Source of the DNA: Candidatus Shapirobacteria bacterium
GTDB taxonomy: Bacteria > Patescibacteriota > Microgenomatia > UBA12405 > UBA6130
DNA length: 43,881 nt
NCBI GenBank assembly: GCA_027039485.1
Contig: JALWDZ010000009.1
Coordinates: 1-43,881 of the forward strand
Reading direction: 5' to 3'
The notes below the pieces were generated by a model. That model was not told the origin of the DNA, searched no databases, and worked only from the letters and a program-made list of their open reading frames with translations. The position numbers and the translations under genes were made by a program. The number at the start of each line of letters is the position of its first letter. Position 1 is the first letter of the stretch. Positions 1 to 43,881 of the stretch are shown here, piece by piece.

Positions 1-370
1 TGTGGGGAATGGGGGTGACATCGGAAATAGAAAGGATATCCAAATCCCGCTTAGCCCGCAAAACTTTTAACGCTGCTTCCCGACCCGGCCCCGGGCCCTT
101 GATATAAACCCGAGCCTTTTTTAGACCCAGCTGGGTAGCTTTTTCCAAGCCCTGGGTAACGGTGGTAATCGCTGCATAAGGAGTCGACTTGCGCGTTCCC
201 TTAAAACCTAGACTTCCCGACGAAACCCAGGCCACCGTTTTGCCTCCCAAATCGGTTATTGTCACCAAAGTATTATTAAAAGTGGCGTTAATATAAATCC
301 GCCCCTCGTTAAGAACAATTTTTTCTTTTTTAACCTTCTTTTTGGTTTTTATTTTTTTTGTTTTAGCCAT
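1..370 (-). CDS. rpsK: 30S ribosomal protein S11 (partial, C-terminus beyond window start)
   Basis: Translated by eye from cat at 368-370: MAKTKKIKTKKKVKKEKIVLNEGRIYINATFNNTLVTITDLGGKTVAWVSSGSLGFKGTRKSTPYAA...; SD AGGAGG just upstream; next to rpsM. Confidence 0.93.
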   Translation of the reverse strand, partial: MAKTKKIKTKKKVKKEKIVLNEGRIYINATFNNTLVTITDLGGKTVAWVSSGSLGFKGTRKSTPYAAITTVTQGLEKATQLGLKKARVYIKGPGPGREAALKVLRAKRDLDILSISDVTPIPH

Positions 371-378
371 TTTACCTC

Positions 379-786
379 CTATTTCTGACGCGCTTTTTGT
401 TGCGCTTCTAACTTAGCCCACATTTCTTTCGTCAAAGCGCCCACTGTCTTGCGCTTTCCCTTCCGGGTCCGGGCGTTGCTGCGGGTCCGCTGGCCCCGCA
501 CCGGCAAACCGGCAAGATGGCGTAAGCCCCGGTAGGCTTTAATCGCCTTAAGGCGGTTAATGTTGGCCCGAATTTCCTGTCGCAACTCCCCCTCAATTTT
601 ATATTTTTCCAAAGCAGCTAAGATTTTTGCTTTTTCTTCACCGGTCAACTTGGCAACCCGCTTGGTAGCATCCAAGTGGGCCGCATTAATGATTTCTTGA
701 GCCCGCGTTCGGCCAATCCCATAAATCCGGGTCAGGCCGATGAGCAACCGTTCTTTATCGGGAATTTCAATGCCTCCCAAACGCAT
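379..786 (-). CDS. rpsM: 30S ribosomal protein S13
   Basis: ORF with S13 motifs (IYGIGRTRAQEI, YRGLRHLAGLPVRGQRTRSNARTRKG). Confidence 0.97.
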   Translation of the reverse strand: MRLGGIEIPDKERLLIGLTRIYGIGRTRAQEIINAAHLDATKRVAKLTGEEKAKILAALEKYKIEGELRQEIRANINRLKAIKAYRGLRHLAGLPVRGQRTRSNARTRKGKRKTVGALTKEMWAKLEAQQKARQK

Positions 787-788
787 CG

Positions 789-902
789 TTAACCCTGCCT
801 CTGCTTATGGCGGGGATTTTTGCAAATAACATAAAGCCGCCCCCGCCGGCGGACAATCCGACAATCACGACATCGCTTTTTAATGCTTGATTGCACTTTC
901 AT
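789..902 (-). CDS. rpmJ: 50S ribosomal protein L36, zinc-type
   Basis: Not in ORF track; translated by eye: [37 protein letters not shown]; CxxC...C...H; stop 789-791, start 900-902. Confidence 0.95.
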
Positions 903-1123
903 TATTTTTCGCGATAAACAATTCGCCCTTTGCTCAGGTCATAGGCCGAAATTTCCACTTTCACCCGGTCGCCAGGAATTACCCGGACGTAATGCACTTT
1001 CATTCTTCCGGCCAGATAGGCAAAAATTTCCTTGCCGCTATCTAGTTTAACCCGAAAAGTGGTATCTGGCAATGCCTTAACAACCGTGCCGCTAACAACG
1101 ACTTTATTTTCCTGCTTTTTCAT
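902..1123 (-). CDS. infA: Translation initiation factor IF-1
   Basis: ORF similar to IF-1 ([37 protein letters not shown]), canonical location. Confidence 0.96.
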
Positions 1124-1874
1124 GAGTTTCCTTCCACAAATAAGGGGTTAACACCTGGCCGCCAGTTTTTCCGACCACCACCGTTTTCTCAAAAAGCGCT
1201 GCTATTTTACCATCTCGGGTAGCAATTGTCCAGCCGTCATCGGCGACAACTAAATCTGGCCGGCCGGCACTATAAATAACCTCGATGGCAATTGTTTCTC
1301 CAGCCTGAAAAACATACTGGCCCATTTGGGACTCTTCGAAGCCGGGAATAAAAGGCTCCTGGTGAAGTTCGCGGCCTACTCCATGGCCGGTTAAATCGCG
1401 AGAGACGCTGCCAATGCCCTGCCCTTCAATTGTCTCTTGAATTGCCCGGGAAACATCCCTAACCCGGCGGCCGGGCCGGGCAGCCTTAATGGCTCGGTTT
1501 AATGCCTCCTCGCCCGCCTGGAGAAATTTTTGGTAGCGGTTAGTTTCTAGTTCCCAACTATAGGCCATATCGGTGTTGTAGCCTTGATAATAAGCCCCCA
1601 TATCGAGGCTTACTAAATCGCCTTTTTGAAATTGCCGCTGGTTGGGAATGCCGTGGACAATGCCCTCATTAAGGTTAATGCATGTTGCCCAACGGTAACC
1701 CGGTACCCGGGCAAAAGCTGCCTCGGCCCCTCTCGCTTCCAAAAAATGACGGGCAAAATTTTCAGCTTCGATTAATTTCCGGCCCGGACGGATAAATTCT
1801 CGGGTGGCTGCCAGCGCCTGGGCTAAAATCAGCCCCCCGGCCCGCATGGCTGCTAACTTATCGGCCATTTTCAA
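1104..1874 (-). CDS. map: Methionine aminopeptidase type I
   Basis: NEGIVHGIPNQRQFQKGDLVSLDMGAYYQGYNTDMAYS, GHGVGRELHQEPFIP motifs. Confidence 0.96.
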   Translation of the reverse strand: MKMADKLAAMRAGGLILAQALAATREFIRPGRKLIEAENFARHFLEARGAEAAFARVPGYRWATCINLNEGIVHGIPNQRQFQKGDLVSLDMGAYYQGYNTDMAYSWELETNRYQKFLQAGEEALNRAIKAARPGRRVRDVSRAIQETIEGQGIGSVSRDLTGHGVGRELHQEPFIPGFEESQMGQYVFQAGETIAIEVIYSAGRPDLVVADDGWTIATRDGKIAALFEKTVVVGKTGGQVLTPYLWKETHEKAGK

Positions 1875-2484
1875 TCAACTGCCGCAAATCCGCCTGGATA
1901 GCAGCTATGGGGCGATTGCCGTCCACAACTACCAGGATCCCTTGGCGACGGTAGAAATCTTTAATTGGCTGAATATTCTGGTGGTATTCTTTAAGGCGGC
2001 GGCGGAGGACTTCTTCGTGGTCATCGGCTCGGCCCGGCTGAAATTGGCGCCCGGCAGCAATAGCCCGGCGGCGGCGCTCAACAATTACCTCATCGGGCAC
2101 CTCCAAAAGAATAACCAGCTCGAGGCGAATCTTTAACGAAGCCAAAAAATCATCCAAAAGTTCGGCCTGGGCAAACGTCCGCGGAAAGCCATCAAGGATA
2201 AACCCTGATTTCACCGCCGGCCGCAATTGGCGAAAAAGGATGGCCGCCACTAGCTCGTCAGGGGCCAAGAGGCCTCGGTTGACATAACGGGCTAACTTTT
2301 GGCCGTTGGCTGTTTTTTGGGCAATCTCCTGGCGCAAAATTGCCCCGATAGAAAGGTGTCGGTAGCGGAAATGCTTTGCCAACAAGGCCGCTTGGGTACC
2401 CTTACCTCCCCCAGAAGGCCCTAAAATAGCCAAATAGCGGACAGGTTTAGAAATAGTGGTCATAATCCCAGGTTTGGACGACAT
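1858..2484 (-). CDS. adk: Adenylate kinase (short, LID-reduced form)
   Basis: GPSGGGKGTQ P-loop, FILDGFPRTFAQAELLD, GRADDHEEVLRRRL; start may be an internal codon. Confidence 0.92.
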   Translation of the reverse strand: MSSKPGIMTTISKPVRYLAILGPSGGGKGTQAALLAKHFRYRHLSIGAILRQEIAQKTANGQKLARYVNRGLLAPDELVAAILFRQLRPAVKSGFILDGFPRTFAQAELLDDFLASLKIRLELVILLEVPDEVIVERRRRAIAAGRQFQPGRADDHEEVLRRRLKEYHQNIQPIKDFYRRQGILVVVDGNRPIAAIQADLRQLIENGR

Positions 2485-3739
2485 TTTCTAACAGGCGGTG
2501 GATTTCCAACAAAACCGAAACAACAATCAAAATGCCGGTTCCCCCTAAAGCCAAGCTGGTAACATGGGTTAATTTTTGGGCAATTGACGGCAAAACGGCC
2601 ACCAAACCCAAAAAAATTGCCCCAATAAAGGTCACCCGGGAAAGAAGGAAAGAAAGCCGCTCTTGGGTTGCTTTACCAGGACGGACGCCGGGAATAAAGC
2701 CACCCGACTTCCGCAATTGGTCGGCCACCTCTTCAGGATTAAAAACCACGGTGGTGTAAAAGTAAGTAAAGACAACCACCAAGAGGAAATAACTGACAAT
2801 ATAAAAAAGGCTGCCCGGTTGCAGCTGGCGGCTGAGAATATCGCCCCAGGTTGCCAGCTGGGGATTGGGCAAGTGGCGCAAAACGCCGCTAATCATCGAA
2901 GGAATCGTCACCAGCGAGAGGGCAAAAATGATTGGCATCACCCCAGCTGTATTCACCTTGAGAGGCAAATAACTTAGCTGGCCACCATAAACTTGGCCTC
3001 CAGAAATGCGCCGGGCATAATTCACCGGCACCCGCAAAAACGCTTCGTCAACCATGACAATTGCTGCCATCAGCAAAATTAGCAAAGCAAAAAAGAAAAT
3101 CAGAGGGAAGGGGTTATCGCCGCTAAAAGTAGTCAAAGTTTGGAAAATGGAAACCGGGTAACGGGCCAAAATTCCTACCAAAATAATCAGAGAAACACCA
3201 TGGCCAATGCCAAACTCATTGATTAGCTCGCCCAGAAAAACCAGGATAATTGTCCCCGCTGTCATCGTAAATGCCAGCAAAATAATTTCCAGCAGGCCGA
3301 TCTGGCCCAGTAAATGCTGGCTGCGCAAAAGGAAAGCCATTCCCATTCCCTGCAAAAACGCCAACGGCACCGTCAAGAGGCGGGTATACTGGTTTAATTT
3401 GCGCTGGCCATATTCCCCCTCCTTGCGCAACTCCTCAATTTGGGGCATAACAAAAGCTAAAAGTTGAAAAATAACCGAGGCATTAATATAAGGGTTCAAA
3501 CCTAAAGCGATAATGGAAAAATTAACCAGCGTCCCGCCGGAAAAAATATCCAAAAGGGCAAAAAATTGGTTCTGGGCAAAATAATTTTTAAGCAACGAGG
3601 TATCAACGCCCGGTGCCGGCAGGTGGGCCAAGAGGCGAAACCAAAATAAAATTAGAAGGGTAAAAACAATTTTGCGGCGCACCTGGGGAATCCGCAAAGC
3701 TTGCCAATAAACAGCCAGCGACTGTTTAATTTTTTTCAT
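2447..3739 (-). CDS. secY: Preprotein translocase subunit SecY
   Basis: Multi-TM ORF with SecY motifs (GLNPYINASVIFQLL, FFYTTVVFNPEEVADQLRKSGGFIPGVRPGKATQERL-like). Confidence 0.97.
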   Translation of the reverse strand: MKKIKQSLAVYWQALRIPQVRRKIVFTLLILFWFRLLAHLPAPGVDTSLLKNYFAQNQFFALLDIFSGGTLVNFSIIALGLNPYINASVIFQLLAFVMPQIEELRKEGEYGQRKLNQYTRLLTVPLAFLQGMGMAFLLRSQHLLGQIGLLEIILLAFTMTAGTIILVFLGELINEFGIGHGVSLIILVGILARYPVSIFQTLTTFSGDNPFPLIFFFALLILLMAAIVMVDEAFLRVPVNYARRISGGQVYGGQLSYLPLKVNTAGVMPIIFALSLVTIPSMISGVLRHLPNPQLATWGDILSRQLQPGSLFYIVSYFLLVVVFTYFYTTVVFNPEEVADQLRKSGGFIPGVRPGKATQERLSFLLSRVTFIGAIFLGLVAVLPSIAQKLTHVTSLALGGTGILIVVSVLLEIHRLLENVVQTWDYDHYF

Positions 3740-4196
3740 CTTTACCCGCGGGGGTAATAATTTTTCCCTTGACTGCTTTGATGGCTTCGGCTGCCCCTTT
3801 GGTCACCGGGAGAGCTATCCGGAGAGCTTTTTGCAATTTACCTTTTTTAACTACTTTTACCTTGTACCGGCTGAAAGTCTGGCCAATTTTGCCTTTCTTT
3901 TGGAGAAAACGAAAATCAACTATTTGCTTTGGGTCGCCGTTTTTTTCCAGCCAATCTAGAGTGATCGTCACTTTCTGGAAACGGCTTCGGTGACCTTTGC
4001 CCCGCCAAACTGGCAAACGTTTAATAAGCGATTTCTTGCTTTTGGTTCCTTCGAAAAGAAAGCTGACTTTACCGCGGGAAAGTTGCCCCTTAGTCCCCCG
4101 GCCCACCGTGTGACCCCCTTTGCCCGAGCCATAGCCGCGCCCCCGGCGTTTTGCCGGCCGCTTGGTAATCGCTTTTAGCTGGTGCAATTTGATCAT
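3726..4196 (-). CDS. rplO: 50S ribosomal protein L15
   Basis: KRRGRGYGSGKGGHTVGRGTKGQLSR. Confidence 0.96.
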   Translation of the reverse strand: MIKLHQLKAITKRPAKRRGRGYGSGKGGHTVGRGTKGQLSRGKVSFLFEGTKSKKSLIKRLPVWRGKGHRSRFQKVTITLDWLEKNGDPKQIVDFRFLQKKGKIGQTFSRYKVKVVKKGKLQKALRIALPVTKGAAEAIKAVKGKIITPAGKDEKN

Positions 4197-4654
4197 TTGG
4201 CTAACTCCTGAAAAGCTTTAAAAACGGCGTAGGCCACCGCGGTGCGGTTTCGGGAGCCAAAAATTTTAGCCACCATATTTTCTACCCCGCTAACTTCCAG
4301 GGTTGTCCGGACGGCACCGCCGGCAATAATCCCCGTTCCGGCCGGAGCCGGCTTCAAAAGCAAACGGGTAGCCTTATATTTTATTTCTAGGGCATGGGGG
4401 ATTGTTTTTTCTTCGCCTTGCAAAGGGAGATGGACCAAGAGCTTCTCCGCCCGGCGGACAGCTTTGCGGATGGCTGAGCTAACATCCTTGGCCTTTGCCA
4501 AAGCCACTCCCAGGCCTCCGTTTTCATCGCCAACGGCCACTAAAGCGGTAAAGCCAATCTGGTTGCCCCCCTTGGTTTTCTTGGAAACCCGCTTAATTTC
4601 AATTACCTTGGTTTTCAAACCAGATTCGGTGGTTCTTTCCCTCTTCTTTTCCAT
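4193..4654 (-). CDS. rpsE: 30S ribosomal protein S5
   Basis: S5 core motifs (GFTALVAVGDENGGLGVALAKAKDV, PAPAGTGIIAGGAVRTTLEVSGVENM). Confidence 0.97.
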   Translation of the reverse strand: MEKKRERTTESGLKTKVIEIKRVSKKTKGGNQIGFTALVAVGDENGGLGVALAKAKDVSSAIRKAVRRAEKLLVHLPLQGEEKTIPHALEIKYKATRLLLKPAPAGTGIIAGGAVRTTLEVSGVENMVAKIFGSRNRTAVAYAVFKAFQELAK

Positions 4655-4656
4655 CT

Positions 4657-5013
4657 TTAAAATTTCAACCCTCCCGCCCGGGCGCCTTCGGCCAAGGCTT
4701 TTACCCGACCGTGATAAACATAACCGCTGCGGTCAAAGGCTACTCTTTTAATGCCCTTTTTGAGGGCCAAACGGGCCAACTCCTGCCCTACCAACCGGGC
4801 CTGAGTCACCCGGGACATCTTTTCTTTTTGGTACTTTTTCATCTTTAAAAGCGCTTTGCTGGAAAAGGCGACCAATGTTTGGCCACTGACAATATCAACA
4901 ATTTGCGCCCAAATATGGCGATTGGAGCGAAAAACAGTTATCTTCCGCTTCCGCCCTTGTTGGCGCAATTTTTGTCGAACCCGCTGCTGGCGCTTCTTAA
5001 GATTAGGCTTCAT
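4657..5013 (-). CDS. rplR: 50S ribosomal protein L18
   Basis: RKITVFRSNRHIWAQIVDIVSGQTLVAFSS..VAFDRSGYVYHGRVKALAEGAR. Confidence 0.97.
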   Translation of the reverse strand: MKPNLKKRQQRVRQKLRQQGRKRKITVFRSNRHIWAQIVDIVSGQTLVAFSSKALLKMKKYQKEKMSRVTQARLVGQELARLALKKGIKRVAFDRSGYVYHGRVKALAEGARAGGLKF

Positions 5014-5014
5014 T

Positions 5015-5557
5015 TTACGCTCCCGTTTTAGCCACCTTTCCTGGCTTTAATTTTATCACTTCATTTTGATAGCGAATCCCCTTGCCTTTATAGGCGTCCG
5101 GAGGGTGAATGCGGCGGATTTGGGCGGCGATTTCCCCTACCAATTGGCGGTCAGGGCCGCGGACGGTAATTAGATCGCCGTCAACCACAAATTTGATTCC
5201 TGGCGGCGGCTCAACCTTTACCGGATGGGAAAAGCCAACTTGAAAAACGGCCGCTTGGCCTTCCAATTGGACTTTATAGCCGGTTCCCACTACCTGGAGA
5301 GTTTTCTGCCAGCCTTCGCTCACGCCGCGGACCGCATTGGCCAAAAGGCTGCGCCAGGTACCCCAAAGAGCTCGTGTTTGCCGGCTCTGGTCGCGGGGCG
5401 ACAAGCTAATCTTTTTCTCTTCCATTTTTATGTCCAAACTAGCCGGGATAGTAAAAGCTAATTCGCCTTCTTTGCCCTGAAAGCTAACCCGGCGCCCTTC
5501 CAGCTTTACCGTCACCCCAGCGGGAATCGTTACCGGTTGGCGGCCAATTTTAGACAT
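5015..5557 (-). CDS. rplF: 50S ribosomal protein L6
   Basis: MSKIGRQPVTIPAGV...IRRIHPPDAYKGKGIRY. Confidence 0.97.
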   Translation of the reverse strand: MSKIGRQPVTIPAGVTVKLEGRRVSFQGKEGELAFTIPASLDIKMEEKKISLSPRDQSRQTRALWGTWRSLLANAVRGVSEGWQKTLQVVGTGYKVQLEGQAAVFQVGFSHPVKVEPPPGIKFVVDGDLITVRGPDRQLVGEIAAQIRRIHPPDAYKGKGIRYQNEVIKLKPGKVAKTGA

Positions 5558-5558
5558 T

Positions 5559-5948
5559 TTAGTTCAGCAAAACAGCGGCAATGACTTCCCCGCCAATTTT
5601 TAACTTTTTGGCTTCAGCAGCCGTCATAACCCCTTGTGAGGTAGAAACGATGACCATGCCCTTACCGGTCGGAAACGGCAGCTCATTAGCGCCACTATAG
5701 TAGCGCCGGCCAGGTTTAGAAAAAAGCTGGACATCGCGCAAAACTGGCCGTTGGTTAACAAAATTAAGGTCCACCTGGAAAGTCTTATAATTACTTTTCG
5801 GTGCCACCACCTTAGCCAGAACGCCACGCTGGGCTAAGAGCTTGGCCACCGCCAAGTTTAATCCCGACCGCGGCACCACAACTTCCCGCCGCCCAGCACG
5901 GGCAGCATTCTTTAAGCGGATCAGAAAATCTCCCACTAAGTATTCCAT
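5559..5948 (-). CDS. rpsH: 30S ribosomal protein S8
   Basis: DFLIRLKNAARAG..., VIVSTSQGVMTAAEAKKLKIGGEVIAAV. Confidence 0.96.
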   Translation of the reverse strand: MEYLVGDFLIRLKNAARAGRREVVVPRSGLNLAVAKLLAQRGVLAKVVAPKSNYKTFQVDLNFVNQRPVLRDVQLFSKPGRRYYSGANELPFPTGKGMVIVSTSQGVMTAAEAKKLKIGGEVIAAVLLN

Positions 5949-5949
5949 A

Positions 5950-6135
5950 TTACCAGCTTGCCTTTTTAACTCCCGGCAGCTCCCCTTTCAGCGCCAATTC
6001 CCGGAAGCAAAGCCGGCAAAGGCCAAAATAACGAATATAACCGCGGGGTCGGCCGCAAAGCCGACAGCGGTTGCGGTAACGATCTTTATACTTTAAATTT
6101 TTCTTTTCGCGGACAATTTTTGCTTTGTTAGCCAT
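5950..6135 (-). CDS. rpsN: 30S ribosomal protein S14, zinc-binding (type Z)
   Basis: 61 aa, [25 protein letters not shown]. Confidence 0.97.
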
Positions 6136-6685
6136 TTTCGCTCCTTTCGAAAACTGCCCCTAAGCTCTCTAATAAAATTTTGGCTTCTTGAGGGTCCTTA
6201 GTAGTGGTAACGATGGTTATCGCCAAACCTTTTATCCGGTGAACTTGGTCAGGGGCAATTTCCGGAAAAACCACCTGCTCGCTAATCCCCAACGTATAAT
6301 TACCATATTTATCAAAACTTTGCAACGATAAACCGCGAAAATCGCGCAAACGGGGCAAAACTAAACGAAACAGTTTTTCCAAAAAATCCCACATTCGCCG
6401 CCGGCGTAAAGTCACCCGCAAAGCAATAGGCTCATTTTTGCGCAAATGAAAACCGGAAATTGCTTTTCGGGCCCGGCGTACCTGGGGCCACTGACCGGTA
6501 ATAGCCGCCAGCTCCTTTTTTGCTTCTTCAACCGCGTTTTTATCATCGCGAAAATCGGCAATTCCCATGTTAATAACCACTTTTTCCACCCGCGGCACCG
6601 CGAGGGGATTTTTCTTCCCCAATTTCTTCTGTAACTCGGGCACGATTTTTTCCGCAAAGTCCTTAGCGAGCATCTTTGCCTCCAT
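6128..6685 (-). CDS. rplE: 50S ribosomal protein L5
   Basis: [67 protein letters not shown]. Confidence 0.97.
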
Positions 6686-6986
6686 CTAACAGGCTGCCAC
6701 AGCGACGGCAAACGCGTAACTTCTGCCCTTTCTCAACCCGATAGGCTACCCTGGTCGGCTGGTGGCAATGGGGACAAACTACCATCACCTTAGAGGCCAA
6801 CAAGGGCTTTTCAATTTCTAAAATGCCGCCCGGTTGTTTGCCTTGGGCTTTGACATGCTTCTTAACAATGTTTATTCCTTCGACAACCACCATCTGCTTC
6901 TTGGGCAAAACCTTTTTTACCTTCCCCCGCCGGCCGCGGTCTTTGCCCAACAAAACAACAACCTCGTCGCCGCGATGAATTTTCAT
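6663..6986 (-). CDS. rplX: 50S ribosomal protein L24
   Basis: KOW motif (GDEVVVLLGKDRGRRGKVKKVLPKK) plus C-terminal CPHC...CRRC ribbon. Confidence 0.96.
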   Translation of the reverse strand: MKIHRGDEVVVLLGKDRGRRGKVKKVLPKKQMVVVEGINIVKKHVKAQGKQPGGILEIEKPLLASKVMVVCPHCHQPTRVAYRVEKGQKLRVCRRCGSLLDGGKDAR

Positions 6987-7355
6987 TTAAAAAACCTCCT
7001 TGGCCAGAGAAACGATTTTATTGTAACCCCGGTCGCGAATTTCCCGGGCAATCGGGCCAAAAACCCGGCTGCCGCGAGGATTGCCATGGTCATCGATAAT
7101 CACGGCAGCATTATCATCAAAACGAATATAAGAGCCATCGGGGCGGCGGATTTCCTTCCGGGTCCGGACCACAACGGCTTTTACCTTTTCCTTCTTTTTC
7201 ACTACTCCCTCCGGCGTGGCGTCTTTTACTACCGCCAAAATTTTATCGCCAATACGGGCATAATAACGGCGGCTGCCGCCATAAATATGGATCAGCATCA
7301 ACTTTTTCGCCCCGGTATTGTCAGCAGCGGCAAGGATTGATCTTAGTTGCAACAT
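6987..7355 (-). CDS. rplN: 50S ribosomal protein L14
   Basis: [39 protein letters not shown]. Confidence 0.98.
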
Positions 7356-7357
7356 CT

Positions 7358-7627
7358 TTAGGCAGATCGCAAAATTTTAACAATTCGGAAACGCTTTAAC
7401 TTACTCAGCGGGCGGGTTTCTTTAATTTCTACCCAGTCTCCTTCTTTAGCTCCCAACTGATTATCGGCATAAAATTTCTTGCGGCGAACCATAATCCGCC
7501 GGTAGAGGGGATGGGGGCGGCGTTCCTCTCGCAGAACAACCGCTGTTTTTTCCATTTTAGTCGAGATAACCCGCCCCTGGAAAAATTTCCCGGCTGGTTT
7601 TTCTTTCTGTTTTTTTACTGCTTTCAT
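7358..7627 (-). CDS. rpsQ: 30S ribosomal protein S17
   Basis: [15 protein letters not shown]...[48 protein letters not shown]. Confidence 0.96.
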
Positions 7628-7845
7628 TTTTTCTCCTTTCTGGCCGCGGCAAGTTCCTTTTCGTGGCGCAAAGTTTTTAAAACCGCAATTGCATGCCGCA
7701 GCTGGCGGGGCTGGCGGACATTTTTCAGCTGACCCCGGGCCAGCTTCATTTTAGCCAAGAGCAATTCTTTTTCTTTTTTGGCAATTTCCAGGCTCAAAGC
7801 CTTTATGGATTTTGCCCGCCAGTCTTGTTTTTCTTGCTTTTTCAT
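7624..7845 (-). CDS. rpmC: 50S ribosomal protein L29
   Basis: Small basic helical ORF in canonical position (KLARGQLKNVRQPRQLRHAIAVLKTL). Confidence 0.92.
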   Translation of the reverse strand: MKKQEKQDWRAKSIKALSLEIAKKEKELLLAKMKLARGQLKNVRQPRQLRHAIAVLKTLRHEKELAAARKEKK

Positions 7846-8249
7846 TTTCGTTCGACAATTTTAGTTGCTAACGGTAACTTAGTAGCTGCCCGCCGTAACG
7901 CTTCCCGGGCCAACTTATCCTCTACTCCGCTTAATTCAAAAATAATCTTACCCGGCCGGATCACGGCCACATAGGTATCAATGTCGCCTTTACCGCCACC
8001 CATCGGAGCTCCGGCCGGTTTCTTAGTAACCGGCTTATCAGGGAAAATTCTAATCCACATTTTACCACTTCTTTTGGTAAAATTCGTGATTGCCCGCCGG
8101 GCCGCTTCAATTTGGGCCGCCGTCAGCCAACCTCCTTGCAAACTCTTTAAGCCAATTTCGCCAAAGGCAACCGTATAACCCGACTGGGCTTTGCCGCCAA
8201 TCCGGCCCCGAAACTGCTTGCGATATTTAGTTTTGCGTGGCTGCAACAT
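7842..8249 (-). CDS. rplP: 50S ribosomal protein L16
   Basis: MLQPRKTKYRKQFRGRIGG...AARRAITNFTKRSGKMWIRIFPDKPVTKKPAGAPMGGGKG. Confidence 0.98.
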   Translation of the reverse strand: MLQPRKTKYRKQFRGRIGGKAQSGYTVAFGEIGLKSLQGGWLTAAQIEAARRAITNFTKRSGKMWIRIFPDKPVTKKPAGAPMGGGKGDIDTYVAVIRPGKIIFELSGVEDKLAREALRRAATKLPLATKIVERK

Positions 8250-8899
8250 TAACGTTCCCCCCGATTAATGTAAACCTTAAGGCCAATATAACCCGATCGG
8301 GTCAAAATCGGGCGTTGAGCATAATCAATTTGGCTGCGCAGGGTGCTTAAAGAAACTTGGCCGCGGTAAAATTTTTCCTGACGGGCAATTTCAATTCCGT
8401 TGATTCGTCCTTTCAGAACAATTTTTACCCCCCGGGCCCCGGCAGCCATAATCCGGTCCATAGCCTGGTTGACAACCCGCCGGTAAGGCATCCGGCGCAG
8501 CAATTGGCTGGCAATACGCTCGGCTACTACTTTTGCCGAAAGATCGGGAGTTTTATATTCCTCCACCTCGAGTTCTAAATTCTTTTCTGGCTGGTTAATC
8601 GTCTTGATCATCGCCACCAATTGTTTCTTCAATTCCTCAAGCCCCTTACCACCGCGGCCGATAACCAAACCCGGGCGGGTAACCACCAAAGTGATTTTAA
8701 TCTTGCGGTTAAACCTCTCAATTTCCACCGCCGCTAGGCCAGCCGAGCGTAACTTCTCTTCCAAAAAGCGTCGTAGTTGATAATCTTCCTGCCAAAGATC
8801 GGGATAATTTTTCTTATTAGCAAACCAGCGGGATACCCAATCAATGCCAATTTTGGGATTGCCTAAACGAAAAGCAACTGGATTAACTTTTTGCCCCAT
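8249..8899 (-). CDS. rpsC: 30S ribosomal protein S3
   Basis: MGQKVNPVAFRLG..., RPGLVIGRGGKGLEELKKQL, GARGVKIVLKGRINGIEIARQEKFYRGQVSLSTLR. Confidence 0.98.
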   Translation of the reverse strand: MGQKVNPVAFRLGNPKIGIDWVSRWFANKKNYPDLWQEDYQLRRFLEEKLRSAGLAAVEIERFNRKIKITLVVTRPGLVIGRGGKGLEELKKQLVAMIKTINQPEKNLELEVEEYKTPDLSAKVVAERIASQLLRRMPYRRVVNQAMDRIMAAGARGVKIVLKGRINGIEIARQEKFYRGQVSLSTLRSQIDYAQRPILTRSGYIGLKVYINRGER

Positions 8900-9269
8900 T
8901 TTGCTTGACTCCCTCCAAACTAACCACTAAATGGCTACGGCGTTTTTGGATTTGCCCCTGGCGAAAACGGGCGCTGCGCGATTTGTCCAATCGCTTAAGC
9001 CGCATCCCTTCGTTAACCAAAATTTGCCGAAAACGCAAACTTTGGGGATCCAATTCAAAATTATGCTCGGCGTCAGCCAAGGCTGTTTTTATAGCCTTTT
9101 GCAAATAGCGAGCCCCTTTTTGCGGCAAGAAAGGCAAAATTTCTAATGCTTCTTGGGGTAGCTTATGCTTAATTGCCGCCGCTACCAACCGCAATTTGCG
9201 CGGCGAGATAGGCAGCGACTTGGCTGTCGTGGTAACGGTGACCAGTTTAGGTTGAGTCTTTTTCTTCAT
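8883..9269 (-). CDS. rplV: 50S ribosomal protein L22
   Basis: SPRKLRLVAAAIK...ILPFLPQKGARYLQKAIKTALADAEHN. Confidence 0.96.
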   Translation of the reverse strand: MKKKTQPKLVTVTTTAKSLPISPRKLRLVAAAIKHKLPQEALEILPFLPQKGARYLQKAIKTALADAEHNFELDPQSLRFRQILVNEGMRLKRLDKSRSARFRQGQIQKRRSHLVVSLEGVKQNGAKS

Positions 9270-9553
9270 TATGTCTTTTCAATTACCCGTTTAACTACCC
9301 GCCCATGGCCTCGGAAAGTTCGCGTTGGGGCAAATTCTCCCAGGCGATGGCCGACCATATCTTCGACAACAAAAACTTCTAGAAACTTGCGCCCATTGTG
9401 GACTAAAAAAGTATGGCCCACAAACTCTGGCGGGATTTGGCTAGCCCGAGCCCAAGTTTTTATCGGCTCTTTTTTACCCGCCTTTTTTTGGGCTAAAACC
9501 TTTTTCAGCAATTTCTGGTCAACGTAGGGCCCCTTACGGGCACTGCGACTCAT
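9269..9553 (-). CDS. rpsS: 30S ribosomal protein S19
   Basis: [19 protein letters not shown]...[25 protein letters not shown]. Confidence 0.98.
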
Positions 9554-10311
9554 TTTCGACTACGCCGTTTAATAATTAACCGGTCGGAATACTTATGGCG
9601 GCGCCGGGTCCGCTTGCCCAAAGTTTTCTTTCCCCAGGGTGTTTTGGGCGACTTCAAGCCAATACCTGAGCGCCCTTCACCACCGCCGTGGGGATGGGAG
9701 GCAGGATGCTGGGCCACGCCCCGAACTGTGGGGCGAATTCCCCGGTGCCGACTATCGCCGGCCTTCCTTAATTTTACCTTATTCCAGCCACTATTGCTAA
9801 CTTGGCCGATGGTTGCCCGAGCTTGCGGAGAGAAAAGGCGCAATTCGCCTGAAGGCATTTTGACAATTACCTTATCTTTTTCATGGCTTTGGATGTAGGC
9901 GGCCGCCCCGGCACTGCGGACAATTTGGCCACCCTTGCCGGGACGAATTTCCAAATTATGAATTGGCACTCCGGCCGGAATGTTAGCCAGAGGCAAATTA
10001 TTGCCCAGTTCAATAGGGGCCTTATCGGCAGCAATCACTTTAGCGCCTACTTCTAAACCTTCAGGGGCCAAAATATAACGGCGTTCTCCATCGGGGTAAA
10101 CTAGCAGAGCAATTCGGGCCGTCCGGTTGGGGTCGTATTCAATCGCTTCTACCCGAGCTGCCATATCCCGCTTGTCCCGGCGCCAATCGATACGCCGCAA
10201 ATAACGCTTATGCTCACCGCCATGGTGGCGGACAGAAACATGGCCCTGGCTGTCTCGGCCACCATGCTTCTTGCGAATGGTCAAAAGATGGCGAATGTTT
10301 TTCTTTTTCAT
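9550..10311 (-). CDS. rplB: 50S ribosomal protein L2
   Basis: [28 protein letters not shown]..., [26 protein letters not shown]. Confidence 0.98.
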
Positions 10312-10595
10312 TTTTTAATGGCCAACTCTTTAATAACTTCGCCGCTGGCAATTTGGACCAAAAAGCGTTTCCGGTTTGGCCGGCGGTAAGGGCGGCGCTG
10401 GCGCCAATTCATTTTCACCTTGCCGCGCCGGCGTAAAGAACGGACTTTGGCCACTTTAACCCCAAAAAGCTTTTCCACCCAATGGGCAACTTCCTGCTTA
10501 GTGGCTTGGGGTTGGGCCCAAAAATGATAGACACCCCGTTCCTGATCCTGGACTGCTTTTTCGCTCAAGATTGGTTCCAAAAGAGGTCTGGTCAT
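10308..10595 (-). CDS. rplW: 50S ribosomal protein L23
   Basis: LLEPILSEKAVQDQERGVYHFWAQPQATKQEVAHWVEKLFGVKVAKVRSL. Confidence 0.95.
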   Translation of the reverse strand: MTRPLLEPILSEKAVQDQERGVYHFWAQPQATKQEVAHWVEKLFGVKVAKVRSLRRRGKVKMNWRQRRPYRRPNRKRFLVQIASGEVIKELAIKK

Positions 10596-11266
10596 TTGGT
10601 CTGGCTATTTAAACTTTTAACCGCAGCGGGGTTCAAAAAAAGATAATCTTGCTGCAAAAGCCAATGAATATTAATGTTTTCCAAGCGGCGGAAAGAAACT
10701 GGCCATTGGGCCACCATTTGCAAATTACGCCACCCGCGCCATTGTTCTGCCGGAATATCAGCCAGAATAATTCCCAATTTAGCGGCGGCTATTTTGCGCG
10801 CTTCTAAAAAACTCGCCAGTTTTTTTTCAACCTGGCGAGTCTTCTGGGGGAGCTTTTGCCAACCGGTGACCACAAGCATCTTCTGGTCGGCAAAATAAGA
10901 GCTAAAAACAGAAAAATAGGCTAATTTTTTCATTTTTTTGGGAAGGCGTAATTGCCAGTGCCGGTCGCCGCGGGGCCCATGGGCAACGCCGCCGCCGACA
11001 AAAATAGGGGCGTAACGATCGCCATGGCGGGCCCGGCCAGTCCCTTTTTGGGGCCAAATTTTTCGCCGCGACCCTTGGATTTCACCCCGGCTTTTAGTTT
11101 TAGGGTGGGCATTGCGCTGCCGGGACAAATAAACCCGCACCGCTTGGGCCACCAGTTTTTCGTTGGGATTAATGCCAAAAACTTCCGGGTTAAGCTCGAG
11201 TTTTTTTGCCAAAGGCCGCCCGCTAAGAGAATAAACCGGTACCAAAAAAGGATTATTTTTCTTCAT
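10592..11266 (-). CDS. rplD: 50S ribosomal protein L4
   Basis: KSRGEIQGSRRKIWPQKGTGRARHGDRYAPIFVGGGVAHGPRGDRHWQLRLPKKMKKLA. Confidence 0.96.
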   Translation of the reverse strand: MKKNNPFLVPVYSLSGRPLAKKLELNPEVFGINPNEKLVAQAVRVYLSRQRNAHPKTKSRGEIQGSRRKIWPQKGTGRARHGDRYAPIFVGGGVAHGPRGDRHWQLRLPKKMKKLAYFSVFSSYFADQKMLVVTGWQKLPQKTRQVEKKLASFLEARKIAAAKLGIILADIPAEQWRGWRNLQMVAQWPVSFRRLENINIHWLLQQDYLFLNPAAVKSLNSQTK

Positions 11267-11930
11267 TTTCTTTCTCCTTCTTTTCCTCTCCGGCTAGAGG
11301 GACGAATTTTTTGGCCTGGCCCTCCACCTCAAGATAAAGCCAGCTGCCATAATGGCCAGGTACCGCTCCCCGCAGCCAAAGCTCATTTTTTTTCTCATCC
11401 ACCTTAACTACCAAAAGATTTTTGACGGTCACCCGCTGGTGGCCATAGTGGCCGGGCATCTTTTTACCCTTCAAAACCCGACCCGGCGTCTGGGCTCCAA
11501 TCGACCCCGGCGCCCGTTCCCGGTCGGACTGGCCGTGAGTTTTTGGCTGGCTGTGAAAACCCCAGCGCTTGATAACTCCGGCGAAGCCGCGGCCCTTACT
11601 CGTGCCGCTTACTTTGACCAATTGTCCCGGCTGGAAGACCATTGCCGCCTTAATTTCTGTTCCCAATTTTTCCGGCATTTCCGGAGCCGGGAGATTGGCA
11701 AATTTCCGCCCGCCTGTTTTCAAACCTGCTTTCTTCAAAATTCCTGCCAAGGCGCGTGAGAGATGTTTTTTGCTCTGACTAGTAGCAACCTGAATTTGCT
11801 TGCGGTCAGGATAGATATTGGTAACATAAAGCGCCGGAGTTGCCACCACCGTAACCGGCACTAGCCGCCCTTCCTGGTCAAAAACCTGGCGCATTCCTTT
11901 TTTCTGGGCTAGAAAACCAGTTACCTTCAT
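11253..11930 (-). CDS. rplC: 50S ribosomal protein L3
   Basis: VTGFLAQKKGMRQVF..., GTSKGRGFAGVIKRWGF..THGQSDRERAPGSIGAQTPGRVLKGKKMPGHYG. Confidence 0.97.
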   Translation of the reverse strand: MKVTGFLAQKKGMRQVFDQEGRLVPVTVVATPALYVTNIYPDRKQIQVATSQSKKHLSRALAGILKKAGLKTGGRKFANLPAPEMPEKLGTEIKAAMVFQPGQLVKVSGTSKGRGFAGVIKRWGFHSQPKTHGQSDRERAPGSIGAQTPGRVLKGKKMPGHYGHQRVTVKNLLVVKVDEKKNELWLRGAVPGHYGSWLYLEVEGQAKKFVPLAGEEKKEKENEEK

Positions 11931-11944
11931 TGTCTTTTGCCATT

Positions 11945-11968
11945 AAAAAAGGGGCTCACGGCCCCCTT
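11945..11968 (-). terminator. Rho-independent terminator/attenuator-like hairpin between rpsJ and rplC
   Basis: Minus strand: AAGGGGGCCGTGAGCCCCTTTTTT; GC stem followed by T6, about 15 nt 5' of rplC ATG. Confidence 0.7.
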
Positions 11969-11991
11969 CTGTTACTTTTTTAAGGACCAAC

Positions 11992-12300
11992 CTAGGTTTT
12001 AATTTCTACCTGAACCCCGGCTGGCAACTCTAAATGCTGGAGGCTATCCAAAACTCGGGCATTAACATCATAAATATCAATAACCCGCTTGTGGGTTAAA
12101 AGTTCAAAATGATCCCGGGCATCCTTATCGGTATGGGGACTTTTGGTCACCACAAAAAGGCGGCGGCGGGTTGGCAAAGGCACCGGACCCACAATCCGGG
12201 CCCCGCTGGTCACCACCGCTTCGATAATTTTCCCGGCCGCCTCATCAATGAGACGGTGATCGTATGATTTTAAACGTACGCGCAATTTTTGCCTAGCCAT
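11992..12300 (-). CDS. rpsJ: 30S ribosomal protein S10
   Basis: KLRVRLKSYDHRLIDEAAGKIIEAVVTSGARIVGPVPLPTRRR. Confidence 0.98.
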   Translation of the reverse strand: MARQKLRVRLKSYDHRLIDEAAGKIIEAVVTSGARIVGPVPLPTRRRLFVVTKSPHTDKDARDHFELLTHKRVIDIYDVNARVLDSLQHLELPAGVQVEIKT

Positions 12301-12310
12301 CGGCTAGTTT

Positions 12311-13507
12311 TTACTCGATAATATCGGTAATAACCCCAGCACCGACAGTTAAACCTCCTTCACGGATAGCAAAACGGTCGCCTTTTTCCAGGGCCACCGG
12401 CTTAATAAGCTCAACCTCAAGGTTGGCATTGTCGCCCGGCATTACCATCTCTGTCCCCTCGGGGAGCTTGATGTTGCCGGTCACATCGGTTGTCTTAATA
12501 TAAATCTGGGGCCGGTAACCGCTAAAGAACGGCGTGTGGCGGCCGCCCTCTTCTTTCTTCAAGACATAAACTTCGGCCTTAAATTTAGTGTGCGGAGTGA
12601 TCGAACCGGGTGCCGCCAAAACCATGCCCCGCTCGACATCTTTCTTTTCAATGCCCCGCAAAAGAATACCGATGTTGTCACCGGCTTGGCCTTCGTCCAA
12701 AATCTTGCGGAACATTTCAATGCCGGTAACCACTGTCTTCCGGGTATCCCGCAAGCCGACGATTTCCACTTCGTCGTTAAGCTTAACTTTACCCCGGGCC
12801 ACCCGGCCAGTAACTACCGTACCCCGACCCTTGATCGAAAAGACATCCTCGATCGGCATCAAGAAAGGCTTGTCGAGATCCCGCTTGGGGGTCGGAATAT
12901 AATCGTCAACGGCCTTCATCAGGTCGAGAATCGATTTCTCTGCCTCGGCATCGCCCTCTAAAGCCTTCAGGGCCGAACCGCGAATGATGGGGACATTATC
13001 GCCATCATATTGGTACTTTTTCAACAATTCCCGAATTTCGCCTTCGACCAAGTCTAAAAATTCGGGGTCGTCGACCAAGTCAATTTTGTTCAAAAAGACA
13101 ACAATGGCCGGCACATTTACCTGGCGGGCCAAAAGAACGTGTTCGCGGGTTTGGGGCATGGGCCCGTCAGCCGCAGAAACTACCAAAATGGCCCCATCCA
13201 TTTGAGCCGCGCCGGTAATCATATTCTTGACATAATCGGCGTGTCCCGGACAGTCAATGTGGGCATAATGACGCTTATCGGTCTCATACTCCACATGGGC
13301 AATAGAAATCGTCAAAATTTTGTTAGCATCACGAACCGCCCCTCCCTTGGCAATATCGGCATATTTCATTTCCTTGGCTTTGCCCTGTTTAGACAAAACC
13401 TTGGTAATTGCCGCCGTGAGGGTTGTTTTCCCATGGTCGACATGGCCAATGGTTCCAATATTAACGTGCGGTTTAGTCCGCTCAAATTTTTGTTTTGCGT
13501 CAGCCAC
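12311..13507 (-). CDS. tuf: Elongation factor Tu
   Basis: [24 protein letters not shown]...; GTG start preceded by AAAGGAGGT. Confidence 0.99.
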
Positions 13508-13569
13508 TTTGACCTCCTTTGCAAATTTTAACTTTGAAATTGTAACATTAGCTTAGCCAAATTGCAAAC

Positions 13570-15684
13570 TTATTTTTCTTCGCCGCCAGTTTTTGCTTTA
13601 ATAATTTCTTCCTGAATGTTCTTCGGCACCTCGGCATAATGCGACGGCTCGGCATAAAATGAGCCTCGCCCTTGGGTTAAGCTTCTAATAATTGTAGCAT
13701 AGCCGCTAATATTTGCAAGCGGCACCAGGGCTTTAATAATCCGCATCTGGCCACGGCTTTCACTGCCTAAAATTTGCGCCCGGCGTGAAGAAAGGTCGCC
13801 GATAACCTGGCCCATAAATTCCTCTGGAACGCTCACTTCTAGTTTCATTATCGGCTCCAAAAGGGTCGGTTGGGCTTGCTTGACTGCTTCCTGGAGAGCA
13901 ATGGAACCGGCAATCTTAAAGGCCATATCCGAGGAGTCCACTTCGTGGTAAGAACCATCGTAAACCACCACTTCCAAATCGGTAAGAGGATAACCGGCCA
14001 AAACCCCTTTTTCGGCCGCTTCGCGGACCCCTTTTTCAATGGCGGGAATAAAGTTGGCCGGAATGGTGGCTCCCTTAATTTCTGAAGCAAATTTAATTCC
14101 TGACCCTAACTTGCCCGGAGTGACCCGCAGCCAGCAGTGGCCGTATTGGCCCCGACCGCCGGTTTGGCGGATATACTTCCCCTCAGCCTTTGCCTCATTT
14201 TTGATTGTCTCCCGATAGGCTACCTGGGGGCGCCCGGTGCGCAGCTTAACGCCAAATTCCCGCTGCATCCGGTCGACAATAATTTCTAGGTGGAGCTCGC
14301 CCATGCCCGAAAGAATTGTCTGTCCCGTTTCTTGATCGACTTTAACCCGCAAAGTCGGGTCTTCTTCCAAAAGCCGATTAAGGGCCTGGCCCATCTTCTC
14401 TTGGTCGCTCTTACTTTCCGGTTCAATAGCCAAGGAAATGACTGGCTCGGCAAATTCGATCGATTCGAAGGCAATCGGATGCTGGGGATCGCAAAGAGTA
14501 TCGCCGGTTTTGGAAACCTTCAGGCCAATCGCGGCCACAATTTCCCCAGCAAAAGCTTCTTCAATACCCTCCCGCTTGTTAGCGTGCATTAGAAGCAGCC
14601 GGCCAATACGCTCACTTTTATTTTTATTGCTATTCAAAACCGTACTCCCAGTTTTTAAAACCCCAGAATAAACCCGCAAATAAGATAAACGGCCAACATG
14701 GGGGTCGGTTTGAACCTTGAAAAGCAAGGCTGCCAACGGCTCCTGATTATTGGGATGGCGCTCTTCTTCCTGCCCGGTTTTGGGATTAACCCCTTTGGCC
14801 GGCGGAATGTCGGCCGGAGAAGGCAGATAATCAATGACTCCATCCAGCAAAGGCTGGACCCCTTTATTGCGCAGGGAAGAACCGCAATAGATAGGAATAA
14901 GTTTGCCGGCGATCGTCGCCCGCCGCAAGCCTTTTTTCAAATCTTCAACCGGAATTTCTTCGCCGTTGAGATAGCGCTCCATCAGCTTATCATCATAGGT
15001 GCAAATATTTTCAATCAATTCCTGACGATATTTTTCGGCTTCTTCCTTTAATTCATCGGGGATGGGGTGCTCGGAATACTTAGTCCCCAATTCGTCTTGG
15101 TCCCACAAAAGCATCTTTTGCTCGAGAACCAAAACCACCCCCCGAAAATCATGTTCGGCACCAACCGGAATTGTCAAAACAGCCAACTTTTTGCCAAAAC
15201 GGTCGGCAATCATCTTTAAGGAGCCCGAGAAATCGGCGCCAACTTTGTCCATTTTGTTAAGGAAAACTAGGCGGGGAACCCCATATTTGTCGGCCTGGTG
15301 CCAAACAGTTTCCGATTGGGCCTGGACACCCTCTTCGGCATCAAAAACCATAATCGCCCCGTCCAAAACCCGCAAAGCCCGCTCCACTTCGGCGGTAAAA
15401 TCAACATGGCCCGGAGTATCGATAATGTTAATCCGCACTCCCCGCCAGAAAGTGGTTACTGCTGCCGAGACGATAGTAATCCCCCGCTCCCGCTCTTGTT
15501 CCATCCAGTCGGTTACCGTATTGCCATCATCAATATTACCCATTTTGTAGGTCCGGCCGGTGTAAAAAAGAATTCTCTCCGTCGTCGTTGTTTTGCCGGC
15601 ATCAATATGGGCAATAATCCCAATATTGCGGACTTTTTCGATGGAAACCAACCGATTTTTGGTTACCTCAATTGCTTCGGCCAT
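13570..15684 (-). CDS. fusA: Elongation factor G
   Basis: RNIGIIAHIDAGKTTTTERILFYTGRTYKMG...; ATG at 15682-15684 preferred to the TTG-initiated ORF start at 15699. Confidence 0.97.
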   Translation of the reverse strand: MAEAIEVTKNRLVSIEKVRNIGIIAHIDAGKTTTTERILFYTGRTYKMGNIDDGNTVTDWMEQERERGITIVSAAVTTFWRGVRINIIDTPGHVDFTAEVERALRVLDGAIMVFDAEEGVQAQSETVWHQADKYGVPRLVFLNKMDKVGADFSGSLKMIADRFGKKLAVLTIPVGAEHDFRGVVLVLEQKMLLWDQDELGTKYSEHPIPDELKEEAEKYRQELIENICTYDDKLMERYLNGEEIPVEDLKKGLRRATIAGKLIPIYCGSSLRNKGVQPLLDGVIDYLPSPADIPPAKGVNPKTGQEEERHPNNQEPLAALLFKVQTDPHVGRLSYLRVYSGVLKTGSTVLNSNKNKSERIGRLLLMHANKREGIEEAFAGEIVAAIGLKVSKTGDTLCDPQHPIAFESIEFAEPVISLAIEPESKSDQEKMGQALNRLLEEDPTLRVKVDQETGQTILSGMGELHLEIIVDRMQREFGVKLRTGRPQVAYRETIKNEAKAEGKYIRQTGGRGQYGHCWLRVTPGKLGSGIKFASEIKGATIPANFIPAIEKGVREAAEKGVLAGYPLTDLEVVVYDGSYHEVDSSDMAFKIAGSIALQEAVKQAQPTLLEPIMKLEVSVPEEFMGQVIGDLSSRRAQILGSESRGQMRIIKALVPLANISGYATIIRSLTQGRGSFYAEPSHYAEVPKNIQEEIIKAKTGGEEK

Positions 15685-15697
15685 AAAATTTGTCGCC

Positions 15698-15740
15698 AAA
15701 AAATGCGCTAAAAAGCGCTAAAAAATAACGCCCCTCATCG
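15698..15740 (-). promoter_or_regulatory. fusA leader with two tandem hairpin/U-tract modules
   Basis: Minus: GCCCGATGAGGGGCGTTATTTTTTAGCGCTTTTTAGCGCATTTTTTGG; GCGCT-TTTT-AGCGC stem followed by A-T6. Confidence 0.45.
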
Positions 15741-15753
15741 GGCTGGTGCTTTT

Positions 15754-15762
15754 AATATACCA
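15754..15762 (-). promoter_or_regulatory. Extended -10 candidate promoter for fusA-tuf
   Basis: Minus: TGGTATATT (TGn + TATATT), no clear -35. Confidence 0.4.
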
Positions 15763-15873
15763 TAAATTTATCTGGGATGAAAGAAAATTGCCATTCCCGA
15801 CTATATTTATATTACCCACTTAAATAGAAAAATAATAATTTACCCAACGCGACGCCGAAGTAGAATTAAAATT

Positions 15874-16617
15874 CTAAAATTTAAGGATGGCCAAGCTTGC
15901 ATTGTCCTGCGCTCCATGAGCAAAAATTTCTCTCATTAATTTATCGAATACTTCGTCTAAATTCGTTAGTCTCGACAAGTTTGCAATAAAATTAAAGCTG
16001 ATGGTGTCTTTTTCATAGACACATTGATCAACGCCGTCAGTAAACAGAAAAAGAAAATCGCCCTTTGTCATCCTTATTCTTCTAAACTCTATTGCTCTTT
16101 CTACGGGTAGACGCCCCCTTAATCCTAAACGCGAAAATGCCCCCAACCAAGTGGCCTTTGTCGTTAATTTTGTTTTTATTTTCCCAGCTTTTGCTATTAA
16201 CATCCTGCAATCTCCGTAACTAATAACCCCCAGCAAATTATTTACCAGCTGTATGGCAACAAAACTTGCCTCAGGAGTAAAATCCGAATCAGGATCCATC
16301 TTGTTTTTCCCAAATGATCTGAATAACTTTTCCTCTACCCTCTGCACCTCTATAATAGCATCCTTCTTATTAGCAGGGAATTCTAAATTTTCTCCCAACC
16401 AATGGTTAACAATTATTTCGGCTGCTTCTTTACCCCAGTGGCCATCGGCAATACAAAGTCTAATAGTATTATCCTTTAGAAAATACCCAACACTGTCCTC
16501 ATTGGTATTCTTTACTAATCCAATTGTAGTGCCCAAAACCAAGTTTTCCGAAATTTTTATTTTCTCAATAACCCCTTTTCTGGCAACAGCAACAGTTGGG
16601 ATAATGATCTTTTTCAC
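15874..16617 (-). CDS. PP2C-family Ser/Thr protein phosphatase
   Basis: GLVKNTNEDSVGYF, RLCIADGHWGKEAAEIIV, FLFTDGVDQ, AQDNASLAIL match PP2C metal-binding motifs; GTG start. Confidence 0.82.
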   Translation of the reverse strand: MKKIIIPTVAVARKGVIEKIKISENLVLGTTIGLVKNTNEDSVGYFLKDNTIRLCIADGHWGKEAAEIIVNHWLGENLEFPANKKDAIIEVQRVEEKLFRSFGKNKMDPDSDFTPEASFVAIQLVNNLLGVISYGDCRMLIAKAGKIKTKLTTKATWLGAFSRLGLRGRLPVERAIEFRRIRMTKGDFLFLFTDGVDQCVYEKDTISFNFIANLSRLTNLDEVFDKLMREIFAHGAQDNASLAILKF

Positions 16618-16701
16618 AAGGTTTAGGATTTAGGCGGTAAATTTAACCTAATGCCCAAACCACGAACAATATTAGCAAAATAATGTGTTAGAGACATTTA
16701 T

Positions 16702-17181
16702 CTACCACCGCAAATGGGCAAAGGCGCGGTTGGCTTCGGCTAATTTTTCCACTTCCTGGCGCTTGCCAACAGCACCGCCCTCCCCCTTAGCGGCATCAAT
16801 TATTTCCGCTGCCAATTTTTCGGCAAAAGTATGGTAGGTAGCGTTGGGACGTTTACGAGCGGCTTCCACCAACCAGCGCAAAGCTAGCGATTTTTGCCGC
16901 CGCTCATTTACTGGCATTGGGACCTGGTAGGCAGCGCCACCAACTCGCCGCGGCCGCACCTCAACTTCTGGCTTGATATTGGCCAACGCTTTTTCGAACA
17001 ATTCCACCGGATCCTTTTTGGTTTTCTTTTCCATCAAAGCAAACGCCCGGTAAACTTGCTTTTGGGCCACCGTTTTCTTTCCCGAGCGCATCACTTTATT
17101 AATCAGCCGGCTAACCATCACCCGCTGGTACACCGGATCGGGCGGGATTTGTCGGGGTTGGCTGCGATGCTTTCTAGCCAT
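16702..17181 (-). CDS. rpsG: 30S ribosomal protein S7
   Basis: [36 protein letters not shown]...; the upstream extension to 17313 overlaps rpsL and is rejected. Confidence 0.97.
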
Positions 17182-17635
17182 TGTTTGCCTCCTCTGCTTT
17201 GGCCGCCTCTTTCTTGGCACCTTCTCGTTTAGTGCCGTATTTGCTCCGTGATTGCTTGCGGCCGGCAACCCCTTCAACATCATATTTGCCGCGGATAATG
17301 TGGTACTTAACACCCGGTAAGTCGCGCACCCGGCCGCCGCGAATCAATGCCACCGCATGTTCGGCAATATTATGGCCAATCCCCGGAATATAAACAGTTA
17401 CTTCACGCTTGTTGGACAGACGGATCTTGGCAATTTTCCGCAAGGCTGAGTGGGGCTTCTTAGGAGTCATCGTCCGCACCAAAGTTACCACCCCCCGCTT
17501 TTGGGGCGACAACACCGGCGTTAACCGGCTGCGGATAGGATTGAGAATCCCCCGCAAGGCCGGCGCTTTTGGTTTGCGCTGGCGCCGCTTCCGGCCACGA
17601 CGAACTAGTTGGCTAAAAGTAGGCATTTTATTCAA
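17174..17635 (-). CDS. rpsL: 30S ribosomal protein S12
   Basis: [61 protein letters not shown]. Confidence 0.98.
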
Positions 17636-20600
17636 GCCGGGCCCGCTCAGGGTCCGTAGGAATTAACCGCCCTATAATAACATTTTCTTTCAAGCCAATC
17701 AGGTGATCCTCCTTGCCCAAAATTGCCGCTTCTGTTAGAACATTGGTTGTTTCCTGGAAGGAAGCTGCCGACAGCCAAGAACTGGTATGCAAAGCTGCTT
17801 GGGTAATGCCCAACATTGCCTTGCGCCCCCGGGCTGGCCGGCCGCCGCTCTTTTTCACCTGCTTGTTTTCTTCGGCAAAAGTTACTTCATCCACATAAGA
17901 ACCAATCAGGAAAGAGGTATCACCCGGCGAAGTTACCTTAATCTTGCTGCTCATTTCATGGATAATCACCTCAAAATGCTTGTCGTGGATATTAATCCCC
18001 TGGCTTTCGTAAACTTTCTGTACCTCATTCAAGAAAAGTTGGCGGGCTAGCTGCAACCCCTTTAGAGCAGCCAGTTTCTTAAGGTCAATCGAGCCGCCAG
18101 TCAGTTGGTCACCGGCTTCGACCCGCTGCTTATTTTTCACCAGCAAAGGCACTGTTGGCGAGAGATGGTGGGTTACTGTTTTACCTTTTTCACCCTGCAA
18201 GATCAATTCTGTCTGTTTCTTGGTCCGGCGGATAGTTACCTGACCGGCAAAATCCGCCAAAATGGCCGCCGCTTTGGGTGTCCGCATTTCAAACAATTCT
18301 TGGACCCGCGGCAAACCTTGGGTCACATCAAGGCCAATGACTCCCCCAGAGTGTTTAGTCCGCAGGGTCAACTGGGTGCCCGGTTCACCGATGGATTGGG
18401 CAGCAATTACCCCCACCGGCGTGCCCACCTCCACCAACTTGTGGGTGCTCAGGTCAGCCCCATAGCATTTAGCGCAAACGCCACCCTTAGCTTTGCAAGT
18501 CAACGGTGAGCGAACCTTCACCTCTTCAATCTTCTTTTCCTTAATAATTTCAATTTCCTTTTCGCCCAAAAGGGTGCCTTCTTTTAGAATCACCTTCCCC
18601 TGTTTATCCTTCACCGGCTCGGCCAAAACCCGGTCACGAATACGGAAAAGGAAGCGTTCAGCCCGGGGGCCCTGGCGGCGAATAACAATCCCTTCATGGG
18701 TACCACAATCCTCTTCGCGCACCAAACAAGCGTGGGAAACGTCAATTAATTTCCGGGTTAAGTAGCCAGCGTCGGCAGTTTTCAAAGCGGTGTCAGTCAA
18801 ACCTTTTCGCGAGCCGCGGGCGCCGGTAACATACTCAAAGGTCGAAAGCCCCTCGCGGAAGCTTGATTTCGTTGGCAAAGGCACAATATGCCCCAAAGGA
18901 TCGACCACCAAGCCGCGCATTCCCGAGACCTGCTTAATTTGGTTTTGGGAAACCCGCTTGACCCCGGCGCCGGAAATCATTTTGATGGGCGAATCGGGAT
19001 CAAGCCGCTGCCAAGTCTTAGCGGCAATCTCATCGGTTGTTTCCAGCCAAACATCCCGCGAAAGCCGTTCCTTTTCCTCTTGGGTCAACAAACCTTCCTG
19101 GTATGTCTTTTCCAATTCCTGGATGCGCTGTTCCGCGGCGGCAATGATCTTTTTCTTCCCCGGCAAGTCGCCCAGATCAAAAATTCCCAAAGAAATACCC
19201 GAAACCGTCATTCCCCAAAAACCAAAGTCTTTGATAGCATCGGCTAGGCGGACATATTCTTTGCGAGAGGCCGTATTAAAGACATGGGCTAAAATGGCTT
19301 TAATTTGGCGGCTATTCATCGCTTCGTTAATATAGCCAACACTTTCCGGCAAAAATTGGTTGAACATCACCCGGCCAACCGTTGTCAGATAGCGCTCCCC
19401 ATTAACCCGGACGATAACCAACTCCCGCAAGGTAATTTGTCCCATTTGGTAAGCAATAATCGCCTCTTTGGGCGAGGCAAAGGCGGCCACCGCCGGCCAC
19501 TCGCCCTTTTCTTGGTAATCTTGCCAAAGTTTCTGGTCTTCTTGGCGGATTGAGGTGGCGTAATAACAGCCGACCACCATCTCCTTGCCCGGCACAGTAA
19601 CCGGCACCCCATCCGCTGGCTTTAGCAAATTATGGGTCGAAAGAATCAATTTTTTCGCCTCCCGCTGAGCTTCACGGGAAAGAGGCAAGAAGACACCCAT
19701 CTGGTCGCCATCAAAATCGGCATTATAGCCCGAGCAAACCAAAGGATGCAGATGAATGGCCAAACTGTCGATTAAAACCGGCCGAAAAGCTTGGATTGAT
19801 AACTTGTGCAAAGTTGGCGCCCGGTTAAGAAGAACCAGGCGGTTGCGGACTACTTCTTCCAAAATATCGTAGACTTCGTCAATGCGGTGGTCCAGCAATG
19901 TCTTAGCGCTGCGAATATTAGGCGCCAGGCCACGGAGAATAAGCTCCCGCAAAATAAAAGGCCGGAAAATTTCCAGGGCAATTTCCTTTGGCAAACCGCA
20001 CTGGTCGAGGCGCAATTCTGGCCCGACAACAATCACACTCCGGCCCGAATAATCCACTCGCTTACCCAACAAATTCTTGCGGAAACGGCCTTTTTTGCCC
20101 CGCAAAAGATCCGAAAGGGATCGGGGTGGCGTCCGCCGCCGGGTTAACCGCCCCCGGCTTTTGGTAGCATCAATCAACATATCAACGCTTTCTTGGAGCA
20201 TCCGCTTTTCGTTGCGCAAAATAATGTCCGGGGCGCCGACGGCAATCAATTTCTTTAGCCGGTTGTTGCGGTTAATAACCCGCCGGTAGAGGTCGTTTAA
20301 ATCAGAGGTAGCAAAACGGCCGCCCGTCAGCTGGACCATCGGCCGCAAATCAGGCGGGATAACCGGCAAAACCCGAAGCACCATCCAGGTGGGGTCAATG
20401 TTGGCCTTGAGCATGCCGTTAACCACCCGAATCCGCTGCATAATCTTATTCTTCTTAGCCAAACTGGTGGTTTTTTCCATGGCCTGGCGCAATTCTTTAA
20501 GAGTCTTCTTGAGGTCAACTGCCGCCAGGGCATCCAAAATAGCCTCGGCGCCCATTTTTACTTCAAAGAAATCGGCTGCCCCAAACCGGGAAAGGTGATA

Positions 20601-21362
20601 ATATTCCTCTTCGGAAAGGGTGGTAAACAAGTTAACCGTTTTCACCCGCGCCAAGAGAGTGCTTTCTAAATTCTTGAGATGGTCTTTTTCCAGCAAAAAG
20701 CGCTCTTTCTCCCGTTGGATCTTTTGGTTATAGTTAACCGTCAGTTCCATTTGCGCCAAGCGCCGCTGTTCTTTATTTTTAATCTTCTCTTCAAGCCGAT
20801 GCTTATCACTCTGCAAATGCTCCCGGAGGGACTTAACTTCCTGGCGGCTAATTTCCCGCTGGCGCTCAATTTCTGCCTTAATGCCTTCTTTCAAATTTTC
20901 CACCGCCTTGGCCCGCCCGCCTTCATCAAGGCTAATAACCAAATAGCGGGCAAAATAAACCACCGATTCAATTTCCTTTTGGGAAATGCGCAACAAAAGG
21001 GAAATTGGCGAGGGGTAATTTTTCAAAAACCAAAGATGGACTACCGGGACGGCCAAAGAAATGTGGCCCATCCGCTCCCGGCGCACCCGGGAAGTGGTTA
21101 CTTCCACACCACATTTGTCGCAAATAACCCCTTTAAAGCGGATTCCCTTGTATTTGCCGCAATAGCATTCGTAGTCTTTGGTAGGGCCAAAAATGCGCTC
21201 GCAAAAAAGGCCGTCTTTTTCCGGCCGCCAAGTCCGGTAATTAATTGTTTCCGGCTTGGTAACCTCGCCATAGGACCACTGGCGGATTTCTTCCGGCGAA
21301 GCGAGACGGATTTTCAATCCTTTAAAGTCGATGATGTTTTTATCGAAAAAGTCTTTACTCAT
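17628..21362 (-). CDS. rpoC: DNA-directed RNA polymerase subunit beta'
   Basis: NADFDGDQM active-site motif, CYCGKYKG...CDKCG zinc site, [28 protein letters not shown]. Confidence 0.99.
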
Positions 21363-24300
21363 CTTTAGCCTTGACCGCTTCCGGCTGGCGGCGGACTGCC
21401 CCCACCGGGGAAACTTCTAACGCCAAACCTGCTAACTCGCGGACCAAAACCCGGAACGATTCCGGCAAAGTCGGATGGGGAGTGTCCTCACCCTTAATGA
21501 TGTTGCGGAAGGCCTGGGTACGGCCGGCGGTATCGTCTGATTTGATCGTCAGCATTTCTTGCAAAGTATAAGCCGCCCGGTGCGCTTCTAAAGCCCAAAC
21601 CTCCATTTCGCCAAACCGCTGGCCGCCCATCCGTGCCTTGCCTCCCAATGGCTGCTGGGTCACCAGTGAATAAGGTCCCGTTGACCGGGCATGAATTTTA
21701 TCCTCCACCATATGGTGCAATTTATTGATGTAACCAACGCCGACCATCACCTTTTGGTCAAAAGGCTGGCCAGTTTTGCCATCAAAAAGGGTCATCCGCC
21801 CGTCAGCCGGATAGCCGGCCTTTTGCAAAAGCTCCCGGATAACTTCCTCCGGCAATTTGTTAAAGCTGGCCACAGCATATTTTTGGCCTAATTTCTTGGC
21901 GGCCAATCCCAGGTGGGCTTCCAAAAGCTGGCCCAAATTCATTCGGGCAATTACCGAAAGCGGAGAAATTAAAATATCCACCGGCGTGCCGTCGGCTAAA
22001 TAAGGCATATCTTGGACCGGCATGACCCGGGCAATAACCCCCTTGTTGCCGTGGCGGCCGGCAACTTTATCACCCTCTTGAATCTTGCGCAATTGAGCCA
22101 CGGCCACCCGGACAACTTTATTGACGCCCACTTCTAGTTCATCACCCTTGGCCCGGTCGAGAATGCTGATACCGATGACAATTCCTCCTTCGCCGTTGGG
22201 CACCCGGAGGCTAGTATCGCGAACCTCCTTAGCTTTTTCGCCAAAAATGGCCCGCAGCAATCGTTCCTCGGCGGTTAGCTCTTTTTGCCCCTTAGGTTCA
22301 ACTTTGCCCACCAAAATGTCATTTGGGCCAACTTCAGCGCCGATCATCACAATTCCGTCTTCGGTTAACCGGGCCAAATCGGCCTCGCTTACCCCGGGAA
22401 TATCCCGCGTTAACTCTTCCGGCCCCAGCTTGGTATCAACCACTTTAGCCTCATATTCGTTAATTTTTATCGACGTAAGAGTGTCATCCTTGACCAGCCG
22501 GTCAGAAATTACAATGGCATCTTCGTAGCCCAGGCCCTCAATGCAGGCATAGGCAATCAAAAGGTTGCGGCCTAAAGCCAACTCACCGTTATCAGTCGCC
22601 GGGCCATCGGCCAAAAGGTCGCCTTTCTTAACCCGATCGCCAACCACTACCCGCGGCCGCTGAGAATAGCAAGTGCCGTTGGGGCTGGTAATCTGGTGGC
22701 GGAAAAGCCGATAAACATGCTGGCCATTTTCGATTTTGAAGCTGTCGTCTTGAGGCAATTCCTGCCGGCGCGTGGGCTTAACCACAATTTTTTCGGCGTC
22801 AACATAGGTCACCCGGCCGTCGGCCCGGGCGGTAATGACCCGGCGCATTGCCTGGGGAACAATTGCCTCCATGCCGGTGCCCACTACCGGCGCTTCCGGC
22901 TTAACCAAAGGCACTGCCTGGCACTGCATATTCGAGCCCATCAAAGCCCGGTTTGCTTCATCGTGGGCAATAAAGGGAATCAACGAAGCCGACAAGCCCA
23001 AAATTTGCTGGCTGCAATAATCAATGAGCTGAATTTTTTCGGCCTCAACCTCTAAAAAACGCCCCTGATAGCGGGCCGGAACAATTTTATCCTGGATAAA
23101 GCCTTTTTCGTCAATTTTAACCCCGGCCAAGGTGATGTAATAATTCATTTCGTCATCAGCCTGCAAATAAACCACTTCCGAGGTCACTTGGGGCACCTTT
23201 TTATTACCTACTCTCACCAGCTTGACCCGCCGGTAGGGAGTTTCCAAAAAGCCATATTTGTTGACCCGGGCAAAAAGGGCTAAATAAGTCACCAGGCCAA
23301 TATTCATCCCTTCTGGCGACCGGACCGGGCAAATCCGCCCGTATTGGGAACTGTGAATATCGCGCACCGAAAAAGTGGCCCGCTCGCGGGTAATGCCCTC
23401 CGGACCGGTTACCGTCACCTTGCGCAAAAGGTCAAGCTCAGAAAGAGGGTTTGTTTGGTCTAAAATTGACGAAAGCTGGTTGGTCTTGAAAAAGGCGTTG
23501 ACGGCATTAATCAAAGGCTGGCCGTTGACAATTTGGACCGGGCGCACTTTTTCTTTGACGCTTACCAAACTCATCCGCTCGCGAATAACCCGTTCAAAGC
23601 GGAGCATGGCCCGGCGCAGAATCGACTGGGTCAAAATTTCCCCCACCCGGCGGAGACGGCGGTTAGCCAAATGGTCAATGTCATCCAGTTGCAAATCTTG
23701 GCCACTGGCTAAACCCAAGAGATATTTTACCGTCGCCTTAATATCTTCCGGCTGCAAAACCCAATACTTAGGATTATCCTCGGCAAACTTGAGGCCCAGC
23801 CGCTTGTTAATTTTATAGCGGCCGACAACTCCCAGGCTGTAGGTGCGGTTATCAAAAAACAAAGTCTTCAGCAAATTGCGGGCATTTTCCACCACCAGCG
23901 GCTCCCCGGGGCGGAGGCGGCGGTAAAATTCCAGCCAGGCTTCAACCTGGGTCCGGCTAGTATCTAAAGCCAAAGTAGGCTCAATTTCCTTGCCAAAAAT
24001 TTTCTCTAGTTCTTTCTCATCACCCAAGCCAATGGCCTTGAGAAGAATCGTGACCGGAAATTTGCGGCGACGGTCAATTCGGGCATACACCACTCCTCGG
24101 CTACCAACAAGAAATTCCAGCCAAGAACCGTGAAGGGGGCGAATTTCGGCTCGAAAAAGGTCTTGGTGGCTGGCCGGATCAGTCTCGGAGACAAAATAAA
24201 CCCCCGGCGAACGGACCAATTGGTTGTTAACTGCCCTTTCTACCCCGGCAATAACAAAAGTGCCGTTTTGGGTCATCCAGGGAAAATCCATCAAAAAAAC

Positions 24301-24612
24301 TGTCCCCCGAGTTTCCTGATTGGTCCGCTTATTTAAAAGGCGCACCTTAGCCCGCAAACCCGCCGCATAAGTAAGGCCCTTTTCTCGGGCCCGCCGGGGA
24401 GTAATCCGGGGCTGGTCAAAAAAGACATCATCAAAAAAGAGAGCCCAATTTTTCCCGGTATAATCTTCAATTGGGCTTGCTTGGCGAAAGAGTTCTTTAA
24501 TGCCCTTTTCGGCAAATTCCCGCCAAGAAGATAATTGAAAATCAATCAGTGCTTCTGGTTTGGGCAGAATTGGTTTAGTGCCTAAAAAAGACCGTTTTTG
24601 TTGCCCCGTCAT
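21355..24612 (-). CDS. rpoB: DNA-directed RNA polymerase subunit beta
   Basis: RpoB motifs (YGRICPVRSPEGMNIGLV, GRHGNKGVIARVMPVQDMPYLADGTPVDI, RMGGQRFGEMEVWALEAHRAAYTLQEMLT). Confidence 0.99.
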   Translation of the reverse strand: MTGQQKRSFLGTKPILPKPEALIDFQLSSWREFAEKGIKELFRQASPIEDYTGKNWALFFDDVFFDQPRITPRRAREKGLTYAAGLRAKVRLLNKRTNQETRGTVFLMDFPWMTQNGTFVIAGVERAVNNQLVRSPGVYFVSETDPASHQDLFRAEIRPLHGSWLEFLVGSRGVVYARIDRRRKFPVTILLKAIGLGDEKELEKIFGKEIEPTLALDTSRTQVEAWLEFYRRLRPGEPLVVENARNLLKTLFFDNRTYSLGVVGRYKINKRLGLKFAEDNPKYWVLQPEDIKATVKYLLGLASGQDLQLDDIDHLANRRLRRVGEILTQSILRRAMLRFERVIRERMSLVSVKEKVRPVQIVNGQPLINAVNAFFKTNQLSSILDQTNPLSELDLLRKVTVTGPEGITRERATFSVRDIHSSQYGRICPVRSPEGMNIGLVTYLALFARVNKYGFLETPYRRVKLVRVGNKKVPQVTSEVVYLQADDEMNYYITLAGVKIDEKGFIQDKIVPARYQGRFLEVEAEKIQLIDYCSQQILGLSASLIPFIAHDEANRALMGSNMQCQAVPLVKPEAPVVGTGMEAIVPQAMRRVITARADGRVTYVDAEKIVVKPTRRQELPQDDSFKIENGQHVYRLFRHQITSPNGTCYSQRPRVVVGDRVKKGDLLADGPATDNGELALGRNLLIAYACIEGLGYEDAIVISDRLVKDDTLTSIKINEYEAKVVDTKLGPEELTRDIPGVSEADLARLTEDGIVMIGAEVGPNDILVGKVEPKGQKELTAEERLLRAIFGEKAKEVRDTSLRVPNGEGGIVIGISILDRAKGDELEVGVNKVVRVAVAQLRKIQEGDKVAGRHGNKGVIARVMPVQDMPYLADGTPVDILISPLSVIARMNLGQLLEAHLGLAAKKLGQKYAVASFNKLPEEVIRELLQKAGYPADGRMTLFDGKTGQPFDQKVMVGVGYINKLHHMVEDKIHARSTGPYSLVTQQPLGGKARMGGQRFGEMEVWALEAHRAAYTLQEMLTIKSDDTAGRTQAFRNIIKGEDTPHPTLPESFRVLVRELAGLALEVSPVGAVRRQPEAVKAKDE

Positions 24613-24647
24613 TCTTTGGGGGATCTCCCTTTAAAATTTTTAATCAC

Positions 24648-24678
24648 AAAAAGAGGGCGACCTACCGCCCCGCTAGGT
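24648..24678 (-). promoter_or_regulatory. Putative attenuator upstream of rpoB (alternative hairpins)
   Basis: Minus: ACCTAGCGGGGCGGTAGGTCGCCCTCTTTTTG; ACCTA/TAGGT stem excludes GGGCG-GTAGGT-CGCCC stem + TCTTTTT. Confidence 0.55.
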
Positions 24679-24702
24679 TGTAATCAAGCCAAATTTGTTC
24701 CG

Positions 24703-24731
24703 ATTATAACCCCCTCTCCCGCCAATGTCAA
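24703..24731 (-). promoter_or_regulatory. Near-perfect sigma70/SigA promoter for rpoB-rpoC-rpsL-rpsG
   Basis: Minus: TTGACA-17 nt-TATAAT. Confidence 0.85.
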
Positions 24732-24870
24732 ATCGAATTGAAATCTAAGAAGCGTGAGGCGCTTTATACCTTTCGCTTCGTAAATTTCATACAACCATTA
24801 TACTCTAGCAAAATGATAACTACTTACTTCAGGCTAGTTTTCAACTATGCAAATCTCACCGCTTACAAGC

Positions 24871-25680
24871 TTAAGGAATAGGATAATAGATTTTGGTCAG
24901 GTAGTTGTAATCTATAGACGTATTAGATGGCCCCCGGATATACATTTCAAAAACCGGTAAATGGACGGGAACATTATGCTTGACAAAATACCAATCTATT
25001 TTGCGAAAGAACATCGTTAAAAAACGATAAGGGCCCAAAAACTCGAACTCGTAAGCTCGACGGCGAGCATAATATTCTACTTGAAAGCCAACCGGTAAAC
25101 GGCAGCCAATTTTCCCTTTTTTAATTATCAAGCCAATCTTTAAATCCGATGCTAGAGGATCAAAACGGGGCGTTTCGTAAAAGGTTAGCTCGACCGGAGC
25201 AAAAGTAGCCCCACAACGGCGGGCCACCCGCCATGTGTGTTGGACATAATCATTAATGCGAGCATAGCTGCCCCTTTTTATTCGGTGGGTTAACAACTGC
25301 CAGTCGCCTATTCGCACCTTCTTTAAAGCCGGCTTTTTTCTTTTCAAAAATTTATGCAAAGAAAGCAAAAATTGTTTTTTAGCTCTAAGAAAAGCCAATT
25401 CCTGATCTAATTTCTCTATTCTCGTTTTAAATTCGCTTTCTTGTTTTCCCTGTAGAGGAATATCCTTTAATTTCACCCCCAACTCTTGCCACCATTTAAT
25501 CGCCAGCACCCGATCCACTTGGTCAAGATGATAGTAGCGATAATGGGTCCACTTATCCTGACGATAGGGCTTCAACAGTCCGTGTTTCTGCCAAAGACGC
25601 AAAGCTCGCGGCGTGGTCGAAGAGGCTTTGGCAAATTCAGAAATAGATAAAAGTTTGCCTTGACTTTGACGCTGGGTCAT
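24871..25680 (-). CDS. MerR-family regulator with BmrR/GyrI-like effector domain
   Basis: N-term ISEFAKASSTTPRALRLWQKHGLLKPYR..HYRYYHLDQVDRV wHTH; C-term FEMYIRGPSNTSIDYNYLTKIYYPIP resembles GyrI-like domain end. Confidence 0.8.
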   Translation of the reverse strand: MTQRQSQGKLLSISEFAKASSTTPRALRLWQKHGLLKPYRQDKWTHYRYYHLDQVDRVLAIKWWQELGVKLKDIPLQGKQESEFKTRIEKLDQELAFLRAKKQFLLSLHKFLKRKKPALKKVRIGDWQLLTHRIKRGSYARINDYVQHTWRVARRCGATFAPVELTFYETPRFDPLASDLKIGLIIKKGKIGCRLPVGFQVEYYARRRAYEFEFLGPYRFLTMFFRKIDWYFVKHNVPVHLPVFEMYIRGPSNTSIDYNYLTKIYYPIP

Positions 25681-25714
25681 AGTTTATGATACCGTCACCA
25701 TGGCTACTTATCAA
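25660..25714. promoter_or_regulatory. Divergent promoter/operator between MerR regulator and ATPase operon
   Basis: + strand TTGACT(25660-25665)-19 nt-TATGAT(25685-25690); - strand TTGATA(25709-25714)-17 nt-TATCAT(25686-25691); TGAC-N5-GTCA dyad 25667-25679. Confidence 0.65.
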
Positions 25715-27406
25715 ATTTTAAGCAAAACTAAAAGGTTTTTATCATCAGATTGGCAGAAGCTAGAAAGCCAAATTAGGCCATTCGTGTCTAGTTTTTCCCT
25801 AACCCTCGTTCTTAAGAACCAAACCTTTTCTTTCTACCTAACCACCCCCCGAGATATTACCCCTCTCCTGTCTAACCAGCACAAGCTCTTCTTTAAAAGA
25901 GCAATTTTACCTTCCTGCCACCCCTCTCGTCTTCGGCCCATGTTCACCCTGCCTAACAACCTTTTTGACTTTATCGCCAACCGCCAACTCAAAAAAGCAC
26001 AAGCTTTCTCTTGTCTTACCATCAAACGTTTACATTTCCCCCTTCCTCTGTACTTAACTTTGGTCACTTTCAGCAGCTTCGATAAGCAAAAGCAAAGCTA
26101 TTTCCATCTTAGCTTCCGTTCTCCCTACCGCCTTCTCGCCTTGAATTTTACTCAGCACCACACCTTTCATATTAAAACTCTTCCCAAATTTACCAACCCA
26201 CGCAAGATTAAACCCCTTCTCGCCCCGTCTTCCCAACAAGCAATTGCTAAAGTGGACCTTTTTCCTCACCATCTCAGCCCTTTTTACCTCCCTGTTAGAA
26301 GTGTTAATTGGACTAAACACTCGCTGGTTATCGGTCAAACTGGTACCGGGAAATCTAAACTTATCCAACTTATTCTCGGCCGCCTTAATCAGCAAAACGA
26401 GATTCCTGTTAGAATAATCTTGATTGACCCCCATGTTAACTTGGCCACTTCACTCCAACAACTTTTCCCCCAGCGATCCACCCTGGTTGACTTTTCCCAT
26501 AATTCAGTGGCTCTTTTTGCCCCCACTGCTAACCCCAATACCGCTACCGAGTTAACTTTTCTCCTCTTTAAAACTCTCCTTGGCGATCAATTTAATTCTT
26601 TCCTAGCCCGCCTTCTTCGCTACACCCTCTTTGCCCTCTACGCAACCAATAACGCTTCCCTCATTAAAATCAAAAAGCTACTAACCGACGAAAAGTTCAA
26701 AAATAGAGTCGTCCAAAGTTTGCCCCCTTCATATGTCACTTTAAAACATTTTTTTGAGACTGACTTCATCAAATACCAAACTACCTATTATGAGACTACC
26801 TTTATTCCCCTTATCTCCCTTTTAGAAGAGCTTGACTTCCTACCCCAATTGGCTCGCCCAGAAAAATCGCTGGCCCAGGCCATTAACCAGCAACCACTAA
26901 CAATCTTTTCCCTTAACCGTCTTCAACTCGGTGACACTAATACCAAACTCATCTCTGGTCTTCTGATTCAACAAATCTTTCTCCTGGCCCAAGCCCATAT
27001 TTTTCGAGAACCCATTATTTTAGCCATTGATGAAGCACCTCTTATCGAAAATGCTGCTTTTGCCACTATTCTTTCCCAATCTCGCAAGTTCCATCTTTCC
27101 CTTTTGCTTTCCTATCAGTATCTTAACCAAACAAACACCCAGCTTTTGGAATCATTGAAAGCCAATATCTATAATTATTTCGTTTTCAAAACTTCTAGCG
27201 ACGATGCCGCCCTTTTGGCCAATTTTATCGATCTCAAAATCTCGCCCCAACTGCAAGAAAATCTCCCAGGCAACTTTTCCAAAACCCAAATTTTTACCGA
27301 TCTCAACCCCCGCCAGTTTATTGGCCGCCTCTTCCATAAAAATAAATTTTATCCAGCATTTAAAGCTAAAACTATCGATGTTAATTATTTGACTTCATCC
27401 CTATGA
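25700..27406 (+). CDS. HerA/TraD/VirB4-like P-loop ATPase (type IV secretion/DNA-pumping-like)
   Basis: VIGQTGTGKSKLIQ Walker A, IILIDPH, IILAIDEA Walker B, FHLSLLLSYQYLNQT; no obvious TM helices. Confidence 0.75.
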   Translation: MATYQILSKTKRFLSSDWQKLESQIRPFVSSFSLTLVLKNQTFSFYLTTPRDITPLLSNQHKLFFKRAILPSCHPSRLRPMFTLPNNLFDFIANRQLKKAQAFSCLTIKRLHFPLPLYLTLVTFSSFDKQKQSYFHLSFRSPYRLLALNFTQHHTFHIKTLPKFTNPRKIKPLLAPSSQQAIAKVDLFPHHLSPFYLPVRSVNWTKHSLVIGQTGTGKSKLIQLILGRLNQQNEIPVRIILIDPHVNLATSLQQLFPQRSTLVDFSHNSVALFAPTANPNTATELTFLLFKTLLGDQFNSFLARLLRYTLFALYATNNASLIKIKKLLTDEKFKNRVVQSLPPSYVTLKHFFETDFIKYQTTYYETTFIPLISLLEELDFLPQLARPEKSLAQAINQQPLTIFSLNRLQLGDTNTKLISGLLIQQIFLLAQAHIFREPIILAIDEAPLIENAAFATILSQSRKFHLSLLLSYQYLNQTNTQLLESLKANIYNYFVFKTSSDDAALLANFIDLKISPQLQENLPGNFSKTQIFTDLNPRQFIGRLFHKNKFYPAFKAKTIDVNYLTSSL

Positions 27407-28143
27407 AAGAGTCCGTCGCTCTTGAGATTACCCGCCAAACCTGGTTGGCTATTTTCGGTAAGCCCTCCCCTTTCCAAAATCTACCATCGGTAAAAGTAAC
27501 ACTCGCCCGGGGTATTCCTCTCCCCAAAAAAGTAATCACCGGCCAGGGCCCCGCTTATACCACCCCTACCTATTTTCCCACCCCAAACAAGTACCTCAAC
27601 TTCTCAACTTTTCAGGCAGCCGTCCCCACCCCAGCACCACCAGCCTCTCCTTCCATTGCTCACCTTATTAACCTCTGGCTAAAAAACACAACCTGGGCGG
27701 CCAACAAGAACTTGAATTCTGTCGATGTCGCTAAATCCGATAATGTTTACCGCAGCCAAGGTGTTTATAATTCCAGTTACATCTTTAATTCCCGCAACAT
27801 TGTCTTTTCCCAACAGCTCCTTGCCTGTCAGAACCTAATCGCCAGCCACCACAACGATGCCTGTTCTAATAGCATTCGCATCAGCGATAGCGTGAATTCT
27901 TCCTACTGCTTTAATGTTTCCTGGTCTAGCAAAATCGCTCGTTCTCTGTTTATCCACAATAGCAGCAACCTCTATGAATGTATGTTTTGCCAAAATTTGC
28001 GTTCCCGGCGTTACTGCATTGCCAACATCCAATTCTCGCCCGAACAATATTTTACCCTTAAGAAACAAATCATCGGCTACCTTTCGCAAGACAATTGGAC
28101 CCCGCTTTTCCAGCTCCTTGGGTATAAAATACCTCAAAATTAA
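27403..28143 (+). CDS. Uncharacterised Cys/Asn/Ser-rich, solenoid-like protein
   Basis: Translationally coupled (ATGA overlap); repeated short N/S/C units ending NLYECMFCQNLRSRRYCIANIQFSPEQY, resembling a Cys-rich protein type common in CPR genomes. Confidence 0.6.
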   Translation: MKESVALEITRQTWLAIFGKPSPFQNLPSVKVTLARGIPLPKKVITGQGPAYTTPTYFPTPNKYLNFSTFQAAVPTPAPPASPSIAHLINLWLKNTTWAANKNLNSVDVAKSDNVYRSQGVYNSSYIFNSRNIVFSQQLLACQNLIASHHNDACSNSIRISDSVNSSYCFNVSWSSKIARSLFIHNSSNLYECMFCQNLRSRRYCIANIQFSPEQYFTLKKQIIGYLSQDNWTPLFQLLGYKIPQN

Positions 28144-28202
28144 TACGCTATCTCACAGTTTTCTAATTATTTACTTTATACCCAATAGCAACAGCGTGTC
28201 TT

Positions 28203-28940
28203 TTAATTTTTCGGCTGCCAGGGAATGAAATCGTAAAAAGCTTTCTGGTTGCCAACTGCCTGTCTAATTTTAAACTTTAAGTCCTTAGATAAAGTTTCAT
28301 TATTCCAAAAGGTTAAGCTGTAGTTTTCTTTCTCCAACAAGTTGTCCAAAACACTTTGGCTGGGAAAATAATAAATTGCCCTAACAGGGAAAGTGACCAG
28401 CTGACAGTTATCACCCAACATGTTTTCCATCGTTTGGGTCATAGCCCTGGTGTATCCCTCAGCAGCGTCGGGGGTGGTTGTCCAGCCAAGGGAAAGGATC
28501 GCCGCCGGACAATAATGGCATGCTAAAGTTACAAATTTCTCAGGCTGAAACGCCGAAGGCTTACCTCCCGGACCGGGCAAAATATCAGCATTGAGCATTA
28601 AGGGTGCTTTCTCGGCCGCCTGTTCGCTTTGCAACCGTTGCAAAACTGGCTCCACTATTTCAGGAACCTTGAAATCCAGCTTTATCCCCCGCCGGGAAGC
28701 GATCACTGTCTCCAGCCACTCATCCAAAGTCAAATCGCTTTCTCTTGCTGGGGGATGGGCCATTATAATCTGGCTGTTTTCTCCCAAAGAAACATCGCCT
28801 TCTAGAAACATCTTTTCTGAAGAAGCTAAGACCTTCTCTAAATAACGCCGATTATTAACGGCGTGGGCCCAAGTGATATCGCCAATGGCTGCCACCCCAA
28901 AATACTCCGCCACTTGATGCCAAGACCTAAACCCTCCCAT
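28203..28940 (-). CDS. FAM151/menorin-like (DUF2181) protein, GDPD-like TIM-barrel
   Basis: ITWAHAVNN, IIMAHPPARESDLTLDEWLETV, RGIKLDFK, LNADILPGPGG, LSLGWTTTP, EGYT, VTFPVRA, YSLTFWNNE match remembered animal FAM151 motifs. Confidence 0.83.
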   Translation of the reverse strand: MGGFRSWHQVAEYFGVAAIGDITWAHAVNNRRYLEKVLASSEKMFLEGDVSLGENSQIIMAHPPARESDLTLDEWLETVIASRRGIKLDFKVPEIVEPVLQRLQSEQAAEKAPLMLNADILPGPGGKPSAFQPEKFVTLACHYCPAAILSLGWTTTPDAAEGYTRAMTQTMENMLGDNCQLVTFPVRAIYYFPSQSVLDNLLEKENYSLTFWNNETLSKDLKFKIRQAVGNQKAFYDFIPWQPKN

Positions 28941-28946
28941 TTCCCA

Positions 28947-28974
28947 ATCCTAGCATATTCAACCCTCCTGCCAA
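28947..28974 (-). promoter_or_regulatory. Candidate promoter for the menorin-like gene, leaderless geometry
   Basis: Minus: TTGGCA-16 nt-TAGGAT, then 6 nt to ATG at 28940. Confidence 0.45.
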
Positions 28975-29043
28975 AACAGCGGCCCGCAAGAAAGAATAAT
29001 ATGGAGTCTCTAGAGGGCGGTAAACTGACAATGTAAATCAGAT

Positions 29044-29064
29044 ACCCAGTTGAAGAAGCTGGGT
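29044..29064. repeat. Short hairpin ACCCAGTTGAAGAAGCTGGGT
   Basis: ACCCAG/CTGGGT inverted arms in otherwise non-coding 28941-29183. Confidence 0.5.
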
Positions 29065-29146
29065 GTAAAACTCAGCATAACAGCAATAGGAAGGAAAAGC
29101 GTTTCTGTGACTAAGCATTGCAAGAGTGGTAAAGCGCTACAGGGCC

Positions 29147-29185
29147 TTGACAAAGGTCCAAAAAAGGACTAATATAGTACTATAT
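29147..29185 (+). promoter_or_regulatory. Promoter/operator of toxin-antitoxin operon
   Basis: TTGACA(29147-29152)-17 nt-TAATAT(29170-29175); perfect 14-bp palindrome ATATAGTACTATAT at 29172-29185; GTCC-A6-GGAC in spacer. Confidence 0.8.
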
Positions 29186-29438
29186 GAACTCAATGCAAGT
29201 AAAAGTCACTTTACCGGCCCCGCTTTATGATTATGTTCGGACTAAAGCTCAGCGTTTTGGTTTAACAATGTCAGCCTACCTGAAATACTTAATTTTTGAG
29301 GACGCCAAAGATACGGCAATCCCTGAATTCACCATGAGTCCGACAACAGAAAAAGTAGCCATTGACGCTCTCAAGCAGTTCCGATCAGGCAAAACCAAAA
29401 GGGTTCGCTCTCTCGATAAATTTATTAACTCCTTATGA
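29184..29438 (+). CDS. Ribbon-helix-helix-type antitoxin
   Basis: MQVKVTLPAPLYDYVRTKAQRFGLTMSAYLKYLIFED RHH-like N-terminus, small ORF overlapping a RelE-like ORF by ATGA. Confidence 0.75.
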   Translation: MNSMQVKVTLPAPLYDYVRTKAQRFGLTMSAYLKYLIFEDAKDTAIPEFTMSPTTEKVAIDALKQFRSGKTKRVRSLDKFINSL

Positions 29439-29695
29439 ATCTTCACTATACCAACCATTTTAAACGACGTCTTAGACAAAGATTCAAGAAAAAACCAAGC
29501 CTAAAAAAGAAAGTGATCGCCCAACTAAACTTGCTCCTCGAAAACCCTGGAGCTCCCTCTTTAAGGCTTCATAAACTTAAGGGAAAGAGAATTAATCAAT
29601 ACTCTATTTGGATCGAAGCAAACTTGCGAATAACTTTTATAAAGGAAAAGCAAACATATATTCTTACCGATGTGTTGACTCATGACCAGTATTGA
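29435..29695 (+). CDS. RelE/ParE-superfamily toxin
   Basis: MNLHYTNHFKRRLRQRFKK..LRLHKLKGKRINQYSIWIEANLRITFIKEKQTYILTDVLTHDQY (RelE/YafQ-like pattern). Confidence 0.8.
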   Translation: MNLHYTNHFKRRLRQRFKKKPSLKKKVIAQLNLLLENPGAPSLRLHKLKGKRINQYSIWIEANLRITFIKEKQTYILTDVLTHDQY

Positions 29696-29778
29696 AACAC
29701 CAAGAGGGTCTTAATGTTTCGCAATATACGCCACATTCACAATGCATCCCGTGCGGCATATTACCCGAGGTTGCCTGC

Positions 29779-29822
29779 CCCGACTCCGCCGTCCGCCAGT
29801 TGGCGGAGGCGGAACGTCCTGG
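29779..29822. repeat. GC-rich palindromic repeat, family B (imperfect copy)
   Basis: CCCCGACTCCGCCGTCCGCCAGTTGGCGGAGGCGGAACGTCCTGG; homologous in reverse orientation to 37060-37107. Confidence 0.8.
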
Positions 29823-29916
29823 AGCTTCACTCCGCCTTCGGCTTCGTTCAGGACGACTTCCTAAGATACTAAGACCTAAGTTCCAAACTCCAAGTTCTAA
29901 CAACCTAGTTCCTCCA

Positions 29917-29995
29917 ACCTAGTTCCTAGCTCCATTTTTTAACTTTCCACTTTTCACTTCTTTTTCACTTTTCATTTTCCACTTTTCACTTCCTT
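29917..29995. repeat. Composite CTAGTTCCTAGCTCC / CTTTTCACTTTCCA repeat
   Basis: aacctagttcctagctcc...actttccacttttcacttctttttcact; same order at 37501-37600. Confidence 0.7.
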
Positions 29996-30115
29996 AGTCC
30001 CTAGCCCCTCGCCCTTCGTCCCACAGCGCTAGCTGTACCTCGCCCTTCGCTCTTAGCTCTTAGGCCTTTTCAGCCTAATTCCTAATTCCCGTTGTTTGTT
30101 GTTTGTTGGTAGTTG

Positions 30116-30703
30116 TTAGCTGGCTGCTGCTTCCCATCGTTTCAAGAGAGCTTGGGGGTGGGGCGGAACTAAGGAAGGGCAATGTCTCTCCCGCTGGCGG
30201 CGCAGCTCGTAGAGGGTAACACCCACGGAAACGGAAAGATTTAGACTGTCAACAAAGCCAAACATGGGGATATAAATTGTCTGGTCGGCTAAATGGCGCC
30301 CCAGCGGGGAAACGCCCCGATGCTCATTGCCAAAAACCAGAGCAATTTTTGGCTGGCAAAAATCAACCTGCCATAATTTCTGGCTTTTCTTATCCACCAC
30401 CGTTGCCCAAATCTGATAGCCTTTATCTTGTAAAGTATCTAAAGCCTGGCGAGTGCTAAACCAAAGATGGAAATCAAGCCACTTATTTACTCCCGCCGCT
30501 GAAGACCGCCCCATCCGCCGCGGGTTAAAAGCCTTTTCTTCTTCAAAAATAAAGTGCACCTCCTGGACACCAAAGGCATCGCAATTTCGCAAAGCAGCCA
30601 AAACATTGTGAGGATCATGAATATCCTCAAAAACAACCGCTACATCGGCATAACGTTGTTTTGCTACCGCCAGCATTCTTTTCTTTCTTCGCGCAGTTGT
30701 CAT
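30116..30703 (-). CDS. TrmH/SpoU-family RNA 2'-O-methyltransferase
   Basis: EDIHDPHNVLAALRNCDAFGVQEVHFI, IALVFGNEHRGVS, YIPMFGFVDSLNLSVSVGVTLYE. Confidence 0.92.
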   Translation of the reverse strand: MTTARRKKRMLAVAKQRYADVAVVFEDIHDPHNVLAALRNCDAFGVQEVHFIFEEEKAFNPRRMGRSSAAGVNKWLDFHLWFSTRQALDTLQDKGYQIWATVVDKKSQKLWQVDFCQPKIALVFGNEHRGVSPLGRHLADQTIYIPMFGFVDSLNLSVSVGVTLYELRRQRERHCPSLVPPHPQALLKRWEAAAS

Positions 30704-31683
30704 TGCCCTTGAAGATAACGACGAATATTGGCCTGGTGCTCAGCTAAAGTGGCCGCAAAATGAAGATGGCCCTGCTGATCAGAAACGTAATACCAATCAT
30801 TAGTTTTTGGCGCCGTGGCTACGGCCACCAAAGCGGCCAAAGAAGGGTTGCAAATTGGCCCCGGCGGCAAGCCTGGCCGAAGATAAGTATTGTAAGGAGA
30901 GGCAACTTTTAAATCCTGGTGGCTTACCGGCGGCCACCAATTACACTCCAACCGCTGCTGACAATCCCGGCTGGCTTTGGCATATTGGACGGTAGCATCG
31001 ACTTGCAACGGCCAACCGGCCCGCCAGCGGTTCAAAAGGACGGCCGCCACCCGCGGGCGATCGGCGGCAAATTTTGCTTCCCGCTCGACCAGAGACGCCA
31101 GAACCAGCCACTCCTTTTCCGCAAGCCCCTGTTGCTTTCTTTTTTCTTGCCAGGGCGCCGTTTTTTGGCGAAAAGTTTTTTTCAGTAAAGCCAAAATTTG
31201 GTCTTCATTATAATAAGGAGGAATAAGATAGCTATCGGGGAAAAGGTAACCTTCTTGGCCTTGGCTCAGTTTCAAAAATCGGTAGCCATCAAGGTGCAAT
31301 TGGCGTTGAACTAAAGCGGCAATCTGTTCCCGCCGCCAGCCCTCAGGCACCCGCAGCCAGCGGTCTAAGCGCCCCTGGGCCAAAGCCCGGCCGATTTTTG
31401 CCACCGGCCAACGGCCATCAAGGACAAACTTGCCAGCCTGCAATTTTCCCTGAAGATGGGCATAATAAACCCAAAAACGGAACCCCCACGGAGAACGGAT
31501 TAATTTTTCCCGCGCCAAAAGTTGACTAATATCGGCTAACGACATCCCGGGAGAAATAATGACCACCTTTTGCCCCACCTCACCCCGCGGTTGCCAGGAC
31601 CAATAAAGCCAACTGCCCCCCAGAAGAATAGCTAAAATTAGCGCCGCCAAGACTCCCCGGAGCCAAGGCCAAATGTTTTTCAC
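30700..31683 (-). CDS. mltG: Endolytic murein transglycosylase MltG (YceG-like)
   Basis: EGYLFPDSYLIPP, LASLVEREAKFAADRPRVAAVLLNRW..LQVDATVQYA, SPYNTYLRPGLPPGPICNPSLAAL. Confidence 0.94.
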   Translation of the reverse strand: MKNIWPWLRGVLAALILAILLGGSWLYWSWQPRGEVGQKVVIISPGMSLADISQLLAREKLIRSPWGFRFWVYYAHLQGKLQAGKFVLDGRWPVAKIGRALAQGRLDRWLRVPEGWRREQIAALVQRQLHLDGYRFLKLSQGQEGYLFPDSYLIPPYYNEDQILALLKKTFRQKTAPWQEKRKQQGLAEKEWLVLASLVEREAKFAADRPRVAAVLLNRWRAGWPLQVDATVQYAKASRDCQQRLECNWWPPVSHQDLKVASPYNTYLRPGLPPGPICNPSLAALVAVATAPKTNDWYYVSDQQGHLHFAATLAEHQANIRRYLQGQ

Positions 31684-31685
31684 CT

Positions 31686-31886
31686 TTAAATCTCCTCAAA
31701 TAAAGCCCGGCGGTATTTTTTCGTCTTGGGGTCGTAAATGTAGATGCGGCCACACTTGCAAGTTACCTTTTCGGTGCCGTCGGGGCGCTTTTCGTGCTTC
31801 GCCCGCGAGAGGGGCATCCCGCAGCCAACACACCGCCCCTGTGAAAGTAGCCAGGCCTGAATTGGTGCAATAATATTTTTAAACAT
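31686..31886 (-). CDS. Small zinc-ribbon protein
   Basis: 66 aa, GRCVGCGMPL...VTCKCGRIYIYD; within operon. Confidence 0.6.
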   Translation of the reverse strand: MFKNIIAPIQAWLLSQGRCVGCGMPLSRAKHEKRPDGTEKVTCKCGRIYIYDPKTKKYRRALFEEI

Positions 31887-31887
31887 T

Positions 31888-32247
31888 TCACCCCCTTTCA
31901 GCTAAAAAATATTCTAAAATGAGAGCCGCGGCAACTGCATCTTCCCGTCCCCGGCGGACCCATTTTTGCGCTTCCTTAGTTGTCAAGGTTTCATCAACAA
32001 ATTCTACCGGTAATTTTACCATTTTAGCAACTTTTCCGGCCAACTTTTTTACCTCCGAATGCAGGGGGCCCTGGGGCAAACCCCACACCAATAATTCTGG
32101 CTGATATTTTTGACACAAGTTGGTTATCGCCGCCAACAATTCTGATTTCTGGCGGTAGTTTATCACCGTGAGGGGCTCAACTATTCCCCGGACGGCCCGG
32201 GCTACTCCCAAATGGCGGCGGCCGTAATCAAAACCTAAAAGCGTCAC
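31888..32247 (-). CDS. ruvX: Holliday-junction resolvase-like RuvX/YqgF
   Basis: LLGFDYGRRHLGVA, VWGLPQGP, VEFVDETLTTKEA, DAVAAALILEYFL. Confidence 0.92.
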   Translation of the reverse strand: MTLLGFDYGRRHLGVARAVRGIVEPLTVINYRQKSELLAAITNLCQKYQPELLVWGLPQGPLHSEVKKLAGKVAKMVKLPVEFVDETLTTKEAQKWVRRGREDAVAAALILEYFLAERG

Positions 32248-32936
32248 GGCTGGGCCACCAAATGGGTTTTAACAATCAGACGGCGCAAAGAAGTACCCGG
32301 CGGGCTGCAGGTAATGAGCGTCAGGGTCCGGCGTTGGAAATCTTGCCGCAAAGGCTGCAAATTTTTAGGAGATACCTCATAAAGGTCATCCACCTGGTAA
32401 ACAAAGCGTTGCCGGCCATAATCAACCAGAATTTGGTCGCCGGGTTTAAGGCGATAAAGCCAGGAAAAAATAGTCAGATAGTTGTCGGGGTTAAAAAATT
32501 GCGGCAAAACCGAATGGCCAAGAATAACCGTGTTGCCTGGCTGGCCCGGCAAGGCTGTACCCGGATACTGGACCAAACTTTTATCCAAACTGCGGGCGCC
32601 GACAATCACATTAGCCTGGTAAATTTTTAGCTTGGGAATAGTCAAAAAATAAGAGACGCCCTCCTGGCTGGGCGCATTGGGCAAGCCTGGTCCGGCTACA
32701 AACCAATTCTCCAAATTGACCAGCCGGTCAGAACCAGCCCGGGCCGAGAGTACTTCACCACCAGCCAGGGGATCAAGAAGGGGAGCAAATTGGCCCCGGT
32801 AAAATTGGTAGTGCAAAAATGGCTCAGCTACCCAAACCAAAAGCAGAAGGCCAAGTCCCACCAAACTGCCAGCCCAAAAGCGCCGCCAAGATTGCCGCCG
32901 GGCCGGAGGTGCTTTGCGATAACCGTAAAGGCTCAT
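32244..32936 (-). CDS. Sortase
   Basis: FLTIPKLKIYQANVIVG, TVILGHSVLPQFF, TLTLITCSPPGTSLRRLIVKTHL (His/Cys/Arg); start ATG 32934-32936 overlaps upstream stop. Confidence 0.87.
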   Translation of the reverse strand: MSLYGYRKAPPARRQSWRRFWAGSLVGLGLLLLVWVAEPFLHYQFYRGQFAPLLDPLAGGEVLSARAGSDRLVNLENWFVAGPGLPNAPSQEGVSYFLTIPKLKIYQANVIVGARSLDKSLVQYPGTALPGQPGNTVILGHSVLPQFFNPDNYLTIFSWLYRLKPGDQILVDYGRQRFVYQVDDLYEVSPKNLQPLRQDFQRRTLTLITCSPPGTSLRRLIVKTHLVAQP

Positions 32937-35083
32937 TATTCGCTCTGGACCCGAATAATAATCTTTTCCGGCCGCCAGGGCAGCCAGGGCCAAAAATTGA
33001 AAATGCTAATCTGATGGCTAATTTCTAAACGGGCCACCCGCGGATAGTGGTGAACCAGCTTTTGGGCAGCGGCTTTCGTTTTTCCCCGCAATTTTTGCCG
33101 CAACTCGCTCAGATTGAGCCGGGGCAAAACTTTGCCCCGCACGGCCAGAACTAGATGGTCGTCAACCAGGCGGAGGTCGGTTTGGATACTTTCTTCTTCC
33201 AGTTCGCTGGCAGCAGCTCTTTCCCGCAGCAATTTTTGGGCTAAATTAGCCAGCCGTTGGCGAGAAACGGCCTCGGCCTTGATCTTCATGGTTAACTGGC
33301 CCTTGACCACCTCCGCCTCTTCGCCAGCATGGCGTTGGGGGTCAAAATGGACAACCTCGCTGGTTACCTTATCCCCCACCAGTTGGAGGCCGGCGCCCGT
33401 TTGTTGGCGGATAGCTTCTTCCGCTTTGGCAAGAATTTTCTTTTCCAGCTGTTGCTGTAATTGGCGCAAATCTTCCTTGGCCACAGCGGGCACCTGGCGG
33501 TTGCTGCCGCCGCTAAAATCATCCTTCGCCCGGGCCACGCACTCATTCTGGCTATAATCATCAACCTTGAAAATCGTATCCCGGGGCAAATTATATTCCG
33601 GGCCAAACTTTGTGGCCACCACGCTTGCCTCAGCTCGGCCCAATTTGTCCACTCCGGTATTCAAATCGGCAGTTTTTGAGGCAACTTTCACCGATTCCCG
33701 CAGGGCAAAAGTCAGGCCATTAGTCGCTTCCAAATGGGTGCCTGAGGATAAAAGCAAGGGATGGCTCAAGCGATTAAAAATCACCACTGTTCCCAAGGCC
33801 TTTTCGCCCACCGTGGTCTGGCCGGTCGTTGGTACCTGGCCGCTTTCGCTTAGCTCGACGCTAATAGTTTGCCGGGGCAACTCATTAGCTGCCAAGGTTT
33901 TTTCTACAGTAACAACTTGGGGAGTAAGGATAATGGTCAAGGTACGGCGGAAATACCAGCCGTTGGCCGCTAAAAGAAGAAGGAAAAATCCCAAGGTTAT
34001 CAGGAGGGGCGTCAAAAGGCCAAACTGGGCCAAAGTTGCCAAGGCATGATGGCCCCAGCCCAACCATTGCCGGGGAGCTAAGCGGGGCCAAGAAAACTCT
34101 CGCAGGAAAGCCAAGCGGGAAACCGCGGCGGTTGGGACAGCAGCCGGCGGTGATTCCGGCTTTGGTGCCGCCGATGGCAATTCTGCCCCGGCCGCTTCAT
34201 CTACATCTCTAGCAGGTTCGCCCACTTCCTCGGCCGGTTCTTCCGCCAGCGCCGGCTTTTCTTGGAGAGCCAAATCATCGTGGGAAAAACCGGCTGGCAA
34301 CTCTAAAGTTAGCGGCTCGACTGGAGTAACTTCTGCCTGTTTCTCTTCCCCAGCCGGTTCTGACACCTCATCCTGATCAGCCAACCGTTCGGCTAAAACT
34401 GGGGCAAAAGTTTGCAAAAACTGCGGCCAAGTCAGAAAGTCAAATTGGGGAATTTGCAAAAACAGGCTATCGCGGCGGCCCGTCCAGACATATTGTTCGC
34501 ATTCTTGGCGCAAACCAGCAAATTTCTCCTCCTGCCAGCCCCAAAAGACAAAATGGGGCGGAAACATGCCCGGATAGTCAAGCTGGCCCAAAACTTTTTC
34601 CAGCTGTTCGGGCCACTTCTCATCATTGCCCACCTCCAGACGGAGGCGGCTTTTAATTTTGCCCAAGTGAATCAGGGAAATCTCGCTTGGATTGTCTACC
34701 GCCACGCTAATGAAACTTGGCGTCTGGCCCCGCTCTTGTTGATAGTGGCGGATAAGGACTTCATCGGCAAGAAGAAAGCCTAGCGGCTGGAGGTGAAAAC
34801 GGCGGCTTAGGTTTGCCAAAAGGGCTTTTTTGCTTTCTAAGAGATTACCGTCGGCCTTAATCCAAAATGGGGAAACCAGAAAAATGGTTGCTTTTTTGCC
34901 GCTACCAGCTTCCTGGCCGGCTTGCTGCCAAAGCTGACCGGCGGCGGCCAAAATGGCTTCGTCTGTTTCGGCCGGCAAATCCTCCCGCCACCAATCGCCC
35001 AGACTAACTTCGTCACCAGCCTGATAGCGGGCCAGAACCAATTGCTGGTGGCCAAGAGCCAGCAACCAAATTTCCTTTTTCAT
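32936..35083 (-). CDS. Large single-TM protein: possible actin-like/PilM-like N-domain, TM, baseplate-J-like extracellular region
   Basis: N-term MKKEIWLLALGHQ..FISVAVDNPSEISLIHLG; TM LLTPLLITLGFFLLLLAANGWYF; C-part ALGTVVIFNRLSHPLLLSSGTHLEATNGLTFAL..GPEYNLPRDTIF. Confidence 0.55.
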   Translation of the reverse strand: MKKEIWLLALGHQQLVLARYQAGDEVSLGDWWREDLPAETDEAILAAAGQLWQQAGQEAGSGKKATIFLVSPFWIKADGNLLESKKALLANLSRRFHLQPLGFLLADEVLIRHYQQERGQTPSFISVAVDNPSEISLIHLGKIKSRLRLEVGNDEKWPEQLEKVLGQLDYPGMFPPHFVFWGWQEEKFAGLRQECEQYVWTGRRDSLFLQIPQFDFLTWPQFLQTFAPVLAERLADQDEVSEPAGEEKQAEVTPVEPLTLELPAGFSHDDLALQEKPALAEEPAEEVGEPARDVDEAAGAELPSAAPKPESPPAAVPTAAVSRLAFLREFSWPRLAPRQWLGWGHHALATLAQFGLLTPLLITLGFFLLLLAANGWYFRRTLTIILTPQVVTVEKTLAANELPRQTISVELSESGQVPTTGQTTVGEKALGTVVIFNRLSHPLLLSSGTHLEATNGLTFALRESVKVASKTADLNTGVDKLGRAEASVVATKFGPEYNLPRDTIFKVDDYSQNECVARAKDDFSGGSNRQVPAVAKEDLRQLQQQLEKKILAKAEEAIRQQTGAGLQLVGDKVTSEVVHFDPQRHAGEEAEVVKGQLTMKIKAEAVSRQRLANLAQKLLRERAAASELEEESIQTDLRLVDDHLVLAVRGKVLPRLNLSELRQKLRGKTKAAAQKLVHHYPRVARLEISHQISIFNFWPWLPWRPEKIIIRVQSE

Positions 35084-36879
35084 CAACCCTGAAAACGAGC
35101 ATATAACCGCCGGCAGCCAGTGCCGCAACTTTCCTGTTTATAGAGCACTAAGCGGCCGAATTTAGCCAATTCAGCCGTATTTTTAACATGCGGCCCCCGG
35201 CAAACTTCCAAAGAAAAATCGCCAATCTTATAAACGGTAACCCGCTCTGGATAACGGTCGCGGAAGAAAGCCAGGGCCCCCAATTTTTGGCTTTCGGCAA
35301 AAGGCATTTCCCGCCGCTCCACCTTCAGGCCAGCTTTTATTTGCTGGTTAATTAAATCTTCCACCTGGTGTATTTCTGCCTCGGAAAGGGCCCGCGGGTA
35401 GGAAAAATCAAAACGCAACCGCTCATGGGTAATGTTGCTGCCCATCTGGCGCACCTGATTGCTAAGAATCCGCCGCAGAGCCGCTTGCAAAAGGTGGGTA
35501 GCGGTATGGTAGGCGACCGAACGGGGGTCATGGTCGGCCAACCCGCTTTTAAACCGCCCCCGGGCACTTTGGCGCGAAAGGGCCTGGTGGCGTTCCTTTT
35601 CTTTTTCAAAATCGGCCAAATCTAGCTCAAGTTTGTCTTTGCGCAATTCTTCAGCCACCAGTTCGGGCGGAAAACCAAAAGTCTCGTAAAGGTAAAAAGC
35701 ATCGCGGCCGCTCAATTTTCTTTCTCCCTTCTCTTGCAATTTCTGAGTCATTTTGGCTAGCTCGCGCAAGCCCCGCTGCAAAGTTTGCCGGAAGCGTTCT
35801 TCTTCAGCTGCCAAGGCGGCTAGAATTTCTTCTTTCTGGTCTAATTCTGGATACTCGCCGGCATAATTATCTCGGTTGGCAATTACGGCCGCCCCTACCT
35901 CCCGACTAAAGCCAGCCGGCAAACCCAAAAGCTCACCCTGGCGAATGCTGCGGCGAATCAAGCGGCGGAGGACATAGCCTTGTTCTTTATTACTCGGCCG
36001 GACCCCATCGGCCAGAATAAAAACAGCTGCCCGCAAATGGTCGGCAATAATCCGCATCGGCCGGCGCTTTTCCCCTTGGTAAGGCCGGCCGGCCAGCTGG
36101 CTAATTTTTTTAATAATTTCCTGCCAAATTGAAGTCAGGTAATCGTCTTCCTTGTTTTCCAGGAGTCGGAGCGTCCTTTCAACCCCCATACCGGTATCAA
36201 CATTTTTTTGTTTCAAAGGATAATAACGGCCATCGCTGCGCCGCTCGTATTCCATAAAGACATCATTCCAAACCTCAAGATACTTGCCGCAAGAACAACC
36301 AGGCCGGCAATCAGGGGAACATTTGGGCTTGCCAGTATCAATAAACATTTCGCTGTCCGGCCCGCAAGGCCCTGTTTGGCTCACCGGCCCCCACCAATTA
36401 TCCTCCCGGGGAAGAAAGAAAATCCGCTCTTCGGGGATACCCACCTGGCGCCAAAGCCGGGCCGAAACTTCATCGCGGGGCGCCACTTTATCGCCGGCAA
36501 AAACGGTGACATTTAGCTTCTCGGCCGGAAACTGCAAAACCTTAGTCAAAAATTCAAAGCTCCAGGGAATAGCTTCCTCCTTAAAATAATCGCCCAAAGA
36601 CCAATTGCCCAGCATTTCAAACCAGGTATGGTGGTAACTGTCTCCCACCGCCTCAATATCTTGGGTACGCAGGCATTCTTGAACACTGACTAAACGCTTG
36701 CCCAAAGGATGAGGCTCGCCCATTAGATAGGGAACTAGGGGGTGCATCCCGGCCGAAATAAAAAGGGCCGAGGAATCCCCCTCGGGCACCAGAGAAGCCG
36801 AGGGGACAATTTTATGCCCCCGCTTTTGGAAAAAATCGAAATAGACATCCCGCAGCCAGCGGGCAGTTTTCTTCTCCAT
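35083..36879 (-). CDS. alaS: Alanyl-tRNA synthetase, short form without C-Ala domain
   Basis: RWLRDVYFDFFQKRGHKIVPSASLVPEGDSSALFISAGMHPLVPYLMG..., HTATHLLQAALR, CRGPHVKNT..; ends at 598 aa. Confidence 0.95.
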   Translation of the reverse strand: MEKKTARWLRDVYFDFFQKRGHKIVPSASLVPEGDSSALFISAGMHPLVPYLMGEPHPLGKRLVSVQECLRTQDIEAVGDSYHHTWFEMLGNWSLGDYFKEEAIPWSFEFLTKVLQFPAEKLNVTVFAGDKVAPRDEVSARLWRQVGIPEERIFFLPREDNWWGPVSQTGPCGPDSEMFIDTGKPKCSPDCRPGCSCGKYLEVWNDVFMEYERRSDGRYYPLKQKNVDTGMGVERTLRLLENKEDDYLTSIWQEIIKKISQLAGRPYQGEKRRPMRIIADHLRAAVFILADGVRPSNKEQGYVLRRLIRRSIRQGELLGLPAGFSREVGAAVIANRDNYAGEYPELDQKEEILAALAAEEERFRQTLQRGLRELAKMTQKLQEKGERKLSGRDAFYLYETFGFPPELVAEELRKDKLELDLADFEKEKERHQALSRQSARGRFKSGLADHDPRSVAYHTATHLLQAALRRILSNQVRQMGSNITHERLRFDFSYPRALSEAEIHQVEDLINQQIKAGLKVERREMPFAESQKLGALAFFRDRYPERVTVYKIGDFSLEVCRGPHVKNTAELAKFGRLVLYKQESCGTGCRRLYARFQG

Positions 36880-36885
36880 TGCTCC

Positions 36886-36894
36886 ATTATAGCA
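36886..36894 (-). promoter_or_regulatory. Extended -10 promoter of the alaS operon, leaderless geometry
   Basis: Minus: TGCTATAAT GGAGCA ATG; TATAAT 36886-36891, 6 nt from start codon. Confidence 0.65.
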
Positions 36895-37059
36895 GAACCA
36901 AGCCCTAATACTTCACCATTTCTTATATTTTTGTTTCTATCATGTTACATAAATAGGCAAAACCAAAAAAATCCCAAGCACCAAATCCCGAATTTCAAAC
37001 AAATCCAAAATTCAAATGTTCAAAACACTTAAACTGTGTCATTCTGAGCGCCAGCGAAG

Positions 37060-37107
37060 CCCCGAGACGTTCCGCCGTCCGCCAGCTGGCGGACGGCGGA
37101 GTCGGGG
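37060..37107. repeat. GC-rich palindromic repeat, family B (perfect 30-bp palindrome)
   Basis: TCCGCCGTCCGCCAGCTGGCGGACGGCGGA at 37071-37100 flanked by CCCCGA/TCGGGG. Confidence 0.93.
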
Positions 37108-37180
37108 TAAAAATCTAGCGAAGCGCAATTCTATAACTTAAACCCTCATGCGCTCGCTCCGCTCGCTAGATCTTTACCCC
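37104..37180. repeat. Inverted repeat GGGGTAAAAATCTAGCGA / TCGCTAGATCTTTACCCC
   Basis: 18-nt arms with one mismatch at 37104-37121 and 37163-37180. Confidence 0.9.
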
Positions 37181-37254
37181 TACCGAAGGTGGATTTATTC
37201 CACCGAAGGGGGGCTTCGTCGCTTCGCTCCTCAGGATGACACGGTGTTAAATCC

Positions 37255-37272
37255 CCTGCCTGCGCAGGCAGG
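37255..37272. repeat. GC-rich palindromic repeat, family A (perfect 18-bp palindrome)
   Basis: CCTGCCTGCGCAGGCAGG. Confidence 0.92.
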
Positions 37273-37462
37273 TCTCAGCATCTTCAGCTGGGTGAGCAAC
37301 CACTATTATTGATACAATATCCAACTGAAGATCCCGCTCTTTCTTACGAAAGGGCGGGATAGCAAGAGGTGACGTCTTTTGTTTTGGTCATTTAGTCATT
37401 TGAATTTTGAGCATTGTTTAGAATTTAGGATTTTGGTAATTAGAGTTTGTTTGTGATTTGTT

Positions 37463-37492
37463 ATTTGCCTGCCTACGCAGGCAGGGGATTTG
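37463..37492. repeat. Family A palindrome flanked by 5-bp direct repeats ATTTG
   Basis: ATTTG-cctgcctacgcaggcagggg-ATTTG; matching sequence without the element at 43630-43645 (reverse complement). Confidence 0.8.
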
Positions 37493-37500
37493 GTGCTTAT

Positions 37501-37600
37501 TCAACCTAGTTCCTAGCTCCTAGTTCCTAGTTCTATTTTCGCTTTCCACTTTAACTTCTTTTTCACTTTCCACTTAAACTTTTCACTTTCCGAGTTCTAA
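37501..37600. repeat. Composite CTAGTTCCTAGCTCC / CTTTTCACTTTCCA repeat, second copy
   Basis: caacctagttcctagctcctagttcctagttctattttcgctttccactttaacttctttttcactttcc. Confidence 0.7.
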
Positions 37601-37611
37601 GCTCTGAATTC

Positions 37612-37986
37612 CTATTTCTTCTTGAGAAAAAAGCGGCGGGAGGGTTTTTTGCTGACCGGCAAAGCTTTGCTCGCTGCCAAAAGAGGTTTTGCCTTTTCTT
37701 TAATTTTCTTCTTTTTCTCGGGTGTCAGCCATTTTTCGCCCCATCGGGCCAGCCACTGGACTAGCGACAAAATGCGGGCCGAATTTTTCACCTCCTGGAT
37801 TAACCCCGGAAGGCCAGTTACGCTGCTCTCAATAGCCGCCAAACTACGGTCGGCCCGGCCGCTAATTTCTTCCCATTGATGCAACAACCGCCGCAGGTCG
37901 CGGAAAACGAGCATCAGCCAAATGCCGGCAGCGAGAAAAACTAAAGTTAAAACCGTAATGCTGATAATTAATAATGTCTGCACCAT
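37612..37986 (-). CDS. Small N-terminal TM protein
   Basis: MVQTLLIISITVLTLVFLAAGIWLMLVFRDLRRLL + basic tail; last gene of operon. Confidence 0.65.
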   Translation of the reverse strand: MVQTLLIISITVLTLVFLAAGIWLMLVFRDLRRLLHQWEEISGRADRSLAAIESSVTGLPGLIQEVKNSARILSLVQWLARWGEKWLTPEKKKKIKEKAKPLLAASKALPVSKKPSRRFFLKKK

Positions 37987-38003
37987 TAACCCATTCTACC
38001 AAG

Positions 38004-38621
38004 TCAGGGGCGAAAAACAACCTTTTTCTTTAGCTCCACCTTCTTGCCGGCTGGAGAAATGGCCTCCAAATCCAACCAGTTGTCGCCTTTGAGCAAAACA
38101 GCCTTTTTTTGGAAATGGCCATTCTCATCCAAAATGAGCGGCTGGCCATTGAGGCGGACAATTGCCGCCCGGCGGGCAGTGCCCTCAACCATAACCGTCG
38201 GTTGGTGGCTAACTTGAGGCAAAGGCCGCAAAACTAAAGAAGGCGGCCGCTGGAAACGATAATACTCAAAACCTAAATAGGCAGCCAACAAAAAGATAAA
38301 AGCAATGAGAAAAAGCTGCTGCCAATTAGCCAATAATTTTTCCCACGAAGAAAAGAATTGCTCCCGCAAAAGAGGGCGAACAGTTTTGCTGCCCCGAAAA
38401 TCCCGCCGGTAAAGCGCTAAAGCATGCTCCTCGTTCAGGCCTAGCAAACGGGCATAATCGCGGAGATAAAGGCGACGATAGCCGGCAGGGATTTTTTGAA
38501 AGTCGCCGTTCTCCAAAGCCCGGAGGTAATGTTCGGGAATAGCCAACTCCGCCGCCGCCCGGCCCAGCCCTAAATGACGTTGCCGCCGCCGCTGGCGTAA
38601 AATTACCGCCAAGTTCTCCAT
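38004..38621 (-). CDS. RodZ-like HTH/TM protein
   Basis: RQRRRQRHLGLGRAAAELAIPEHYLRALENGDFQKIPAGYRRLYLRDYARLLGL RodZ-type HTH, TM, C-terminal beta domain. Confidence 0.8.
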   Translation of the reverse strand: MENLAVILRQRRRQRHLGLGRAAAELAIPEHYLRALENGDFQKIPAGYRRLYLRDYARLLGLNEEHALALYRRDFRGSKTVRPLLREQFFSSWEKLLANWQQLFLIAFIFLLAAYLGFEYYRFQRPPSLVLRPLPQVSHQPTVMVEGTARRAAIVRLNGQPLILDENGHFQKKAVLLKGDNWLDLEAISPAGKKVELKKKVVFRP

Positions 38622-40744
38622 TATTCGGCTAATTCTGGAGGAAGCTCATTAACCAAAATGTCCCGTGGCTTAGTTCCCTTTTTGGGGCCGACAATGCCGG
38701 CGGCGGCCAATTCGTCCATAATCCGGCCGGCTCGGGCAAAGCCAACATGGAGATGGCGCTGGATCAAGGAAACAGACGCCTCTCGGTTTTCGATAATAAG
38801 CCGGGCGGCGGTGGCAAAAAGCTCGTCCCGCTCTTGGCCATTAACCACCACCCGATTGGGTGTGCTCGACTTTACCGGTTGGCACAAAACCCGCTGGTCA
38901 TACTCCGCTTCCCCTTGCTGGCGCAAAAAGCCCAAAAGCTTTCTTACCTCGCCGTCGGAAACAAAAGGTCCCTGCAAACGCAATGGCTTAGCTTGGTCAG
39001 GCGGCAAGAAGAGCATATCGCCGCGGCCAAGCAATTTTTCGGCCCCAGCAGTATCCAGAATTACCCGAGAATCAACCGCGCTAGCAACGGCAAAAGAAAT
39101 CCGGGCCGGAACATTGGACTTGATCAAACCGGTAATTATGTTAACCGTCGGCCGCTGGGTTGCCAAAATAAGATGAATGCCGGTCGCCCGGGCCATTTGG
39201 GCCAAACGGGCAATGGTATCTTCCATTTCTGCCGGGGCGTAGAGCATCAAATCGGCCATCTCATCAATAACAATAACAATGTATGGCAGGCGCTGGATGC
39301 CGGCCAATTCGTTGTAGGCGTCGATGCTCCGCACTCCCAATTGGGTAAAGGTTTCGTACCGCTCCTCCATCTGTTGGACAGCCCATTTAAGCGCCGAAAT
39401 CACTTCATCTGTCTTGTAAATCACCGGCGTCAACAGGTGGGGGGCGCCTTCATAATGGGCCATTTCCACCCGTTTCGGATCAACCAAAATAAGGCGGACT
39501 TCATCGGGATTAGCCCGGAAAAGGAGAGTTGTAATCCAAGAGCGGAGAAGAACACTTTTTCCTGACCCAGTTTGGCCGGCAATCAAAATATGGGGCATCC
39601 GGGAAATATCGGTTACCACCGGCTGGCCGCTGACGCTTTTGCCAACCGGCACCGCCAGCTTCGACTTCATCTGCTGCATCGCCGGAGAAGCTAAAAGATC
39701 CCGCAAAGGGACAATTTCCGGGCGCCGGTTAGGCACCTCAATCCCCACCAACGACCGGCCGGGAATTGGCGCCTCGATTCGGATTTGGCCCGTCGGCGCC
39801 GCCAAAGCCAAGGCTAAGTTATCCGCCAGGGCTGTCAGCCGCGATAACTTTGTCCCCGAGGCTACTTCTAGGGCATACTGAGTGACCGCCGGGCCAAAAT
39901 TGGTTTCCTTGACTTTGGCAATAATCCCAAAAGAATCGAGGGTTTTTTCAATTTTGTCGGCGTTAGCCCGCACATTGCCCCGGTCGGCTTCTTGGCGCAC
40001 CGTTTCGTCAAAAATTTCCAAAGGAGGATATTGCCAAACTCGTTGCCGCTCTTTTTGAGTCAAAAGTTTATCGGCTGCCGGCAAATTGGATTCTGCCGGC
40101 TTTTTCAACACCGGCGGCGGTCCGGCGGGCACTTCCTCCATTTTGGCCGGCACCTTTTCTTTAGGTTTTTCTAAAGGCAAACTGGGCGGCGCCAACGGCT
40201 GTTGGCTCGTTTCATCCTTGATGAGCTCCGGTTGGCGGCGATGGGGACGGCGGATAAGTTTGAGAGCTGCCTGGACAATCTGCCATCCCCAAAGAAAAAT
40301 ATTTTCCAAAGAAGTGTCAAAAAGGACCAAAAGGCCAACCAAAGCGCCAAAAATGAAGAAAATCAGCGCTCCCGGGCCGGTAAACCAAAAGGCAACCTGC
40401 TGCCAAAGCCAATGGCCGAAAAGGCCGCTCTTGAAAAGCCCGGCCAAGGCCAGCCAGGCAACGCTCGCCCCCAAACTAATGTGCCAAACCGAAAGCAGAG
40501 TTTTGAGGGGCAAAACCCAAAAGCCATAGCAAAGGAGCAAGAAAGGCAAAAGGAGGCTTAAAAAGCCAAAATGCTGCCAGAGCCAAAAATTGACTTCGGC
40601 CAGAAAAGCCCCCCGCTGGAAAAAAGAAAGGGTAATTAAAAGGGCCAGCAAAAACAGGGCGCTACCAACAATAGAAAAGACCGTCTTTTTTTTAAGACCA
40701 AAACTTTTTTTCCGTTTCTGGTGATGTCGTTTGCGGCGGGCCAT
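38621..40744 (-). CDS. ftsK: FtsK/SpoIIIE DNA translocase
   Basis: ILIAGQTGSGKSVLLRSWITTLL, LILVDPKRVEMAHYEGAPHLLTPVI, C-terminal gamma-like winged helix (SVSLIQRHLHVGFARAGRIMDEL). Confidence 0.96.
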   Translation of the reverse strand: MARRKRHHQKRKKSFGLKKKTVFSIVGSALFLLALLITLSFFQRGAFLAEVNFWLWQHFGFLSLLLPFLLLCYGFWVLPLKTLLSVWHISLGASVAWLALAGLFKSGLFGHWLWQQVAFWFTGPGALIFFIFGALVGLLVLFDTSLENIFLWGWQIVQAALKLIRRPHRRQPELIKDETSQQPLAPPSLPLEKPKEKVPAKMEEVPAGPPPVLKKPAESNLPAADKLLTQKERQRVWQYPPLEIFDETVRQEADRGNVRANADKIEKTLDSFGIIAKVKETNFGPAVTQYALEVASGTKLSRLTALADNLALALAAPTGQIRIEAPIPGRSLVGIEVPNRRPEIVPLRDLLASPAMQQMKSKLAVPVGKSVSGQPVVTDISRMPHILIAGQTGSGKSVLLRSWITTLLFRANPDEVRLILVDPKRVEMAHYEGAPHLLTPVIYKTDEVISALKWAVQQMEERYETFTQLGVRSIDAYNELAGIQRLPYIVIVIDEMADLMLYAPAEMEDTIARLAQMARATGIHLILATQRPTVNIITGLIKSNVPARISFAVASAVDSRVILDTAGAEKLLGRGDMLFLPPDQAKPLRLQGPFVSDGEVRKLLGFLRQQGEAEYDQRVLCQPVKSSTPNRVVVNGQERDELFATAARLIIENREASVSLIQRHLHVGFARAGRIMDELAAAGIVGPKKGTKPRDILVNELPPELAE

Positions 40745-40745
40745 T

Positions 40746-42443
40746 TTAGACTTTCATTAATAATGGTAACACCATTGGCTGGCGGCCGGTTTCTTGATAG
40801 ATATACTCTTCCACCGCCCCCTGCACTCGTTGCCGCACTAAGGCAAAGTCTTCCATCGCTTCAGCGTGGTAAACTTGGTGGAAAATTTGGCTGGCTAGAT
40901 TGGCAATCGTCCGCAAAAAGTCTTTGTTTTCTTTTTCGTAGACAAAGCCCCGGCTCATCACGGTAACCGGCTCAACTAACCGCTTCTGGCGGCCGTCATA
41001 AATCATAACCAGAACCAGGACCCCTTCTTTGGCCAAAACGCGCCGATCCCGAAGAACTACCTTGCCAACATCGCCCACTCCCAAACCGTCAACAAAAACC
41101 TGGCGCAACGGTGGCTTTAATTCTTCAGTTGTCAAACCGGTGCGGTTGTAAACCAAAACCGTATTCTCCTGGGGCAAAACCAGCTGATTTTCGCGGTAAC
41201 CCATCTCCCGAGCCAATTGCAAATACTGGCGGGCCTGGCGGAAACTGCCGCCGATGGGAACCGCATACTTTGGCCGGGCTAATTCCAGCAAGAGGGCCAA
41301 CTCGCGGCGGGCCCCGTGGCCGGAAACATGGAGGCGCTCGTTTTCAACCTCATGATAAATCACCTCGGCCCCGGCTTTAATTAGATTATCGATCATTGTA
41401 TAAAGCCCCTGGCTGGTGCCGGGAATGTAATCCGGTGAGGAGAAAATAATCCGGTCGTGGGGTTTGATATGGAGGCGGTGCTGGCCGCTGATCACCTTAT
41501 ACAAAGAAGAGCCAACCTGGCCCAAGCTGCCGCCAATAAGAAAAGTAACCTGGCGGTCGGCTAATTTCTTGGCCCGGCGGAGATCAACAAAGTCTTGGTC
41601 ACGAACTTGCAAATAGCCTAACTTTTGGGCCAATTTAACATTTTTTTCCACCGACATCCCCACCAAGCAAACTTTGCGCCCTACTTCGCGGGAAACGGCA
41701 ATCGCCTGCTGCCAGCGGTAAATGTTAGAAGAAATGGCCGTCACAAAAACCCGCCCCCGAGCTGTCTTTATCTGGGTGGCAAACATCGACGCCAATTCCC
41801 GTTCCGATGGCGAGACGCCTTCCCGCTCCGAACCCAAAGAGTCAGAAAGCAACCCCAAAATGCCTTCGTCACCAAAACGGGCAATCCGGGCCAATTGGCT
41901 CGGCTTATTGTCAGGCGGGTGGGGATCAAACTTGAAATCCGACCCGTGGTAAAAGTTGCCAACCGGCGTCCGGAGAAAATAGTGGTAAGTGTCGGGGATC
42001 GAATGGGTCACCCGCACCGGCTCGGCGGTAAAAACCCCCAGGCGAACCTGATCGCCAGGTTTTATTTCCTGAACCCGAACCCCTTTAACTCCAAAGTCAG
42101 CCATCTTGGTTTCTACTAAGCCTTTAGTCAACCGGCCGGTAAAAATCGGCACCCGGCGCTTAAATTTAGTCAAGAAAAATGGCAAAGCGCCAATGTGGTC
42201 CTCATGGCCGTGAGTTAACAAAATCCCGACCACTTTCTCCTGACGTCGTAAAACATAAGTAAAGTCGGGAATTACCATATCTACCCCTAGGGCATCGCCG
42301 CCGGGAAAGCCAACCCCAACATCAACAATTAAAATTTGGTCATTCTCCTCCCGGCCGCCCGGCAGGTAATGGTAAACAAACATATTTTGGGTGACTTCGC
42401 CGAAGCCGCCCAAACTAACAATCTTTAATAAATCATTCATCAT
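40746..42443 (-). CDS. rnj: Ribonuclease J (metallo-beta-lactamase family)
   Basis: ILLTHGHEDHIGALPFF, HGSDFKFD, HVSGHGARRELALLLELARPKYAVPIGG. Confidence 0.94.
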   Translation of the reverse strand: MMNDLLKIVSLGGFGEVTQNMFVYHYLPGGREENDQILIVDVGVGFPGGDALGVDMVIPDFTYVLRRQEKVVGILLTHGHEDHIGALPFFLTKFKRRVPIFTGRLTKGLVETKMADFGVKGVRVQEIKPGDQVRLGVFTAEPVRVTHSIPDTYHYFLRTPVGNFYHGSDFKFDPHPPDNKPSQLARIARFGDEGILGLLSDSLGSEREGVSPSERELASMFATQIKTARGRVFVTAISSNIYRWQQAIAVSREVGRKVCLVGMSVEKNVKLAQKLGYLQVRDQDFVDLRRAKKLADRQVTFLIGGSLGQVGSSLYKVISGQHRLHIKPHDRIIFSSPDYIPGTSQGLYTMIDNLIKAGAEVIYHEVENERLHVSGHGARRELALLLELARPKYAVPIGGSFRQARQYLQLAREMGYRENQLVLPQENTVLVYNRTGLTTEELKPPLRQVFVDGLGVGDVGKVVLRDRRVLAKEGVLVLVMIYDGRQKRLVEPVTVMSRGFVYEKENKDFLRTIANLASQIFHQVYHAEAMEDFALVRQRVQGAVEEYIYQETGRQPMVLPLLMKV

Positions 42444-42449
42444 TCCTCC

Positions 42450-43583
42450 TTACCAACTTGGTAAAAACTTTTTAATATTTTCCGGGGTAATGACCACTTT
42501 CTTGGCCTGGCCGCTGACAATCAGCATCGCTGTCCGGCGGCAAATCCGCTCAATATTCCGCTTTAGGGTGCGCACCCCGGCATCAAACCCCAACGGACGG
42601 ACAATAAGCGGCCAACAGGCATCGGCAATAGTTAGCTCCCCCAGCCGCAATCCCGATTCTTTCATCGCCTTGGGCAAGAGGTATTTCTTACCGATGATAA
42701 TCTTTTCCTGGTCCGAATAAGAGGGCATAGACAAAGGTTCGATCCGGTCCATAACCGCAGTGGCAATCCGGCTGGTGTTATTGGCCGTGGCCACAAAAAG
42801 GACCTGCGACAAATCAAAAGGGTAATCAATAAAATGGTCCATAAACTGCTGGTTTTGCTCGGGGTCCAAAAGCTCAACCAAAACCCCCATGATTGTATTC
42901 AGAGCATTGTCGGCCACCCGGTCAATTTCATCCAAAAGAATCACCGGATTGCGCACTCCCGCCTGGCGCAAGCCACGGATGATCCGCCCCGGGCCGGCAT
43001 AGGGATAAAAGCGCGATTGGCCCCGGAGATAAAACGGGTCGCCCAGGCCGCCAAAGGGGATACGGATAAATTTGCGCCCCAGAGCCTGGGCAATAGCCGC
43101 CGCCATTGTCGTTTTGCCAGTTCCCACCAAGCCCACAAAACAAAGAATAGGCGCCCGCCGGGTATCGCCGCCCCGCTGCTTTTGGAGAATCAGAACTGCC
43201 AGGTATTCCAAAATCCTTTCTTTTATTTTATCGAGGCCATAATGGCTATCATCCAAAACCTTGCGGGCCCGCTCCAGGTCCAAAATATCCTCACTCTGCC
43301 GATCCCAAGGCAAATTAAGAACCCAATCAAAATACTTGGCCGTTCGCTGGTAATTTAAGAAAAAGCTTTCCGTACCTTGCAGAATAGCCAGCTGGTCCAA
43401 CATTTCGGCTAAACGCTGGTGCAAATCAGCCGGAATTTTTGCCGCTTCCAGCTGATGGCGCAAATTGGCCACCGGCGCTGCTCCGGCTGCTAACCGTTGA
43501 GCGGAAAAGTCACTGTCGTTTTTCCCCGAAGAAGCGGCTGCTCCCTGAGGCATGTCCGTTTTTCCCTTCATCTTTTCTTTCAT
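42450..43583 (-). CDS. Lon-like AAA+ ATPase lacking S16 protease domain
   Basis: YFDWVLNLPWDRQS..LDDSHYGLDKIKERILEYLAV..GLVGTGKTTMA..VILLDEIDRV..LLDPEQNQQFMDHFIDYPFDLS; ends at AAA lid with no Ser-Lys protease domain. Confidence 0.85.
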   Translation of the reverse strand: MKEKMKGKTDMPQGAAASSGKNDSDFSAQRLAAGAAPVANLRHQLEAAKIPADLHQRLAEMLDQLAILQGTESFFLNYQRTAKYFDWVLNLPWDRQSEDILDLERARKVLDDSHYGLDKIKERILEYLAVLILQKQRGGDTRRAPILCFVGLVGTGKTTMAAAIAQALGRKFIRIPFGGLGDPFYLRGQSRFYPYAGPGRIIRGLRQAGVRNPVILLDEIDRVADNALNTIMGVLVELLDPEQNQQFMDHFIDYPFDLSQVLFVATANNTSRIATAVMDRIEPLSMPSYSDQEKIIIGKKYLLPKAMKESGLRLGELTIADACWPLIVRPLGFDAGVRTLKRNIERICRRTAMLIVSGQAKKVVITPENIKKFLPSW

Positions 43584-43621
43584 AATAACATAAATTCGGA
43601 GCTTAAAGCTCAGAAAATTCC

Positions 43622-43717
43622 AAATACCAAGCACCAAATAACAAACAATACCAAAATCCTAAATTCTAAATCCTAAACAAATACAAATTACCAAATGATC
43701 AAATGACCAAAACAAAA
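43622..43717. repeat. AT-rich dispersed repeat AAGCACCAAATAACAAAC..CCAAAATCCTAAATTCTAAA..AAATGACCAAAACAAAAGAT
   Basis: Similar to reverse complement of 37376-37500 and partly to 36975-37027. Confidence 0.8.
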
Positions 43718-43788
43718 GATAAAAAATAAAGAAAAAAAGAAATGTTTTGAACATTTGGATTTTGGTCATTTGAATTTGTTTAGGATTT
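43668..43788. repeat. Long imperfect inverted repeat (~45-nt arms, 30-nt purine loop)
   Basis: Arms 43668-43713 and 43744-43788. Confidence 0.8.
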
Positions 43789-43814
43789 GGGTCATTGGGC
43801 TGTACCCCATATAC

Positions 43815-43820
43815 TATAAT
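43815..43820 (+). promoter_or_regulatory. -10 box (TATAAT) upstream of a CDS entering the right edge
   Basis: TATAAT, weak -35; SD GAAAGGAG at ~43848-43855. Confidence 0.4.
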
Positions 43821-43861
43821 CACTTTACAAATTTTATTAACCTTTTAGAAAGGAGTTTCTC

Positions 43862-43881
43862 ATGGTTAGAAAATACAAGCG
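43862..43881 (+). CDS. 5' end of a CDS truncated by window (MVRKYK...)
   Basis: ATG preceded by AGAAAGGAG at SD distance; too short to name. Confidence 0.55.

Follow-up and report, generated by a model that had tools for sequence, protein, structure and literature searches.

Rickettsia and Wolbachia palindromic elements (RPE and WPE), which are presumed to be selfish, occur both between genes and in frame within conserved protein genes, and the RPE, at about 100-150 bp in length, have invaded RNA genes as well (PMC2229807, PMC3767692). The palindrome described here, CCTGCCTGCGCAGGCAGG, resembles them in being found in intergenic DNA and in frame in conserved genes. Unlike RPE, which are known from Rickettsia and relatives only, it is a perfect palindrome, occurs across Patescibacteria, and is about one-sixth to one-eighth of their size. 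To our knowledge, an 18-bp protein-coding palindromic element would be the smallest of its kind.

Among other bacterial repeats, the MITEs (for instance Correia, ERIC and RUP) are short non-autonomous sequences, some of which are translated (PMC2229807). CCTGCCTGCGCAGGCAGG is likewise short and non-autonomous; MITEs, however, consist of an internal region bounded by terminal inverted repeats and as a rule come with a target duplication, whereas CCTGCCTGCGCAGGCAGG has neither feature, the whole unit being one palindrome. Most REPs carry a GTAG or CGTC tag at the foot of the hairpin (Di Nocera et al., PMC3733652). As in REP/RAYT systems, CCTGCCTGCGCAGGCAGG is a short hairpin present in many copies, with Y1 genes in the multi-copy genomes examined, but it is a perfect palindrome, neither end of its hairpin bears an unpaired GTAG or CGTC tag, it often lies in coding sequence, and it has no consistent adjacency to a transposase.

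Tiny palindromes are also a feature of organelle spacer DNA, as in the PstI palindromes of Neurospora and the GC clusters of yeast mitochondria. The short palindromic repeats of Volvox organelles are similarly tiny, and scattered through spacer DNA (PMC2670323). Such organelle palindromes are mostly noncoding, in contrast to CCTGCCTGCGCAGGCAGG, a bacterial palindrome with in-frame copies in protein genes. No description of the palindrome, or of LPAQAG, the peptide it most often encodes, was found in the literature covered, most subscription journals and bioRxiv lying outside that coverage.

An 18-bp palindrome in the window and its genome

The window is the whole 43.9-kb contig analysed, part of a 695-kb source genome (G000). 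At 37458-37498 it reads ttgttATTTG-cctgcctacgcaggcagg-ggATTTGgtgctt, and on re-reading, the letters given in an earlier note on this DNA were borne out, both at the element and in the region of 43630-43645, where AAGCACCAAATAACAAAC is present at 43629-43646. The length of the element had been put at 20 bp in that note; the unit found here is 18 bp, with CCTGCCTGCGCAGGCAGG as its consensus (Table 1). The window matches the palindrome pattern five times where 0.5 would be expected, well above chance, and the source genome holds 18 exact copies of CCTGCCTGCGCAGGCAGG and 29 at up to two mismatches, with no match there to a reversed control motif. A sister genome of the same genus (G001) has twelve exact copies; the two genomes next in relatedness, G002 and G003, have none. 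The predicted fold of CCTGCCTGCGCAGGCAGG as single-stranded DNA is a 7-bp stem closed by a GCGC loop (computed at -6.5 kcal/mol).

Table 1. Positions in the window of the palindromic element, its flanking words and the neighbouring repeats
Feature	Position	Strand	Remarks
Opposite arm of AT-rich inverted repeat, element absent	36974..37034	+	AAGCACCAAATCCC, then non-palindromic sequence
Second palindrome family TCCGCCGTCCGCCAGCTGGCGGACGGCGGA, core TCCGCCAGCTGGCGGA	37071..37100	.	Also at L006, L019, L047, L048, L061 and others
Second copy of the element, exact CCTGCCTGCGCAGGCAGG	37255..37272	.	Adjoins a different intergenic repeat
AT-rich host repeat arm bearing the element	37380..37504	-	Inverted repeats with 36976-37034; homologous arms at many loci
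ATTTG left of the element	37463..37467	+	AT-rich host-repeat word, not a target duplication
18-bp palindromic element CCTGCCTACGCAGGCAGG	37468..37485	.	One base off consensus; bounds from the empty-junction test and the G001 L047 empty site
GGATTTG right of the element	37486..37492	+	Host repeat; pre-insertion minus strand AAATCC^CAAAT
Another AT-rich inverted repeat	43600..43800	.	Includes the paralogue taken in the earlier note as the empty site

Boundaries and empty sites

Forty-one copies were gathered from G000 and G001, and the 31 that lie within AT-rich repeats were retained for a boundary test, in which the flanks were joined under many boundary choices and the joined 14-mer was sought elsewhere in the DNA examined. 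Exact removal of 18 bp, with no duplication, gives a 14-nt junction that is present elsewhere for 16 of the 31 copies. Most adjacent choices yield 0-3 junction matches, and the secondary peaks (at most 11) are consistent with a 7-bp shift, by a single CAAATCC-type word of that repeat. With the window copy taken out, the flanks join as AGCACCAAATCC^CAAATAACAAAT. This empty site is matched exactly over 24 nt at locus L047 of G001, inside a longer similar context, and it retains the GG as well as the second ATTTG. The context AAATCC^CAAAT is likewise present at L017 and L048. Exact 18-bp insertions with empty sites are demonstrated by comparison of loci, and the proposal in the earlier note of a tiny palindromic insertion with an empty site holds on the strength of the 16 junctions and of orthologous genes of other Patescibacteria (see below). 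The empty site that it had named, at 43630-43645, is a different matter, this copy being a paralogue without one CAAATCC word of the repeat.

The same note had read the flanking ATTTG as a 5-bp target duplication, and had suggested that genome-wide copies be examined for flanking direct repeats. Such 5-bp repeats, within three bases of the ends, were found in 7 of the 31 copies, against 6.5 expected when flanks of different copies are mispaired, and a directly adjoining 5-bp repeat was found in none of 115 distinct exact copies, against 0.08 expected. Because direct repeats are at chance level over both sets, and given the L047 site, the ATTTG pair is assigned to the host repeat and the duplication is abandoned. 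A caveat in the note, that part of the ATTTG repeat could belong to the element, was half right: the right-hand ATTTG is no duplication, but it is part of the AT-rich host repeat and not of the element.

The intergenic region that carries the window copy is represented in G001 by a rearranged repeat cluster without the palindrome, and in G002 the repeat cluster is absent, so that neither genome gives a base-exact comparison. Five further comparisons of intergenic regions or gene ends gave no base-exact orthologous empty site.

Insertion-site preference

Where the searches left the flanks free, 33 of 50 copies have R^Y as the dinucleotide that spans the insertion point, mostly A^C or G^T. Beyond this preference, for R at position -1 and for Y at +1, no fixed sequence was found outside the 18 bp. 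A frequent target is CCTAAA^CAAW in AT-rich repeats. Other targets include the middle of the repeat CTTCGACAAG^CTCAGG (L161, and L164 on the opposite strand) and, at L014 and L030, the centre of another hairpin. Hairpins split at the centre in this way include CTGAAA^TTTCAG and CCCGAAA^TTTCGGG, and palindromes nested inside palindromes were observed.

At four loci (L011 1490-1530, L038 260-300, L137 740-780 and L153 1490-1530) the palindrome also lies within a partial tRNA-like sequence, in the region of the D-arm. Intact tRNA genes were considered as targets and rejected, as ARAGORN and Rfam recognise no full gene with the insert either present or removed. At L011, L137 and L153 an intact tRNA gene is found a few hundred bases away.

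Copies inside protein genes

At least 38 copies fall within conserved genes, as identified by Pfam or PDB matches, although some of the host names within a Pfam family are our own reading; Pfam recognises about 30 host genes beyond those for TyrRS, MurD, uL6 and EF-Ts. The hosts include uL6, uS9, EF-Ts, IF-2, TyrRS, SerRS, ValRS, AspRS, TsaD, TrmD, TruB, YbeY and peptidyl-tRNA hydrolase, as well as GyrB (in two species), DnaG, the DNA polymerase III PHP domain, NusA, Fpg and UvrB, the last with two copies in a single gene. Others are SecA (two species), MurA, MurD (two copies), MurE, superoxide dismutase and thioredoxin reductase, with more besides. Clean insertion reaches translation, replication and cell-wall genes over many lineages of Patescibacteria.

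Among the 38 in-gene copies tallied by frame, 31 encode LPAQAG, 5 PACAGR and 2 CLRRQ. As all three frames of the palindrome are open, this bias points to target choice or to selection. Each in-gene copy adds six residues, usually LPAQAG, and would be tolerated, the length being divisible by three and the frames free of stop codons. LPAQAG mostly follows a G, D, N or H residue, which suggests that the protein insertions fall in loops. A recurring LPAQAG insert in Patescibacteria proteins should be given no adaptive reading without proof.

In-frame insertion in conserved genes is borne out by alignment with homologues. In the TyrRS gene of G050, which reads AGC GG[CCTGCCTGCGCAGGCAGG]T AAA AAG, all seven family relatives aligned show identical codon positions and lack the 18 bp, as in AGC GGC AAA AAG. 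The MurD gene of G245 differs from that of G380, of the same genus, by one exact 18-bp insertion at GAT AAC AA^A ATT, with the remaining length identical; the second copy in this gene is within a larger insertion of 51 bp. For uL6 and EF-Ts, a six-residue insertion is evident relative to solved homologues. MurE was set aside as ortholog proof, since the region is rich in indels and offers no clean 18-bp difference, and for the superoxide dismutase of G062 a family homologue was sought and none was found. An argument from conservation, based on species that share the GyrB or SecA site, was dropped because the scan had selected exact copies.

Other translated repeats may be present in these genomes. 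The murD gene of G245 (L166) has several extra in-frame insertions that are absent from relatives, for instance CCTTCGAGCAAAGCTCTCAGGACA-like sequence, which suggests a second translated repeat family. The second Y1 transposase of G000 (L041, contig C26, near 63117) has neighbouring genes in which peptides such as NMLAGASDTNRNMPRKRDDIRPVGD recur in frame, and these look like another translated repeat.

Host range

An all-species scan of GTDB, for which the query was the palindrome followed by CAAW, a suffix that biases the result, returned 71 stretches from about 46 assemblies (counted by accession prefix). The hosts are mostly Patescibacteria, including Kaiserbacteria, Nomurabacteria, Staskawiczbacteria, Uhrbacteria, Liptonbacteria, Woesebacteria, Dojkabacteria and others, with one stretch each labelled Chlorobiota and Deferribacteres. 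Of 380 evenly sampled Patescibacteria genomes, nine hold the exact palindrome, several of them in multiple copies, and the reversed control has no match in any of the 380. The IMG/VR collection yielded 25 stretches with the palindrome, against 2, 0 and 1 for three control palindromes, and since many of the contigs matched are GC-rich, the range probably extends beyond a single phylum. As far as sequence comparison goes, then, the palindrome is an inserted element, and these scans establish that its range is wide and patchy.

Two GC-rich viral contigs provide settings other than AT-rich DNA. In one (L225, at 5636) the exact palindrome is at the centre of a hairpin repeat, ATTCCCGCTTTCG^CGGGAAT, and in the other (L215, at 14008) it is within a CCCGAG^TCCCGAG repeat.

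Possible mechanisms of movement

The element is probably a minimal non-autonomous mobile element, consisting of a single 18-nt hairpin that inserts as exactly 18 bp and makes no target duplication. CCTGCCTGCGCAGGCAGG would insert chiefly where a purine is followed by a pyrimidine, A^C or G^T being the most frequent junctions. Its common targets would be AT-rich repeats, tRNA fragments, other hairpin repeats (at their tips or centres) and the loops of protein genes, and new copies would arise by transposition of the single-stranded hairpin. Neither direct transposition, nor a recent jump in the form of a site polymorphic between strains, was observed. The movement of palindromes becomes a testable question here, the substrate being short enough to synthesise and the insertion sites exact.

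The mover may be a Y1/HUH transposase (RAYT- or IS200-like) acting in trans, a tentative assignment. HUH/Y1 chemistry (IS200/IS605) makes no target duplication, and this is the reason why such an enzyme is the most plausible one. An IS200/IS605-type substrate would insert without duplication beside a short fixed target; the insertions described here have no duplication, but their site preference extends only to R^Y, mostly A^C or G^T. The earlier note had called for a search for a RAYT/Y1-HUH gene; Y1 genes do occur in G000, which encodes two such proteins at C13:12495 and C26:63117, but they are found in genomes without the palindrome as well. For instance, Y1 matches were obtained in all six multi-copy genomes tested (weakly in G062) and also in about two thirds of palindrome-free genomes, and Y1 genes are missing from three single-copy genomes. 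No close relatives of the two Y1 genes of G000 were found in the flanks examined at 71 public loci, the palindrome lies in the examined flank of only one of 22 Y1 loci (L150 in G001, about 1 kb from the gene), and regular flanking of transposase genes by the palindrome was found neither at the Y1 loci nor at the 71 public loci. Thus, with presence not discriminating and adjacency not consistent, Y1/RAYT was rejected as a proven mover. It may also be, though on balance this is unlikely, that the palindrome represents a new class of mobile DNA, in which a bare 18-nt hairpin is spread by a process without a known transposase, crosses bacterial lineages and repeatedly rewrites essential genes through LPAQAG.

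Spread with no transposase at all, the hairpin being copied as DNA is replicated or repaired, is a serious competing explanation, if on balance an unlikely one. Here, template switching, hairpin-primed synthesis or gene conversion between hairpin tips would generate new copies, as has been proposed for the organelle palindromes. Insertions at hairpin centres and in the middle of CTTCGACAAG^CTCAGG, the nested palindromes and the absence of a consistent enzyme association all agree with hairpin copying. However, inserts are also found in ordinary protein-gene sequence with no similarity to the source, and the exact length of the insertion in comparable cases is better suited to a cutting enzyme.

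The remaining explanations fare much worse. A terminator or regulatory hairpin maintained by selection in intergenic regions would account for the stability of the hairpin and for the many intergenic copies, but it is very improbable in view of the many copies within genes in a preferred frame, and because, at the loci compared, the palindrome is absent from the orthologous intergenic sites of sister species. Hardly any credence attaches to a REP/MITE-like insertion that duplicated 5 bp of its target, ATTTG, a reading which is suggested by ATTTG on both sides of the window copy and once in the paralogue, and is contradicted by direct repeats at chance frequency, by insertions in genes that add exactly 18 bp, and by the correct empty site in G001. 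The case is equally poor for a DNA-uptake or chromosome-organising signal that arose by point mutation under selection: the motif is short and perfectly conserved in coding and noncoding DNA alike, but there are just 1-18 exact copies per genome, most relatives are without the palindrome, and the copies are insertions relative to homologues rather than substitutions. An artefact of sequencing or assembly, such as an adaptor or a chimera, could be suspected because the hosts are nearly all metagenome assemblies, but it is the least credible explanation given exact, frame-preserving insertions from many independent projects, their concentration in one phylum, the existence of degenerate copies and the absence of the reversed-control motif.

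Neighbouring repeats

The AT-rich inverted repeats that host the element form a family with CCTAAACAAAT words, which occurs genome-wide and, in the window, at 36974-37034, 37380-37504 and 43600-43800 (Table 1). Sites matching CTAAACAAW number 87 in G000, 126 in G001 and 20 in G002, and are often arranged in opposed pairs with a spacing of about 90-115 bp. The second palindrome family, with the TCCGCCAGCTGGCGGA core, is inserted in the same AT repeat in the arrangement CCTAA, palindrome, CTAAACAA, with a net gain of 20 bp and an apparent duplication of CTAA, and is also nested at the centres of longer palindromes. A third family, CCCCGACGTNACGTCGGGG, is found at L001, L005, L006, L012, L033, L040, L046 and L047, where it adjoins or is fused with the CCTGCC element, and it often has CAGG directly after it. 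Lastly, a copy at L003 (position 820) has the arrangement CCTAAA, palindrome, GAATTTGG, the left half being of one host-repeat type and the right half of another, which suggests recombination through the palindrome.
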